Source: a virus. Taken from it: a DNA stretch of 50,859 nt. This document shows positions 1 to 50,859 of the stretch, piece after piece. A model generated the notes under the pieces. The model did no database searches. It was not told where the DNA came from and worked only from the letters and a program-made list of their open reading frames with translations. How positions within the stretch are numbered: the stretch's first letter is position 1; each line of letters begins with the position of its first letter. The stretch is taken from positions 1 to 50,859 of the IMG/VR virus record IMGVR_UViG_3300049259_000143; one strand, 5' to 3'. A program made the position numbers and the translations under genes.

Positions 1-205
1 CATCATGACTACTGATGTGACGCATCTTGCCTGAATGTCTCTCATTCTTATGGAGCATCAGACCTAGGGGAAATGGCCGAGTCGTGATCGCTGGGTGATT
101 GGTTACGCCTAAGTATTCGGCCATTTGGGGGGTTAACGAATTGGAGCGGTGGGGGGTTGCCGTGAGCCGGGATTGGGGGTCGGGGAGGTCCCGGCTCACG
201 GCAGG

Positions 206-448
206 TTACGGGGTGGCGAGCCCCGCTGCCGATGCGGCAGCGGGGCAGTCGCCGCACGCGTGGCCGGGGACCTGGAACAGCGGCGCCGGGGCGACCGTAG
301 CGCCGCACAGTGCGGTGGCTGCGGTGCCGAACACGGCTGCGACGGTGGCGATGTTGTCGCGGACGAGGTGCTCGCCGTTGTCGGTGGCGGACACCATCGG
401 CAGGGCGTAGACCGCGGCGATGGCGGGTTCGGCGGTGTTCGCCTTCAT
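206..448 (-). CDS. hypothetical protein, 80 aa, divergent from regulator operon
   Basis: I do not recognise this protein. The reading frame extends upstream to 544, but the ATG at 448 has an AAGGGGT ribosome-binding site 4-5 bases before it and gives an 80-residue product that starts MKANTAEPAIAAVYALPM. The middle is rich in Ala, Val and Thr and a CGDC motif lies near the C-terminus. It is transcribed away from the DUF6879/XRE operon, so both may be controlled from the shared region 449-640. No membrane segment is clear. Function unknown. Confidence 0.5.
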   Translation of the reverse strand: MKANTAEPAIAAVYALPMVSATDNGEHLVRDNIATVAAVFGTAATALCGATVAPAPLFQVPGHACGDCPAAASAAGLATP

Positions 449-535
449 CGTGACCCCTTCGATTGTGCTGTGGTAGCCGGTCGCCCCCGCGCCGAAGAGG
501 AAGGGGAGTGGAGGCGACCGACCTCGACCGAATCT

Positions 536-578
536 ATGCTCCAACTATGCTTGAGTCAAGGGTTATGCTCCACGTATG
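536..578. promoter_or_regulatory. two-copy direct repeat, likely operator
   Basis: ATGCTCCAACTATG (536-549) is repeated as ATGCTCCACGTATG (565-578), 14 bases with two mismatches, 29 bases apart. The pair lies between divergent genes and overlaps the best promoter for the plus-strand operon, as expected of an autoregulatory operator for the XRE protein at 1430-2284. The regulator assignment is inference. Confidence 0.4.
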
Positions 579-580
579 GA
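551..580 (+). promoter_or_regulatory. candidate sigma-70-type promoter for 641-2284 operon
   Basis: TTGAGT at 551-556 and TATGGA at 575-580 are separated by 18 bases, a fair -35/-10 pair 60 bases before the first gene of the operon. The second copy of the direct repeat overlaps the -10 box, which would allow repression. Confidence 0.35.
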
Positions 581-640
581 CAGTGTTCCGGTGGCCGCGC
601 ATAGTGCTCGTGTAGGACAGCTACGAGGAAGGTGGACACG

Positions 641-847
641 ATGCTGCGACGACTCGCGAAAGACCCCGACAGCCGCGAAAAATACTGCCCGTCGGTGTAC
701 GTGGATGACGACGGCACGTTCGTTGTGCAGGGGCATGTCCTCGACGACGCCGCATTCAACCAACTGGAGAACGTGCTTCCCAACGAATCAGCGGTGCGTA
801 TCAACCCGTCGATCATCCTGGAAGCGATCAAGAAGCATCAGTCGTGA
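641..847 (+). CDS. hypothetical protein, 68 aa, first gene of DUF6879/XRE operon
   Basis: A small acidic/basic mixed protein (MLRRLAKDPDSREKYCPSV) with no family I recognise. A GTG at 632 is also in frame, but GAGGAAGG at 625-632 is correctly spaced for the ATG at 641, so I chose 641. Its stop overlaps the GTG of the next gene (GTGA at 844-847), so the two are probably translationally coupled. Its constant place before the DUF6879 and XRE genes suggests a partner in the same regulatory cassette. Confidence 0.65.
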   Translation: MLRRLAKDPDSREKYCPSVYVDDDGTFVVQGHVLDDAAFNQLENVLPNESAVRINPSIILEAIKKHQS

Positions 848-1413
848 CGCAGCAGCTGCAGGAAGCGTTCGACACGTTCAGCGACTCGGTGTTCCGGCTC
901 GAAACACTGCAGAGCTACGGCAACTCCGGCGAGGACGAAGCCTATGCCGCGTTCCTGGCAGGCCAGTCGCGGTTCCAGGAGGACCGCATGTCAGGCAGCT
1001 ACCTGACGGAGGTCCGGATGAAAACCGGTGTGGGGTGCGTGTGGCAACGGGTGCATGTGGTGACCGAGCCACTCACCAGCTACGTGCGATTCGAGTTGGT
1101 GGAGTACGCGGAGAACGTGGCGTGCGGGGAGGAAGTCCGGATCTTTCCGGTCCCGGAGGGGCAGCCGTGGCCCGAGTCGGTGCCGCAGCGTACGGACTTC
1201 TGGCTGTTCGACTCGACCTTGCTGTTCGACGTGGAGTACGCGGACGACGAGGCCGGGACGTGGCTGGGATTCAAGGTGAACACCAGCCCCGGCGATCTCG
1301 CGACGAGGCTCGTGTGGCGGGACGCGGCGCTGGCCAGGTCGGTTCCGTGGCGGCAGTACATCGCCGGGTATCCGGAGCTGGAGGCGTTGGCGTTACCGCG
1401 CATGGCTGTGTAG
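844..1413 (+). CDS. DUF6879 family protein
   Basis: A 189-residue protein whose N-terminal stretch (SDSVFRLETLQSYGNSGED followed by AYAAFLAG) matches the usual DUF6879 opening of an F-RLE-x-Y pattern and a charged F-x-x-F-L-x-G helix. The length fits the family. DUF6879 proteins of actinomycetes are commonly encoded beside helix-turn-helix/DUF5753 regulators, exactly as here, and their biochemical role is unknown. The start is the GTG that overlaps the stop of the previous gene. A W-L-F-D-S-x-L-L-F-D-V segment near residues 119-129 is typical of the hydrophobic core. Confidence 0.75.
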   Translation: MTQQLQEAFDTFSDSVFRLETLQSYGNSGEDEAYAAFLAGQSRFQEDRMSGSYLTEVRMKTGVGCVWQRVHVVTEPLTSYVRFELVEYAENVACGEEVRIFPVPEGQPWPESVPQRTDFWLFDSTLLFDVEYADDEAGTWLGFKVNTSPGDLATRLVWRDAALARSVPWRQYIAGYPELEALALPRMAV

Positions 1414-1429
1414 CTGCCGGGAGCGACGC

Positions 1430-2284
1430 ATGAGCGCCCCGCACCCTCGCCGGGAAAGGCTGGCTGAACGGCTTCGGCTGTTGCGTGCGGGGCGGTTCTC
1501 TTCGGGTAGCGAGTTCGCACGCCACATCGGCTGGCCCCAGCCGCGGGTGTCGAAGCTGGAAACCGGCACGCAACTACCCACCGAAGATGATGTCCGCGCC
1601 TGGGTGCGGGCCGTTGACGGCGACAGCTCCGTCGAGGCGGAACTGCTGGAGCTGCTGGCGGCGTCCCGCGTTGAGTACGTGTCCAATCGGGATGCGGCAA
1701 AGCAGCCAGGTGGCCTCGCCGCCGCGCAGGTCGGCATCGCCGCCGTCGAGGCCCAGTCCACCCGCATCGCCGAGTACCAGCCGGCGATGGTTCCGGGCCT
1801 GTTGCAGACGGCGGCGTATGCGCGGGAATTGTTGAGCCCGCCGCTGGTGAGTTTCGCCAACCCGGACGCGGCGGAAACCGAAGCTCTGATCAAGGCGCGG
1901 ATGCGACGGCAGGACATCCTGTATCAGCCGGCGAGGCGCGTGCAGGTGGTGATGGGGGAGGCCGCGTTGCGGTCGGCGCCGGGCACTGTGCAGACGTTGG
2001 TCGATCAGTTGGATCGGCTGGTGGGGCTGGCGGATCTGCCGTCGGTGGAGATCAGTGTCATCCCGTTCCCGGTGATGCCGACTACGACGGTGTCGTGTTT
2101 CGGGTTGTACGACACCGAGGTGGCGTGGGTGGAGACGCTCACGGGGGAGCAGACGCTGTTCGATCCGGATGAGGTCGCCGTTTACGTGGAGGCGTTCGAG
2201 CATCTGGTGGGTCAGGCCGCGTCGGGGGCGGATGCGGTGTCGCTGGTTCAGCGGGTGTCCGCCGAGTTGAGGGCGCTGTCGTGA
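1430..2284 (+). CDS. XRE-family regulator with DUF5753 domain
   Basis: A 284-residue DNA-binding protein. Residues about 10-60 form the helix-turn-helix (SGSEFARHIGWPQPRVSKLE), and residues about 100-280 are the DUF5753 effector region with the typical IAEYQPAMVPGLLQTAAYAR signature and a C-terminal part that includes EISVIPFPVMP. Proteins of this class are widespread in Streptomyces and Pseudonocardiaceae next to DUF397 or DUF6879 genes and regulate development or mobile elements. It closes the three-gene operon and probably binds the direct repeats at 536-578. The ATG at 1430 follows a GGGAGCGACGC leader. Confidence 0.9.
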   Translation: MSAPHPRRERLAERLRLLRAGRFSSGSEFARHIGWPQPRVSKLETGTQLPTEDDVRAWVRAVDGDSSVEAELLELLAASRVEYVSNRDAAKQPGGLAAAQVGIAAVEAQSTRIAEYQPAMVPGLLQTAAYARELLSPPLVSFANPDAAETEALIKARMRRQDILYQPARRVQVVMGEAALRSAPGTVQTLVDQLDRLVGLADLPSVEISVIPFPVMPTTTVSCFGLYDTEVAWVETLTGEQTLFDPDEVAVYVEAFEHLVGQAASGADAVSLVQRVSAELRALS

Positions 2285-2670
2285 GGCGTTCGAGGCGCCG
2301 GTGGCCTGGTCCGGCGGCTCGTGGCCATCGTTCGTCGGCTGCTGTTGAGGTGTTCGTCCGCTGCGGCGATCGTCGGGATGATTCGGCCACGGGTGCACCG
2401 TCGGATGGGGCGCTTCCGGACCGTGGCGAGTTGCCGGGGGAGACCGCGTTGGCCGTGGTTCGCGGCGTCGGCCGCTGACTTGACGGCGATGTGCGCTACT
2501 CTGGGTGTGAGGTCGGCCCGTGGCCGGGCCAGCTTTACCTGGTTGAAGAGGCGGGGAGCGCGCAGGCGAGGCGCACAGCTCCCCGTCTCTTTTTTATGCG
2601 CTCGTGCCTCGCGGCCCCCAGCGGCCACCACAGCCAGCCTCCAGGGGCCTTGTGGGGGGATACTGGCCGC
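2285..2670 (+). other. gene-poor spacer with hairpin and terminator
   Basis: I see no convincing gene. The stretch has a possible -10 (TACTCT, 2497-2502), a hairpin (GGCCCG 2515-2520 with CGGGCC 2525-2530) and then a strong terminator at 2553-2595. This order would fit a short, terminator-ended transcript of about 90 bases. A 65-codon frame that begins at 2281 has arginine-rich shadow composition and is not supported. Confidence 0.35.
2553..2595 (+). terminator. rho-independent terminator
   Basis: GGGGAGC (2553-2559) pairs with GCTCCCC (2578-2584), an inner GCGC pair lengthens the stem, and GTCTCTTTTTT follows at 2585-2595. This is a textbook intrinsic terminator downstream of the XRE operon or of a short RNA. 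Confidence 0.75.
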
Positions 2671-3098
2671 ATGGTCGCGGTGTTTGAAGGCGCTGAGGGT
2701 CGTGCGGCTTTGCAGCCGGTGGCGGGCCCGACACCTTGAGCCCAGCGCACAGGCCGGAGACCCGGAAGACGCCTTCAACCTTGCGCTCGCCCTCGAATGC
2801 CTTGGCCGCGACGGCGATGCCGAGCGGTGGTATCGATGGGTCGCCGAGACCGGGGACATCGCGGGGACGTGCAACCTGGGGGCTCCTGCTGGCAAGGACG
2901 GGCCGCGAGAATGAAGCCCTGAAATATCTGGGGGCCGCAGCCAAACAGGGCGACTCCGAGGCTGCATACAACGCTGGCGCGGTGTGTGAGGACACGGACG
3001 ACATCGCTGGGGCCAGGTATTGGTACGAGAGGGCCGCGGCTCTGGGCGACAAGGACGCTGAGACGTGGTTGAGGCACAACCCGCCAGCACAGTTCTAG
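2671..3098 (+). pseudogene. Sel1/TPR-repeat protein, frameshifted
   Basis: Three consecutive reading frames together spell one Sel1-like repeat protein. It starts with MVAVFEGAEGRAALQPVAG from the ATG at 2671, continues in the next frame as AQAGDPEDAFNLALALECLG and GDAERWYRWVAETGD, and finishes in the third frame as LLLARTGRENEALKYLGAAA and IAGARYWYERAAALGDKDAE, ending at 3098. The second shift falls in the G5 run at 2878-2882, where one extra G breaks the frame. The first lies near 2700-2735. Sel1 repeats are helix-turn-helix solenoids used in protein binding. Either the gene is dead or the sequence carries indel errors. Confidence 0.6.
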
Positions 3099-3127
3099 CT
3101 CTCCGCGGGCGTCCGCTGGTGTGAAGC

Positions 3128-3156
3128 TCCGGGCCCCTCGCAGAGACGGGGCCCGG
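3128..3156. terminator. strong hairpin between convergent genes
   Basis: TCCGGGCCCC (3128-3137) is the exact complement of GGGGCCCGGA (3147-3156). It lies between the plus-strand Sel1 remnant and the minus-strand gene that ends at 3168. No T tract follows on either side, so termination is only possible. Confidence 0.4.
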
Positions 3157-3167
3157 AAGACTGTCGG

Positions 3168-3404
3168 TCAGGTCCGGTAGTAGCGCCCGATGATGTGGAT
3201 CTCGAGCATGGAAGGCAGTTCGAGCCTGCAGTATTCGTGCGTGCCGTCCGGGTAGCTGGCACGCACCGAGAGGTACGCCATGTCGCCCTGGACGACGGGC
3301 TTAGCGATGACCCGATATTCCACGCTCTTGCGCTCGAATGCTTCGTCGGGAAGCACGAACTGGACGGGGATGGTGGCGCTCGAGGGGATCAGGGTCATCG
3401 CCAT
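3168..3404 (-). CDS. hypothetical protein, 78 aa
   Basis: A well-formed small gene with AAAGGGGG before its ATG. The product (MAMTLIPSSATIPVQFVLPD) has an alternating beta-strand pattern and ends HIIGRYYRT. No family is recognised and no membrane segment is present. A terminator-like hairpin at 3438-3467 separates it from the minus-strand gene upstream, so it may be only partly co-transcribed with it. Confidence 0.65.
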   Translation of the reverse strand: MAMTLIPSSATIPVQFVLPDEAFERKSVEYRVIAKPVVQGDMAYLSVRASYPDGTHEYCRLELPSMLEIHIIGRYYRT

Positions 3405-3437
3405 GGTGGCGGCCCCCTTTCTGAATCGGCATGGAAA

Positions 3438-3467
3438 CCGGGTCCCCCGCCTCTGCGGAGGACCCGG
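3438..3467 (-). terminator. minus-strand terminator/attenuator hairpin
   Basis: CCGGGTCC (3438-3445) and GGACCCGG (3460-3467) form a perfect 8-bp stem. Read on the minus strand it is followed by TTTCC, a weak T tract. It sits between the genes at 3480-3743 and 3168-3404 and could reduce read-through between them. Confidence 0.4.
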
Positions 3468-3479
3468 CGGTAGGTGGTG

Positions 3480-3743
3480 TTAGCGGAGAACCCGGCAGTA
3501 AGTGGTGTTGGGAATGAAGTGCCGCGCCGCGGCATCGACGGCGGCGATGGCCTGCTCCAGCGCGAAGAGCAGCTCGGCGCGCTCGTGGAGGGCCGTGGTG
3601 TACAGCGCGTGCAGGTCTTCGGACTTGGCGTCGGTGCGGCCCTGGTACTTGACCACCCCGGCGCTGAGCTCGTCGATGGTCATGACCGCGGTGCGCGGGG
3701 TCTCGTAGCTGAAGTGCTGGATGTCGGTCTCGGTGTTGGTCAT
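3480..3743 (-). CDS. hypothetical protein, 87 aa, divergent from HTH gene
   Basis: The frame is open far upstream, but the ATG at 3743 follows GGACAGGAG with proper spacing and gives MTNTETDIQHFSYETPRTAV. The middle of the protein (ALHERAELLFALEQAIAAVD) is a likely amphipathic helix. No family recognised. It is transcribed away from the helix-turn-helix gene at 3855, across a promoter region that is packed with palindromes, so it is likely under tight control by an element regulator. Confidence 0.6.
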   Translation of the reverse strand: MTNTETDIQHFSYETPRTAVMTIDELSAGVVKYQGRTDAKSEDLHALYTTALHERAELLFALEQAIAAVDAAARHFIPNTTYCRVLR

Positions 3744-3771
3744 GTTGGGCTCCTGTCCTCCGTGCTGATAC

Positions 3772-3839
3772 CAACAGTGTTGCACAACCCAGTTGGGTAC
3801 GCAACTCTGTTGTACAACTTGCTTGCACAACTCTGTTGT
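3772..3839. promoter_or_regulatory. operator cluster in divergent promoter region
   Basis: Four CAAC-N3-GTTG palindromes occur at 3772-3782 (CAACAGTGTTG), 3785-3795 (CAACCCAGTTG), 3802-3812 and 3828-3838 (both CAACTCTGTTG). Interleaved with them are GTTGCACAAC (3779-3788), the perfect palindrome GTTGTACAAC (3809-3818) and CTTGCACAAC (3822-3831). The cluster fills the gap between the divergent genes at 3743 and 3855 and looks like a cooperative repressor target. The binding protein is unknown; the product of 3855-4061 is the nearest candidate. Confidence 0.6.
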
Positions 3840-3854
3840 GACAGAGTGAAGGGC

Positions 3855-4061
3855 ATGACCGAACCCACACCCACGCTGGCCGAGCTCACCGAGCAATACC
3901 GCGACGCCAAGCGTCAGTTCGACGCCGCCCGTACCGCGCTCGCCGACGGCATCCGTACCGCCCGCGCAGGCGGCATCGGGCATGCCGAGATCGTGCGCCA
4001 GATCGACCACGAGTGGACTGGCGAGTACGTCCGCCAGATCCTCAAGGGGGAGCCGCGGTGA
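3855..4061 (+). CDS. small helix-turn-helix protein, 68 aa
   Basis: The protein begins MTEPTPTLAELTEQYRDAKR, a probable helix, and ends with a helix-turn-helix-like segment (GIGHAEIVRQIDHEWTGEYV, residues about 42-61). Small coil-plus-HTH proteins of this type are common in actinomycete phages and plasmids. The ATG at 3855 has GTGAAGGG before it. Its stop overlaps the GTG of the next gene (GTGA, 4058-4061). It is the likely product to bind the palindromes just upstream, but this is inference. Confidence 0.65.
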   Translation: MTEPTPTLAELTEQYRDAKRQFDAARTALADGIRTARAGGIGHAEIVRQIDHEWTGEYVRQILKGEPR

Positions 4062-4252
4062 AGGACGAGGAGATCACCGAGCACGCCGTCGAGATGAGCG
4101 GCGGTGGGATGCATGTCCGCTGGGAAGGCCCGGAGATGGAGCACATCTACCCGCTTGAGGAGTGGATCGAAAACCAGCAGCGCCACGGCGGGAAGGTCTA
4201 CCGCCGGAAGATCGTCGTCGTCGAGGGCTGGACCGAGGTCGCCCGGTCTTAG
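4058..4252 (+). CDS. hypothetical protein, 64 aa
   Basis: Starts at the GTG that overlaps the stop of the HTH gene and reads VKDEEITEHAVEMSGGGMHV. It has a small beta-rich composition with several aromatic and acidic residues (HIYPLEEWIENQQRHGGKVY). Function unknown. It is coupled to the HTH gene and probably belongs to the same early transcript. Confidence 0.6.
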   Translation: MKDEEITEHAVEMSGGGMHVRWEGPEMEHIYPLEEWIENQQRHGGKVYRRKIVVVEGWTEVARS

Positions 4253-4262
4253 GCAGCCGCGC

Positions 4263-4279
4263 GTTGACACCGGTTGACA
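4263..4279 (+). promoter_or_regulatory. GTTGACA direct repeat with 10-bp period
   Basis: GTTGACACCGGTTGACA: two GTTGACA units start 10 bases apart (4263 and 4273). The same motif with the same period recurs at 6250-6265, 46910-46926 and 47062-47107. Each unit contains a good -35 hexamer, so the site may be promoter and operator at once. It precedes the gene at 4293. Confidence 0.45.
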
Positions 4280-4292
4280 GTGGGTCGAACGC

Positions 4293-4667
4293 ATGTTCGA
4301 CTACAGGTGCCGGTCCGGGTGGGGAAGACCCGGACCGGCACCAATGTCCCTGTGGCCAGCGGCGAGGACGCGCGTGGTGTTCTACTTCCGCCCCGAGATC
4401 CGCATCCGCGACACCGGCCCCGGTATGTGCGCCTACCGGCACGTCCTCATCCCCGGCCGGGTCAGCGTCCACTTCCTGCACTGCTATTGCCCCGCACGCA
4501 ACCCCATCACCGGAGGGCACAGCGCCTGGCGCTGTCAGGACTGCCACGACGAGGGCCGGGGCGCCGAAGCCTGGCTCTACCCCGCCGGCCACCACGAGTG
4601 CGGCACTGAGTGGATGAACCCGTGGGCCACGGAGCCACGGCCGCTCCACCGCGTCGAGGGTGGTTAA
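4293..4667 (+). CDS. Cys/His-rich hypothetical protein
   Basis: Up to 124 residues from the ATG at 4293; a start at 4344 (MSLWPAARTRVVFYF) is possible, since neither has a clear ribosome-binding site. The second half carries CYCPARNPITGG, CQDCHDEG and HHECG, which together suggest a zinc-binding fold. It overlaps the end of the convergent integrase gene by four bases. No family recognised. Confidence 0.5.
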   Translation: MFDYRCRSGWGRPGPAPMSLWPAARTRVVFYFRPEIRIRDTGPGMCAYRHVLIPGRVSVHFLHCYCPARNPITGGHSAWRCQDCHDEGRGAEAWLYPAGHHECGTEWMNPWATEPRPLHRVEGG

Positions 4668-5908
4668 CCAGGGTGGTGCAGCTTGTCCAGGTCGGCGGCG
4701 GCCTGCGCGTTCGCCATGCCACGGCCCATGTACCGGTTCTGGGTCATCGACGGGTTCGCGTGGCCGAGCTGGTCGGCGATCTGGCGGGCGGTGTGCCCGG
4801 CCGCGTCGAGCGCGGTCGCGACCGTTTTGCGCCCCACGTGCGTCGTGAACGACGGATACCCGGCCCTCCGGCGCATGTCCCGAACTTGCTTCTGCACACC
4901 CGACGGGTCCCGGTAGCCGAGCGTCCGGCTCGGGAAAACGGCCTCGTCGTCTGTCGCCTCGAGCGGCTTCCGCACCAGCAGCAGCGTGTACAGGTAGTGC
5001 GGGAGGCCGACGACACGTTTCGCGGAGAACGTCTTCCCCGAGTTGCGGACCAGGCCGGATACCTGGGCGAGTTCCGGGCGGTTCTTCTTCCGCACGCGCA
5101 CGATGTTGCCGTTGATCCATACGCTCATCGGGGGGATGACCTGGCCGTCGATGGTGATCGGCTCGTCGGCGAGGTTGAGGTCGCACCACCGCAGTCCGAG
5201 CGCCTCACCGATGCGCACGCCGGTGCCGAACAGGAACCGCACCAGGTCCGGCAGGTCCGCGCGCGCCGCCTTCTTGTCGGCGTCGAGATTCGTCAGGAAG
5301 TCCGACAGCTGGTCGGTTGAGAACGCCTTCGGCTGCCTGCTGTCGCCCTTGATTGGTGACAGGTCCCGCACCGGGTTGTGGGCGAAGATTTCGTGGCGTG
5401 TGGCGAGCCCCATCACCCCGGACAGCACGTTGCGGATCGTGCGCCGGGTACCCGCTGACGCGCCGTTGTTTTTCAGGTCGGTCATGAACTTGTCGAGCCT
5501 GCCGACGGTGCACTCGCGGACCAGTAGTTCCCCGAGCGCGGGTTCGACATGTGTCCGCAGCTTGCCGGTGTAGGCGTCGAAGGTGGTAGCGCTGACCTCG
5601 GTCTTGACATGCTCCGTGTAGATCTTGATGGCTTCGCTCATGCGCGACCCGGAGGTGAGCGAGGTCTTGCGGCCGGACATCTCGGCGAGGTCGCCACGCA
5701 GCTGGTTTATCGCCTTGGTTTCGCTGGTCCCGGAGCGTTCGACCTGCCGGGTGTGGCCGTCGTAGCCGCGGTAGCTGGCCATGGCCCGCCAGGACTTCGC
5801 GCGGGTACCTTTGGGCAGCTTGCCTTTCGGGACCCAGCGGCCGTCGACGAGTCCGTAGGTGCGGATCTGTCCCCATGAGCCGAGGGGGAGTGGTTTGCGG
5901 GGCATCAC
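4664..5908 (-). CDS. int: tyrosine recombinase (phage integrase)
   Basis: A 414-residue site-specific recombinase that would join the element to the host chromosome. The N-terminal 60 residues form an arm-binding, AP2-like part (GYDGHTRQVERSG), residues about 85-185 the SAM-like core-binding domain, and residues about 195-410 the catalytic domain. The catalytic residues are visible: R232 in GTGVRIGEALGLRW, H357 and R360 in HVGRK, H383 in QLGH, and the nucleophile Y393 in NRYMG. Length is normal for actinophage and AICE integrases. GTG 5908 or ATG 5905 can start it. It faces left, convergent with 4293-4667. Confidence 0.95.
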   Translation of the reverse strand: MMPRKPLPLGSWGQIRTYGLVDGRWVPKGKLPKGTRAKSWRAMASYRGYDGHTRQVERSGTSETKAINQLRGDLAEMSGRKTSLTSGSRMSEAIKIYTEHVKTEVSATTFDAYTGKLRTHVEPALGELLVRECTVGRLDKFMTDLKNNGASAGTRRTIRNVLSGVMGLATRHEIFAHNPVRDLSPIKGDSRQPKAFSTDQLSDFLTNLDADKKAARADLPDLVRFLFGTGVRIGEALGLRWCDLNLADEPITIDGQVIPPMSVWINGNIVRVRKKNRPELAQVSGLVRNSGKTFSAKRVVGLPHYLYTLLLVRKPLEATDDEAVFPSRTLGYRDPSGVQKQVRDMRRRAGYPSFTTHVGRKTVATALDAAGHTARQIADQLGHANPSMTQNRYMGRGMANAQAAADLDKLHHPG

Positions 5909-6249
5909 GGCACCGCCGGTGTGTCATGGGGTGTGGCGGGGCGAGCGGCAGGCTCCATGGTCAACTCCGTTTATCATGGGTTTGGCATGTGGTGACCATG
6001 GTAGCCGAGGGGTCTATGGTCGTTGACCTGCGGCGGAGGTGATCGGGATGGCGCCGGTCCGGATTTTGTGTCAAAACGGGGTATTAGTGCCCGGCGCGGC
6101 CCCCGATGGCCCTGAGCAGCCTCTGGCGTCTCGTGGGTGTTCCCTGGGTGTCCCGGCGTGGCCGACCATTGTCCCGGGTTTCCCATGGGTAAATCAGGGA
6201 TTTGACCATGGTTCCGATAGTGCGGGCGGGCCCGGGTCGTGACTGGCGA
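5909..6249. other. gene-free region upstream of integrase
   Basis: About 340 bases without a supported gene between the divergent integrase and the early operon. It holds three TGACCATGG motifs, listed separately, and short AT-richer segments (for example TTTTGTGTCAAAACGGGG near 6064). This is a plausible place for attP, but I cannot name a core site because no tRNA sequence or flanking duplicate is visible. Confidence 0.35.
5952..6215. repeat. three TGACCATGG repeats, possible integrase arm sites
   Basis: TTGACCATGGAGC (minus strand, 5952-5964), GTGACCATGGTAGC (5992-6005) and TTTGACCATGGTTCC (6201-6215) share the core TGACCATGG. They lie just upstream of int in inverted and direct orientation. 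Repeated short sites beside an integrase gene are often arm-type binding sites or excisionase sites. The assignment is inference. Confidence 0.4.
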
Positions 6250-6272
6250 GTTGACATCAGTTGACGTAAACT
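6250..6272 (+). promoter_or_regulatory. GTTGAC direct repeat before early operon
   Basis: GTTGACATCAGTTGACG has two GTTGAC units 10 bases apart (6250 and 6260), followed by TAAACT (6267-6272). It is the second copy of the 10-bp-period motif seen at 4263 and sits two bases before the first possible start codon of the early operon. I could not find a -10 box at standard distance. Confidence 0.4.
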
Positions 6273-6273
6273 G

Positions 6274-6468
6274 GTGCACTATCAAGTGGCACGCAAGTCG
6301 TGGGTGCCACCTCGCTCCGAACCTCCTGGAAGTCGGTACATCATGCTCGCTCTCGTGTTGTGGGCCGTCGGCTATCTGATCGCCTTCGCGCTCGCCGTCC
6401 TGGCTCTGGAAACGATCGCATCCGTACGTCAACGGCGTCGGCAGGCAAGCGCTCAGGACAGGTGGTAG
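6274..6468 (+). CDS. small single-pass membrane protein
   Basis: From the GTG at 6274 the product has 64 residues. Starting at the ATG at 6343 it has 41 and begins directly with a membrane helix (MLALVLWAVGYLIAFALAVL). A basic tail (RQRRRQ) follows and would stay in the cytoplasm. The upstream start lies close to the GTTGAC repeat, so the shorter form may be the real one. First gene of the plus-strand early operon. Function unknown. Confidence 0.45.
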   Translation: MHYQVARKSWVPPRSEPPGSRYIMLALVLWAVGYLIAFALAVLALETIASVRQRRRQASAQDRW

Positions 6469-6473
6469 CCACA

Positions 6474-6911
6474 ATGCCTGACTACCTGATCTCTGGGCCG
6501 TACCTGGCTGAGAAGGACGGGGACCAGTGCACGTGTGCTGGTGGGACCATCGAGGCCAGCTATATCCACGAACCGGCCTGCGGTTTCGAGTTGGTCGGCG
6601 AAACGGCCGACATCGTGCGTGATGCTGCCGAGGCACAGCATCTGCGCTGGCTGCACGCCGAGCAGGCTTGGCGGGCGTCGGAGTGGCGGGAAACAGCCGA
6701 GCACCTCGAAGACGGATGGGCGGCAGCAGACGAGCACCGTCAGGAACTGTGGCGGCAACTGGACGAAGCCCGCGAGCAGCTCGCCGAGCGGGACCGGCGA
6801 ATCGCGAAGGCGCTGGAGAAGTGCGTCGACTACGAGTCGTCGGGCTCGCGTCTCGCGGCCGATATCGCAGCCAAGTTCGGCGCTGCCCTGACCGAAGGCG
6901 CCGAGCAGTGA
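6474..6911 (+). CDS. hypothetical coiled-coil protein, 145 aa
   Basis: Starts at the ATG 6474 with AGGTGG eight bases upstream. The N-terminal third has a CTCAGGTIEASYIHEPACGF segment that could bind a metal. Residues about 60-125 are strongly helical and charged (REQLAERDRRIAKALEKCVD), a likely coiled coil. The stop overlaps the GTG of the next gene, so the operon is tightly packed. No recognised family. Confidence 0.65.
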   Translation: MPDYLISGPYLAEKDGDQCTCAGGTIEASYIHEPACGFELVGETADIVRDAAEAQHLRWLHAEQAWRASEWRETAEHLEDGWAAADEHRQELWRQLDEAREQLAERDRRIAKALEKCVDYESSGSRLAADIAAKFGAALTEGAEQ

Positions 6912-7195
6912 GCGAGGAACACCCGGTGTGGCGCCAGGGGCGTCGTGTCCCGCACCACCTGTACCGGCAGAAGAGCACCTCCGCAGCGCCGTCGACACTG
7001 CCGTGGCCTGACGGTGACGAACCGATCGCCATGTTCATTCACCCGGACGACGCCAAGCGGGCCGTCGACGCAGTGGCACGGGTGGCCGAACTGGAAGCCG
7101 AAGTAGAGCGGCTGGCTAAGGCGGCGGAGGCTCGCGGCGGCAACGTGTCGCCCAGGGAACTCCGCGCCGCCCTGACCGAAGGGACCGACCGATGA
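6908..7195 (+). CDS. hypothetical protein, 95 aa
   Basis: Begins at the GTG in the GTGA overlap at 6908 (VSEEHPVWRQGRRVPHHLYR). A short motif, PIAMFIHPDDAKRAVDAVAR, is followed by a helix with heptad character (VARVAELEAEVERLAKAAEA). Small proteins with a repeated IHPDDA-type segment are frequent in actinophage early operons, but I know of no assigned role. Overlaps the next gene by ATGA. Confidence 0.6.
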   Translation: MSEEHPVWRQGRRVPHHLYRQKSTSAAPSTLPWPDGDEPIAMFIHPDDAKRAVDAVARVAELEAEVERLAKAAEARGGNVSPRELRAALTEGTDR

Positions 7196-7815
7196 GCTAC
7201 GCCAACCCGCTGCACGGGCTCGATTCCGACAGCGAACCGGTGGGGGCAGATGCGGCCTGCAGTCTTGGGCACGCACGTCCGACCGTGTTCGGGATGCCCG
7301 TGACGTACGACGACTCCATTCCCGTGGGCGAGGTTCAGATCACGTCGCCGGTCGGTGCCGTGATGGCCCACTCGAAGGGACCGACCGCCATGAGTGACGC
7401 CCAGTTGCACCAGTTGGTAGTGGATCACCTGCGGGCCGCAGGCGTCGGCGACGCCGAGCAGCAGGCTGCGGACTTCGTCGAGCGGGTGCGGACCGGCCGG
7501 GCGAACACGCCACCAGCCAACGACGCGCGACTGTGGGGAGCGACATCGGTCGCGCTGGGCGCGTCGTTGTCGTCCGAGGACCGGATGATCGTGGCGCGGC
7601 AGATGATCGCGATCCTGCGGCGGCTGCGTGAGCCGCACCGCCGGACCTGGGCACCTGGCGACGAGTTGCCGTCGCCGCCGCCGGGGAAGATGGCCGATCT
7701 CGACTGGGACGTGTGGATGCACCAGAAGGCTGGGAACGGGTGCTACCGCATGAGCGCGACGGACCGCCGCCGGAACCGGGGCAGCGTCCACGACTACGAG
7801 GGCGTCCAAGTGTAG
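7192..7815 (+). CDS. hypothetical protein, 207 aa
   Basis: The ATG at 7192 overlaps the preceding TGA. The product starts MSYANPLHGLDSDSEPVGAD and has no clear membrane segment. An internal ATG (MSDAQLHQLVVDHLRAAGVG) begins a helical region with a downstream segment SLSSEDRMIVARQMIAILRR. The first 65 residues may be a separate small domain. No family recognised; operon position suggests an early phage function. Confidence 0.6.
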   Translation: MSYANPLHGLDSDSEPVGADAACSLGHARPTVFGMPVTYDDSIPVGEVQITSPVGAVMAHSKGPTAMSDAQLHQLVVDHLRAAGVGDAEQQAADFVERVRTGRANTPPANDARLWGATSVALGASLSSEDRMIVARQMIAILRRLREPHRRTWAPGDELPSPPPGKMADLDWDVWMHQKAGNGCYRMSATDRRRNRGSVHDYEGVQV

Positions 7816-7903
7816 CCGTTCCTGCTGGAGTCGGAGGGCCCATTCACCGAGGTCACCCCGTCAACGGCGCCGCACTCACCGACACCAGAAAGGGCCGACC
7901 GCC

Positions 7904-8758
7904 ATGAGTGACGAGACACGGACCGCGCCGGGCGCGGCAGAGAGCGTGACCGCGTTTCTGGACTGGTGGGAGGCGAAGTACCCGTCCCTGCGCAACGTCG
8001 TGTCAGCGTGGGCAGACGACGCCACGATCGTCAGGTTGGCTGTGGCCGATCTCCGCGCCTTGGCCGCTGCCGACGCGCAGCGGGACACGGTCGTGCTGCC
8101 CGCCATGCTGGCCGAGTTCCACGCCGGGTTCGGCCAGTCGTTCGGCGACGCGCTGAGTTCCCCGGCCGCCACCGAGGCGGATCAGCCCTGCCCGACAACC
8201 GGTGCGCGCCACGCCATCGGCTCAGAACCCAAAGACTGCACGGTGTGCAACGTGGTCGCGTACGTGAACGGTTGGGATTCGGACAGTTCTGACGCTGCGC
8301 ACTTCTCACTGCCCGCCGCCTCGTCGCCGACCACGGGCGAGAAGTCGTCGTGGTGGCACACCGAGGGCGGCGGGATCGCCGCCGTGATGTGCGCGACGTG
8401 CAACACCGTCGGCGGCCACGACGACGGCTGTCCCGAAGGCCAGATCTCGGCACTGGAACAGCGTCTCGGCGATGCCCTGATCGCGCTCCGGCGCGACGAC
8501 TGGTGCTCCGACTGCCGAGCACACGCCGCGCACATGATCCTCGCTGAAGGTCGCTGGCCGACAGGAGAACCCGCGTCCGGCGGTGTGCAACCCGGCCGCG
8601 ACTGGGCGGTGAAACACCCTGAGGTCACGCTGGTACCCCAAACCGAGTCCTGCGCACGGTGGACACAGGAACAGATCCCCGGCTCCGTCCTCGTCCGCTG
8701 GGACTGGGAAACGCTGACCTGGTACGACATCGACGCCGCCGAAGACTCGCCACGATGA
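7904..8758 (+). CDS. hypothetical protein with Cys pairs, 284 aa
   Basis: Last gene of the early operon. The ATG at 7904 lies after AGAAAGGG. The N-terminal part is helical (SVTAFLDWWEAKYPSLRNVV). The middle and C-terminal parts carry paired cysteines (CTVCNV, CATCNTVGGHDDGC, CSDCRAH) that could form small zinc knuckles. A strong terminator is found 100 bases downstream. Function unknown. Confidence 0.65.
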   Translation: MSDETRTAPGAAESVTAFLDWWEAKYPSLRNVVSAWADDATIVRLAVADLRALAAADAQRDTVVLPAMLAEFHAGFGQSFGDALSSPAATEADQPCPTTGARHAIGSEPKDCTVCNVVAYVNGWDSDSSDAAHFSLPAASSPTTGEKSSWWHTEGGGIAAVMCATCNTVGGHDDGCPEGQISALEQRLGDALIALRRDDWCSDCRAHAAHMILAEGRWPTGEPASGGVQPGRDWAVKHPEVTLVPQTESCARWTQEQIPGSVLVRWDWETLTWYDIDAAEDSPR

Positions 8759-8787
8759 CGCCCGGCGACACGACCGCAAGCGGCGGC

Positions 8788-8890
8788 TATACTGCTTAGC
8801 TGAGTGGACACTCTTCTCCCTCCTGCTGACTGCTTTGGCACCAGTCGACAGGCATCGGCCCCCCGCATGGGACACCGTGCGGGGGGCTTT
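8788..8890 (+). ncRNA. candidate short terminator-ended RNA
   Basis: TATACT at 8788-8793 is a good -10 box, no coding frame follows, and an intrinsic terminator ends at 8890. The transcript would be roughly 90 bases. It could also simply be the 3' end of the early operon mRNA. Two comparable arrangements occur at 2497-2595 and 46145-46229. No RNA family is recognised. Confidence 0.3.
8858..8890 (+). terminator. rho-independent terminator after early operon
   Basis: GCCCCCCGCA (8858-8867) pairs perfectly with TGCGGGGGGC (8878-8887), followed by TTTC. It ends plus-strand transcription of the early operon before the convergent GntR gene. Confidence 0.75.
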
Positions 8891-8976
8891 CACGTTATCT
8901 ACGTCTTGTCAGTAACACGGTCCGTGAGCTGTGCACACGGGGTCCCCCTCGCGGGGGATTCGTCGCGTGTGGACTT

Positions 8977-9065
8977 TTGCCCACCCGCCCGGTGGGCAAC
9001 TCGGGTTACCGTGTTCGGGATGCGGTTGTTCAGCCGGTTCACCCCGGCCCCGACCGGGGCCGGGG
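8977..9065. repeat. two perfect inverted repeats
   Basis: TTGCCCACC/GGTGGGCAA (8977-8985 and 8991-8999, 5-base loop) and CCCCGGCCCC/GGGGCCGGGG (9042-9051 and 9056-9065, 4-base loop). They lie downstream of the minus-strand GntR gene. Neither has a T tract, so they may be mRNA-stabilising hairpins, weak terminators or protein sites. Confidence 0.4.
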
Positions 9066-9082
9066 GGCGTGCCGCTGTGCCG

Positions 9083-9340
9083 CTAACGGGGCTGGGTGAT
9101 GTAGGTGCCTTTCCCGGGCAGGGTGCGCACCAGGCCACGGTCCCGCAGTTCCCGCATCGCGCGGCGCGCCGTCCCCAGAGCGACCCCGTATTCGTCAGCC
9201 AGATCCCGCTCGCCGGGCAACCGTGCGCCGACCGCAAGGTCCCCGGCCGCGACCCGCGCGGCGATGTGGTCGGCGAGCTTGACGTACACGTACCCCGGCT
9301 CGCCAGCGTCGGGATCGAACGGCGGAGGAACACGACCCAT
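9083..9340 (-). CDS. short GntR-family winged-helix regulator
   Basis: Eighty-five residues from the ATG at 9340 (an ATG at 9352 is also in frame). The fold is a GntR DNA-binding domain only: YVKLADHIAARVAAGDLAVG, then GARLPGERDLADEYGVALGT, then the wing GLVRTLPGKGTYI. The usual effector-binding domain is missing, as in other mini-GntR proteins of actinomycete mobile elements. No ribosome-binding site precedes either start, so leaderless translation is possible. The perfect direct repeat at 9343-9372 overlaps its promoter and is probably its own operator. It may be the lysogeny or copy-control regulator. Confidence 0.85.
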   Translation of the reverse strand: MGRVPPPFDPDAGEPGYVYVKLADHIAARVAAGDLAVGARLPGERDLADEYGVALGTARRAMRELRDRGLVRTLPGKGTYITQPR

Positions 9341-9342
9341 GA

Positions 9343-9372
9343 TGATCAACATATTGCGGTAGTGATCAACAT
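9343..9372. promoter_or_regulatory. two-copy operator TGATCAACAT
   Basis: TGATCAACAT occurs at 9343-9352 and again at 9363-9372, exactly 20 bases (two helical turns) apart. The first copy touches the GntR start codon and the second touches the ATG of the divergent small frame at 9371. TGATCA is itself palindromic, as expected for a dimeric regulator. Confidence 0.55.
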
Positions 9373-9478
9373 GGAGGTCACGGACGCATCACGCCGCTAC
9401 CGGGCGCGGCCTACCGCGTCCTACCCTGACCTGCGGCAGGGGCCCGGACCCCGCCCCTGCCCAAGGTGCCCGCCGTAA
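9371..9478 (+). CDS. possible 35-aa peptide divergent from GntR gene
   Basis: An ATG placed exactly at the edge of the second operator copy opens a 35-codon frame, MEVTDASRRYRARPTASYPD, that ends with a CPRCPP motif. There is no ribosome-binding site, so it would have to be leaderless like the regulator it faces. Short and unproven. Confidence 0.3.
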   Translation: MEVTDASRRYRARPTASYPDLRQGPGPRPCPRCPP

Positions 9479-9640
9479 CCCGTGTGGGTGTGCGGGCACC
9501 GATCACGGCCCGGTCGATGCGCGCGTTCGGCGAACTGTGGGAAGGCGTCGGATAGGTGTCGACCGGGCCCCGCTAGAGGACCGCGCCGCTGACCACCCAC
9601 AACAGTAACCCTCCCGTCTTCGCTATACCCAGAAACGAAA

Positions 9641-9702
9641 AAAACGCCCCGCGCTCGACCAGACCCCCAAAGGCGGAGGGATCTGGGAGCGCGGGGCGTT
9701 TT
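9641..9702. terminator. bidirectional terminator at end of late operon
   Basis: AAAACGCCCCGCGCTC (9641-9656) is the exact complement of GAGCGCGGGGCGTTTT (9687-9702). The A run on one side and T run on the other make it work in both directions. It stands 45 bases beyond the holin stop and is the natural end of the minus-strand late transcript. Confidence 0.85.
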
Positions 9703-9747
9703 CGGTGCCGCCTGGCGAGTCGGCGGCAGGTAGGGGATGTGCGGTGG

Positions 9748-10080
9748 CTAGCCGGGTCGCTGCTCGCCGCGCGGGATGCCGTTCTTGTCGCGACCGACCG
9801 CGGTCACCGTGTACGAGCCGTCAGGGTCGCGCAGGCCGTACACCGGCGGCACAGCCGAGCCGAGAAGGATGCGGGTCAACCAGTCCGGCAGCATCGGTTC
9901 GATCCACCGCAGCGCGGCATACACGACAGCCAGCACGATCGGCACCACAACCACGTCACCGAGCCCGCCGAACGTGGTCGCGAACGACTCCGGTAAACCG
10001 AGCGTGACAAGCCACGCGACCAGCGCGGACCACAGGCCCGGCACCACGGTACGGAGCCACGAGGTGAGACGGTCACTCAT
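9748..10080 (-). CDS. holin
   Basis: A 110-residue membrane protein with two predicted helices, PGLWSALVAWLVTLGL (about residues 12-28) and DVVVVPIVLAVVYAALRW (about 42-60), followed by a charged tail. Size and topology fit phage holins, which let the endolysin reach the wall. Its ATG at 10080 overlaps the stop of the GH25 lysozyme gene (ATGA), so endolysin and holin are coupled. Last gene of the late operon. Confidence 0.8.
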   Translation of the reverse strand: MSDRLTSWLRTVVPGLWSALVAWLVTLGLPESFATTFGGLGDVVVVPIVLAVVYAALRWIEPMLPDWLTRILLGSAVPPVYGLRDPDGSYTVTAVGRDKNGIPRGEQRPG

Positions 10081-11006
10081 ACCGGCATCACCCCCACCGA
10101 AAAGTCGGCGTCCGCCCAGTACACGAGGTCGATCTTCGTGGTGCCGAGCGGGATACGCCACGACGCACCCTCCTGGGTGTCCACCACATAGGGCTCGCCG
10201 GGCGTGATCGGGTTCCCGCCCGACCCCTCGCCCCTCCGCATCGTCCAGTTGTAAACGGCGTACACCACGACCGGTGTGGCGCCCGGGGCGATGACGAGGT
10301 CGTGCTCACGCAGCGCCGACGCGGGCAACGTGTACGACGTGCCCTCGCCCTCGGCGCCACCCTTGGGTACGCGCATGATGCTGTCCTCCGTGTAGTAGGC
10401 CGCGACCCCTGAACCCGGGGCGGGTCCGCTGGTGAAGTGGCTATCGGTGTACGACTCGTTCAAATCCACGCCGCCCGCCGAAATCCCCGGCACTGTGCCG
10501 CTCGAGGAGTACTGGTGGATGTCGTACCGGCCGGCCGCGGCGTCCGGGTGCGCGCCGTAGCGGGCGATCCAGATCACCAGACCGGGGATGCCCCACCCGT
10601 CCGGGCGCAAGGCCCGCGCGAACCCGTTGTTCATGTACACGCCGGGCCGGAACCCGGCGGCCTCGACGGCTCGGCAGAACCGGATGCCGAAGTCCTGCGC
10701 GAACGCGTCCGGCTTGAACGGCGTCTCGAGGTCGAGCACCGGCACGAGGCCGGTCGCGCCGAGGCGCCGCACCTCGCCGATGAACACGGCTGCCTGCTGC
10801 TCCGGGCTGGGGGACGTCTCGGCGAAGTGGTAGCCACCCACCGGGATGCCCGCCTGGTGCGCGCCGGCCACCAGCCCGTCGCCGGGATTCGTGGCGCGGC
10901 CGCCGCCGTCGGTGAGCTTCACCCAGATGTAGCCGACGCCGCGGGCCCGGACCGCGGTCCAGTCCGTGACCTTCTGATACCTGGCGAACAGGTCGACACC
11001 AAGCAT
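10077..11006 (-). CDS. GH25 muramidase endolysin
   Basis: A 309-residue lysozyme of glycoside hydrolase family 25, which cuts the MurNAc-GlcNAc bond of peptidoglycan. The frame opens at 11030, but GAGGGGGCTCTG before the ATG at 11006 and the start MLGVDLFARYQ favour 11006. Family residues are the early Asp in GVDLF and the acidic pair in VPVLDLET; DIHQYSS is the usual end of the barrel. Residues about 205-309 form a separate C-terminal domain that may bind the wall. The start overlaps the stop of the preceding gene (TGATG). Confidence 0.9.
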   Translation of the reverse strand: MLGVDLFARYQKVTDWTAVRARGVGYIWVKLTDGGGRATNPGDGLVAGAHQAGIPVGGYHFAETSPSPEQQAAVFIGEVRRLGATGLVPVLDLETPFKPDAFAQDFGIRFCRAVEAAGFRPGVYMNNGFARALRPDGWGIPGLVIWIARYGAHPDAAAGRYDIHQYSSSGTVPGISAGGVDLNESYTDSHFTSGPAPGSGVAAYYTEDSIMRVPKGGAEGEGTSYTLPASALREHDLVIAPGATPVVVYAVYNWTMRRGEGSGGNPITPGEPYVVDTQEGASWRIPLGTTKIDLVYWADADFSVGVMPV

Positions 11007-12004
11007 CAGAGCCCCCTCGATGCGAGCCACTTGCGGGCGTCGTCGGCCAGCCGGTGCCGCGGGTATTGGAACGGGTCACGCAGGAACCGGTGCAGGGCTT
11101 TCGCGTGGGTGCGGTCGGCGGCGCTCACCGGTTCAGGAGCCGGTGTAGGAGGCTGCGGAGTAGGCGAAGGACCCGGGTCAGGAGTGGGGGTCGGGCCGGG
11201 TGTGGGCTGGGGAAAGGGGTTCGGTTCACCGGTGAGCGACGCCAGATCCTCACCGAGCCCGTACAGGTCGACCCCTTGCGGGCTGGTGCCGGCGGTGGTC
11301 AGCCAGTCGTCGGTGATCGCGATCCAGCATTCCTCGACGTATTTGCTCCACCACGCGGACGTGATGCCTTCGATCGCGGCCCAGGTGACCGACTCGTATT
11401 CGACGCCGTCGGTTTGGGCGTGCCCGACCTGGACGGCGTGGCCGCCTTCGATGCCGCCGTCGTTGCGGACCACGTCCCACGGCTGGTGGTTGTCGAACTG
11501 GTCCATCGCCGACGCGGGGAAGGCCACGCCCACCAGCAGCGCGCCGAACACGTTCAGCGCGGCCTTGATCTCGTCGGGGTTGGTGTGGTCGACCTGCGCG
11601 AACGCGAGGATCTTGTGGCCGCCGACACCGGTTTTCTTCCAGTAGTTGAGGGCGTCCTGGATGACGGTGCCCTGGTCGGTGGGGTTGTGGTCGGGCGGTC
11701 CGGCGCCCGGGTCGAACCCGGTCACATCGCTGTAGCCCTTGAGGACGGCTTCGTCGGAGAGCGTGACGGTGGCGCCCTTGCCGTAGGTGGTGTACGCCTC
11801 GATCGCGTGGCCGATCATGGCCCACACGCAGTCGCCCCACCGGTCGTTGCCGTACATGGGCCACGACTGGACTTCGCTGAGCCAGTCCACCAGCGCGGGC
11901 GGTGCGGGCACCGTGGTGTCGATCCGCGGGGTCAGCTTCAGCCGCGGCTTCTCGGGGTCGTTGGGCAGGCGACCGAGCTTTCCGGCGACGCGTGATTCGG
12001 GCAC
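11006..12004 (-). CDS. papain-fold-like cysteine peptidase, possible second lysin
   Basis: A 332-residue protein. The N-terminal 240 residues contain NDRWGDCVWAMIGHAIEAY with Cys59 and later GGIEGGHAVQVGHAQT with His189, an arrangement typical of papain-like or C39-like peptidases. A Pro/Thr-rich linker (about residues 265-292) joins a C-terminal 40-residue helical piece. Placed directly before the GH25 endolysin in the lysis cassette, it could cut peptide cross-links. A third catalytic residue is not obvious, so activity is uncertain. A structural role is the alternative. Confidence 0.55.
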   Translation of the reverse strand: MPESRVAGKLGRLPNDPEKPRLKLTPRIDTTVPAPPALVDWLSEVQSWPMYGNDRWGDCVWAMIGHAIEAYTTYGKGATVTLSDEAVLKGYSDVTGFDPGAGPPDHNPTDQGTVIQDALNYWKKTGVGGHKILAFAQVDHTNPDEIKAALNVFGALLVGVAFPASAMDQFDNHQPWDVVRNDGGIEGGHAVQVGHAQTDGVEYESVTWAAIEGITSAWWSKYVEECWIAITDDWLTTAGTSPQGVDLYGLGEDLASLTGEPNPFPQPTPGPTPTPDPGPSPTPQPPTPAPEPVSAADRTHAKALHRFLRDPFQYPRHRLADDARKWLASRGL

Positions 12005-12033
12005 AACGAGCTACCTTTCAACGGGGGTGGGGT

Positions 12034-12963
12034 TCAGTTGCCGGGTACGGGAAGCGCGGGAGCCGGGTAGGTGGCGACCACGCACTGGTCGGTGTCGGCG
12101 CTTCCGCCATCGGCGAGCCGGATCCGCAGTTGGGTGAACTGGCCGCCGAGCGGGCACAGGACTTCGGGGTGCGCCTGGACGTAGGCGACGAACGCAGCCT
12201 GAATCTGGTCCGCGGTCGGCGGGTCGCCCTTCTCGCCTTTATCTCCCGTGTCGCCCTTCTCGCCTGGCGCGCCCGGTTGCCCCGATGCGCCAGGCTGACC
12301 CGAGGGGCCCGGCTGACCGTTCTGACCTGGCTGCCCAGGCTGGCCGGCAGGTGGCGGGTTCGTGGCGAGGTAGCCGGCCAAGACCTGCGCGATCTGCGAC
12401 GACGACGGCTGACCTGGGGTGATGGGGTTCGCCGCCACGTAGTCGGCGATGGATTTCCCGAGCTGGGCGGCGGTGGGCGCCGTGCTGGTGCCGGCGGGCA
12501 GGTTCGCGAGGACTTTCGCCGCGGCGGCGGCGGCGATGACGTCGGTGTCGGGTGCCTGACCGGGCGTGGGGATCGGCACCGGAGCCAGCCCGCGGGCCTC
12601 GAGTTGTTTGTTCGCGGCCTCGCCCTGGGTTTTGTAGTTGTCGGCCTGTTGCCGCAGCTCGACCACGGCGGCGTCGGTTGCGGCTTGCCGGGCGTCGGTG
12701 GCGGTTTGCCGCCCGAACAGGTACAGCCCTCCGGCCAGCATTGCGGTGGCCGTGAGTATCGAGACCACTGCGGTGGCGACGACGATCCAGGGCCACCGGC
12801 GGTTCAGTTCGTGCTTCGCGGCGGTGCGGGCGGCTTCCGGTGCGGCGTCGGCGGCGTCATGGACTGCGTTGCTGACTTTCGCCAGTGCGGCGTGGATCTG
12901 GTCGGTCGGATCGTCGTGTTCTGGTGGTTCGTCGCGCGGCGCGGGGCTCGGCGGATCAGGCAC
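12034..12963 (-). CDS. membrane protein with collagen-like repeats
   Basis: A 309-residue protein. After a charged N-terminus, one membrane helix (WPWIVVATAVVSILTATAML, about residues 57-76) is followed by a long extracytoplasmic part: a coiled segment, then about 14 Gly-X-Y triplets (GQPGQPGQNGQPGPSGQPGA ... GEKGDTGDKGEKG, about residues 205-246), then a small C-terminal domain with two cysteines. It overlaps the preceding gene by eight bases. The position in the lysis cassette suggests a spanin-like or wall-contact role, but no family is recognised. Collagen repeats also occur in phage fibres. Confidence 0.65.
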   Translation of the reverse strand: MPDPPSPAPRDEPPEHDDPTDQIHAALAKVSNAVHDAADAAPEAARTAAKHELNRRWPWIVVATAVVSILTATAMLAGGLYLFGRQTATDARQAATDAAVVELRQQADNYKTQGEAANKQLEARGLAPVPIPTPGQAPDTDVIAAAAAAKVLANLPAGTSTAPTAAQLGKSIADYVAANPITPGQPSSSQIAQVLAGYLATNPPPAGQPGQPGQNGQPGPSGQPGASGQPGAPGEKGDTGDKGEKGDPPTADQIQAAFVAYVQAHPEVLCPLGGQFTQLRIRLADGGSADTDQCVVATYPAPALPVPGN

Positions 12964-13330
12964 CTGGCCTCCGTCTCCGCGTCTGCATCGCGGCGATCGT
13001 TGCCCGTGCTTCGCGTACCTCGTCCTCGAGTTCGCCGATCCGGTAGTGCTGGCGTTCCGCGGCCCGCTGGAGCCGGTCCCGCTGCTTCTGGAGGTCGATC
13101 ATGGCGGCTTGCACGATCGCCAGCGCCGTGTCGGCCCGCTCGGGTGCGGTCTCCGTAGCCGGTTTCTCGGCTTTCGCGGCCTTGATGTCGGCGTCGTTCT
13201 TGCTGCGTCTGCGGTCGGCGAGCTTCGGTATGGCGGCGGTCATGATGGTGCCGACGGTGGCGATCACGGCGAGCAGGATCACCAGCCAGGTGGGCGACCC
13301 GGCGGGGACTGGTGTGTTGTCGGCGGCCAC
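12956..13330 (-). CDS. membrane/coiled-coil protein of lysis region
   Basis: From the GTG at 13330, behind GGAGGGGGAACC, the product has 124 residues. A membrane helix (TWLVILLAVIATVGTIMTAA, about residues 14-33) is followed by a long charged helix with heptad pattern (DRLQRAAERQHYRIGELEDE). A single helix plus cytoplasmic coil fits a holin-associated or antiholin-like protein. It is the first gene after the tail fibre gene and overlaps the next by eight bases. Confidence 0.6.
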   Translation of the reverse strand: MAADNTPVPAGSPTWLVILLAVIATVGTIMTAAIPKLADRRRSKNDADIKAAKAEKPATETAPERADTALAIVQAAMIDLQKQRDRLQRAAERQHYRIGELEDEVREARATIAAMQTRRRRPGA

Positions 13331-13448
13331 CGGTTCCCCCTCCGCTCGGGAACCCCCTCGCGGCTTGTGGCTGGAGTAGCGCCCCCCAGTGAGCAGACGC
13401 ACCGGCGTCCCATCCCGCTAGCCGGGCCTTTACCCCCGCCAGGTCGTC

Positions 13449-14522
13449 CTAGTTCGGGCGTAGCCAGCGCAGACTCACCCGCGTTTGGATGTTGCCGAAA
13501 ATGGTGGGGCTGAGGGTGAACGCGGCCTGGCACCACATGGACCACCTCAGGGTGTCGCCCGCGTTGAGAATCCCCTCGAACGCGGCGTGCGGCGTTCCCT
13601 CCAGGTTTTGCCCGGACGCGATGCTGTAGGTGGGTACGTAGCTGCCTGCCGCGGTGCCGCCGGCGATGGCGCCAGTGTTTTTCAGGATCTTGCAGGCGGC
13701 GGACTGGCCGCCGGTGGATTGGATGCCGCACCAGAAGTCCGCCTTGTAGCGGCCGGTCAGGGGCATAGTGAGGAACGACGGGACCGGTGAGCCGGAGGCG
13801 TTCCCGGCGGTGAACATGTTGTCAGTGTCGGTCACGGCGGCCCACCCGCCGGTGCCCCAGAAGTCGGTGTTCGCGGCGAGGCCGGAGAAGGTGGTGTTCA
13901 GGTCGATTTGGGCTTCGGCGGCCTGTGTCCTGGTGGCCGACCCGAACAGGGCGATGCGCAGGGCTGCGGTCGGGTCGACCCAGGTGCCGGGGGAGCCGGA
14001 GATGGTGCACACCCAGATCCGGCCGGTTTGGTCGATCAGCCAGTCACCCTGGGCGAAGGTGCCGGTGACGGGCGCCCCGGAGCTGGTGCCGCCGACGTAG
14101 CGGGTGGGGGCGGAGGCGCCGGACAGGGCGAGCGGCATTCCGAGGATGGACTGCCACGACAGCCCGTTGGTGGCGCCCGACTGGGCCGTGAGGGACTGTC
14201 CGTCGGCGCCGACACCCATGCGTGCCAGCGCCCCGGGGCCGGAGCCAACAAGCAGGTCGCCGCGGGCGGTGATGGTGGCGGCGGCGTTGAGGTTCAGCTG
14301 AATCCAGGCCGTGCCGGTGTCCCAATAGAGGTTGCCGGTGTCGGTGGCGGAGTAGACCCGGCCGTGCGTGGCGGGGCTGGGGCGGTTCGCGGCGAGGCCC
14401 TCGATGTAGGTCACGACGATCGGGTCGAGCGCTTGCGCCAGACTCTGCATCTGGCCGGGATAGTTGTTGGGGTCGGTGCCGGATGGATACGGCAGGACCA
14501 GCCGGGGTGTGTTAGCGGGCAA
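13449..14522 (-). CDS. tail fibre protein, probable receptor-binding
   Basis: A 357-residue protein. The N-terminus (MPANTPRLVLPYPSGTD ... YPGQMQSLAQALD) is a virion-attachment helix common to actinophage fibres. The centre has SATDTGNLYWDTGTAWIQLN, a repeat type typical of fibre shafts, and the C-terminal 170 residues are a beta-rich head (GDTLRWSMWCQAAFTLSPTI) resembling C1q/TNF-like trimer domains. It follows the gpI gene and is the last structural gene before the lysis cassette. Confidence 0.75.
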   Translation of the reverse strand: MPANTPRLVLPYPSGTDPNNYPGQMQSLAQALDPIVVTYIEGLAANRPSPATHGRVYSATDTGNLYWDTGTAWIQLNLNAAATITARGDLLVGSGPGALARMGVGADGQSLTAQSGATNGLSWQSILGMPLALSGASAPTRYVGGTSSGAPVTGTFAQGDWLIDQTGRIWVCTISGSPGTWVDPTAALRIALFGSATRTQAAEAQIDLNTTFSGLAANTDFWGTGGWAAVTDTDNMFTAGNASGSPVPSFLTMPLTGRYKADFWCGIQSTGGQSAACKILKNTGAIAGGTAAGSYVPTYSIASGQNLEGTPHAAFEGILNAGDTLRWSMWCQAAFTLSPTIFGNIQTRVSLRWLRPN

Positions 14523-14542
14523 TGGTCACCCTCCTCGGCGGG

Positions 14543-15517
14543 TTAACTGGGTGGCACCCAGGCTTGTACCTGGTTGTAGGTGGAGAACGCGGCCTGGAAC
14601 GCGGCCTGCGTGGGGTAGATGGCTTGGATGTCGTTGTAGGTGGCGTGTGCGCCCACGTCGACGGTCACGACGAGCCCGGCGGGGGTGGCGGCCTGCACCG
14701 CCGCGGTCAACTCGGCTCCCGAGGCCGGGAAGCTCGAGTAGCTGGGCCATGCCGCCTCGAACGCGGCGATGGTCGGATACGCGGCCTGCACGTCGTTGTA
14801 GGTCATGCCCAGCAGGTTCTGGGAGAACACCGTCACGGTGAGCCGGTACGGGTCGCCGTCGCGTTCGGTGAGCCGCACGGTGGCGCCGCTGGTGACGTAG
14901 CGCTGGGCGGCGGCGATGATCGCGGCGGGTGTGCCGCGTGCCTCCGCGGACTGGGTGGTGAGCTGGGTTCGCTGCTGCGCGTCCGGCAGGCTCGGGTCAA
15001 CGTCGACACCGACGAACTGGCCCAGCCACGGCAGCGCGCTGCGGGGACAGCGCTGCACATCCAGCAGTTGTGACCAGCCCGGCCGCGTGCCCTGGTCCCG
15101 CACTAGGTCATCCACCGGCTGGACCATGGCCGCCAGCGCATCGCAGAACAGCAGCAGCGGATAGCCGCGGCCCGCGTCGCCCTGCGTCCACGGCCCCAGC
15201 GCCGCATACAGCGACCACGCGTCGTACCGCACCGCGGGCACGGTGCCCCGCACGGTGGTGCCGTGCGGTTCCGTCCCGGCCGTCGCGATGATCGACGCGA
15301 CCCCGGCCAGTGCCGCTTTCGGCGGGCCGGTGATGACAGGCCCCGCCCACAGCGACCCCGTGCCGCGCAGCGTGGCCACCGGCAGGCTGGTGGCTTTCGC
15401 GGTGGCCGTAAGCGACCCGGTGCCGGCCAGGGTGGCGGTGGGCAGTGTGGTGCCCGTTGCGGCGGGTGACAGGGTGCCGGCCGCGGCGAGCGTCGCCGAC
15501 GCGGTAACCGTAGCCAT
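14543..15517 (-). CDS. phage tail protein I (gpI-like baseplate protein)
   Basis: A 324-residue protein. The central part (DVQRCPRSALPWLGQFVGVD) has the CP-x-x-LPWLG signature of the P2 gpI family, which joins baseplate and fibres. The N-terminal 80 residues are low-complexity Ala/Thr/Gly beta repeats built on an A-T-L-x-GTGSL unit. The C-terminus holds two copies of a 25-residue unit: MTYNDVQAAYPTIAAFEAAW and ATYNDIQAIYPTQAAFQAAF. Located after gpJ and before the fibre, as in other contractile tails. Confidence 0.8.
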   Translation of the reverse strand: MATVTASATLAAAGTLSPAATGTTLPTATLAGTGSLTATAKATSLPVATLRGTGSLWAGPVITGPPKAALAGVASIIATAGTEPHGTTVRGTVPAVRYDAWSLYAALGPWTQGDAGRGYPLLLFCDALAAMVQPVDDLVRDQGTRPGWSQLLDVQRCPRSALPWLGQFVGVDVDPSLPDAQQRTQLTTQSAEARGTPAAIIAAAQRYVTSGATVRLTERDGDPYRLTVTVFSQNLLGMTYNDVQAAYPTIAAFEAAWPSYSSFPASGAELTAAVQAATPAGLVVTVDVGAHATYNDIQAIYPTQAAFQAAFSTYNQVQAWVPPS

Positions 15518-15526
15518 CGCCGCCGC

Positions 15527-15913
15527 CTAGGTGAGCGTGGCCTGCAGCGCAGCCGCGGAGAACGAGAGGGTGTCGCCGGCGTTGGTGGATTTGTTCGACG
15601 CGAGGCTGCCCTGCATCAGCCGCCGCGGCGTGGCGCTCGAGTCCCACAGTTCGACCGCCACCACCGACGCCGCGGGCATGGACGTGAAGTTGATGGCGCC
15701 GGCGTTCGAGGCGGTGCCACTGGATGGTGCGGCGGGGCCGAAGTTCTGCCGCGCGTAGGACCCGCCGGTGACTTCGGTGCCGGCTGCGGTGGCTGAGCCT
15801 TGCGCGGTCATCAGCCGCACGGTGGTGGGTGCGGTGTAGGCGGTGAAGCTAGCGGGCACGAACATGGCGTTCAGCAGGTTCGTCGCGCACGCCTGGTCCA
15901 ATGTGGACGCCAT
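15527..15913 (-). CDS. phage tail fibre-type protein, 128 aa
   Basis: Short beta-rich protein of a kind common in actinophages: TGGSYARQNFGPAAPSS, INFTSMPAASVVAVELWDSS and NAGDTLSFSAAALQATLT are the usual three blocks (SY-R, aromatic/W-D, GDTLSF). Such proteins lie near fibre genes and probably cap or decorate the baseplate. No signal peptide. Product begins MASTLDQACATNLLNAMFVP. Confidence 0.65.
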   Translation of the reverse strand: MASTLDQACATNLLNAMFVPASFTAYTAPTTVRLMTAQGSATAAGTEVTGGSYARQNFGPAAPSSGTASNAGAINFTSMPAASVVAVELWDSSATPRRLMQGSLASNKSTNAGDTLSFSAAALQATLT

Positions 15914-15916
15914 ATG

Positions 15917-16141
15917 TCAGTACTCCCTCACCGGTAGCGATTCGAGGTGTTCCCGCAGCTTCTGGCCTTTCGCGCCACCTGCCTCGGAGAGTTGGAGGAC
16001 GCAGATCGGGCAGGGCGGGTCGCCGGTGGCGTGGCAGTCGAGGTGGTAGAAGACGCTGTTGTGGTCGGCGTCCAGCACGAACTGGTGTTTGGGGTCGGTG
16101 TCGGATTGTCCGCACGCGTTGCATGTCCTGATATCTGGCAT
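15917..16141 (-). CDS. small zinc-binding protein, 74 aa
   Basis: Begins MPDIRTCNACGQSDTDPKHQ. Cysteine and histidine pairs (CNACG, HLDCHATGDPPCPIC) form an obvious two-knuckle zinc fold. It starts at the ATG 16141, five bases after the previous gene. One of a string of tiny genes between gpJ and the fibre genes whose jobs are unknown. Confidence 0.65.
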   Translation of the reverse strand: MPDIRTCNACGQSDTDPKHQFVLDADHNSVFYHLDCHATGDPPCPICVLQLSEAGGAKGQKLREHLESLPVREY

Positions 16142-16145
16142 GGCG

Positions 16146-16388
16146 CTACCCCCGGATCGCCTTCGTATTGCCTGGCCACTGCCGGTGGTCTGACGGCGAA
16201 CCCGGTGGCCGGTGGTAGTCGCCCGGGCACGGCAGTTCGCCGTCTCCGGGGGTGTGGCCGGTGTAGGCGATGCCCCACATTCGCCGGAGTTCCTGGAAGT
16301 CGGGGAACTGGTCGCACGCCCAGCACTCGCCGGGTGCGTGGACGATCCGCTGGTCGCAGTGCGGCATGGCCGCTCGGGGCGCGCTCAC
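16146..16388 (-). CDS. small Cys/His-rich phage protein, 80 aa
   Basis: Starts at the GTG inside the GTGA overlap with the Acb2-like gene. The core, HCDQRIVHAPGECWACD then FQELRRMWGIAYTGHTPGD and LPCPGDYHRP, is a pattern I associate with small conserved actinophage proteins that carry C-x2-C and H-x2-C pairs. Likely zinc-binding. Function unknown. Coupling to the Acb2-like gene may hint at a shared role in countering host defence. Confidence 0.65.
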   Translation of the reverse strand: MSAPRAAMPHCDQRIVHAPGECWACDQFPDFQELRRMWGIAYTGHTPGDGELPCPGDYHRPPGSPSDHRQWPGNTKAIRG

Positions 16389-16924
16389 GTGCTCATCGCC
16401 TCCGGGTTGATCTGCTGGGTGCGGGCGATCGCCGAGTTCGCGTGCATCATGGCCAGGTCCATCGCGTCGAGTGCGTGTTTCTTCTCGTCGCACTCGGGAA
16501 GCAGGTCGTTCAGCCAGGTGGCCAGCATGTGGGTGTTGGTGCGCACCGCTTCGTGGGCCCGCACGATGTCGTCGCTGCTGGGCGGGTGGTAGGCGTGCCG
16601 GTTGGCTAGCGCGTCACGGTCCACGGTCGTCTCCTTCGTCGGCATAGCTGGCTCGCCGGCCGGGTGCGCGGCTGTTCCCCACCGCCGCCACAACGGCCTC
16701 CGAAACTCAACGGTGGGGAACTCATCCATGGACGGTCCGCGTGAGATCCAGCGCGCTGAGCAGAGAGGGCAGATCCATTCGGCTCCGCGCGGCCAGTCGT
16801 GTGGCCAGGGCGGACTCCCGTACATCTCGGCGCCGGTGGCGGCGAGAGGACTTCCGGGTGTGATCGGGCGCCATGTCCAGCCCGGCTCGCACTGCCCGGG
16901 CCGGTGGGGGCGCTGCTGCACCAC
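16385..16924 (-). CDS. Acb2/Tad1 hairpin-domain protein with zinc-motif N-terminus
   Basis: The frame runs 179 codons from the GTG at 16924 (GGGAGGT six bases upstream). The C-terminal 75 residues match the Acb2/Tad1 helical hairpin: NRHAYHPP, HEAVRTNTHMLATWLNDLLP, MDLAMMHANSAIAR. Acb2 proteins bind cyclic nucleotides and silence CBASS and Thoeris. The first 90 residues are a different unit (WPHDWPRGAEWICPLCSARW). An internal GTG at 16624 with AAGGAG six bases upstream (and an ATG at 16645) would give the hairpin alone, about 79 residues, close to normal Acb2 size. So this may be a fusion, a nested pair, or two genes in one frame. The family call rests on pattern memory. Confidence 0.65.
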   Translation of the reverse strand: MVQQRPHRPGQCEPGWTWRPITPGSPLAATGAEMYGSPPWPHDWPRGAEWICPLCSARWISRGPSMDEFPTVEFRRPLWRRWGTAAHPAGEPAMPTKETTVDRDALANRHAYHPPSSDDIVRAHEAVRTNTHMLATWLNDLLPECDEKKHALDAMDLAMMHANSAIARTQQINPEAMST

Positions 16925-16972
16925 GAACGCACCTCCCAGCCCCGCCGGGGTTGCTGCGGCGTGGGAACCGCC

Positions 16973-17257
16973 CTATCGCGTGGCCCGGGAACGCTTCCGC
17001 TCAGGTCCGGAGTCGCCGGCGTCGTGTTCGGCGGGCATCTCGGGCAACTCGGCGACTTCGCTGGTGCTCAACCCGACGCGGAGGTGCCCGACGCGGGTCC
17101 GCGGGTTCCAGATCCACCACTCGCGGTCGTTGCCGACCCCGGCGAGTAGGCCGATCGCTGCCCGCTCAATCTGCCCAGGGGACCGCAGTTGCTGCAGGTC
17201 GGGGGTCCACAGGGATACGCTCGCGTGCCAAACTGGCGCGCCATCGTTGAGGCGCAT
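16973..17257 (-). CDS. hypothetical protein, 94 aa
   Basis: ATG at 17257 follows the stop of the preceding tiny gene directly (TGAATG). The product has W-rich beta strands (VWHASVSLWTPDLQQLRSPG, NDREWWIWNPRTRVGHLRVG) and a charged C-terminus (GPERKRSRATR). A similar small W-rich protein is often found in actinophage late operons, but I cannot name it. Confidence 0.6.
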   Translation of the reverse strand: MRLNDGAPVWHASVSLWTPDLQQLRSPGQIERAAIGLLAGVGNDREWWIWNPRTRVGHLRVGLSTSEVAELPEMPAEHDAGDSGPERKRSRATR

Positions 17258-17407
17258 TCAACGGTCGACGGCGAGGATGGACCTCAGCCAGTTTCCGCTG
17301 GGCAGGGGGTCGTCGGCCGTCAAGTCGGCCAGGGCGTCGACGCCGAGGTCCGCGCGGTGCAGCGGATGCGTCAGCGCGGTCGCCTGCCGCTCGGTCCGCT
17401 CGGCCAC
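17258..17407 (-). CDS. tiny hypothetical protein, 49 aa
   Basis: A GTG at 17407, one base after the gpJ stop, opens a frame VAERTERQATALTHPLHRAD that ends with NWLRSILAVDR at the TGA 17258-17260, immediately before the next ATG. Without it there would be a 150-base hole in an otherwise gap-free operon. The residue mix is protein-like, with alternating charged and aliphatic residues. Function unknown. Confidence 0.55.
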   Translation of the reverse strand: MAERTERQATALTHPLHRADLGVDALADLTADDPLPSGNWLRSILAVDR

Positions 17408-17408
17408 G

Positions 17409-18644
17409 TCAGCCCCCGATCATCGTGATGTTGATCTGCCCGGGTGTCGGTAACGGTACCGCCCCGGGGAGCTGCACATCCCCCGACGCTTGCGTCGCCG
17501 ACCCGAGCCCGATGGACAGGCCCGCGACGTAGGCGACACCGGGCACCGCATTGATCACCGACGCCACATCCAGATAGCGCACCGTGGGACTGTTGATCCA
17601 CCTGCCGGTCCACATGCCGCTGGAGTCCTGCGTGTCGCCCCAGTGCGCCGGCGACAGAAACGCGGACACCGCCGACGACACCGCCGCGGACACCGTGTTC
17701 AGCACCGCACCTGAGGTGGCGGCGACAGTCGCGGTGACCGTCACCGTGCTGGTCGTCGGTGAGATGACGTTGACGACGAAGTTGACCTCACGCATCGCCT
17801 GCAGCGTGGCCGCCAGCGACGACTGGGCCGCCGAGCCGAGCGGGCTACCGCTGGTGTCGACCGCGGCCACCGTGACCATGCGGGCGTTTCCGCTGGACCC
17901 GTCCGCCGGGTTGTACCCGTTCAACGCGGTCGCCCTGGCCACCCCGATCTGCGCTGCGGCGAGCGCCGCGAAATCAGCCGGCAGGATCGGCCGCGGCGTC
18001 AGCAGCTTCAGCTGGGACCGCAGCCGCGCCAGATACGCGGCCGTGGTTTCCGGGTCGGCGCCCCCCGAGCTCGCGGCCGTGCTGACCACGGAGGTCACCC
18101 ACGCCAGGTTGGAGAACAACTGCCAGGTGCCGGGCCCCAGCCCGTTGCTGTCCGCGCCGGGTGTGACCGCCGTCAACGGCACCGCACCCGACGCGGTGGA
18201 GGAGGAGCCCGGGGGGATCACCACGTCCGCGGTGGTGCGGAACAGGGTGCTGCTGCTGGCGCTGGTGGACCAGCCGACGATCGTGCCGGCCGGGATGGTG
18301 TGGCCCTGTGTGTCGGTCACTGTCCACGTTGAGGGCGCGGTCGCCGACGCACCGGCGATGGGCGGCAAGTTCAGCAGCGACTGCCCGAAGTACTGGAAGA
18401 TCGCTTCGCTGGCCTGGCCGGCGACCTGTGCGGTGGTGGCGGCCATCGCGGCGAGCGCCTGCACCAGCCACACCTCGAGGTGCCCGTCGCGGGGCACCCA
18501 GCCGGGCAAATTCGCGGCCAGGGTGGTCAACGCGTCGGTGGCGAGGGTGTTGGCGTCGGTGGTGACCGGCACCGCCAGATATCCGGTCGGTGTGACGGTC
18601 ACCGGCTGCACGCCGAACCCGCTGGAATCGGATGGTGTGGTCAC
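17409..18644 (-). CDS. baseplate J-like protein (gpJ)
   Basis: A 411-residue baseplate wedge protein of the P2 gpJ/T4 gp6 family. Family marks are the N-terminal helix with LVQALAAMAATTAQVAGQAS, the GYLAVPVTTDANT start, LGPGTWQLFSNLAWVTSVVS, and the DPETTAAYLARLRSQLKLLT segment followed by PADFAALAAA. It forms the periphery of the contractile tail baseplate and would contact gp25 and gpI, encoded on either side. Its ATG overlaps the stop of the gp25-like gene. Confidence 0.9.
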   Translation of the reverse strand: MTTPSDSSGFGVQPVTVTPTGYLAVPVTTDANTLATDALTTLAANLPGWVPRDGHLEVWLVQALAAMAATTAQVAGQASEAIFQYFGQSLLNLPPIAGASATAPSTWTVTDTQGHTIPAGTIVGWSTSASSSTLFRTTADVVIPPGSSSTASGAVPLTAVTPGADSNGLGPGTWQLFSNLAWVTSVVSTAASSGGADPETTAAYLARLRSQLKLLTPRPILPADFAALAAAQIGVARATALNGYNPADGSSGNARMVTVAAVDTSGSPLGSAAQSSLAATLQAMREVNFVVNVISPTTSTVTVTATVAATSGAVLNTVSAAVSSAVSAFLSPAHWGDTQDSSGMWTGRWINSPTVRYLDVASVINAVPGVAYVAGLSIGLGSATQASGDVQLPGAVPLPTPGQINITMIGG

Positions 18645-18946
18645 GGCAGCTCCGCGCGCAGTTGCGCGTGCCCGTCGCCGCGGATGTCCAGACGGACCCG
18701 CGCCGACGCGGCACGCGGTTCGAACGTGCCGATGGCCTGCTGCACCGCCGGGATGTCGGCCCCAGCGGTGAACGTCACGTCCGGCACCCCGTAGGCGGGA
18801 TATTCGGTGCGGCTACCGGCGGGGGTGGCGAGCAGCACCGTCACGCACTGGCTGATTTCGCCGCGGCTGTCCTGTTCGAGGGTGGCGATGGTGCCGTCTT
18901 TGCCGAGGGTGAACGGCCACGCGAAATGCGGCAACATCAGCGTCAC
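18641..18946 (-). CDS. gp25/gpW-like baseplate protein
   Basis: A 101-residue protein of the T4 gp25/P2 gpW family that links sheath to baseplate. The typical order is present: HFAWPFTLGKDG near the N-terminus, the SQCVTVLLATPAGSRTEYPA block (family R-x2-x2-P-x-Y-G pattern, here EYPAYGVPD), and a C-terminal beta hairpin. Length is normal. It lies between the spike and gpJ, the standard order in contractile tails. Confidence 0.9.
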   Translation of the reverse strand: MTLMLPHFAWPFTLGKDGTIATLEQDSRGEISQCVTVLLATPAGSRTEYPAYGVPDVTFTAGADIPAVQQAIGTFEPRAASARVRLDIRGDGHAQLRAELP

Positions 18947-18950
18947 CCCG

Positions 18951-20210
18951 TTAGCTCGCCGAGTAGTAGAGGACGCACCAGCAGAGCCGGTCGCCGGTGG
19001 TGCACACCGGTTCGGTCAGTGCCTTCATGGTCATGGATTTGGTGAACGGCACCCCGCCCCATTTGGACCACAGGTCGGTGGCCATGCCGACGCAGTTCGG
19101 CTGGTTCGACGGTTTGTCGGTTCCGACGTAGCTGTGGAACGAGGTGTTGTAGTCCTTCCACCCGTTGAAGTACCAGGCGGAGTCGTACCAGTCCTCGGTG
19201 CCGGTGGCCTGGATGGACGGGTCGGTTTCGCCGTCGATGTAGAACGCGAAATTCCGTTCCATCCAGGAGTCAGAGTTGCCGTCGGAGGGGCTCGGGGTGA
19301 TCACCTTGGCGTCGACCCCGCCGACCTGCGAGTGGTAGACGACGGTACCGGGTCCGCCGGACGTGCTCGCCAGGGTGATCACGTCGCCGGGCTGCCGGGT
19401 CACCACCTGGTCCTTGAACCGGGCACCCGCGCAGCGCAGCCGTTGTCCGTTCGCCTGATCCGCCGCAGTGAGCTCGTAGGTGGCCATGCTGTAGATCCAG
19501 CCGCGCAGCGTGTTCGGGTTGTAGTGGGCGATGCGGATGCGGGACCCGAAAGGGAGCGGGAACGTGATCAGGAACCCGGTGTTGTAGTTCGCCGAGTTGA
19601 TTTCGGCGTGCACGTGGGTGCAGGAATGCGACCCGGAGGCGGCCCCAGCACCCCAGTGTGTGGCGAGCAGGGTGCCGTAGTCGATGTCGATCGCCGGGGT
19701 GGACGCGCCGTCGTAGTAGACGCGGAGCCGGCCGTCGAGTGAGGTTCCGTCGGCGCCGAGCGCCATCCACAGCGACACCACGGTCCCGGGGCCGGTCTGG
19801 TCCAGCAGGGTTTGCTCGCTGTTCGGTTGTACCGCCACGTTCTCGACCTTGTTGAGGTGGAGCTTGGTGGTGCGTAGCGAGCCGAGTGCGTTGACCAACG
19901 GTGTACCTCCCTGGGTGGCTGGCGGGTCTGGTGTCCAGCCGAAGAAATTGGTGACGTAGGGCTTGTCGAGTCCGCCGCCGACGAAGGTCACGAGACAGCG
20001 GGTGCCGGGCGGGGGGACCGCGCCGGGTTGCGGCTCCTGGTAGGGCGCCGGCCCGAATTTGAAGTCGGGGCTGTAGGCGGGGACGGTGAACTGGACGCCG
20101 GAGGTGTCGGCGGTGACGACGATGCCTTCCTGTGGGCCGTCCATCGCGGGCACGGTGGCCCGCTGGCGGGTCAGTGCGTAGCCGATCGCGGCGAGGTTCG
20201 GGTCCGCCAC
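18951..20210 (-). CDS. baseplate spike (gpV-like) fused to GH172/DUF2961 domain
   Basis: A 419-residue fusion. Residues 1-95 look like a gpV/VgrG-type OB domain (DGPQEGIVVTADTSGVQFTV, PPGTRCLVTFVGGGLDKPYV). Residues about 115-419 are a DUF2961 (GH172) double jelly roll: SLWMALGADG, LRVYYDGASTPAIDIDYGTL, FYIDGETDPSIQATGTEDWY. Two glutamates, E318 and E339 (in GTED), have the 21-residue spacing I recall for the catalytic pair of family GH172. GH172 enzymes act on fructofuranosides and on D-arabinofuranosides of mycobacterial arabinan. Beside the hub and gp25 genes, this is the tail tip, so cell-wall arabinan is the likely target. Fusion and families are seen; substrate is inference. Confidence 0.8.
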   Translation of the reverse strand: MADPNLAAIGYALTRQRATVPAMDGPQEGIVVTADTSGVQFTVPAYSPDFKFGPAPYQEPQPGAVPPPGTRCLVTFVGGGLDKPYVTNFFGWTPDPPATQGGTPLVNALGSLRTTKLHLNKVENVAVQPNSEQTLLDQTGPGTVVSLWMALGADGTSLDGRLRVYYDGASTPAIDIDYGTLLATHWGAGAASGSHSCTHVHAEINSANYNTGFLITFPLPFGSRIRIAHYNPNTLRGWIYSMATYELTAADQANGQRLRCAGARFKDQVVTRQPGDVITLASTSGGPGTVVYHSQVGGVDAKVITPSPSDGNSDSWMERNFAFYIDGETDPSIQATGTEDWYDSAWYFNGWKDYNTSFHSYVGTDKPSNQPNCVGMATDLWSKWGGVPFTKSMTMKALTEPVCTTGDRLCWCVLYYSAS

Positions 20211-20222
20211 CGTGCCCCCCTT

Positions 20223-21062
20223 TTAGCTGGTGTTTTGGGGTTCGGGGAGGGTGGGTTGCGGCGCCACCAGCTGGATGGTGCAGGCGGTGTGGAACAGGTC
20301 CCGGTCGATGCGGGCGACCATCCACGTCCGGGATGCGGGTCCGAGCCCGGTGACTTGGATGATGGCGCCGAGGTCGCCGTGCCAGATGGGTGCGTAGGTG
20401 TAGACGGTGGTTTCGGCGAGGGGTTTGCCGATGTCCCAGTCGGTGATGTCGATGAGGTCGACGCCTCCGGTGTATTCGGCGATGGTCATGGTGGGTGCCG
20501 CGGTGAACCACCAGTCGTCCGGCCCGAACAGGACGGACGTGCCGTCGCTGTAGCAGCGGTAGCCGACGTCTTGCGCGAGCCGGGTGAGGCAGGTCCAGGT
20601 GTCTTCTTGCGGGTCTTGTGTGGTGCCGCGCGCCAAGGGTTCTTTCGCGAGCGGGCCGGGCGGTGACCCGATGAACGGCACCCCGGCTGTCCGGCACAGT
20701 TGCTGGGCGAACTGCACCCGGGTCACCACACCGGGTGCGGCGGCCAGCGGCCCTTTGATGGTGCGGAGCCGGGCGATGATCGAGTCCTCGAACGTGAGGA
20801 TGGTCTGGTTGGCGCGTTTCCCGACCTTCACCAGCCAGAACGAGATGGGGCCGACCGCCAGGCGGGATTGCCGGTTCGCGACGGACGAGTTGAGCACGGA
20901 CCGGTCGCTGTCCTCCACTGTGACCGTGACGGTCGCCGCCTGGGTGATGTCCCGCGAGATCGTGCACCCGGTGGTGCGGGAGTCGATCGGCACCGAGCCG
21001 TCGAGTTGAAGGTTCGACGCGAAATATCCGGCCAGGGCGGCGTTGTAGCTGTCGAACGCCAC
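20223..21062 (-). CDS. baseplate hub protein (gpD/gp27-like)
   Basis: A 279-residue protein in the place of the hub between the LysM protein and the spike. It begins with a beta barrel (MAFDSYNAALAGYFASNLQL), then DITQAATVTVTVEDSDRSVL and the second-half block TWTCLTRLAQDVGYRCYSDG followed by VLFGPDD, which is typical of XkdQ/late control protein D members (a domain that reads the ligand groove, then LFG-D). It would trimerise around the spike. Confidence 0.8.
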   Translation of the reverse strand: MAFDSYNAALAGYFASNLQLDGSVPIDSRTTGCTISRDITQAATVTVTVEDSDRSVLNSSVANRQSRLAVGPISFWLVKVGKRANQTILTFEDSIIARLRTIKGPLAAAPGVVTRVQFAQQLCRTAGVPFIGSPPGPLAKEPLARGTTQDPQEDTWTCLTRLAQDVGYRCYSDGTSVLFGPDDWWFTAAPTMTIAEYTGGVDLIDITDWDIGKPLAETTVYTYAPIWHGDLGAIIQVTGLGPASRTWMVARIDRDLFHTACTIQLVAPQPTLPEPQNTS

Positions 21063-21069
21063 AGGTCAC

Positions 21070-21804
21070 CTACCACGGCAGCTGGAGGGTTTGCCCTGCG
21101 GTGATAGCCGCCGGGTCCCGGACGTTGTTCATTTGCGCGATCACCACCCACAACCTCAGGTCCCCGAGCTGCTGGGCGGCGATGCTGGTGAGGTCGTCGC
21201 CGTCGCGGATCACGTAGGTGCGCCACGACCCGGGCGGGTATGCCTGGATCTGTGCCAGCAGATCCGGCGGGAGAGAGGCCAGACCGGGCAGGAGCGCGGC
21301 GGCGGCCTGGTTGGTGGCGGTGATCTGCTGTTGCGCCAGTTCGACCGGCGACCCGTAGGTCGTGTCGATGCGGGAGGCTTCCAGCAGTGTCAGCGTCACC
21401 TCCTGCTGGACACGCACTTGGTCGAGGCGGCGTTGCGCCGCTTTCCACGTCACCCCGAACAGGACCCATTCGGGGATGCGGGCTGTGTCGACCGGGCCGG
21501 TGACCCGCAGCCGGGCCGGTTCCCGCTTCCCCGGCACCTTGTACCGCCAGCCGTGCACGGCATCGCAGTCGGCTTCCACGGAGTCCTGCGCGTCGGCCCG
21601 GTCCAGCATCAGCGGCAGGTCGAGCTGGGTGAGCGCGATCGATGTGAACTCCAGGAAGGGTTTGCTGGTGGGCCGGTCGATCACTGTCCACGAGTAGCCG
21701 CCGGAGGTGTAGACGCTGGTGGTGGCGTCGCCGAGGAGCCCGAATCCGATGGGGCGGGAGCCGGGCGGGTCGAGCGGTGTGATCCACACGTCCGGTACCG
21801 GCAT
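21070..21804 (-). CDS. LysM-domain baseplate protein (gp53/XkdP-like)
   Basis: A 244-residue protein. The C-terminal 50 residues are a LysM domain (RTYVIRDGDDLTSIAAQQLG ... LQLPW), as in XkdP, T4 gp53 and related baseplate proteins that join the tape measure/tube end to the hub. The N-terminal 180 residues are beta-rich and have no other motif I recognise. Operon order (tape measure, LysM protein, hub, spike) is the usual one for contractile tails. Confidence 0.85.
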   Translation of the reverse strand: MPVPDVWITPLDPPGSRPIGFGLLGDATTSVYTSGGYSWTVIDRPTSKPFLEFTSIALTQLDLPLMLDRADAQDSVEADCDAVHGWRYKVPGKREPARLRVTGPVDTARIPEWVLFGVTWKAAQRRLDQVRVQQEVTLTLLEASRIDTTYGSPVELAQQQITATNQAAAALLPGLASLPPDLLAQIQAYPPGSWRTYVIRDGDDLTSIAAQQLGDLRLWVVIAQMNNVRDPAAITAGQTLQLPW

Positions 21805-21821
21805 CCCCGTTCACCCCCCGG

Positions 21822-24800
21822 TTACATGCGTGCGGTGGCGTCGGAGATCGCGTGGCGGATCTCGTCGTAGGTGCGGCGCGAGTCACCGGATTCGGTGACA
21901 TACACCGGGCCTAGGTTGATCGTTGTCGTACCGCCGATGCTGATCGTCCGCACATCACCGGCAGCCGTGGTCGCGCTGCCGCCGATGGTGGGCATCACCA
22001 GTCCGGGGGCGTCCGGGATGTGGATTTCCGGGCCCGCCTCACCCACCATGTACGGCTGCCCCGCCGCGACGGGACCACCCAGCTGGCGGGTGGGGATGCC
22101 CAGCCGGGCCGCCAACCCGGCCGCGTTCACGCCCTGGCCGATGACACCACCGGAGGCGTAGCCGTGGCTGTGCTGCGGGCCGGGGGAGAACCATCCGGGG
22201 CCGTAGCTGGACATCGCGTGCCGGGCACCGGCGATGATGTTGTCGACCGGGTTGAAGATATTTCCGTGGCCCGGCAGGGCGTTCGACGCGAACGTTGTCG
22301 GAATGACCTGCATGATGCCGCGGGCTTCGTTGCCGCCCGAGTTGACGTCGTGGATTTGCTGCACGATGCCCGGGTTACCACTGGATTCGGTCATGATCTG
22401 CTGGTAGATCCCGGCGGCGTAGCTCGGTGGGTATCCGAGGATGCTGAGCGCCTGCATGATCCAGTCGTTGATCTGGCCCGGTGGGGCCGCACCGCCGGGC
22501 CCGCCCCCAGCGGGCGGCGCGGTGTTCGCCACCAGCCAGTCCAGGGCCTTCGCCCGCCACGTGTTGATCGTGGCGGGCACGAGACCGGCGAAGCTGTTTT
22601 CCGGTACGGGCAGCACGGGCCACACGCTTTCCACGACGCGCCGCAGACCTTCCTTGGTGACGCGGCCGATCCAGTCCACGGCACCCGATACGGCGTTGCC
22701 GATGGAGGAGGCGACGTTGGTGATGCCGTGCCAGATTCCGCCGAGAATCCCGCCGCCGTCGAACCCGGGCACCCCCCGGCCAGGTACACCCCCTGCTTCG
22801 TAGCGTGCGACGCCACCAGCGTGGAACCCGGGCGCGAGGTCACCCGCGAGCCGGTGGAACAGGCTCATCGCGTTGCCGCGGTGCGCCGGGTCGGTGGGGA
22901 TCACATACTCGGGGTGTGCAGGGTTTCCTTCGCCGACGATGGCGCGGGGCCCGTTGGTGATGAACCCGGCCCCGACCGGGCCGAACAGGTCACCGAGTGC
23001 GCCGCCTTCGGCCATGAAGCGGAGCGGGATCACGCCGCCCTCAGCCATCTCGGGCACGTGGGGGATGTTGAGGTGGATGTTGAACCCGATCGCCCCGGCG
23101 ACCTTGTTCACGACGTCGAGGAAGCCGTTCACGATGTCGATCACGATGTTGGCGCCGTCGGCGAAAATCTTTTTCATGTCGTGCCACAGGCCGGTGAACA
23201 CGTCTTTCGTGCCTTGCCACGCGTCGTTCCAGATTTTCTGGATTCCGTGCCACAGGTCGGTGACGATGCGGGTCGCGGCGTCGAGGAGGTCGTGCAGCGT
23301 GCGGGTGGTGAAGTCCTTGATGTCCTGCCAGGCGCGTTGCCAGTGGCCGGTGATGATGTCGAGGAACACCGTGATGATGCCCATGATGATGTCGCGGACC
23401 CATTTGAAGATCCCCACCACGATGTCCCACGCGACCTTGACGACGGTCACGATGATGTCGAACGCGACTTTGATGATGGTCCACAGCACGGTCCACGTCG
23501 CGCGGACGATCGCCATGATGATGTCGAGGGCCAGCTTGATGCCGTCCTTGATCATGTTCCAGCCCGCGACGATCGACGCGATCAGCGGCGCCATCATGGT
23601 GCGGATCGCGGCCCACACAACCCGCGCGACCTGGGCGATTTCGTCCCAGTGCGACCGGATCGCGTCCACCATCGGCCGGAAAAACGCGACGATCCCGTTG
23701 ATGGCACCGTGCACGAACGGGCCCAGCCACGACCACACCCACTCGGCGGCGGCCTTGATCCCGTCCCACGCCGCCTTACCTGCGGCGACAACCGCATGGA
23801 AGGCGCCGGTCACGATGTTGCGGAACAGCGTCGAGTGGTTGTAGGCGTAGATCAGGACCGCGACGAGCGCGACGATCGCCGTGACCACCAGCCCGATCGG
23901 GCTCGCCGCCATCGCGGCGTCGGTGGCCCACAGCTCCCCGGTGAGCAGCAGCTGCACGCCACGCCAGATCGACACCGCCGCCGCCACCGCCTTGGTGGTG
24001 GCGGCGTAGGTCGCGTACAGGCCGACGAGGATGCCCACCACGACCAGCGAGTCCCGCATCGCGCCGGTGTGCTGGCTGGCGAAACCCGCGACGTCCCGCA
24101 CCGCACCCGCAACCTGGTTCAGGGTCGGCAGGAACGTGGCGCCCAGCGTGATCGCGGTCGTTTTGATCGACGCGACCATCTGGTCCCACTGGAACGCCGA
24201 CGTTTTCTGCACCTCGGCGAACCCTGCGACGTGGCCCTGTGCGTCGGCGGTCGACGCGGAGATCTGGCGCACCGCGCCCGCGGTGTAGTCAGCGTTCTGC
24301 CCACCGATCTGCAGGGCCACGTTCATGCCGGTCTGGTCACCCATCGCGGCCTTCAACATCGCCGAATAGGTGGTCCACAACTCGCCCGCCGAGTGGGTTT
24401 CGTTGCCGATCTGGTGCGTGGACTTCGCGAGTGTCGCGAACGCCATCGCCTGCCCCTGCGCCTCCACCGGGAGCCCCTTGGCGGCCTTCACGTATTCGGC
24501 CCACGAGGTGGAGCCGTCCAGGGCGCGGCTCGCGACATCCCGCACCGCCGGGTCCAGCTTCTTCAACGCATCCGACAGGTTGATCACCACACGCTGCGCG
24601 TCCGGCCCCATGTGCTGCTGGATCGCGGTCGACAACTCGTTGACGACCCCCGTGAGCCCCTTCTGCGACAGGTCGCCCTGAACCTGCTGCACCGTGAACC
24701 CGAGCTCGGCGAGCGCCTTCGTCTGCGGCGCCGTCACAGCCTGCAAATGCCCGATAGCGTGCGCCAGATTCTCCGACGCCTGCTGGGCGGAGGTGCCGTG

Positions 24801-25811
24801 CACCGTCATCGACGCCAGCGACCCGAGCACATCCTCGAGCGACACGTGCGCCGCCGACGCCGCGGGCAGCACCGAATGCAGCGCCCCGGACAGATCCTGG
24901 AAGGTGACCTTGCCGGTGGAGGTGGCGCCGATGAGTTTCGACATCACCTCCGCCGAGGCTTGGGTGACCTGGGCGGCGGACGCGGCGTGCGGGTAGTAGT
25001 CCCGCATCGCGCTGGACAGGGCGTTGGCGACGGTGGTGGCGTCGGCGCCCTCCGCGCGGGCACCCTCCTCCGCGGCTTTCAGCACCGCGAGACCGGCCTG
25101 CGCGTGGTATCCGGCGGACTCGATGGTGTACATCGCGTCCGACATGCTTTTCATGTTCGTGACCCCGACCTGGGGGGCGAGGGCCAGCATCCCCTGCCGC
25201 ACGGTGTCCAGCGCGCCGACCGCTTCACCGCCGGACGTCACGAGCCTGGTCGTGTCAGCCTCGAAATCGACGGCCATCTTGGTGGATGCGGCGGCGGCGG
25301 TGCCCGCGACCACCGCGGCACCGAGCAGCGCGGTTTTCATGGACGCCGCGGACGACTCGGCGGCGGTCTTCTGCCGTTCCCGCGCCGCGACTTCCTTGTC
25401 GGCGGAGGTGACGGCCGCGTCCGCCGACGTTTTCGCCGACACCACCTCGGTTTCGGCCGCCGCCTTCGCCGTGGCGGCGGCCTCGGTGCGGGCCCTGGCC
25501 AATGTGACCGTGCGGCGGGTCGCGGCATCATCCACCGCGGCGTTCTCCGACTCCGCCCGCCCCTGGGCACGCACAGCGGCCTCATACTCCCGGCTCGCAG
25601 CCTGCGACGTGCGGGTCGCTTCGGCGAGCCGGGCCTTCGCCTCACTCGCCGCCCGCGCCGTGGCGGACGTTTCCTGCTCCGCCGCGGCACCAGCCCGCAC
25701 CGACCGTTCCAGACCGGATTGCGCGGCCTCCGCCTCCCGTAGCCCGGCGACGTAGGCTTCTTTCCCGGCGAGCACCAGCCTCGCCCCGACCTCCGACAAC
25801 CCGACCGCCAC
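21822..25811 (-). CDS. tail tape measure protein with lytic transglycosylase domain
   Basis: A 1329-residue protein from a GTG at 25811, by far the longest gene. The first 160 residues are an Ala-rich coiled coil. Residues about 160-600 carry the TP901-type tape measure core (MAVDFEADTTRLVTSGGEAV, EDVLGSLASMTVHGTSAQQA). Several hydrophobic segments lie between about 590 and 870, among them LVVVGILVGLYATYAA and a series of W-x-x-I repeats. The C-terminal domain is an SLT transglycosylase: IYQQIMTESSGNPGIVQ with catalytic E1142, then ARGIMQVIPTTF. It sets tail length and, once ejected, opens peptidoglycan. Confidence 0.95.
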   Translation of the reverse strand: MAVGLSEVGARLVLAGKEAYVAGLREAEAAQSGLERSVRAGAAAEQETSATARAASEAKARLAEATRTSQAASREYEAAVRAQGRAESENAAVDDAATRRTVTLARARTEAAATAKAAAETEVVSAKTSADAAVTSADKEVAARERQKTAAESSAASMKTALLGAAVVAGTAAAASTKMAVDFEADTTRLVTSGGEAVGALDTVRQGMLALAPQVGVTNMKSMSDAMYTIESAGYHAQAGLAVLKAAEEGARAEGADATTVANALSSAMRDYYPHAASAAQVTQASAEVMSKLIGATSTGKVTFQDLSGALHSVLPAASAAHVSLEDVLGSLASMTVHGTSAQQASENLAHAIGHLQAVTAPQTKALAELGFTVQQVQGDLSQKGLTGVVNELSTAIQQHMGPDAQRVVINLSDALKKLDPAVRDVASRALDGSTSWAEYVKAAKGLPVEAQGQAMAFATLAKSTHQIGNETHSAGELWTTYSAMLKAAMGDQTGMNVALQIGGQNADYTAGAVRQISASTADAQGHVAGFAEVQKTSAFQWDQMVASIKTTAITLGATFLPTLNQVAGAVRDVAGFASQHTGAMRDSLVVVGILVGLYATYAATTKAVAAAVSIWRGVQLLLTGELWATDAAMAASPIGLVVTAIVALVAVLIYAYNHSTLFRNIVTGAFHAVVAAGKAAWDGIKAAAEWVWSWLGPFVHGAINGIVAFFRPMVDAIRSHWDEIAQVARVVWAAIRTMMAPLIASIVAGWNMIKDGIKLALDIIMAIVRATWTVLWTIIKVAFDIIVTVVKVAWDIVVGIFKWVRDIIMGIITVFLDIITGHWQRAWQDIKDFTTRTLHDLLDAATRIVTDLWHGIQKIWNDAWQGTKDVFTGLWHDMKKIFADGANIVIDIVNGFLDVVNKVAGAIGFNIHLNIPHVPEMAEGGVIPLRFMAEGGALGDLFGPVGAGFITNGPRAIVGEGNPAHPEYVIPTDPAHRGNAMSLFHRLAGDLAPGFHAGGVARYEAGGVPGRGVPGFDGGGILGGIWHGITNVASSIGNAVSGAVDWIGRVTKEGLRRVVESVWPVLPVPENSFAGLVPATINTWRAKALDWLVANTAPPAGGGPGGAAPPGQINDWIMQALSILGYPPSYAAGIYQQIMTESSGNPGIVQQIHDVNSGGNEARGIMQVIPTTFASNALPGHGNIFNPVDNIIAGARHAMSSYGPGWFSPGPQHSHGYASGGVIGQGVNAAGLAARLGIPTRQLGGPVAAGQPYMVGEAGPEIHIPDAPGLVMPTIGGSATTAAGDVRTISIGGTTTINLGPVYVTESGDSRRTYDEIRHAISDATARM

Positions 25812-25838
25812 GGCAACCCACCCCCGGCCCCGCAGGTG

Positions 25839-26692
25839 TCAGTCGCCGGCGAACGCCCGCGCCACCGCATTCCCGAGCCGGTTGGCGAGGACGTCGGCGA
25901 ACTCGTCGAGCAGGTCAGCCTCCGCCGCCCTGGCCCGCTGCAGCACGGCCGCGGTGATCCAGTAGTCGTCGCCTTCCCGGTCCAGCACCGTCAACGGGTC
26001 CAGGCCGTAGCGGGCTGCGAGCGCCGCGATCCGCAGATGGCCGTCGAACTCGCTGTCGTCGCTGGCTAGCTGCCGAAAAAATCTTGGTCGGACTGTGGGG
26101 CCTCCACACCCGACCAGCGCACCAGTTCGTTGACGGCGGACACGATCTGTGCCTGCTTCGGGAACAGCGCGAGCACCACGTCCACCGCTTTCGCCGACTC
26201 CGGATCGAGTCCCAGGCTGTGCGCCAGGTCCCGGTCGAACCGGGTCCAGTCGCCGTGTTCGTCGCCGTCCCGCAGCGACAGTTTCGGGCGCTCATCGGTC
26301 TCGGGGTCGTCCGCCGGGGCGCCCTCCAGCGCGTACACGCCGCGGCACACGTCGACCAGCACGTCGGCGTTCATCAGCTCAACCCAGTCGGGGCTTTTCT
26401 TGCGCTGCTTGCGTCTCGCCTCGCTGGCCCGCCCCAGCTGGGACGGTTTCACCGGGGCACACCGCACATAGATCGAGATCGGCGCCGGGTCGTCAGGGTC
26501 CTCATGCCAGCCGGGCACCAGGACATCCAGGTACAGGTGCTGCTGCTGGCGTTCCCGGCGGGCCTTGAGCGACCCGAGTGGCGAATCCCGCACCGGCGGC
26601 GGGGTGTGGTCGCGCACCTGCCCGTTGCTGGTGTCGTCGGCGCCGTCGAGCGGGTACGCGGGAGGTTCCGGACCGTACTCGATACTGGTCAT
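25839..26692 (-). CDS. tail assembly chaperone, long form by -1 frameshift
   Basis: The 208-residue upstream frame stops at 26066, but a T TTT TTC heptamer at 26081-26075 lies six codons or fewer before the stop. A -1 slip there continues with RQLASDDSEFDGHLRIAALA and DDYWITAAVLQRARAAEADL and ends AFAGD at 25839, giving a 284-residue product. The extension has clear protein character and no start codon of its own with a ribosome site. This is the conserved G/GT-type arrangement of long-tailed phages, placed as expected between tube and tape measure. The long form would bind the tape measure during tail assembly. Confidence 0.85.
26066..26692 (-). CDS. tail assembly chaperone, short form
   Basis: A 208-residue protein (MTSIEYGPEPPAYPLDGADD) with a basic middle segment (EARRKQRKKSPDWVELMNAD) and a helical C-terminus (AVDVVLALFPKQAQIVSAVN) that ends QDFFGS. 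It is the unshifted product of the chaperone gene. Short forms are made in excess over the frameshifted form and are absent from the finished virion. The gene follows the tail tube gene after eight bases. Confidence 0.8.
   Translation of the reverse strand: MTSIEYGPEPPAYPLDGADDTSNGQVRDHTPPPVRDSPLGSLKARRERQQQHLYLDVLVPGWHEDPDDPAPISIYVRCAPVKPSQLGRASEARRKQRKKSPDWVELMNADVLVDVCRGVYALEGAPADDPETDERPKLSLRDGDEHGDWTRFDRDLAHSLGLDPESAKAVDVVLALFPKQAQIVSAVNELVRWSGVEAPQSDQDFFGS
26075..26081 (-). other. -1 programmed frameshift heptamer T TTT TTC
   Basis: On the minus strand, codons TTT TTC in the upstream frame are preceded by T, so P- and A-site tRNAs can slip back one base and re-pair as TTT TTT. The zero-frame stop TAG follows after two codons. 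After the slip the next codon is CGG and the frame stays open for 78 codons. Confidence 0.8.
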
Positions 26693-26700
26693 GGGGCTCC

Positions 26701-27120
26701 CTAGCTTCGGGTTTCGATGGACACGTGCACCTCGAACTGCCGCACCGCGGCGGACGTCGAGTCGTAGTCACCGTGTTTGATCTGCAACAGCCGCCCCCGC
26801 CACGTGATCGGGTTGCCCCACGCGTGGCCGTCGGGGTCGAGAGGCTGCTCGGTCACGGTGATCATGGATCGGCCGGCACGGTTGTCCAGGGTGCGGAGCA
26901 TTTCGTGGTCCCGGTCCCGCTCATAGACGCGGTTGATCACCACATCGGTGTAGGTGGGTAGCGACGCGTACGACTTTTCGGACACCCAGCCGCCGGGCCG
27001 GTGTTTCGCCGCCGTGGCCTGCACATCCCCGCCGGTGCGCTTGTCGAAGATCCCCAGGTTCACGGTGCCGGTGGGCAGGTCCGCGGTCGCCGTGACCAGT
27101 GACTGCTGCGCTGTCGACAT
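26701..27120 (-). CDS. tail tube protein
   Basis: A 139-residue protein directly downstream of the sheath gene. Its composition is that of a P2 FII-like or XkdM-like tube monomer: VNLGIFDKRTGGDVQATAAK, then a beta sandwich with RSMITVTEQPLDPDGHAWGN and a C-terminal strand FEVHVSIETRS. In contractile tails the tube gene always follows the sheath gene, and the length is right. No motif proves the family by itself, so the call leans on context. Confidence 0.85.
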   Translation of the reverse strand: MSTAQQSLVTATADLPTGTVNLGIFDKRTGGDVQATAAKHRPGGWVSEKSYASLPTYTDVVINRVYERDRDHEMLRTLDNRAGRSMITVTEQPLDPDGHAWGNPITWRGRLLQIKHGDYDSTSAAVRQFEVHVSIETRS

Positions 27121-27129
27121 GACGCCTCC

Positions 27130-28611
27130 TTAGCTCGTTCCACCGGCGACGGGCTGACCCAGCGGCACCGACTGCAGCACGATCGACACGAACTCGGCGG
27201 TGCCGGACGGTTTGATTTGGATCACCGCGTTCGCGTACCCGGCGGCGATGGTGGTGGGGGTGTTGACCTGCGGGGACGTGTTCACCGAGAACGCGTCCGA
27301 CGGGTTTGCCCCCCACAGCGCCCCGATCTGCCAGTAGTCCGTCAAGATCCCGCGCAGCGCCCCGTTGAACGCCGACAGGGTTTTGCCGCCGGCGTCGAGT
27401 TGGCCCCATTCGATCGCGGCCCCGGCTTGCTGGGCACGGTCTTGGATGGCCATCCGCAGCCGGGACCGGTTGAGCGCCACCCACTGCGGATCTGGGGACA
27501 GGCTCCGGAAGCCGTAGAGCTGCACCACCCCGGCGAGCGCCCGGATCAGGGAGACCCCGGCGGTGTTCAGCGTGGCCCGGTCGGTGTCCACATAGGTTTG
27601 GGTGACCCCGACACCGATCGCGGACTTCCCCGCCGGCCCGGCCGCGGCCGTCGCGGGGTTGCCGGTCTGGTCGGCTGCGCAACACCGGGCCGCGGCGAGC
27701 GCCGAGGGGGGCACGACCCGGTTGGGGGCGGGGATCGGGCCGCCGGTCGGGAGGCCGGGGATCGTGACCCACGGGGCCAGCAGTGTGGCGCGGGACCCGT
27801 CCAGGCCGCCGGTGACGGTGTTGGTGGCGGCGGTGGTGAGTGTGGTCGCGGTCGGGGTGTCGGGTGCGTCCAGCAGCGCGATCCGGTTGTTGATGGTGGC
27901 GTGGGTGACCAGGGCTTGGTGGGCGGGGTCGGTGGTGCGGCCGGGTGCCGATACCTGACCTGGCCCCATGTCCTGTGTGAACGCGGCGAGGGCGGTGGTC
28001 CACGCGGCTTCGGTGATGGCCGCGTTGTCGTCCATGCCGCCGGCGAGGGGGGTGGCGGGCAGGACGGCGGGGTTGTTGTTCGGCGCCGTCGTCGACGACC
28101 CGGCGTTGCTGATCGTGACGTAGGTGCTGGTCGACGACCAGTTCACCGCGTCCGCCGGGCTGGACAACACGGGGGACGTTTCCACCACGGTCCCGGACTG
28201 GGAGATCACCATCTGGTACTGGCCCGCGCCCGGGGAGGTGACCTGCACGGTGAGCGTGTTGCCCCATGCGCCTGGCCCGTTCGCGTTCACCGTGATCGTG
28301 GTGGCCGGGGTGGCGGCGCCGTCCTTCACCGCGAGCGTGGCGGGCGCGGCGGCCGGGCCGACGACCCGGGACACGTATGCCTGCACCCCGCCGTCACGAA
28401 AGTACTGATCGAGCGCGTCGTACAGCGCGCCGGCGGGGATCCGGTTCCCGAGCAGCCGCTGGTAGTCCGACATGGACCCGACGGTGAGGGCCTGGCCGAC
28501 GGGTCCGCGTTCGGTGACGCCGGTGACGAACCAGGCGCCGGTGCGGGGGCTGGTGGTGGAGGGGGGCGGGGCGGTCGCGGACGCGAACGTGACCCCGGGC
28601 GCGGCGATCAT
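27130..28611 (-). CDS. tail sheath protein
   Basis: A 493-residue contractile tail sheath. The N-terminus (APGVTFASATAPPPSTTSPR) includes the GPVGQALTVGSMSDYQRLLG motif that starts sheath domains. A variable central domain (about 90-330) follows, and the C-terminal domain has the diagnostic RSLSPDPQWVALNRSRLRMA and IQDRAQQAGAAIEWGQLDAG. The presence of this gene makes the phage a myovirus. It overlaps the preceding gene by ATGA. Confidence 0.95.
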   Translation of the reverse strand: MIAAPGVTFASATAPPPSTTSPRTGAWFVTGVTERGPVGQALTVGSMSDYQRLLGNRIPAGALYDALDQYFRDGGVQAYVSRVVGPAAAPATLAVKDGAATPATTITVNANGPGAWGNTLTVQVTSPGAGQYQMVISQSGTVVETSPVLSSPADAVNWSSTSTYVTISNAGSSTTAPNNNPAVLPATPLAGGMDDNAAITEAAWTTALAAFTQDMGPGQVSAPGRTTDPAHQALVTHATINNRIALLDAPDTPTATTLTTAATNTVTGGLDGSRATLLAPWVTIPGLPTGGPIPAPNRVVPPSALAAARCCAADQTGNPATAAAGPAGKSAIGVGVTQTYVDTDRATLNTAGVSLIRALAGVVQLYGFRSLSPDPQWVALNRSRLRMAIQDRAQQAGAAIEWGQLDAGGKTLSAFNGALRGILTDYWQIGALWGANPSDAFSVNTSPQVNTPTTIAAGYANAVIQIKPSGTAEFVSIVLQSVPLGQPVAGGTS

Positions 28612-28862
28612 CGGTTACCTCCCTTGCCGCTGCTCGCGCGCGAGCCGCTGCTGGTGGTGTCGGGTGTCGAGGCGTCCGCGTCGTCGGACGGGCTCGGAGC
28701 GGGGGACTTCGCCGGGGCGGGTTCGGTGACTTCGGTGAGGAGTCCGGCGGCCAGCGCGTCCTGTACCCGGTCGGAGTCGTCGAGGTCGGCGTGGTCTCCG
28801 GGGGCGAGGATGCCGCCGGTGTCGGTGTCCCAGGGGTGGCTTGAGGTGACGGTGACGCGCAT
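28608..28862 (-). CDS. small acidic protein, 84 aa
   Basis: Begins MRVTVTSSHPWDTDTGGILA and ends with a Ser/Pro/Asp-rich tail. The compact N-terminal part (GGILAPGDHADLDDSDRVQD ... AAGLLTEV) resembles the short head/neck accessory proteins that precede sheath genes in many phages. No function can be assigned. It is coupled to the sheath gene by an ATGA overlap. Confidence 0.6.
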   Translation of the reverse strand: MRVTVTSSHPWDTDTGGILAPGDHADLDDSDRVQDALAAGLLTEVTEPAPAKSPAPSPSDDADASTPDTTSSGSRASSGKGGNR

Positions 28863-28880
28863 CGCGCGGCCCCCTTCCGG

Positions 28881-29519
28881 TCATGGCATGTACTGCGTTG
28901 TGGTGCTGAAGTGCTGCACGATGGGCGGGTCGCCCGGTGCGGCGGTCGGGTCGGCCGGCACGGTGGAGGGCCCGGCGTAGGCGTTGAACACATCGTCGAC
29001 CTCGGGTGCGACGAGCAGCACGCCGCGACCCCAGGTGTGGAAGCTGGTTTCCTGCACGGGTTCGTAGCGTTCGCCGCGCCACGCCAACTGTTCGGCGAAC
29101 CCGCCCAGCGACGGGTGCTGCATCAGCGCCATCCGCAGCGCGGTCAGATACCAGCCGAGGGTGTCCTCGGTGGTTTGCCAGTCGGTGCCGTACAGCCAGA
29201 CGTTGACCTGCACGTCCCAATACACCCGGAAGGTGCCGTCACCGTCGCGGTGCGGCTCGCCCAGGGTTCCGGGGCAGTACACGGACCAGCGTGGCGCCTG
29301 GTCACCGCCGACGGGGGAGATTCCGGCGTCGTTGGCCCATTCGTCGAATCCGATCAGGGTTTGTTCGACGCGGCGCCCGGCTTCGGCCACGTAGGTGGGT
29401 GCCCACAGCGCGACGGTGGTCTGGACGGCGTCCCGCACCTGCGACGGGCCGATGAACGGGCCGAACGCGGCGGGTGTGGGCGGACCGAGCCCGGGTGGCG
29501 CGGTGTGCGGTTGCGTCAC
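28881..29519 (-). CDS. neck/tail terminator-like protein
   Basis: A 212-residue protein from a GTG at 29519, between the gpG-like gene and the sheath. It has a W-rich beta/alpha pattern (RVYWDVQVNVWLYGTDWQTT then WYLTALRMALMQHPSLGGFA) similar to tail terminator proteins that cap the tube. The call depends mainly on position in the head-to-tail gene order. Confidence 0.55.
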   Translation of the reverse strand: MTQPHTAPPGLGPPTPAAFGPFIGPSQVRDAVQTTVALWAPTYVAEAGRRVEQTLIGFDEWANDAGISPVGGDQAPRWSVYCPGTLGEPHRDGDGTFRVYWDVQVNVWLYGTDWQTTEDTLGWYLTALRMALMQHPSLGGFAEQLAWRGERYEPVQETSFHTWGRGVLLVAPEVDDVFNAYAGPSTVPADPTAAPGDPPIVQHFSTTTQYMP

Positions 29520-29585
29520 AGCTAGCCCCCCGTCCAGTGCTCGATGGTCTGATCAGCGTCGGCTGGCCGTGGCGTCCGCGGTGAG

Positions 29586-30071
29586 CTAGCCGACGACGGC
29601 CGCATCGAGGTCAGCGGCCACCACTGACGACCCGGCGAGCGCGGCCTGCACGATGGCGCCCCACCGCTCCACCGTGCCCTCGTCGACGTCGACCAGCGTG
29701 CGCTGTGGCATCCGCCGGGTGCCCTCCTGGTGGTAGCGGGCATGCGGCAACTCGGTTCCGACGAACACCTCGTCCGGTGTGATACGGACGACCGACCCCG
29801 CCGCCCCGGATTTCGTGAGCGAGTCCCGCAGCGCACCGGTCGCGATCAGCGGATCCGGGGGCTGCCCGCGCTGTCGTTTCCGGGCGAGCGTGGACGGTGC
29901 CAGCGGTGCCCAGCCAGGGCCGGACACGTCGAACCGCTGGGCCTGGTCGCGCCGGAAATCGGCGACGACGGCGGGAAACGCGGTGCGCTCAAGCATCCCG
30001 GCGCGCAGGATCATCTCCGACAGGGTTGCGCCTGCGTCACCGAACCCGAGCGACGTGATCACCGTCTCCAC
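29586..30071 (-). CDS. phage virion morphogenesis protein (gpG-like)
   Basis: From a GTG at 30071 behind GGAGG; 161 residues. It shows the Mu gpG/phage virion morphogenesis signature: WAPLAPSTLARKRQRGQPPD, then LIATGALRDSLT, and PHARYHQEGTRRMPQRTLVD. This family acts in head completion and head-tail joining. The frame extends far upstream, but only the 3' half has coding character. The downstream gap of 66 bases holds nothing I can support. Confidence 0.85.
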   Translation of the reverse strand: METVITSLGFGDAGATLSEMILRAGMLERTAFPAVVADFRRDQAQRFDVSGPGWAPLAPSTLARKRQRGQPPDPLIATGALRDSLTKSGAAGSVVRITPDEVFVGTELPHARYHQEGTRRMPQRTLVDVDEGTVERWGAIVQAALAGSSVVAADLDAAVVG

Positions 30072-30082
30072 CGAGAGCCTCC

Positions 30083-30748
30083 TCAGGTGCGGGCGTAGTC
30101 GGCGAGCAGGTGCACGATCTCCGCCTCGAGGTCGGCGGTGTCCATCCCGGGCCGGGCCTGTGGCTCCATGCGGACGATCAGGAACTTCGCGGCCTGCAAC
30201 AGGGCCGCTTCCCGCAGTTCGTCCGGGGTGCCGAGCGTGTAGCCACCGGAGTAGGTGACCCGGATGGTGGACCCGACCGGGCAGTACGCGCCAAGCGGCA
30301 GCCGCAAATGCCCGGTGTCGGGTTCCGGTCCCTCGAAGTCGCTGGTGAGGGTTTGGCCTCCGCCCCACGGCCACGCCACCGTCACCGACACGTCCGAATA
30401 GGTCCACAGCTCGGGCCAGGTGGGGGCGTGCTCATCCAGCCACACATCCCGCACCTGGTCGCCGAGGCCACCGAGCGCGGCGGCTTGGGCCTGCCCGATC
30501 GCGCCGAGCAGCGGCAGTGGCCCGGCATACCCGGCGGTGAAGGTGTCCACTCCCTGTGCACGCTCGGTCTGCACGATCCCCGTGAACGGGCTCAGCCGGC
30601 GTGTGCAGCGGGATTCGATGGCCCGGGAGGCGCGGACCATGACGCTCTGCTGCTGGGCGGGTGCGGTGCCGCGCAGCAGCACCGAGTAGGCGGTGCCGGT
30701 CATGTCGTCGACGCTGGCTAGCGGTGTGTAGACCGGAGCCGTCACCAC
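30083..30748 (-). CDS. head-tail connector protein
   Basis: A 221-residue protein from a GTG at 30748 with GGGGGTGAGG before it. The N-terminal helix region (YTPLASVDDMTGTAYSVLLR, then ASRAIESRC) and the C-terminal helix (LREAALLQAAKFLIVRMEPQ) fit the gp6/HK97-type connector fold that docks under the portal. It follows the capsid gene and the small acidic gene, the normal site for connectors. Confidence 0.7.
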   Translation of the reverse strand: MVTAPVYTPLASVDDMTGTAYSVLLRGTAPAQQQSVMVRASRAIESRCTRRLSPFTGIVQTERAQGVDTFTAGYAGPLPLLGAIGQAQAAALGGLGDQVRDVWLDEHAPTWPELWTYSDVSVTVAWPWGGGQTLTSDFEGPEPDTGHLRLPLGAYCPVGSTIRVTYSGGYTLGTPDELREAALLQAAKFLIVRMEPQARPGMDTADLEAEIVHLLADYART

Positions 30749-30763
30749 CTCACCCCCGCTCGG

Positions 30764-31102
30764 TCAGCCCTGCTCGGTGACGGGTTTGGCGCGTGGCCGC
30801 CGGCGAGGCTGTTGCCCGGACTCGCCCTTCCCCTTCCCGTCAGGGTCCGGCTCGTTCGTGTCGCCACCGGAGGCCGGTTCGGGTTCGGTGACCGTGCTGG
30901 CGGGGTCCGGTTCCACGATCTCGGTGGTCGGTTCGGTCTCGTCGTCGGCCGGGGGGAGGGTGGCCTCGTCGAACCCGTCGATCGCGAGCAACTGGCGGGC
31001 CAGCTCGACGTCCTCCACCTCGACCACCGCCCCATCGTGCGGCCAGTGCAGGCCGCCCGGTCCGTTCGCCGCCGACCTCGACCGGATAGGCACGCCGCCC
31101 AT
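30764..31102 (-). CDS. capsid-associated acidic protein, 112 aa
   Basis: The ATG at 31102 overlaps the capsid stop (TGATG). After a short globular start (GGLHWPHDGAVVEVEDVELA, RQLLAIDGF) the protein turns into a disordered acidic stretch with a repeated E-P-D-P-A-S pattern and a basic end (QQPRRRPRAKP). It is translationally coupled to the major capsid gene, so a head accessory or decoration role is likely. Confidence 0.6.
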   Translation of the reverse strand: MGGVPIRSRSAANGPGGLHWPHDGAVVEVEDVELARQLLAIDGFDEATLPPADDETEPTTEIVEPDPASTVTEPEPASGGDTNEPDPDGKGKGESGQQPRRRPRAKPVTEQG

Positions 31103-32469
31103 CACAACGTCGCCAGGGTGTTCCGCAGCCGGCCCGCGAGTTTCGGGGCCCGCAGCGCGAGCGTGCAGTCCGACACCAGCGCGAAAGGCAGGGAGTCCGG
31201 GCTGGACGTGGTCGGGTATACGTCCACCGGCCGCACATCCCGCACGTACGGGCGCAGCAGCAGGTCCGGGTCCCGCGGCACCAGGTAGATGTCCTCGCCC
31301 CCGGCGACACGCGGCTTCTGGGAGCTCCCGCCGACGTAGGTGGCGGCGGGGGTGCCGACCTGTGCCCCGACCTGCGGGACCAGGTTCGTGCCGGTGTCGA
31401 CGATGGTCGTCGCATAGTTGGGGGTGACTCCGTCGCCCTGCAGCGTCGCCACCGCGTCCACCACACCGAGCAGGGTGGCGTTGCCGGTGGAGGTGCCGCG
31501 GTACACCCGGTACGACAGTGGGGCCGCACCGTCCGGGCCGGTCGGCACCGCGAAGTTGAGGGACACGGTGGAGGTGGCTCCGGTCGTCGCCTGCGACACC
31601 TCCGCCGACGGGGTCAGCGACCCGTACCGGGCGACGACCGGCTCGATCACGTAGTAGTAGGTGCCGGCGCCCAGGGTGCCGCCGGTGGTGGACGGGGTCG
31701 CGGTCACCACACCCATGGTCGATCCGCGGTTCGACAGGAACGACGTTTTGATCATGGGGATGTCGCGGTACGCGGTGACGTTGAGTCCGGCCGCGACCTC
31801 GGTGGTGGTCAGGAACCTTTGCAGGGGGGTTTCCAGTTGCGCGATCTTCGATGCCGAGGTCGGCGACATCAGGAACATCCAGGTGGACGTGAAGATCGGC
31901 ATGGCTGCGTTGGTTTCCACGCAGTCGATCAGCCGGTCCATCTGGGAGAACGACAGTGCCGCACCGGCGCCGTCGATCGAGTTCTGCGGGTTCGTCGAGG
32001 TCGAGGTGAACTGGTTCACCAGGGCGTCGAGGCCGTCGAACTGGGGCCACGGACCGGATGCGGTGGCGGTGGAGTGGCCCCACAGCATCGCGGTTTCGAT
32101 GTCCCACAGCAGACCCTGCACACACGACGCGATCTCCTGCTGACGCAGGTCACCAATCAGGTCGCGGGTGACTTCCTGCGCGTAGCCGGTGACGGCACCC
32201 ACGGACTGCAGGTTCCGCATGGTGAACGCGAACTGCTCGTAGGTGCTGGAGCCGAGGGGCCGGGCACCGCCGTCGCGGACGAACCCGCCCGGGGCGCGCG
32301 TGGTCCTGCGGTTGAAGTTGTAGACGGTGGAGGACCACTGCTTGGTGGGGATCGTCCGCACCAGCGGGCTGTACCGGCGCTGGTATTCCAGCAGCAGCGG
32401 GTCGATGACGGTCTGCACCAACTGCGGAACGTTCGCGGCGGTCAGCGCTTCACCCAGGTCAGTTGTCAT
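31102..32469 (-). CDS. major capsid protein (HK97 fold)
   Basis: A 455-residue protein placed directly after the protease-scaffold gene. HK97-type marks are the N-arm region (PTKQWSSTVYNFNRRTTRAP), the P-domain helix FSQMDRLIDCVETNAAMPIF, and the A-domain end with YLVPRDPDLLLRPYVRDVRP. Residues about 255-370 are an inserted Ig/fibronectin-like domain (GTYYYVIEPVVARYGSLTPS, LSYRVYRGTST) that would stick out of the capsomer. A terminator-like hairpin lies just upstream. Confidence 0.9.
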   Translation of the reverse strand: MTTDLGEALTAANVPQLVQTVIDPLLLEYQRRYSPLVRTIPTKQWSSTVYNFNRRTTRAPGGFVRDGGARPLGSSTYEQFAFTMRNLQSVGAVTGYAQEVTRDLIGDLRQQEIASCVQGLLWDIETAMLWGHSTATASGPWPQFDGLDALVNQFTSTSTNPQNSIDGAGAALSFSQMDRLIDCVETNAAMPIFTSTWMFLMSPTSASKIAQLETPLQRFLTTTEVAAGLNVTAYRDIPMIKTSFLSNRGSTMGVVTATPSTTGGTLGAGTYYYVIEPVVARYGSLTPSAEVSQATTGATSTVSLNFAVPTGPDGAAPLSYRVYRGTSTGNATLLGVVDAVATLQGDGVTPNYATTIVDTGTNLVPQVGAQVGTPAATYVGGSSQKPRVAGGEDIYLVPRDPDLLLRPYVRDVRPVDVYPTTSSPDSLPFALVSDCTLALRAPKLAGRLRNTLATL

Positions 32470-32489
32470 GTGTTACTCCTCAGGGCAAC

Positions 32490-32512
32490 AAAAAACCCCG
32501 GGAGTACCGGGG
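32490..32512 (-). terminator. intrinsic terminator inside head operon
   Basis: On the minus strand, CCCCGG-TACT-C-CCGGGG is followed by TTTTTT (A run at 32490-32495 on plus). The stem ends about 20 bases before the capsid start codon. By shape it is a genuine intrinsic terminator, in a place where read-through is needed for capsid synthesis. Confidence 0.65.
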
Positions 32513-32546
32513 TGATCTCAGGTCTGTTCGGTTGGGAGCGGCCGGG

Positions 32547-34364
32547 TTACTCGGCGCCGACGGGACCCAGCACCTTGTCCCACTGGGCCGCCGCGTACTT
32601 GCGGAACTCGTCGCTGTCCATCTTGTGCAGCTCCGGCGGCTCGGACTGGTCCGTCGCGGCCTCCACCAAGCCCTTACGCCTCGGCGGCCCGTAGGTCTCC
32701 AGCATCGACTTGCGGAGCGCGTCCACACGCTCGGCGACGGCATCTTCGACGCGGGACGCGACCGTCTCGGAGATGCGTGCTTCCATCTCCTCCGTCGACT
32801 CGGCAGGCTCGGTCGGCTGCTGTTCCTGCCCGGCGGGCTTGAGGGCGGCGGCGAGCCGGTCGGCGATGTCCTGCCGGTCTTCCGCGGTCAGCGCCTGAGC
32901 CGGTTCGGTGGTGGTGCCGGTTTCCTCGGTGGTCTTGGTGGTCTTGGTGCTGCGCTGTTCGGCCACAGCGGGCCTCCTCACGTCACGGGTTTCGCTGGTG
33001 TCGTCCTCGTCGTCCGGCAGTTTCGTGCCGCACGCCGGGCAGTAGACCGCGTCCACAGGCGGGTCGACCCCGCACGACGGGCACGCGGTGACGTCCTCAC
33101 CACCGCCCTCGTCGCCCGGCAGATCAAGGTCACCGTCCTCGTCGGGGTCCAGCGTCTTCAGTGCCGCATCCGCCGCCAAACCAAGCTGGGTCGCGGCGGC
33201 GGCCAGATCGGCGTTGGGGATGCCGAAAGCGCTCACGTCCACATCAGCCGGGCCTTGCATCGCCGAGATCGCCAGAAACGCCTCGGACGTCAACCCCATC
33301 TGCTCGAGTGCCTCACCGAGCCCGGTGCGCTCAGTGCCGTCGTTGTCGAACAGGGTCTGCTGGGCGGTGTCGTGCGCCGACTCGGCGGACTCCAGCTCGG
33401 GGACCTCTTTGCCCGCATCGGACAGGTGCTTCGCCAGGTGGGCGTGGACCTTCTTGCGGTCACCGTCGGGGATCGTTGTGCCGCCCCGGCCGCCGTTGAG
33501 GACCGCGATCCCGCTGCTGGCCGCCTTCGTCGACGCCGCCCCCACCGCACCGTCCTCACCGACGAAATGGTGAATGAACTTGTAGCTGGCCTTCTTGTCC
33601 GGGTCGCCGTCCGGGTCCTGCCACGCGTAGGCCTCCTTGAGTACCTTCGCGCCGGCGTCGTTCTTCAGATTGGCCTCGTTCTTCGGGCCGTCCCATGCGG
33701 CGTCGCTGGTGGCGGTGGAGTGCGACGACATCGCACCCTCTATCACCCCGGCCGGCGTGGACGTGCCGCTGGGGGTGACTTCCTCGCCGGTGGATGTTTT
33801 CTCGGTGCGCGACAGCTTGTCGGGCATGACGTGGACCTCCACAGTTTCGGTGATCGGGGTGCGCTGGCCCGCGGACTCGCTGGCCACACGGTCCGCCTTC
33901 GCGATCCGCGCGGCCGCCACCCCCGGTGACTTGGTGAAGTCGACGCCGTCGACCTCGAGGCCGTCGGCGATCTCCACTTGCTGCCCGTCGACCTCGATGG
34001 TGCGGACCGGTCCGAGCCACCAGCCGCGGATCGACACCCCGTCCAGCACCCGTTTGCCGTCCGGGCCGGGTTCGGTGGCGGCGGCGATGTCCCGCCCCGC
34101 GCGGGTGTCGATGAGATAGCCGTACAGCGACGCCTCGTGCGTGTCCGTGTCCAGCCGCACATCGGTGACCCGGGCACACAGCTGCGTCGAGTCGTCGCCG
34201 GCGCCGTGGTGGGACAGCATGGTGATGGGCAGCCCGTCCGGGTCGGCGAGCCGGTCCCGCATGCGGGCGACCGCGTCCTCGATGAGTTCCGGTGTGTAGT
34301 AGCGCCCGTTTTTCGATACGCCGGGGGACAGGAACGGCGAGTCGATTGTGCCCAGCACACCCAC
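32547..34364 (-). CDS. capsid maturation protease-scaffold fusion
   Basis: From the GTG at 34364 (AAGGGG nine bases upstream) the product has about 605 residues. Residues 1-150 are a prohead serine protease (SPFLSPGVSKNGRYYTPELI; His in ITMLSHHGAG; candidate Ser in LDGVSIRGWW). Residues about 190-300 are the DUF-type domain often joined to such proteases (AWDGPKNEANLKNDAG ... VHAHLAKHL). A zinc ribbon (CPSCG ... CPACG) and a charged coiled C-terminus (about 440-605) form the scaffold part. The enzyme would cleave the scaffold as the head matures. Confidence 0.85.
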   Translation of the reverse strand: MGVLGTIDSPFLSPGVSKNGRYYTPELIEDAVARMRDRLADPDGLPITMLSHHGAGDDSTQLCARVTDVRLDTDTHEASLYGYLIDTRAGRDIAAATEPGPDGKRVLDGVSIRGWWLGPVRTIEVDGQQVEIADGLEVDGVDFTKSPGVAAARIAKADRVASESAGQRTPITETVEVHVMPDKLSRTEKTSTGEEVTPSGTSTPAGVIEGAMSSHSTATSDAAWDGPKNEANLKNDAGAKVLKEAYAWQDPDGDPDKKASYKFIHHFVGEDGAVGAASTKAASSGIAVLNGGRGGTTIPDGDRKKVHAHLAKHLSDAGKEVPELESAESAHDTAQQTLFDNDGTERTGLGEALEQMGLTSEAFLAISAMQGPADVDVSAFGIPNADLAAAATQLGLAADAALKTLDPDEDGDLDLPGDEGGGEDVTACPSCGVDPPVDAVYCPACGTKLPDDEDDTSETRDVRRPAVAEQRSTKTTKTTEETGTTTEPAQALTAEDRQDIADRLAAALKPAGQEQQPTEPAESTEEMEARISETVASRVEDAVAERVDALRKSMLETYGPPRRKGLVEAATDQSEPPELHKMDSDEFRKYAAAQWDKVLGPVGAE

Positions 34365-34378
34365 GTTGACCACCCCTT

Positions 34379-34588
34379 TCAGTGGTCGGTGCCGTCCGGG
34401 TCGACGCGGTGGGTCTGCCCTTGCCAGCCGGTGGAGTGGTGCAGCCACGCACCGAACGCGTCACCCCAGTCGTGGGACGGGATGCGGTTGGTTTCCACGT
34501 AGTGGTCGAAGTCGGGGAAATCGCCGCTGTGGCAGCCGGGGCACGTCAGGTTGTCGCGCGGGAACCGGCCGGGCTGGACGCCAGACAT
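34379..34588 (-). CDS. small zinc-motif protein, 69 aa
   Basis: ATG at 34588 after AAGGGGG. The product has a C-x2-C pair (LTCPGCHSGDFPDFDHYVET) and a His-rich C-terminus (GAWLHHSTGWQGQTHRVDPD). It lies between the MuF-like and protease genes in an operon with no other gaps. Function unknown. Confidence 0.65.
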   Translation of the reverse strand: MSGVQPGRFPRDNLTCPGCHSGDFPDFDHYVETNRIPSHDWGDAFGAWLHHSTGWQGQTHRVDPDGTDH

Positions 34589-34612
34589 CGCCGCCCCCTT
34601 TCTTCGGCTGGG

Positions 34613-35971
34613 TTATCCCCACGGCACGAGCATGCAGCGGCATCCGCCGTGCTCCACCGCGGGCACCGTCTCCACCGTGTAGGGGCTGCCGGCCTCTTTG
34701 TCGAGGCACAGCCGGCAGGGGCCGCCGACGGTGCGCCAGTCCAGCAGCCCGATCCCGAGTTCCCGGTACACGGCGACCGAACCGTCCAGGAATGCCTGCG
34801 ACAGCTGCACGTCGAGGTAGTACTGGGCGCCCGCACCGGCCCGGATGATGTCGGCGATGTCGGCGTCGGACAGTGACGCCCACGCGTCGCCGATCGCCGC
34901 GGCGGCGAGGTCCCCGGCCAGCCCGCTGATCTGTTCCTCGACCCACGGGCCGGGGCTGATCGGTGACCGCACCCCCGGCGTCGCCGCGGCCGGGAGCACA
35001 CCGTGGGACAGGATGTGTCCCGCCGCTGCCGCGCCGGCGACGGTGCCGGTGGTGTGCGCGTCGACGGCGGTGTCCCGCCACTGCGGGAGGACCCCGGTGG
35101 CGGTGGCTTGGGCGAGGAGCGCGGTGGTGGCCTGGTCCCGGCGCACCGGGCGTGCCGCGTCCGGCTGGATCGCAGCCCGCAGCGTCGGCGGGTGGAGGCG
35201 GGACGCCAACAGCGCCAGCACGGCGGCGAGCGCGGCGGCGCTGTCCCGGTGTGCCCGGTCCCGCTCGGCCGAGGTGGCGGCGAGGAGCCCGGTGGTGGCG
35301 CCGTCCGCGACAACATCCGCGTCGGCCGGCGGGTCGTCTTGCTCGAGCGCGGCGTGCTGCACGGCCCGCACTCGGGTCTGGGCGAGTTCCGTCACCTGGT
35401 GCCCGGTGGAGGCGTAACCGGCGACCCACGCGTCCCGCACCGCATTAGCGGCCGGGGCCGCGCCGTTCAGGGGCAGTTCGGTTCGCTGGTCGGCGAGGAA
35501 CAGGCCAACCCGGTCGAATGTGATCGGCCCGACCTCGCTCAGATCCGCGGCGGTCAGTCCGTATCCGGCGGTCATGTGGGGTGTGAACGGTTCGTGCTGG
35601 CCTGGATGCGCGCCGCCGAGGAGGGCAGCGCACGTGGTGGTGAGCTGCCGCTGCACAGGGCCTATCCGGTCGCTGTCGCCGACCAGGTACACCGCGCACG
35701 GGTCGCGGCCGTCGTGCCCGTCGGGGTTGAACGTGGCATGCGCGAACACCCGCGCCCGCAGCGGCCCGCCCAGGTCGGACACCGCTTGTTCGGCGGCGTT
35801 GCGGGCGAACTGCTGTTGTTGTGGGTCCCACCCGGTGACGTCGTCACCCAGGTATTGGAGGGTGACGTGCATCTGGTCGGGGGGTTCGGCGTTGTCGTGG
35901 TCGAGGGCGAAGCGGGCGACGTCGCCGGTGTGGGGGAGGAGCGCGATCATGCCGCCGGTGTGTGCCGCCAC
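34613..35971 (-). CDS. 2H phosphoesterase fused to MuF-like minor head protein
   Basis: A 452-residue fusion (GTG 35971, or ATG 35950 giving MIALLPHTGDV). Residues about 8-165 are a 2H phosphoesterase (LigT/2'-5' RNA ligase-like) with both H-x-T motifs: H35-V-T37 in MHVTLQYLG and H132-M-T134 in PHMTAGYG. The rest is a helical MuF/SPP1 gp7-like head protein that ends with GGPCRLCLDKEAGSPYTVET and HGGCRCMLVPWG. MuF proteins sit in or under the portal and some enter the cell with DNA. 2H enzymes include tRNA-end and cyclic-nucleotide phosphodiesterases such as the anti-CBASS protein Acb1. Both domains are seen; a virion-delivered anti-defence role is inference. Confidence 0.85.
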   Translation of the reverse strand: MAAHTGGMIALLPHTGDVARFALDHDNAEPPDQMHVTLQYLGDDVTGWDPQQQQFARNAAEQAVSDLGGPLRARVFAHATFNPDGHDGRDPCAVYLVGDSDRIGPVQRQLTTTCAALLGGAHPGQHEPFTPHMTAGYGLTAADLSEVGPITFDRVGLFLADQRTELPLNGAAPAANAVRDAWVAGYASTGHQVTELAQTRVRAVQHAALEQDDPPADADVVADGATTGLLAATSAERDRAHRDSAAALAAVLALLASRLHPPTLRAAIQPDAARPVRRDQATTALLAQATATGVLPQWRDTAVDAHTTGTVAGAAAAGHILSHGVLPAAATPGVRSPISPGPWVEEQISGLAGDLAAAAIGDAWASLSDADIADIIRAGAGAQYYLDVQLSQAFLDGSVAVYRELGIGLLDWRTVGGPCRLCLDKEAGSPYTVETVPAVEHGGCRCMLVPWG

Positions 35972-35986
35972 CCGTCACCCCCGGGG

Positions 35987-36535
35987 TCAGCGTTTCCTGC
36001 GCGTGGCGCGGTGGATGCGGCGGCGGCGCTGCACGGTGCGGTGGTGCGTGTGGTGCGCCGCGCTGCTACGCCGCCGCGGCCGTGGCACGGTCGCGTGTCG
36101 CGCCCGGTGCGGCGTGGTGCCGCTTCCGACCCGCCGCCGAGGGGTGCTGTGGGCCGCTGGTGCGTGGTGAACTTCGCGCTTCACGTGGTGTGGGACGCCC
36201 GCGACCCGGTGGCGGGCGGCCCTGGCGCGGGCCAGGTTGGCGCGTGCCGCCGCCATCTGTGCTGGGGTGCGCTGACCGGCCGGGTGCCGCAGCAGGGCCG
36301 CCGCGCGTGCTTTGGCGAGGTTCGCGCGTTCCGCCGCCAGTTGGGCCGCTGTCTGCTGGCCTTTCGGGTGCCGGGCGTGCGCGGCGAGCCGCGCTTTCGT
36401 CAGGTTCGTGCGCGACGCGGCGAGCTGCCCGGCGGTTTGCTGCCCGGCAGGGTGTTTCGCGCGCCGCGCGGCCCTTGCCCGCGTCAGGTTGGCTCGCGCG
36501 GCGGCGCGTTGCTTGTCCGACTCGCGTCTCGCCAC
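35987..36535 (-). CDS. highly basic protein with 28-residue tandem repeats
   Basis: A 182-residue protein from the GTG at 36535. Three and a half copies of a 28-residue unit fill residues about 11-107; the units begin AAARANLTRARAARRAKHPA, AASRTNLTKARLAAHARHPK and AAERANLAKARAAALLRHPA, each with R/K-x-NL-x-x-AR then HP-x-GQ. The C-terminal 70 residues are almost all Arg, His, Pro and Ala. The repeat resembles NUMOD3-type DNA-binding helices. Between portal and MuF genes, it could be packaged with or bind genomic DNA. No known family is certain. Confidence 0.6.
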   Translation of the reverse strand: MARRESDKQRAAARANLTRARAARRAKHPAGQQTAGQLAASRTNLTKARLAAHARHPKGQQTAAQLAAERANLAKARAAALLRHPAGQRTPAQMAAARANLARARAARHRVAGVPHHVKREVHHAPAAHSTPRRRVGSGTTPHRARHATVPRPRRRSSAAHHTHHRTVQRRRRIHRATRRKR

Positions 36536-36538
36536 CGG

Positions 36539-36643
36539 TCACCGCCGCGGCGGTGACGGACTCCGCCCCCCGGCGACCCGTTTCGCGACCAGCACCGGCA
36601 CCCGGTCGGCGGTGATCACACCGGACGGCACCGGGTCGGTCAC
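36539..36643 (-). CDS. tiny hypothetical protein, 34 aa
   Basis: A GTG at 36643 overlaps the stop of the 98-residue gene (GTGA), and the frame VTDPVPSGVITADRVPVLVA ends at a TGA six bases before the next start codon at 36535. It exactly fills the space between two genes. A coupled start and protein-like sequence support it, but it is very short. Confidence 0.5.
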   Translation of the reverse strand: MTDPVPSGVITADRVPVLVAKRVAGGRSPSPPRR

Positions 36644-36936
36644 TTCGTCGACCCCTTCGACGACGAGGTGCTGCTCGACGAACCCCCGCTGCTCGAGGAG
36701 CCACCCGAGCTGGCGCCCGACTCTGCGGTGGCAGTTGCGGCGGACGGTGCGGTCACCGGGGACCCCTGCTCGGCGTCGAGCAGGTTCCGGGCGTCCTGCA
36801 GCCGGGTCTGGGCCCGCTGCACGGCCTGGACCGCGTCGTCCTTCACGTCACCATCGTCGAGGTGGGTGACGTGCTCGGCGAGGGCTGCGACGTCGGAATC
36901 CAGGTCCGACACGATCCCGGCCCACTGGTCTGCCAT
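36640..36936 (-). CDS. small helical protein with Ser/Gly tail, 98 aa
   Basis: Strong ribosome site AAGGAGGAG before the ATG at 36936. Residues 1-60 are helical and acidic (MADQWAGIVSDLDSDVAALA ... AVQRAQTRLQDARNLLD). The last 40 residues are Ser/Gly repeats, probably disordered. The position after the portal suggests a head accessory or scaffold-like role. Family unknown. Confidence 0.65.
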   Translation of the reverse strand: MADQWAGIVSDLDSDVAALAEHVTHLDDGDVKDDAVQAVQRAQTRLQDARNLLDAEQGSPVTAPSAATATAESGASSGGSSSSGGSSSSTSSSKGSTK

Positions 36937-36955
36937 GATCTCCTCCTTGCTCGTT

Positions 36956-38407
36956 TCAGTGCGGGCGATGCCCGTTCCCGGCCATCGCCGGTGCTTTCTC
37001 CACCAACTGCTGGTAGTGGCGGGCGACGGAACGCCGCCACCTCGTCGCCGCCGTCGACTCCTGCGGCGGCGGTGGTTCCGGCTCTGCCGGGGCGGTACCG
37101 GTCTTGTACTTGCTGGCGATCATCGCCGCCGACATCGCACCAATGTCGCGCCACTGCACGATGTTCTGCCGGTCCACCAGCACGTGCTCCTCGCCACCCA
37201 GGTCGGCACCCACGGCGGGCTCGTTGATGTCCACCAGGTAGCGGTCCAGCGTCCACGACCCATTCCGCAACCGCATGTCGCGGATGTCTTCCAGTGTTTT
37301 GTCGTCCCGGTAGTCGACCTCGCCGAACTGCAGCGACCAGTCCTCGATCCCGAAACCCTCACGCACCAGGTGGTAGAGGAGCTTCTCCAGCACGATCGAC
37401 GCGATCGGCGAACACGTGTTCACCTTGAACACCTTGAACTGGGACGTTCCGGTGCCGCCGCCCAGGTTGCCGGACTCGATCACACCCACCTGCGCGGGCG
37501 GTACACCCGCCTCGGACAGGATCGTGTCGCGGGCCTGGTCCATGGTGGCCATCCAGTCCGCGATCTTCCCGCGCTGCAGCTCGCCGAGCGTGGCACCGCC
37601 GCGGGTGGTGATCGGGTTCCCGATGTTCTCCGCACCCAAGTTGCGCACCACATACTGGGACCGCCATTTCCGCACGTCGGCGGGCTGCACCTCGAGCGGG
37701 AAGTCCAGGTGCATGTTCGGCGGGTCCCCGCGCCGCATGGTGGCCTTCAACAGTCCGGCGGTGAACAGCCAGATCTCGGTCGGCAACAGCGCCTTCTGCG
37801 CGACCCCCACGCCGTACAGGCTGCCGTGGGGACTGTCGGCGGGAATGTGGATCACTTCGTGTGGTTCGAAGTCCGCGGTGCGGGTGTCGAGACCCTGCTG
37901 GTAGCCGGTGACGTCGCCGTGCTCATCGGCGAGCACCGTCATTGTCGCCGGGTCCAGCGGATACAGGGCGACCGGGCGGCCCAGCAGCCACACGACCTCG
38001 ATGAACGCGTCACCAAACACACCGATGTCGGTCACGCAGCCGCGCAGCAGCTGGATGATGTCCTGGGCCGGGTTGCAGGTGTCGAGCAGTTCCTGCAGGG
38101 CCTGCACGTTCGGCGGCTGGGTTTGTGTGCTGTCTTCGCCGTGCCCGTCCGGGGTCAACAGCAGCCCGCCCGCGGTGACGGTCCGCGCGATCGCGTCGAT
38201 CGGTGCCGACAGCCACGGGCACGCCAGATACGCGGCCTTCAGTTCGGCCATGAAGTTCGCGCGCCCCGCCGGGTACTGGCCGCCGGGTTGCGTCGCGCTG
38301 GTACCACCCAGCGGCACATCGGTGTCGTACCCGGTGCGGGCCGACTGGTTCGGGCCGTTGTCCTGCTTGGTTTCGGTAAGCGGCGCGAAACCGGCCTCGG
38401 TCAACAT
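36956..38407 (-). CDS. portal protein
   Basis: A 483-residue phage portal protein. Typical elements are DAFIEVVWLLGRPVALYPLD (portal core strand pair), the HEVIHIPADSPHGSLYGVGV motif, GAENIGNPITTRGGATLGEL, and the long helix with LEKLLYHLVREGFGIEDWSL. It forms the dodecameric gate for DNA entry and binds terminase. Its ATG overlaps the stop of the small gene upstream. The Pro/Glu-rich C-terminus is probably disordered. Confidence 0.9.
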   Translation of the reverse strand: MLTEAGFAPLTETKQDNGPNQSARTGYDTDVPLGGTSATQPGGQYPAGRANFMAELKAAYLACPWLSAPIDAIARTVTAGGLLLTPDGHGEDSTQTQPPNVQALQELLDTCNPAQDIIQLLRGCVTDIGVFGDAFIEVVWLLGRPVALYPLDPATMTVLADEHGDVTGYQQGLDTRTADFEPHEVIHIPADSPHGSLYGVGVAQKALLPTEIWLFTAGLLKATMRRGDPPNMHLDFPLEVQPADVRKWRSQYVVRNLGAENIGNPITTRGGATLGELQRGKIADWMATMDQARDTILSEAGVPPAQVGVIESGNLGGGTGTSQFKVFKVNTCSPIASIVLEKLLYHLVREGFGIEDWSLQFGEVDYRDDKTLEDIRDMRLRNGSWTLDRYLVDINEPAVGADLGGEEHVLVDRQNIVQWRDIGAMSAAMIASKYKTGTAPAEPEPPPPQESTAATRWRRSVARHYQQLVEKAPAMAGNGHRPH

Positions 38408-38649
38408 CAGCCGGTCCCGGGCTGCTCGGCGGGCACGATCTGGCTGTAGGCGATCCGTGCCCGTTCGATGACGAGTTCACCGGGTGCCGGGGTGCTGCCG
38501 CTCTCGCTGCGGCGGTGCACGTCGGCGAACCGCAAACAGGACTCGTCCGCATCCACCAGCAGCCCGTCGAACGCTCCCCCGTCGCGGGGGAACACGAGCA
38601 GACGCACGCTGGTGAGGGAACGGAGGATGCGGTCCCGGCGAGCGAACAC
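38407..38649 (-). CDS. hypothetical protein between terminase and portal, 80 aa
   Basis: Start GTG at 38649 with GGAGGTG seven bases upstream. The product has a beta pattern, VFARRDRILRSLTSVRLLVF then DGLLVDADESCLRFADVHRR and ends SQIVPAEQPGTG. Small proteins in this place occur in many actinophages with no assigned role. Coupled to the portal gene by ATGA. Confidence 0.6.
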   Translation of the reverse strand: MFARRDRILRSLTSVRLLVFPRDGGAFDGLLVDADESCLRFADVHRRSESGSTPAPGELVIERARIAYSQIVPAEQPGTG

Positions 38650-38674
38650 AACCACCCACCTCCCGCTCCCGCGT

Positions 38675-40279
38675 CTACACCTGTGCCCACGGGCTGTCGT
38701 CGTCCTCGCCCACACGCCGCCGACCAGGGGTGTGCAGGTCAGATGGGCGCCACCCGAAGCCGCCGATCTCGGACAGCTCGGCGTCGCTGCTGGCCGTGTC
38801 CTCGTCGAAAATCACTGACGGCGCGGCACCGATCGTGGTGAGCAAATATCTGCAGGCGTCGTACCAATGGTCGTCTGCGTCGGTGTCGACGTCCTCCGGC
38901 CGGTTCGGGTCCCGCGGCAGGCCCGGCATGGTGCGCACCAGCTCCGGGCACGCCTGGTCGAGCACATGCAGCATCGGGCAGGTGTCCCACCCCAGAGACC
39001 GGTGGTGAGGGCACGCCGGTCCTTCCGCCAGGAAGGTGTGCACCCGGCCTTTGCCGCCGAGCCTGTCGTTGTCGCCCTTGGCCAGCGCGCAGCCCTCGAT
39101 CGCGAACTGCGACGCAGGCGGCAGGGCCGACCCGGTTTTGCCCCACATCGCAGGGTCCGCGGCCCGCACCGACACCGGATGCTGTCCCTCAACGGCCAGC
39201 ACGCGACGCGCCTGCTCCCGCTCCGGGGTTTGCCGCATCGTCAGCTCGCGGTAAAACCACATCCGGCCGTCCCCGTCTTTCGCGGCAGCCAGATACACCG
39301 ACGGGGCGGTCCAGCCGTAGTCGAGCCCGCCGTAGCGTTGCCACGACTCGGGGATCTCGAACGCGGGCACCACGATCCGGTCGTGTTTCCAGTCCGGGAA
39401 CGCCGCGTCCGGCATGGCCGACCAATCCCCGTCACGGATGCGTGCCCGCAAATCCGGGTCCGCGATCCCCGACAGTGCCTCCTCGTAGGTCCCGACATAG
39501 GGGTTGTCCGACGCCTTCGCGGGAATGAACAGCCGCCGCCGGCCCGCGTCGTCGGTGATCTCGCGGCGGCCGTGGTCGGTGGCGTCCACCCACCCGGCCT
39601 TCACGGTGGCGTGCCCCGGTCCACCCGGGTTTGACGCGGACCGCACACCGAGACAGGGCACGCCGACCACGCCGGAGCGGACACGGGTGTACAGGAAGTC
39701 CACCACCGCCGGAGGCATCAGGGTGCGCTCATCGATGATCAGCAGGTTGATTTCCGCCGACGACATCGAGCTGGCTTCCTGCATGTTCTTCGCGTGCGCG
39801 AAAGTGAGGATCGACCCGTTGGTGAACCGGAGTTCGTATTTCGAGCCGTCCCACTTCGCGCCCAGCGACCGGCAGTACCCGTAGCGGGCCAGGGTCCGCA
39901 GCACCGACTGGTTCACCTGCGGGAACGTTTGCCGGAACCAGAACACCTGCAACCCGGGGTAACGCATGCACGACCGGATCGCGTAGATGATCATGGCGCT
40001 ACTTTTCGAACCGCCGCCGGCGCCGCCGAAAAGCGCATCGATGTTGTCGTCCGGCAGGCCCAGGAACCGCTCCTGCGGGCACTCGCCACACCGCGGCGGC
40101 AGATCCTGCTCGGGGACCCCGTCGAGGCGTGCCTGAACCCGGGGCTTGCACAGGGGTTCGAAGCCGAGTGCCGCGTACACGTCGGTGTGGCGTGCGGCGT
40201 CCTCGTCGAGGCGGCGCCGTTCAGTCTGCAGGGCCCGTAGCCGTTCCAGTTTCTCCAGCGGCGCCGTTACCTGCCGCAT
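38675..40279 (-). CDS. terL: terminase large subunit
   Basis: A 534-residue DNA-packaging motor. The ATPase half has a Walker A-like P-loop (GGAGGGSKSSAM, about residues 86-97) and Walker B (INLLIIDERTL, about 177-187). The nuclease half has the acidic residues of an RNase H-like fold: Asp in YGGLDYGW, Asp in RAADPAMW, and Asp in DHWYDACRY. AGAGGA before the ATG at 40279 decides against the GTG at 40285. It overlaps the small subunit gene by 59 bases. Confidence 0.95.
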   Translation of the reverse strand: MRQVTAPLEKLERLRALQTERRRLDEDAARHTDVYAALGFEPLCKPRVQARLDGVPEQDLPPRCGECPQERFLGLPDDNIDALFGGAGGGSKSSAMIIYAIRSCMRYPGLQVFWFRQTFPQVNQSVLRTLARYGYCRSLGAKWDGSKYELRFTNGSILTFAHAKNMQEASSMSSAEINLLIIDERTLMPPAVVDFLYTRVRSGVVGVPCLGVRSASNPGGPGHATVKAGWVDATDHGRREITDDAGRRRLFIPAKASDNPYVGTYEEALSGIADPDLRARIRDGDWSAMPDAAFPDWKHDRIVVPAFEIPESWQRYGGLDYGWTAPSVYLAAAKDGDGRMWFYRELTMRQTPEREQARRVLAVEGQHPVSVRAADPAMWGKTGSALPPASQFAIEGCALAKGDNDRLGGKGRVHTFLAEGPACPHHRSLGWDTCPMLHVLDQACPELVRTMPGLPRDPNRPEDVDTDADDHWYDACRYLLTTIGAAPSVIFDEDTASSDAELSEIGGFGWRPSDLHTPGRRRVGEDDDSPWAQV

Positions 40280-40802
40280 GGGCACCGTCCTCTGTGGTGC
40301 GTTCGGCGATCTCCTGTTCCAGTTCGCGGATCGCGGCGTCCACTGTCGACTCGGACAGCACCTCGATCTGCTGGGGCACCGGCAAGTTCAGGCCGAGTAG
40401 TTTCGCGATGCGGTCTTCGATTTTCACGAGCCGGTCCACGGCTTGCAGCACGGGGCCGTCGTCGAGGTAGGGCTCACCGGCCTCGTCGTCCTCGCTGTCG
40501 GGGTTCTTCTCCCGCACGATCTGGCCGTCGGATATGTGGTAGTGCTTGCGTTCCAGCACTTTCATGACGGCGATTCGGGCTTGGTTGAGCCGGTCGAGTT
40601 GCATCCGGCGGTACTGGTCCTGCAGGGGGATGACTCGTTCGTCCGCCTCGAGCGCGATCAGGTGGCGGGCTTTCTCGTGGGAGCAGCCCATGCGTTCCCC
40701 GATTTCGCGGAGGGAGTAGCCGCGGAGGGCGTATTCGTAGGCCTGGATTTGTTCTTGGGCGCGTGTCGCGCGGCTGGTGCGTTGTTCGTTCCGGCGGGCC
40801 AT
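40221..40802 (-). CDS. terS: terminase small subunit
   Basis: A 193-residue protein starting at the ATG 40802 after AAGGGGG. The N-terminal helix-turn-helix (YEYALRGYSLREIGERMGCS then HEKARHL) would recognise the packaging site. A central coiled region (RLNQARIAVMKVLERKHYHI) fits the oligomerisation domain, and the C-terminus (IRELEQEIAERT) would contact the large subunit. Position directly upstream of terL supports this. Confidence 0.8.
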   Translation of the reverse strand: MARRNEQRTSRATRAQEQIQAYEYALRGYSLREIGERMGCSHEKARHLIALEADERVIPLQDQYRRMQLDRLNQARIAVMKVLERKHYHISDGQIVREKNPDSEDDEAGEPYLDDGPVLQAVDRLVKIEDRIAKLLGLNLPVPQQIEVLSESTVDAAIRELEQEIAERTTEDGAHAAGNGAAGETGTATGPAD

Positions 40803-40828
40803 CGTGAACCCCCTTGCCGGTCGAGAAG

Positions 40829-41122
40829 TCAGGTGGCGGCGAGGACGGCGCAGGGGAGGCACGCGATGGCGACGGTCTTGTCGGGGCCGTCGGTGTGGAG
40901 CGGGATCTCGCCGTAGTGGTCACCCTGCTGGAACTGGTGGCCGCAGCCTTCGGAGCAGCGGGCGCCTGCGGCGAGCAGGAGCCGGTCGACGGGGTAGAGC
41001 CCGGTGACGCGGGGGCAGTCGAGGTCGTGGCGCTGGTTTTCCCCTTCGGGCCAGCAGTCGGCGCCGCAGTAGATGCACCACCGGAATTGTTCGTCCAGCG
41101 GGTCGAGGAGGGTGTGGTCCAT
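40829..41122 (-). CDS. small zinc-ribbon protein, 97 aa
   Basis: The sequence has C-x2-C pairs and further Cys/His residues (FRWCIYCGADCWPEGENQRH, HDLDCPRVTG, CSEGCGHQFQQGDHYGEI, CLPCA). Proteins of this pattern precede terminase genes in several actinophages. Probably zinc-binding; role unknown. Confidence 0.65.
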   Translation of the reverse strand: MDHTLLDPLDEQFRWCIYCGADCWPEGENQRHDLDCPRVTGLYPVDRLLLAAGARCSEGCGHQFQQGDHYGEIPLHTDGPDKTVAIACLPCAVLAAT

Positions 41123-41191
41123 CAGTGTGTGCCGCTCCCTCCCGGGGTCAGCGAGGTCCAGGGCGGTGTCGCCGAGGCCGGCCTGCCGGCC

Positions 41192-41419
41192 TTAGGGCGT
41201 CGACGGGCCTGGATCGTCGCTGGTGAGTGCTTGTGCGAGCGCGAGTGTCTGCTGCACCGGTTTCCCGGCGAGGGAGCGGGATGATGCGCAGGTTTCGATG
41301 CCAGCCCGCAGCATCTGCCGCACGGGTTCTCGCGCGCTGGCGGGTTGTATGCGGTCGATGTGGGCGAGCGCGTCGGTGAGCAGCATGGCGGCGCTACGCG
41401 GGGTGTGCTGGGTCGCCAT
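41192..41419 (-). CDS. hypothetical helical protein, 75 aa
   Basis: From the ATG at 41419 (MATQHTPRSAAMLLTDALAH) the protein is helical throughout (REPVRQMLRAGIETCASSRS, AGKPVQQTLALAQALTS). A longer frame up to 41620 has shadow composition. No family recognised. The 69 bases before the next gene hold nothing I can support. Confidence 0.55.
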   Translation of the reverse strand: MATQHTPRSAAMLLTDALAHIDRIQPASAREPVRQMLRAGIETCASSRSLAGKPVQQTLALAQALTSDDPGPSTP

Positions 41420-41796
41420 TGCCGTACCTGCCTGCCTCGGTTTCGGGGATTGAGGTCCGGCGGCTGTCCACGGCCCCCTGGGCGGGCCCCGCCGGGACCT
41501 CCGGGAGCGAGGACCGCGCCCCACGCGTCGGGCCGAAGTCGAGAGTCCCGGCCAGCCAAGGGGCCGCTGGCCGGGCGGAAGTAGTGTACCCGCCAACAAT
41601 GAGCGGATCAGCCGCTGCATGGGGAGAGCCCTGTGGGGGACACTTCACGAGCATCTCAATTCGGATCATGACATCGGGTGGTGGTTTTGTCCACCTGGAC
41701 ACGCCGAGTGATCGAGAGACGAAGGGTCGGCGGCACCCTCTACTCGAACTCGTCGTCTTCGGGGAAGAGCGCGTCGGGCGGAGATCGCTGGATCAG
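41420..41796. other. 377-base stretch without a supported gene
   Basis: The left part reads in one minus-strand frame from a GTG at 41702 (MSRWTKPPPDVMIRIEMLVK) into the next gene, but no ribosome site and a weak composition leave it unproven. The right part, 41740-41796, continues the ParB-like frame past its TAA with 18 codons that end in FPEDDEFE. A promoter for the terminase genes could lie here, but I see no clear -35/-10 pair. Confidence 0.3.
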
Positions 41797-42519
41797 TTAC
41801 CACAACGGTTCGGTGCCAGTGGCGGCCTCGCCGTGAGCAGGTGGTGCGCCGCCACGGTCACCGTCCCGAGCCCACGGGTCAACCTCCCACGCTTCGGAGA
41901 ACTCTTGATCGGCGAAGGCTTCGGCCAGTCCAGTGGTTTGCCGGAGCCGCACGACTTCATCTGGCTGCATGCCGAGCTCGCGGGCGATCCATTCGTCCCC
42001 TTTCCCGTTCCTGCTCAGTTCCAGAACGATGTCGGCCATGCCGTCGACGGTGTGCAGGCCGCGAGCCCGGTTGTGGCGGATGGTGGCGGCCATCCGATCG
42101 TCTCGGCTGGTGCGTGCGGACCGGATGACGGTGATCGGGAGACGCCCGTGGAGCCTGCCGGCGACGGTCGGGCAGTCGTGGCCGACACGGTGCCGGTGGA
42201 ATCCGTCGACGACTTCGTGTCGCCCGGTGTGATCCGGTTTCCAGGTGACGATCGGCTGTGTGTAGCCGTCGGCGGTGATGGAATGTTCGAGTAGTTCCAT
42301 TTCCGGGGCGGCGACGACGTTCGGGTTGTAGTCGTTGGCGGTGATCTCGGCCGCACGTACCCACAGCACGCAGTCCACGGGTTCCTCGCGCATGGGCGAG
42401 TGGTCGTGCAGCGCGGCACGGATCGCGTTGATGGTGTCCATCCGGTCCTCCTCGCCGAGGTCGGTGAGCCTGGTGAACACCGCTGCCGCGTCCGCGACGA
42501 TGTCGTGATCGACCGTCAT
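41797..42519 (-). CDS. ParB/Srx-type nuclease-domain protein (IbrB-like)
   Basis: A 240-residue protein. The ParB-like domain spans residues about 46-165 (VRAAEITANDYNPNVVAAPE, DGYTQPIVTWKPD, VVDGFHRHRVG) and is followed by a helix-turn-helix (GKGDEWIARELGMQPDEVVR). ParB-like proteins of this type are encoded with PAPS-reductase-like proteins, as IbrB with IbrA. Here the partner lies two genes upstream, with a GNAT gene between. The domain could act as CTPase, nuclease or DNA guide for the modifying enzyme. Overlaps the GNAT gene by four bases. Confidence 0.8.
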   Translation of the reverse strand: MTVDHDIVADAAAVFTRLTDLGEEDRMDTINAIRAALHDHSPMREEPVDCVLWVRAAEITANDYNPNVVAAPEMELLEHSITADGYTQPIVTWKPDHTGRHEVVDGFHRHRVGHDCPTVAGRLHGRLPITVIRSARTSRDDRMAATIRHNRARGLHTVDGMADIVLELSRNGKGDEWIARELGMQPDEVVRLRQTTGLAEAFADQEFSEAWEVDPWARDGDRGGAPPAHGEAATGTEPLW

Positions 42520-42911
42520 GATGGTGCGTCCCTCGTGAGTTTCGTGAAATTCCGGGTTTTTCCGACCGGGCGGAATCCGGCCTGCTGGTAGGGCGGGGCA
42601 TGCTCGTGCCGGACGACGGCGTGCAGCGCCCGCTCGCCGAAACGCGCGACCGCGGCGTTGACCAGCTCCGGTGCGGTGTTCTCGTGGCCGGGCACGGTGT
42701 AGAGGCTTTCCACGCTCAGCCGCCCACGGGCGGCGACGGCGATAAAACCGGTGACGGTGTCCGCGTCGAGGGCCACGAGCCAGGTTTTCGCGTCGTCGTC
42801 CCAGATGGTGTCGCCGACGTGGCGGACGACCTCACGGCGGGACAGGAACGGGCCGAGCGTGGGATAGAACCGCGGATCGGTGTTGGTCAGGGCGAGCACG
42901 GCGTCAGACAC
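42516..42911 (-). CDS. GNAT-fold acetyltransferase-like protein
   Basis: A 131-residue protein with the GNAT order: WLVALDADTVTGFIAVAARG (beta-4), SVESLYTVPGHENTAPELVN (acceptor strand and pyrophosphate-binding turn, somewhat altered), then LHAVVRHEHAPPYQQAGFRP (end of fold with the YxxxGF motif). Sandwiched between PAPS-reductase-like and ParB-like genes with 4- to 8-base overlaps, it likely acts with them. Mom, the phage Mu DNA-modifying enzyme, has a related fold, but this protein is shorter. Confidence 0.75.
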   Translation of the reverse strand: MSDAVLALTNTDPRFYPTLGPFLSRREVVRHVGDTIWDDDAKTWLVALDADTVTGFIAVAARGRLSVESLYTVPGHENTAPELVNAAVARFGERALHAVVRHEHAPPYQQAGFRPVGKTRNFTKLTRDAPS

Positions 42912-44097
42912 GGTAGCCCCACTCCTGTCGTTTGATCCGCAGCTTTTTCCGGTACTGCGCGTAGGAACCGTGCGAGTGGGGCGGGGAGAAGGACAGCCCT
43001 TTGCACCAGTAGTCGTAGGTCAGCAGCACCTTGCAGATCCGCTTCCACGACGGGCGCATCTTGTCGCTGGCCGAACCGTCGTCCGGGATCACGCCGCCGG
43101 GATAACCCCGCACGTCATACCAGGCCAGGAACACCGAGATCTTGTCCCGGAAGTGCTCGGCGACTTCGGCGGGCATGCTCGCCAGCAGTCGCTGCGCGTA
43201 GTCCTCCCAGGTGATGTCGTCGGGTTTGGTGATCGTGATCCTGCCGAGGCGGGCACCGAAGTTCGCGCCCTGGACGCGGGCGACCACCCGCGACCAGGTG
43301 CGGGGCTCGATGAGGTGGTACAGCCACAGGCCCTTGCGCTGGTCGTCGCCGTAGGGCTGGCAGATACGGGCCTGGTGGATCGACAGGCCCGCTTGGTGCA
43401 TCCGGTCGTAGAGCACGTTGTACGGGGTTTTCGTTTTGCCGTAGAACCGCCAGATGTCGGCGGTGCGCCAGTCATAGACCGGGTAGGCGTTGTAGAGCGC
43501 CCCGCCGAGCCAGGTGGTCCACTGGTTGCCCTCGTGGGTCTGTTTCTTCCTCGAGGCGATGGTGCGGTAGCGGTTGAGCGATTCGTCCGAGCGGATCGCG
43601 ACCAGGCACGCGGTCAGCCGGCCGCCGTTCTGGCGGGCGTACCAGTGCCCGAACTCGGGGGTGAAGTCTTCGAACTCCATCCCCTCCCGGAAAAACGGGA
43701 AAAACCCGGGATCGGTGATCGCGCCGTCTGGTTGGGGGCGCACCCACGCGTCCCGCTGCTCGGGGTCCCAGCAACGCCACTGCGGCTGGAACTGGCTGAC
43801 CGCGTTGCGCAGCGACAGCGGCAGCGCGACCCAGTACACGTCGAGCACGTCGGCGTGGCGGGCCAGCATGGTCTGCAGGTAGTCGACGGTGTGCGCGTAC
43901 TGGGCTTCCAGGTCGACGATCAGGCACCCGATCCGCCGCCCGCGGCGCCGGGCTTCGGTGGCCGCCATTTCCAGCAGCACGCCGGAATCTTTTCCACCGG
44001 AGAAGCTCACGTAGATGTTGGGGAAATCGGTGAAGACGGTCCTCAGCCGTCGCTGCGCGGCGGTATGAACATCAATTCCGAGCCCTCTCTTAGCCAT
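42904..44097 (-). CDS. PAPS reductase/PP-loop ATPase family protein (IbrA-like, DUF3440)
   Basis: A 397-residue protein with the PP-loop SFSGGKDSGVLLEM (residues 31-44), which binds ATP in the adenine-nucleotide alpha-hydrolase superfamily. The family string continues with VDLEAQYAHTVDYLQTMLAR and WRTADIWRFYGKTKTPYN, and a C-terminal part (PPHSHGSYAQYRKKLRIKRQ) typical of IbrA/DUF3440 members. Relatives include DndC of DNA phosphorothioation and proteins of BREX type 4. The ATG at 44097 has GGAGGAGGTGGAGG upstream and lies 55 bases inside the preceding gene. Confidence 0.85.
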   Translation of the reverse strand: MAKRGLGIDVHTAAQRRLRTVFTDFPNIYVSFSGGKDSGVLLEMAATEARRRGRRIGCLIVDLEAQYAHTVDYLQTMLARHADVLDVYWVALPLSLRNAVSQFQPQWRCWDPEQRDAWVRPQPDGAITDPGFFPFFREGMEFEDFTPEFGHWYARQNGGRLTACLVAIRSDESLNRYRTIASRKKQTHEGNQWTTWLGGALYNAYPVYDWRTADIWRFYGKTKTPYNVLYDRMHQAGLSIHQARICQPYGDDQRKGLWLYHLIEPRTWSRVVARVQGANFGARLGRITITKPDDITWEDYAQRLLASMPAEVAEHFRDKISVFLAWYDVRGYPGGVIPDDGSASDKMRPSWKRICKVLLTYDYWCKGLSFSPPHSHGSYAQYRKKLRIKRQEWGYRV

Positions 44098-44936
44098 GCC
44101 TCCACCTCCTCCCGGCTGATCTGCTCGACGTCACCGTCCGAGGTCGCGCGCAGGAACATCCGCTCCGCGGTGTTGACGCCGGTTTTGCGGTATGCCTCGT
44201 AGACCCGGTTGACCGTCAGCGTCCAGTGGTACATCACCCCGCGCGTCCCCCGGCCGTTGCCACGCGAGTAGTCCCGGTGCGGCTCAAGGAAATCGCGCCG
44301 GAAACCGAAGGCGGCGGAATAGCCGATGAGCTCGGCCAGCCACGGGCTCGGCGCGAGCCAGTGCCCCGCTCCACGGATCGCCGAGGGCCCGATGCGCTCG
44401 GCGCTCCACTGGGCCTTGAACCCGGCGGCGACCGGTCGGACCTCGAGCAAAATCGCCGCGTCGCGGGCGAGGATCTCCGTGGCTTCCTCGGGCGTGGCCG
44501 CCCGGACCCGGGCGTAATGGTGCCCGCCACTGGAGCGGCACTGCACGACCGTCACGATCGCTTCGACCAGGCCGTCGTCGTCGAGTACCCGATAACCCGG
44601 GATGTCCGGTCTGGGGCGCAGCTCGCCCCGAGCCGCGGAGGGAACGAACCGCACCCGCAGCGTCTGCCCCGGCTCATACGCGTGGTCGCGGCGGCGCAGG
44701 CGCCAGGTCGGGAACGGCAAGGGCGTGGGGCACTCCCCAGGACGGTGGCGCACGCCCTGATCCAGCACACCCGCCTCAGGTTCGACGAACTCGCCGCACG
44801 CGCGGCACCAGTCCCGCCACATGTTGACCCGGACCGGCGGGGGTGCCGGCACGGCCGGGCACGCACCCTCATGTTGGCCCTTCCACTGTGGACTGCCGTA
44901 AGGGAAGAATTCGCCTGGCTCCGCCGCCACCTGCAT
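44043..44936 (-). CDS. hypothetical phage protein, 297 aa, with zinc motif
   Basis: Starts at the ATG 44936 with GGAGG seven bases upstream. Residues about 40-70 hold C-x2-C and further Cys/His (WRDWCRACGEFVEPEAG, HRPGECP). The later half (HHYARVRAATPEEATEILAR, RIGPSAIRGAGHWLAPSPWL) is an alpha/beta domain I cannot name; YHWTLTVNRVYEAYRKTGVN precedes an acidic C-terminus. Its end overlaps the PAPS-reductase-like gene by 55 bases, so it may act in the same pathway. Confidence 0.6.
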   Translation of the reverse strand: MQVAAEPGEFFPYGSPQWKGQHEGACPAVPAPPPVRVNMWRDWCRACGEFVEPEAGVLDQGVRHRPGECPTPLPFPTWRLRRRDHAYEPGQTLRVRFVPSAARGELRPRPDIPGYRVLDDDGLVEAIVTVVQCRSSGGHHYARVRAATPEEATEILARDAAILLEVRPVAAGFKAQWSAERIGPSAIRGAGHWLAPSPWLAELIGYSAAFGFRRDFLEPHRDYSRGNGRGTRGVMYHWTLTVNRVYEAYRKTGVNTAERMFLRATSDGDVEQISREEVEAWLREGSELMFIPPRSDG

Positions 44937-45280
44937 TGCCCGGCCTCCGCCGCCGCCTGGGCAGACCAGAACGCTCCGTTCGCCAGGTGGCTGTCAAACG
45001 CCCACGCCCCAACATCCGAAAGGGCGACCAGCTTGCCGCAGAGCTGGCACTGCGCACCCGTGAGCAACCGCTCAGCCAACACGGTCAGCGCCTCAACCGG
45101 ACCCCGCTGGTCCTCCACCCCGATCCGCGCACCCCGATATTGGGCGTGGGCCCACCACCCGGCCCGCTCCGCCGGCACATCGTCATGCAGGTAGCCGACC
45201 TGCAGTTCCTTCGCGCCGGTCCGGCCAACCAGGTCGATCGTGGCGCGCATCGCTTCGTCGTCGAGTTCATCACCGGTCAC
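44552..45280 (-). CDS. hypothetical phage protein, possibly frameshifted at 3' end
   Basis: The GTG at 45280 overlaps the preceding stop (GTGA). The first about 115 codons look real: VTGDELDDEAMRATIDLVGR, AGWWAHAQYRGARIGVEDQR, GPVEALTVLAERLLTGAQCQ, then a CxLCG knuckle and FDSHLANGAFWSAQAAAEAG. Beyond about 44940 the frame becomes an Arg/Ser/Cys-rich shadow of the next gene and runs 128 codons more. Either the natural stop was lost, or a frameshift joins this protein to the next one (see findings). Confidence 0.5.
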   Translation of the reverse strand: MTGDELDDEAMRATIDLVGRTGAKELQVGYLHDDVPAERAGWWAHAQYRGARIGVEDQRGPVEALTVLAERLLTGAQCQLCGKLVALSDVGAWAFDSHLANGAFWSAQAAAEAGQCRWRRSQANSSLTAVHSGRANMRVRARPCRHPRRSGSTCGGTGAARAASSSNLRRVCWIRACATVLGSAPRPCRSRPGACAAATTRMSRGRRCGCGSFPPRLGASCAPDRTSRVIGYSTTTAWSKRS

Positions 45281-46119
45281 GACGCATCCCGCCGCGCCGC
45301 CGTAGCCTCCGGAAACAGGCGGGCCTCCACATCCGCCAACCGAAACAGCGGCGGATACTCGCCCAGGTTCACCGGCCGCAGCAACCCGCGCTGCTTCCAC
45401 TTGCGGATCCGATCCACCGGGACAACCACCCCGAACCGCCCGCAGATGCGCGACAACTCCACCGCCGTACCGCACACCTCCCGCGCCGCCGCCACCAGCA
45501 CCCGCTGCCGATACGCCACATCGTGCACCGCCCCGCAGTCCGGGCACCCCCAAAACGGCGGCGGACGCCCCGTGACGTCGAGCTCCGCGTACAGATGCCG
45601 CTCACACTCGCCATCCGGCCCGACAGCAGAACACTGGCCGAGATAGGCGTGCTCCGCCAGCCGGTCGATGGCCTTCCAGATCTGCCTCACATAGTCCACG
45701 AACACCTTGTGCATCCCCGCCACACCCCCGTGCACGTCCTCCACCGGGGCCAGGCCGGCGAGTAGCCCCGGGATCGACGCGAGCCAGCCCGCGGTTTCGA
45801 CTGCGGTGCGGCGGCGGGGCCGTAGGTGTGTGAACGTTTCGGCGGCAACGTCACCCCAGAACGCGAGGTCTCGGCGGACGTCGCCGAGCAGCATCGATGC
45901 GGATTCGTGGAACAGCACCGGTTTCGGGCCGCCCCGGGTGTTGACGCCGACCGGGCTGGCGAGTCGTGCCTGGCGGGTGGCGGTGATTTCGAGTTCGGCG
46001 AGGAGCGCGGTGTCGCGTTCGGACAGTTGGCGGAGTTTCGCGACAAGCTCGGCGAGGTGGGTTCGGCAGATCCGGTCGTGGGTGGGCACTGTGCACGACG
46101 GCACGTCGCACTCCGGCAT
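45277..46119 (-). CDS. phage protein with zinc knuckles and MerR-like HTH
   Basis: A 280-residue protein. The ATG at 46119 with AGGAG upstream is preferred over 46149. Residues 1-20 have Cys/His (MPECDVPSCTVPTHDRICRTH). The middle is helical. Near residues 170-205 lie CSAVGPDGECERH and a CPDCGAVHDV ribbon. The C-terminus (VPVDRIRKWKQRGLLRPVNL then PPLFRLADVEARL) is a DNA-binding helix-turn-helix with wing. Such proteins are encoded near the start of the packaging operon in actinophages. Probably a regulator. Confidence 0.7.
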   Translation of the reverse strand: MPECDVPSCTVPTHDRICRTHLAELVAKLRQLSERDTALLAELEITATRQARLASPVGVNTRGGPKPVLFHESASMLLGDVRRDLAFWGDVAAETFTHLRPRRRTAVETAGWLASIPGLLAGLAPVEDVHGGVAGMHKVFVDYVRQIWKAIDRLAEHAYLGQCSAVGPDGECERHLYAELDVTGRPPPFWGCPDCGAVHDVAYRQRVLVAAAREVCGTAVELSRICGRFGVVVPVDRIRKWKQRGLLRPVNLGEYPPLFRLADVEARLFPEATAARRDAS

Positions 46120-46144
46120 GATGATCTCCTGCACCGTGTGAGTT

Positions 46145-46229
46145 AGCATCCTGGTGCAGTCGGATCATGAGGGTGGTCCACGTGGGAATGGGGACGGCCC
46201 CCCGGGAGGTGCGAACCCGGGGGGCCTTT
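46145..46229 (+). ncRNA. candidate short terminator-ended RNA
   Basis: TAGCAT (46144-46149) could be a -10 box; no frame follows, and an intrinsic terminator ends at 46229. A plus-strand RNA of about 75 bases would be antisense-free, lying between two minus-strand genes. The purpose of a plus-strand terminator here is otherwise hard to explain. No RNA family is recognised. Confidence 0.3.
46196..46229 (+). terminator. plus-strand intrinsic terminator
   Basis: GGCCCCCCGGG (46196-46206) pairs with CCCGGGGGGCC (46216-46226), followed by TTTC. On the minus strand no T tract follows, so it acts against plus-strand transcription, inside the minus-strand operon. Confidence 0.65.
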
Positions 46230-46242
46230 CCCGTGTCAGTCA

Positions 46243-46566
46243 TCAACAGTCCTCCCAGCGTCCGGCGCGCACGAAGCCGTGTCGCCCGCATCTTCTGCAC
46301 AGGATCGACGGTTCGACGTCCAGCGGGTCCACCGAGTGCAGTGTCCACTTCGCCCCGGGCTGTTCTGCGTTGACCGGGATGTCGAACTGGACAGTGCCCG
46401 CGCACGGCTCGCCCTCCGGGACGTGGTTCCGGCCGCCGGCCGGATGCAGGTGGAAGAACCCGGCCGCGCCCACGCCGCGGAATTCGTAGAGCCGCGCGTA
46501 GTGGCCGCCGCCGAGATCGAGCGCACCGTCCCCGGCGAGTTCCAGCAGATAATCGGTGTCACCCAT
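46243..46566 (-). CDS. hypothetical protein with zinc knuckle, 107 aa
   Basis: ATG at 46566 lies five bases after the preceding stop. The product MGDTDYLLELAGDGALDLGG has a beta-rich body (AGFFHLHPAGGRNHVPEG, VQFDIPVNAEQPGAKWTLHS) and a C-terminal CRRCGRHGFVRAGRWEDC zinc knuckle. A longer frame upstream is a shadow of the next gene. Function unknown. Confidence 0.6.
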   Translation of the reverse strand: MGDTDYLLELAGDGALDLGGGHYARLYEFRGVGAAGFFHLHPAGGRNHVPEGEPCAGTVQFDIPVNAEQPGAKWTLHSVDPLDVEPSILCRRCGRHGFVRAGRWEDC

Positions 46567-46571
46567 CGCAG

Positions 46572-46766
46572 TCACCGCCGCTTCCATCGCCTGCTGGTGA
46601 GGTGCCAACCGCCGCACCGCAGGCAGCGGTAGACCCGGCTTTCCCGCCTGCCTTCTCGACTCTTGCCGTCGCGGCGCAGGAGCGACCCCTTGATCTTGCA
46701 GGAGAGCAGGGCGTCCTTCGCGGCGTTTTCGTTGGGATACCGGATCTTCCGGCACGTCACGGTCAC
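46572..46766 (-). CDS. small basic Cys-rich phage/plasmid protein, 64 aa
   Basis: Starts at a GTG in a GTGA overlap with the 39-residue frame. MTVTCRKIRYPNENAAKDAL ... SRVYRCLRCGGWHLTSR is a very common small actinophage/plasmid protein type: an N-terminal helix that reads R-Y-x-N-E-x-A-A, then a CxxCGxWHLT knuckle. Likely nucleic-acid-binding. Role unknown. Confidence 0.75.
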   Translation of the reverse strand: MTVTCRKIRYPNENAAKDALLSCKIKGSLLRRDGKSREGRRESRVYRCLRCGGWHLTSRRWKRR

Positions 46767-46882
46767 GACGGCACCGAGCCCGGCGGTGAGGCTGCCACTC
46801 CGGTCGGTGATCCTTTGCGGTGGTCACGGTCGTGGACGTTCCCGGGTAGCGCATCCGGTGTTGGTTCGGGTTCTGTCCGCAT
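46763..46882 (-). CDS. tiny hypothetical protein, 39 aa
   Basis: ATG at 46882, frame MRTEPEPTPDALPGNVHDRD, stop at 46763 overlapping the GTG of the next gene. It would be the first gene of the minus-strand late region and lies 28 bases from a TGTCAAC repeat. The coupled stop-start is the main support. Confidence 0.4.
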   Translation of the reverse strand: MRTEPEPTPDALPGNVHDRDHRKGSPTGVAASPPGSVPS

Positions 46883-46909
46883 GTCGCGTCGCCTGTCTAC
46901 TCGCCACGG

Positions 46910-46926
46910 TGTCAACCGACGTCACA
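46910..46926 (-). promoter_or_regulatory. GTTGACA-type repeat before minus-strand operon
   Basis: Read on the minus strand: GTGACGTCGGTTGACA, two GTNGAC-like units 10 bases apart. It lies just upstream of the first minus-strand frame at 46882, where the promoter of the late region might be. Confidence 0.4.
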
Positions 46927-47061
46927 CCGGTGATCTATTCGGACACGATACGTCGGGTGCCCGCCGGGGTCGTCGCACCGGATTCCCTGTAGCCACAAGG
47001 GTGGTTTGCTTCCACAAGTTTTTTCTCGTGTGATCGGGGTGTTTGGGCAGGTCGCACCGAG

Positions 47062-47107
47062 TGTAAACCGATGTCAACCAAGTTAACGGCTGTTCACCGC
47101 GTTTCAC
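47062..47107. promoter_or_regulatory. array of five TGTNNAC-type units at 10-bp spacing
   Basis: TGTAAAC (47062), TGTCAAC (47072), GTTAAC (47082), TGTTCAC (47091) and TTTCAC (47102) follow one another at about 10-base steps, so all face the same side of the helix. The array ends 30 bases before the plus-strand module at 47137. It is the longest version of the motif seen at 4263, 6250 and 46910 and may be the master operator or an iteron-type site. Confidence 0.5.
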
Positions 47108-47136
47108 AATAGAACAGTCCGTGATTCCGTTCCCGC

Positions 47137-47442
47137 ATGGAACAGCCACGAGGCGCGCTCAGCAACGCCACCCCGGAAACCCTGCGAGACCTCGACCTCG
47201 CCGCGGCCACCACCGAGGAACTCCTCGCGTTCATGGCGCACATCGCCCGCACCCACGCCCTCACGAACTCCGTCGTCGGCCGCGTCACCGCCGAAGTGCG
47301 ATCCCGGGGAGGCATCAGCTTCCGCGACATCGAAGCCGCGACCGGAATCCCCATCGCCACCCTCAGCCGCTGGTCCGCCCCCTACAGCAACAGCACCCGG
47401 GGCGAGCCGACCGGCGGCGACAGCGAGGCAGGTGGCACGTGA
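47137..47442 (+). CDS. helix-turn-helix protein, 101 aa
   Basis: MEQPRGALSNATPETLRDLD begins a helical protein whose residues about 62-85 form a helix-turn-helix (GGISFRDIEAATGIPIATLS then RWS). First gene of the right-hand plus-strand module, immediately after the operator array, so it may be its regulator. No clear ribosome site. The following ATG overlaps its stop. Confidence 0.7.
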   Translation: MEQPRGALSNATPETLRDLDLAAATTEELLAFMAHIARTHALTNSVVGRVTAEVRSRGGISFRDIEAATGIPIATLSRWSAPYSNSTRGEPTGGDSEAGGT

Positions 47443-47678
47443 TGTCGACCTTCGAGGTGCTCGACCGGTTCGGCACCGCCGCCCTCATCCGCTTCGTCGC
47501 CGCGGTGACGCTGTTCCTCGCGCTGCACCTGCTGCGGATGCCGCTCGTGCAGGCGGCGCGGGCGCTGGAGGCCCTCATGCGCCGAGTCGACGGCTACGCC
47601 GTGCGGCAGGCCAATGAGGGCCCCGAGCAGCCGTGCCGACAGTTCGCCGCGGCGGAAGGAAGTGGTGGGAATGCGTAG
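47442..47678 (+). CDS. small membrane protein, 78 aa
   Basis: MSTFEVLDRFGTAALIRFVA continues with one membrane helix (AALIRFVAAVTLFLALHLL, about residues 13-31) and then an amphipathic helical tail. Overlaps the upstream stop by one base (TGATG) and the next gene by eight bases. Small membrane proteins like this are typical of actinomycete transfer regions. Function unknown. Confidence 0.6.
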   Translation: MSTFEVLDRFGTAALIRFVAAVTLFLALHLLRMPLVQAARALEALMRRVDGYAVRQANEGPEQPCRQFAAAEGSGGNA

Positions 47679-47931
47679 CTTGCGTGCCCGGATGGACGCC
47701 GAGAAAGCGGGCCTCACCACGGGACCGGAGGCGTGGAAATTCGTCACAACCTCCGACCGCCACCACGTCATGCGCAGCTGCGAGGACCGCTACAGCAGCG
47801 GCGGGCCCCAGGCCCTGTCGAACCGCAAGCGGTCGCTGCTCGGCAAACGCAAGCGCTCCATCTGGGACATCGCCGAGCTGTACGCCCTGGCGGTCGCGCT
47901 CCAGCGGATCCGGGGTGGTGCCGCTGGGTGA
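47671..47931 (+). CDS. hypothetical protein, 86 aa
   Basis: ATG at 47671 after GGAAGGAAGTGG. The product (MRSLRARMDAEKAGLTTGPE) contains WKFVTTSDRHHVMRSCEDRY and a basic run (NRKRSLLGKRKRSIWD). Soluble, helical and basic. No family recognised. A hairpin with T tract follows at 47939-47984. Confidence 0.6.
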   Translation: MRSLRARMDAEKAGLTTGPEAWKFVTTSDRHHVMRSCEDRYSSGGPQALSNRKRSLLGKRKRSIWDIAELYALAVALQRIRGGAAG

Positions 47932-47938
47932 GTAGTCC

Positions 47939-47984
47939 CCGGCCGGGCGCGGCGTTCTTGGCGGGACACGCGCCCGGCCGGTTT
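47939..47984 (+). terminator. stem-loop with short T tract
   Basis: CCGGCCGGGCGCG (47939-47951) is the exact complement of CGCGCCCGGCCGG (47969-47981), followed by TTTCCCC. A likely terminator or attenuator between 47931 and the transglycosylase gene at 48018. Confidence 0.55.
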
Positions 47985-48017
47985 CCCCAATCCCCTCGTA
48001 CGGAATCGGAGTGTCCA

Positions 48018-48545
48018 TTGTCTGCCCTTGGCAAGTGCGGCTGGGTGGTGCTCATCGTCGCGGTGATCGGCATGGCCACCGACGACGACAAGGGCACCGC
48101 TGCGGGTGCTGGCGGCGGTGGCGGTGCCGCTGGCGCGACCGGCTGCTCGGTGCCCGGGTACGGGTCGGAGCAGAAAACGAACGCCGCGATCACCGTGGCG
48201 GTCGGGAAGCGGATGAACATCCCCGAGTACGGCCAGGTCATCGCTGTCGCCACGGAGATGCAGGAATCCGGGCTCCGGAACCTGTCCTACGGCGACCGTG
48301 ACTCGCTCGGCGTGTTCCAGCAGCGCTGGACGCAAGGGTGGGGAAGCCCCGCACAGATCCGGAACGTCGACTACGCCTCCACCCAGTTCTATACGCACCT
48401 GATCCGGGTGCCGGGCTGGCAGGGGATGAGCGTCACCCAAGCCGCACAAGCCGTGCAGCACTCGGGATTCCCGGGCGCGTATGCCAACGACGAAGGTCCC
48501 GCCCGCCACATGGTCGCCGCCGTCAGCAACGCGACCTGCAACTAA
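48018..48545 (+). CDS. membrane-anchored lytic transglycosylase-like protein
   Basis: A 175-residue protein from the TTG at 48018 (GGAG six bases upstream). An N-terminal membrane anchor (KCGWVVLIVAVIGMA, residues 6-20) and a Gly/Ala linker lead to a lysozyme-like domain with ATEMQESGLRNLSYGDRDSL and GVFQQRWTQGWGSPAQI; E83 is the likely catalytic acid. This family is encoded in transfer regions of actinomycete conjugative elements, where it opens peptidoglycan for the transfer machine. Confidence 0.8.
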   Translation: MSALGKCGWVVLIVAVIGMATDDDKGTAAGAGGGGGAAGATGCSVPGYGSEQKTNAAITVAVGKRMNIPEYGQVIAVATEMQESGLRNLSYGDRDSLGVFQQRWTQGWGSPAQIRNVDYASTQFYTHLIRVPGWQGMSVTQAAQAVQHSGFPGAYANDEGPARHMVAAVSNATCN

Positions 48546-48582
48546 CGAAGCACACCAACAACATCGCAAGGAGTTATCTGAC

Positions 48583-48834
48583 ATGAAAACCGTACTTCAG
48601 ATCATCGGCTGGGTCGGCGTCCTGTTCTTCGGGTGGCTCACCTGGGGGGCGGTCGAAATGGCCGCGAAGGACCCGCTGCACTTCCAGGTTCTCGACCTGA
48701 AGACCGCGCTGATGATGGCTGGCGGGGTCCTCTTCTCGGTGATCGTCATCCTCGTCGGCAGGAAGATCGGCGGCGGCAAGAAGAGGTCCAAGCGGTCCGC
48801 GTCGCCGCTGCCGCTGGGGGGACTTCACCTCTGA
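48583..48834 (+). CDS. two-helix membrane protein, 83 aa
   Basis: ATG at 48583 after AAGGAG. Two membrane helices are clear: LQIIGWVGVLFFGWLTWGAV (about residues 4-23) and ALMMAGGVLFSVIVILVGRK (about 43-62), followed by a basic cytoplasmic tail (KIGGGKKRSKRSAS). Co-oriented with the transglycosylase gene. Probably part of a membrane complex of the transfer-like module. Confidence 0.65.
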   Translation: MKTVLQIIGWVGVLFFGWLTWGAVEMAAKDPLHFQVLDLKTALMMAGGVLFSVIVILVGRKIGGGKKRSKRSASPLPLGGLHL

Positions 48835-48838
48835 TCCT

Positions 48839-48876
48839 GGTGGCCCGGCCGCTGCGACCCCGGCGGCCGGGCCACC
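48839..48876 (+). terminator. 14-bp perfect hairpin, possible attenuator
   Basis: GGTGGCCCGGCCGC (48839-48852) pairs exactly with GCGGCCGGGCCACC (48863-48876). The following TTCC is a poor T tract, so it may reduce rather than stop transcription into 48916. Confidence 0.45.
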
Positions 48877-48915
48877 TTCCACCGTCCACACGCAACACGA
48901 ACAAGGAGCATTCAC

Positions 48916-49101
48916 ATGTCTAGGTGGTACACGGTGCGTTCCCTGGCCGAACTGCGATCCATGTCTGGCTCGGCGTCTTACTTCGATTGGCTCTACGCCT
49001 TGGGGGTGGCTGCGCGCCAGTTGGATATCGATCCGGGAGGGATTTTCGACCAGAAGACCGCTCGGGAACTGATCGATTGGGTTATCGCCAACGGTCGATA
49101 A
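48916..49101 (+). CDS. small protein, 61 aa, paralogue A
   Basis: ATG at 48916 after AAGGAGC. MSRWYTVRSLAELRSMSGSA ... YFDWLYALGVAARQLDIDPG ... DQKTARELIDWV is about half identical to the product of the next gene, so the two arose by tandem duplication. Soluble helical protein, no known domain. It may act as a homo- or heterodimer. Confidence 0.65.
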   Translation: MSRWYTVRSLAELRSMSGSASYFDWLYALGVAARQLDIDPGGIFDQKTARELIDWVIANGR

Positions 49102-49125
49102 CGGAGCACGGAAAGGAGCATCCGC

Positions 49126-49305
49126 ATGTCTGGGAAGTACACGGTGTACTCCGTGGCCGCCGCGCAATCCCTGCTCGACTCGACGCCTTACGACGACTGG
49201 CTCTACTGCCTGCGGATAGCTGCGCAGAAGTTGGGTGTCGACCCGAACAAAGCATTCGACAAGAAGACCGCCCGCCAGTTGGTCAAGTGGGTCAACAACA
49301 GCTAA
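49126..49305 (+). CDS. small protein, 59 aa, paralogue B
   Basis: ATG at 49126 after GAAAGGAGC. MSGKYTVYSVAAAQSLLDST ... YDDWLYCLRIAAQKLGVDPN ... DKKTARQLVKWV aligns without gaps to the preceding gene product; shared are YTV, the DWLY helix, DP and the KTAR helix. Divergence between the copies shows the duplication is not recent. Function unknown. Confidence 0.65.
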   Translation: MSGKYTVYSVAAAQSLLDSTPYDDWLYCLRIAAQKLGVDPNKAFDKKTARQLVKWVNNS

Positions 49306-49348
49306 CCGAGGCATTCACATTCGCCCTTCAGCAGAAAGGACACCTCGG

Positions 49349-49609
49349 GTGTCGAACACGAAAATCTTCACCATCGCGATTCTCGTGGGCGGGTGGACGG
49401 CCGCTATCGCACTGGCTGCCTACACGGTTCTCGTGCCGAACTCGGTGAGCGACGCGATCCACGACCACGGCGCACAGTCCACCGTCACCTGCGTCAACAA
49501 GTGGAACAACAGGCGAGACATCCATGACGTCACCGTCAGCGCCGACGTCGCCGCTGCCATGAGGGCCAACCTGCTGTACAGGCTCGACCTCGCCGGCTGC
49601 CCCAGCTAA
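49349..49609 (+). CDS. small secreted or membrane-anchored protein, 86 aa
   Basis: GTG at 49349 after AGAAAGGA. An N-terminal hydrophobic segment (IFTIAILVGGWTAAIALAAY, residues 6-25) is followed by a polar domain with two cysteines (STVTCVNKWNN ... AGCPS) that could form a disulphide outside the cell. Fits the transfer-like membrane module. No family recognised. Confidence 0.6.
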   Translation: MSNTKIFTIAILVGGWTAAIALAAYTVLVPNSVSDAIHDHGAQSTVTCVNKWNNRRDIHDVTVSADVAAAMRANLLYRLDLAGCPS

Positions 49610-49665
49610 ATCCCCGCTCAGGTACAGGCGAAACCGAAAAGATCACCCCAGGAGGGAACGAAGCG

Positions 49666-49944
49666 ATGAACACGAAAGCACGCACCCGCGGCCAGCGGGT
49701 CGCGCTGTGGACCGTGTACCACGTCCTCGAGATCGGCGGCGTCGTGGTGCCGATGGTGCTCGCCGCGATGTTCACCCACTGGTTCGCGCTCGTCAGCGCG
49801 ATCGTCGCCGCCGTGTGGGCGGTCATCGAGATCCGGGTAGCGCGGCGGGCCGCAGCTCTCCGCGCCACCCGCGTACCCGGCCAAATCACCACCGGCGATC
49901 GCGATCCGTCGACCGGTGACCGGACCACGGAGGTCGGGGCATGA
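49666..49944 (+). CDS. membrane protein, 92 aa
   Basis: ATG at 49666 behind GGAGGGAAC. Two membrane helices, YHVLEIGGVVVPMVLAAMFT and WFALVSAIVAAVWAVIEIRV (about residues 18-37 and 42-61), then a polar tail. The stop overlaps the start of the DUF2637 gene (ATGA), so both are probably made together and may interact in the membrane. Confidence 0.65.
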   Translation: MNTKARTRGQRVALWTVYHVLEIGGVVVPMVLAAMFTHWFALVSAIVAAVWAVIEIRVARRAAALRATRVPGQITTGDRDPSTGDRTTEVGA

Positions 49945-50859
49945 GCTGGGCAGACGAGCGGCGCGCCGACCAGGCCGCCAAACGCGAACAGGACCGGCTC
50001 GACGCCGACGCCGCCAGCGCCCGCCGCATCTCCGAACGCAACGCGCTCGCCGCACAGCAACGCAAAGACCAGGCCACACGCCTCGAACAGCAACGCAAGG
50101 ACAGCGACGAACGCCAGGCGCGCCGCGCGAGGCGGTTGAAAGCCATCCGCGCGTGGTTCGGTGCACACCGGGTGGACCTGCTGGTCTACCCGCTGGCGGT
50201 CGCCAGCGCCGTCATGGCGATCCCGTCGATGGCCGCCTACGGCGCCAAGGTGTACGGCAACACCACCGGCATGGTGCTGCCCGTGCTGTCCGAACTCGGC
50301 ATGTGGGCGTTCGCGCTGGCCGTGCAACTCGCCCGCCGCGACAGCGAGGACCGGCCGGTGTGGGCGCTGCGGCTGGGGGTGTGGCTGTTCGCCGGTGTCG
50401 CCTTCGCCTTGAACGTGCTGCACGGCCAGGAGCGCGGCTACGACGCGGGCATCGTCATGGGTGTCGCGTCGGTGGCTGGGGTGTTCGCGCACCAGCTGGT
50501 GACCGCGCCGCCGCGCCGGTCCCGCGCCGAGCGGGACACCGCACGCGCCGCCCGCCGGGAAACCCGGAAGCTCGCACAGGTGCGGCGCGCCGCGGTGCGT
50601 CACGCGGTCGCCGAGATCACCTCAGACGGCCGTGCGCGTCTCGTGTACGCGCCCGGCCGGTACCGGCTCAACTGGCGTGGCCGGGACCTCGAACCGGCGA
50701 CCGCGGCGGGGCTCCCGGAGCCCGATCCGATCGAGCGGGAAATCGACGCGGCGATGGTCGATCTCGACCGCGAGCTGATCGAGGTGCTCACCCTCGATTC
50801 GCCGTCGACCGGGGATCGATCCGAGCAGGGCGACGACACCCTCGGCGGCGGTTCGATCG
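49941..50859 (+). CDS. DUF2637 family membrane protein, partial (3' end outside window)
   Basis: The frame is open from the ATG at 49941 to the end of the window, 306 codons without a stop. Residues about 1-65 are a charged coiled coil (MSWADERRADQAAKREQDRL). Residues about 74-175 hold three to four membrane helices (VDLLVYPLAVASAVMAIPSM, VLPVLSELGMWAFALAVQLA, RLGVWLFAGVAFALNVLHGQ), the DUF2637 pattern. DUF2637 proteins are encoded in conjugative plasmids and AICEs of actinomycetes next to transfer and replication genes. The C-terminus is acidic and probably cytoplasmic. Confidence 0.8.
   Translation, partial: MSWADERRADQAAKREQDRLDADAASARRISERNALAAQQRKDQATRLEQQRKDSDERQARRARRLKAIRAWFGAHRVDLLVYPLAVASAVMAIPSMAAYGAKVYGNTTGMVLPVLSELGMWAFALAVQLARRDSEDRPVWALRLGVWLFAGVAFALNVLHGQERGYDAGIVMGVASVAGVFAHQLVTAPPRRSRAERDTARAARRETRKLAQVRRAAVRHAVAEITSDGRARLVYAPGRYRLNWRGRDLEPATAAGLPEPDPIEREIDAAMVDLDRELIEVLTLDSPSTGDRSEQGDDTLGGGSI

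Follow-up and report, generated by a model that had tools for sequence, protein, structure and literature searches.

The stretch of DNA analyzed here, referred to as the window, is a virus record of 50,859 bases with a GC content of 68.8%. An integrase gene at 4664-5908 and a gene for a DUF5753 regulator are present in it and therefore the phage is probably temperate. The gene order in the tail region is sheath, tube, tape measure, LysM protein, hub, a fused gene, gp25, and gpJ, and from the presence of the sheath gene (27130..28611, phrog_23, E=6e-36) it follows that the tail is contractile. These genes, from sheath to gpJ, were located on the minus strand as follows. The tape measure protein (21822..25811, PF10145 E=8e-21) carries a transglycosylase (SLT) domain (PF01464 E=1e-7) that is predicted to be the tail's own peptidoglycan hydrolase; the LysM tail protein (21070..21804, PF01476 E=7e-6) lies upstream of the baseplate hub of 279 amino acids (20223..21062), which is without the C-terminal hydrolase-like extension borne by the hubs of related phages; and the gp25 baseplate wedge (18641..18946, PF04965 E=4e-7) is followed by the baseplate J protein, gpJ (17409..18644, PF04865 E=2e-18). 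Elsewhere in the window we observed a large head-region protein with a 2'-5' RNA ligase (2H phosphoesterase) domain (34613-35971), whose kin are found in the prophages G061 and G166, a gene with PAPS reductase and DUF3440 domains in the non-structural arm (42904-44097), a tandem pair of small paralogues of 61 and 59 amino acids (48916-49305), and a collagen-like repeat in a fibre-like protein (12034-12963).

Between the hub and gp25 of this sheath-bearing phage, the position by which a spike gene is recognized, there is a single ORF with a GTG start (18951..20210, minus strand) that encodes 419 amino acids and joins an OB mini-spike to a GH172 furanosidase domain. A sequence-only reading had described such a gene here and it is real as described, including the LRVYYDG, FYIDGE, and GTEDWYDSAWYF blocks, all of which are in the protein. 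That reading was also right that the N-terminus is OB-like but the extents of the parts had to be corrected: residues 1-92 (19935..20210, minus strand) form an OB domain of the gpV/gp5/VgrG type, as judged from a fold model, Foldseek, and alignment to a relative's spike, residues 93-104 (19899..19934, minus strand) are a linker, TPDPPATQGGTP, that joins two genes that are separate in relatives, and residues 105-419 (18954..19898, minus strand) are a GH172 (DUF2961) double-jelly-roll domain by Pfam and Foldseek. The GC3 (0.89) and the codon-position GC of the fused ORF are similar to those of the neighbouring genes.

When the OB part was modelled alone with three distant OB-only relatives the mean pLDDT was 64 (model meddb1e2ef3a0); in the AlphaFold model of the full 419-residue protein it was below 50 for this part. 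In a separate Foldseek search of the PDB with the model of residues 1-92, 25 of the 27 best matches by E-value were contractile-injection spikes or baseplate spike proteins, including Mu gp45, the R2 pyocin spike, VgrG, P2 gpV, and the Afp/PVC spikes. The E-values of these matches ranged from 1e-3 to 8e-2, with none at or below 0.001, and most had a probability of 1.0. Each match is weak by itself and it is the consistency of the list that suggests for residues 1-92 an OB fold of the kind found in the spikes of contractile tails. A sequence search of the PDB with the OB part gave chance matches only, mainly antibodies, and viral scans with the OB domain alone or the hub alone found nothing close; a hub alignment used as query reached four viral loci. 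No beta-helix with an apex metal site was found in the protein, where the GH172 domain comes directly after the OB domain, and the OB-only relatives are also without a beta-helix.

The closest whole-phage relative found is the G485 prophage, in a genome that GTDB puts in the family of Pseudonocardia terrae. It has the same gene order as the window, and the identities are 50% for the terminase, 53% for the portal, 55% for the major capsid protein, 52% for the sheath, 53% for the tube, 46% for the hub, and 44% for J. Its spike, unlike that of the window, has no GH172 domain: it is an OB-only protein of 96 amino acids that over its entire length matches residues 1-92 of the window protein and stops at the equivalent of W92, with 29% identity and a score 12.8 s.d. 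above shuffles (z=12.8). Four contractile relatives that are more distant (GMA6, Gray, the G301 prophage, and the locus L139) likewise encode an OB-only protein between the hub and gp25. Their hubs are extended at the C-terminus by a part that is NlpC/P60 by Pfam in GMA6 and is of similar sequence in the other three. Compared with these phages, the tail-tip wall hydrolase of the window appears to have moved from the hub to the spike and to have changed in kind.

The GH172 part was identified by several searches. Pfam DUF2961 (PF11175) matches residues 161-373 with E=3.7e-23 and a score of 82.7 bits, where the curated cut-off is 27, and a sequence search of the PDB gave ExoMA1 (8ic8) as the best match (E=1.4e-11) followed by alphaFFase1. 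In the AlphaFold model of the protein, which was built from 47 sequences, the core strands of the GH172 part are well predicted and several loops are poor. With this model the top seven PDB matches in Foldseek were all GH172/DUF2961 proteins (among them 8ah3, 8ic8, 4kq7, and 7v1v) with E<=4e-12, and these were followed by the STIV capsid protein and, lower down, by other double-jelly-roll proteins including the PM2 capsid protein. The predicted fold is thus the double jelly roll of GH172/DUF2961, and the assignment of the C-terminal region to GH172 in the sequence-only reading is borne out by both profile and fold. Its description as full-length DUF2961 holds in that the domain is complete for its subfamily; beyond the last strand, though, the window protein and its close relatives have only 1-3 residues, where most cellular GH172 proteins have about 20 or more. 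In the hexameric alphaFFase1 and BACUNI_00161 this C-terminal tail holds the helix that pairs trimers, and its absence is in keeping with a single trimer at a needle's tip.

The pair E318 and E339, proposed from the sequence as the two catalytic glutamates, holds up on alignment to alphaFFase1 (7v1v), the founding GH172 enzyme. E318 (19257..19259, minus strand) is the equivalent of the acid/base E270 and E339 (19194..19196, minus strand) that of the nucleophile E291, and their spacing agrees with the 21-22 residues that separate the catalytic glutamates in GH172. E318, E339, D340, D326, and W346 are invariant over the 47 homologues; D340 and W346 correspond to D292 and W298 of alphaFFase1. All 47 have Tyr or Phe at the position of Y240, the counterpart of Y187', which in alphaFFase1 comes from the adjacent protomer. 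It has been shown that the activity of the alphaFFase1 mutants E270A, E291Q, and D292A/N is about 2% or less whereas Y187F is tolerated (PMC8605356). Catalysis has therefore very likely been kept by the GH172 domain. It could be argued from the capsid-protein fold, that is from the Foldseek matches to the STIV and PM2 capsid proteins, that the domain is catalytically dead and that the double-jelly-roll tip does no more than cap the structure or bind a receptor, but with E318, E339, D340, and W346 all kept and Y240 at the Y187' position we regard this as very improbable.

What the enzyme would cleave is less plain from its active site. ExoMA1, a GH172 exo-alpha-D-arabinofuranosidase of Microbacterium arabinogalactanolyticum, resembles the window protein in that it is the best PDB sequence match, is near the top of the fold matches, and has both catalytic glutamates and the double jelly roll. 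It differs in that the identity is only about 27%, it is a free dodecamer without an OB domain, and the sequence around the acid/base is WWGEGE in ExoMA1 and SWMERN in the window. There are also differences from alphaFFase1, a fructofuranosidase with a hexamer-making C-terminal helix. The position after W346 is Tyr347 in the window; in alphaFFase1 it is Gly299, which admits fructofuranose, and in ExoMA1 it is Asn253, which blocks fructose. The equivalent of Trp267 of alphaFFase1 is kept in 40 of the 47 relatives but is replaced by Ser (Ser315) in the window subfamily, and because of this change the substrate may differ. From these residues the substrate is more likely to be an aldofuranoside than a fructoside.

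The closest relatives of the GH172 part, with 60-75% identity, are all separate proteins. Two are from phages (G001, locus L002, and G002, locus L007), have 70-75% identity, and are unfused. The G002 enzyme (IMGVR_UViG_3300036799_000099) is a standalone GH172 that runs across the contig ends and is 75% identical over the C-terminal half; its gene is flanked by primase and recombination genes, and the phage is of siphophage type, with a Dit protein and a 127-base terminal repeat. GH172 proteins of the phage subfamily were also found in 8 of 390 Pseudonocardiaceae genomes, where they are chromosomal and unfused, and the five Pseudonocardia copies in the tree are of 305 amino acids and start at the equivalent of window L105. 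In the tree these host copies fall among the phage ones with moderate support (85/84), and a long branch separates the window subfamily from other GH172 sequences. Four Pseudonocardia loci (L020, L021, L134, and L135) have a 305-residue GH172 of the phage subfamily with no evident signal peptide, and their contexts vary, being by glnA, a GH38 mannosidase, or a transposase-like gene. Since relatives have an OB-only spike and a separate GH172, the gene of the window is mosaic in origin, an in-frame union of two complete genes, one for the enzyme and one for the mini-spike. No other OB-GH172 fusion was found in 50,697 phage records, in the IMG/VR loci found, or in the 390 Pseudonocardiaceae genomes, which agrees with the earlier statement that no phage spike with this domain had been described.

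The junction itself calls for caution. A change of a single base, CAG101 to TAG or GGA102 to TGA, gives a stop in the linker, so that the open fusion depends on few codons, and this is the main caution about the word fusion. The junction also rests on one contig, as no second copy of it was found in the IMG/VR viral contigs, from which near-identical records may have been withheld. One alternative is that a sequence error or a dead-end mutation has produced the fusion and that the real phages have two adjacent genes whose stop between residues 93 and 104 has been lost or misread. Either of the two single-base changes would restore two complete genes, the second with an ideal Shine-Dalgarno sequence, and the OB and GH172 parts are apart in all relatives. 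The frame is open with uniform codon usage, however, and it is unlikely that a mistake would fall at exactly this place and also keep the two parts in phase. We consider the explanation by error or dead-end mutation improbable, and even if it were correct a GH172 gene would still stand between the hub and gp25, an order that is striking without any fusion.

The same few bases bring up a second product. The linker contains a Shine-Dalgarno-like GGAGGT (19905..19910, minus strand) 6 nucleotides before an in-frame TTG (L105; 19896..19898, minus strand), and a free GH172 enzyme of 315 amino acids may be made from this TTG as well as the fusion. Such an enzyme might act at lysis or might assemble with fused chains on the tip. 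The signal is located about where the unfused homologues begin, and of the 693 internal start codons that lie in frame within the long genes of the window genome only 6 (0.9%) have GGAGG at such spacing. In G001, moreover, the free enzyme is encoded by a gene that overlaps one for a small membrane protein, with a peptidase-like gene close by, and these neighbours are presumed lysis genes. TTG is a weak start codon, though, and the signal is possibly a remnant of the ancestral separate gene. Production of both proteins is compatible with a spike-borne enzyme and we take it to be a serious possibility, although on balance it is not what we expect.

As to the host, the evidence is indirect and of moderate strength: relatives of the major capsid protein were found in 3 of 390 Pseudonocardiaceae genomes and in 1 of 390 taken from the class as a whole. 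Since Pseudonocardiaceae genomes hold both the nearest whole-phage relative and the closest enzymes, the host is probably a soil actinobacterium of this family, related to Pseudonocardia. Arabinogalactan has been reported only from Corynebacteriales and from some Pseudonocardiales and Actinopolysporales, and the Pseudonocardiales that make it are without mycolic acids (PMC6194230). Thus the sequence-only reading, in which the tail tip brings an arabinanase against an arabinogalactan wall, stands in that the wall argument fits, and has to be amended in that the nearest phage and enzymes point to Pseudonocardiaceae, not to mycobacteria. Arabinan is a plausible target of the predicted GH172, but the term arabinanase overstates the case because the GH172 enzymes characterized so far are exo-acting and ExoMA1 alone is inactive on intact LAM (PMC10509167). 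With exo-action the enzyme may do no more than trim, without opening a way through the wall, and trimming of a receptor is as possible as drilling.

This leads to the question whether the tail-tip GH172 acts on some other furanosyl polymer, such as a capsule, a galactofuranan, or another wall glycan, which serves as receptor and is trimmed and not drilled through. The subfamily-specific residues Ser315, Arg319, and Tyr347 and the long branch to other GH172 sequences are in keeping with this, and so is HRTV-29, a Halorubrum tailed virus. Its gp60, the only annotated DUF2961 protein of an isolate virus found, is like the window protein in having DUF2961 with both glutamates and in being encoded among tail genes; it is unlike it in having 26% identity, no recognized OB spike domain, and an archaeal host. 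DUF2961 in a haloarchaeal tailed virus means that the domain alone does not imply an arabinogalactan wall, and, together with the G002 gene between replication genes, that the family has other uses in phages. The gp60 gene (L003:11734-12837) was seen to lie between a tail completion gene and a tail tube gene. Against another polymer are the closest cellular homologues, which are in Pseudonocardiaceae, of an arabinogalactan-making order, and the alpha-D-Araf activity reported for most GH172 enzymes assayed (PMC10115798). We therefore treat another polymer as possible but rather doubtful.

The spikes of the gp5/gpV/VgrG type are trimers. GH172 proteins are likewise trimeric or are assembled from several trimers (PMC10115798, PMC8812541, PMC10509167), with the active site between protomers (PMC8812541, PMC10509167), and this makes a threefold spike a natural carrier for such an enzyme. 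The explanation that we favor, and hold to be fairly probable, is that in this temperate contractile phage of a probable Pseudonocardiaceae host a complete GH172 furanosidase gene has been joined in frame to that of an OB-only central spike and that the resulting tip enzyme acts on the wall. The OB domain would trimerize on the hub, the GH172 trimer that it bears would form the extreme tip where other spikes have a beta-helix needle, and contraction of the sheath would drive this tip into the wall. There it would cleave furanosyl residues, most likely terminal alpha-D-arabinofuranosyl groups of the arabinogalactan of the host, and the tape-measure transglycosylase would open the peptidoglycan. 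Against this explanation are G001 and G002, where the enzyme is free and encoded in non-spike places, and HRTV-29, where DUF2961 is found in a virus of an archaeal host. A wider proposal, that the double-jelly-roll trimer is an enzymatic needle tip replacing the beta-helix and that the same gene also yields free enzyme from the internal start, is put forward only tentatively.

Enzyme-bearing spikes are already known. T4 gp5, P2 gpV, and VgrG are like the window protein in having an OB spike below the hub and in fold, and T4 gp5 also bears an enzyme, a lysozyme; the T4 and P2 spikes, however, end in a beta-helix needle, whereas in the window it is a GH172 domain that is C-terminal. Bendigovirus GMA6 and its kin, which are Gordonia myophages, resemble the window in the arrangement of a related hub, an OB-only protein, and gp25. 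GMA6 has a known phage arabinan enzyme, GH183/DUF4185 (PMC10115798), but this is in the endolysin rather than in the spike, and its hub has NlpC/P60; GH183/DUF4185 (PF13810) had no match in the spike-GH172 protein. What is new beside these and the DUF2961 of HRTV-29 is the OB-GH172 spike. Phages of arabinogalactan-walled actinobacteria must cross a layer that peptidoglycan hydrolases leave untouched, and where GMA6 has its arabinan enzyme in the endolysin the window protein is a candidate for one that is brought by the tail tip. DUF2961 has been described as not associated with proviruses and has been tied to capsid ancestry as a proposed cellular relative of PRD1-type capsomers (PMC8812541); contrary to the former, it is placed here among phage virion genes. 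A trimeric enzyme on a trimeric spike would be an expressible and solvable target, and enzymes that cut D-arabinan are wanted as tools for mycobacterial wall chemistry.

Among other DUF2961 matches, three records named "Bacteriophage sp." (MT835583, MT836379, and MT838830) were set aside from the phage set; MT835583 carries SusD and GH3 genes and resembles a piece of a Bacteroidota chromosome. In another viral contig (L101:6516-8285, IMGVR_UViG_3300050020_000163) a gene beside head genes encodes a C-terminal DUF2961 (Pfam E=5.7e-15) with both glutamates, preceded by an N-terminal part of about 270 amino acids with a possible signal peptide, and this is perhaps an independent DUF2961 fusion.
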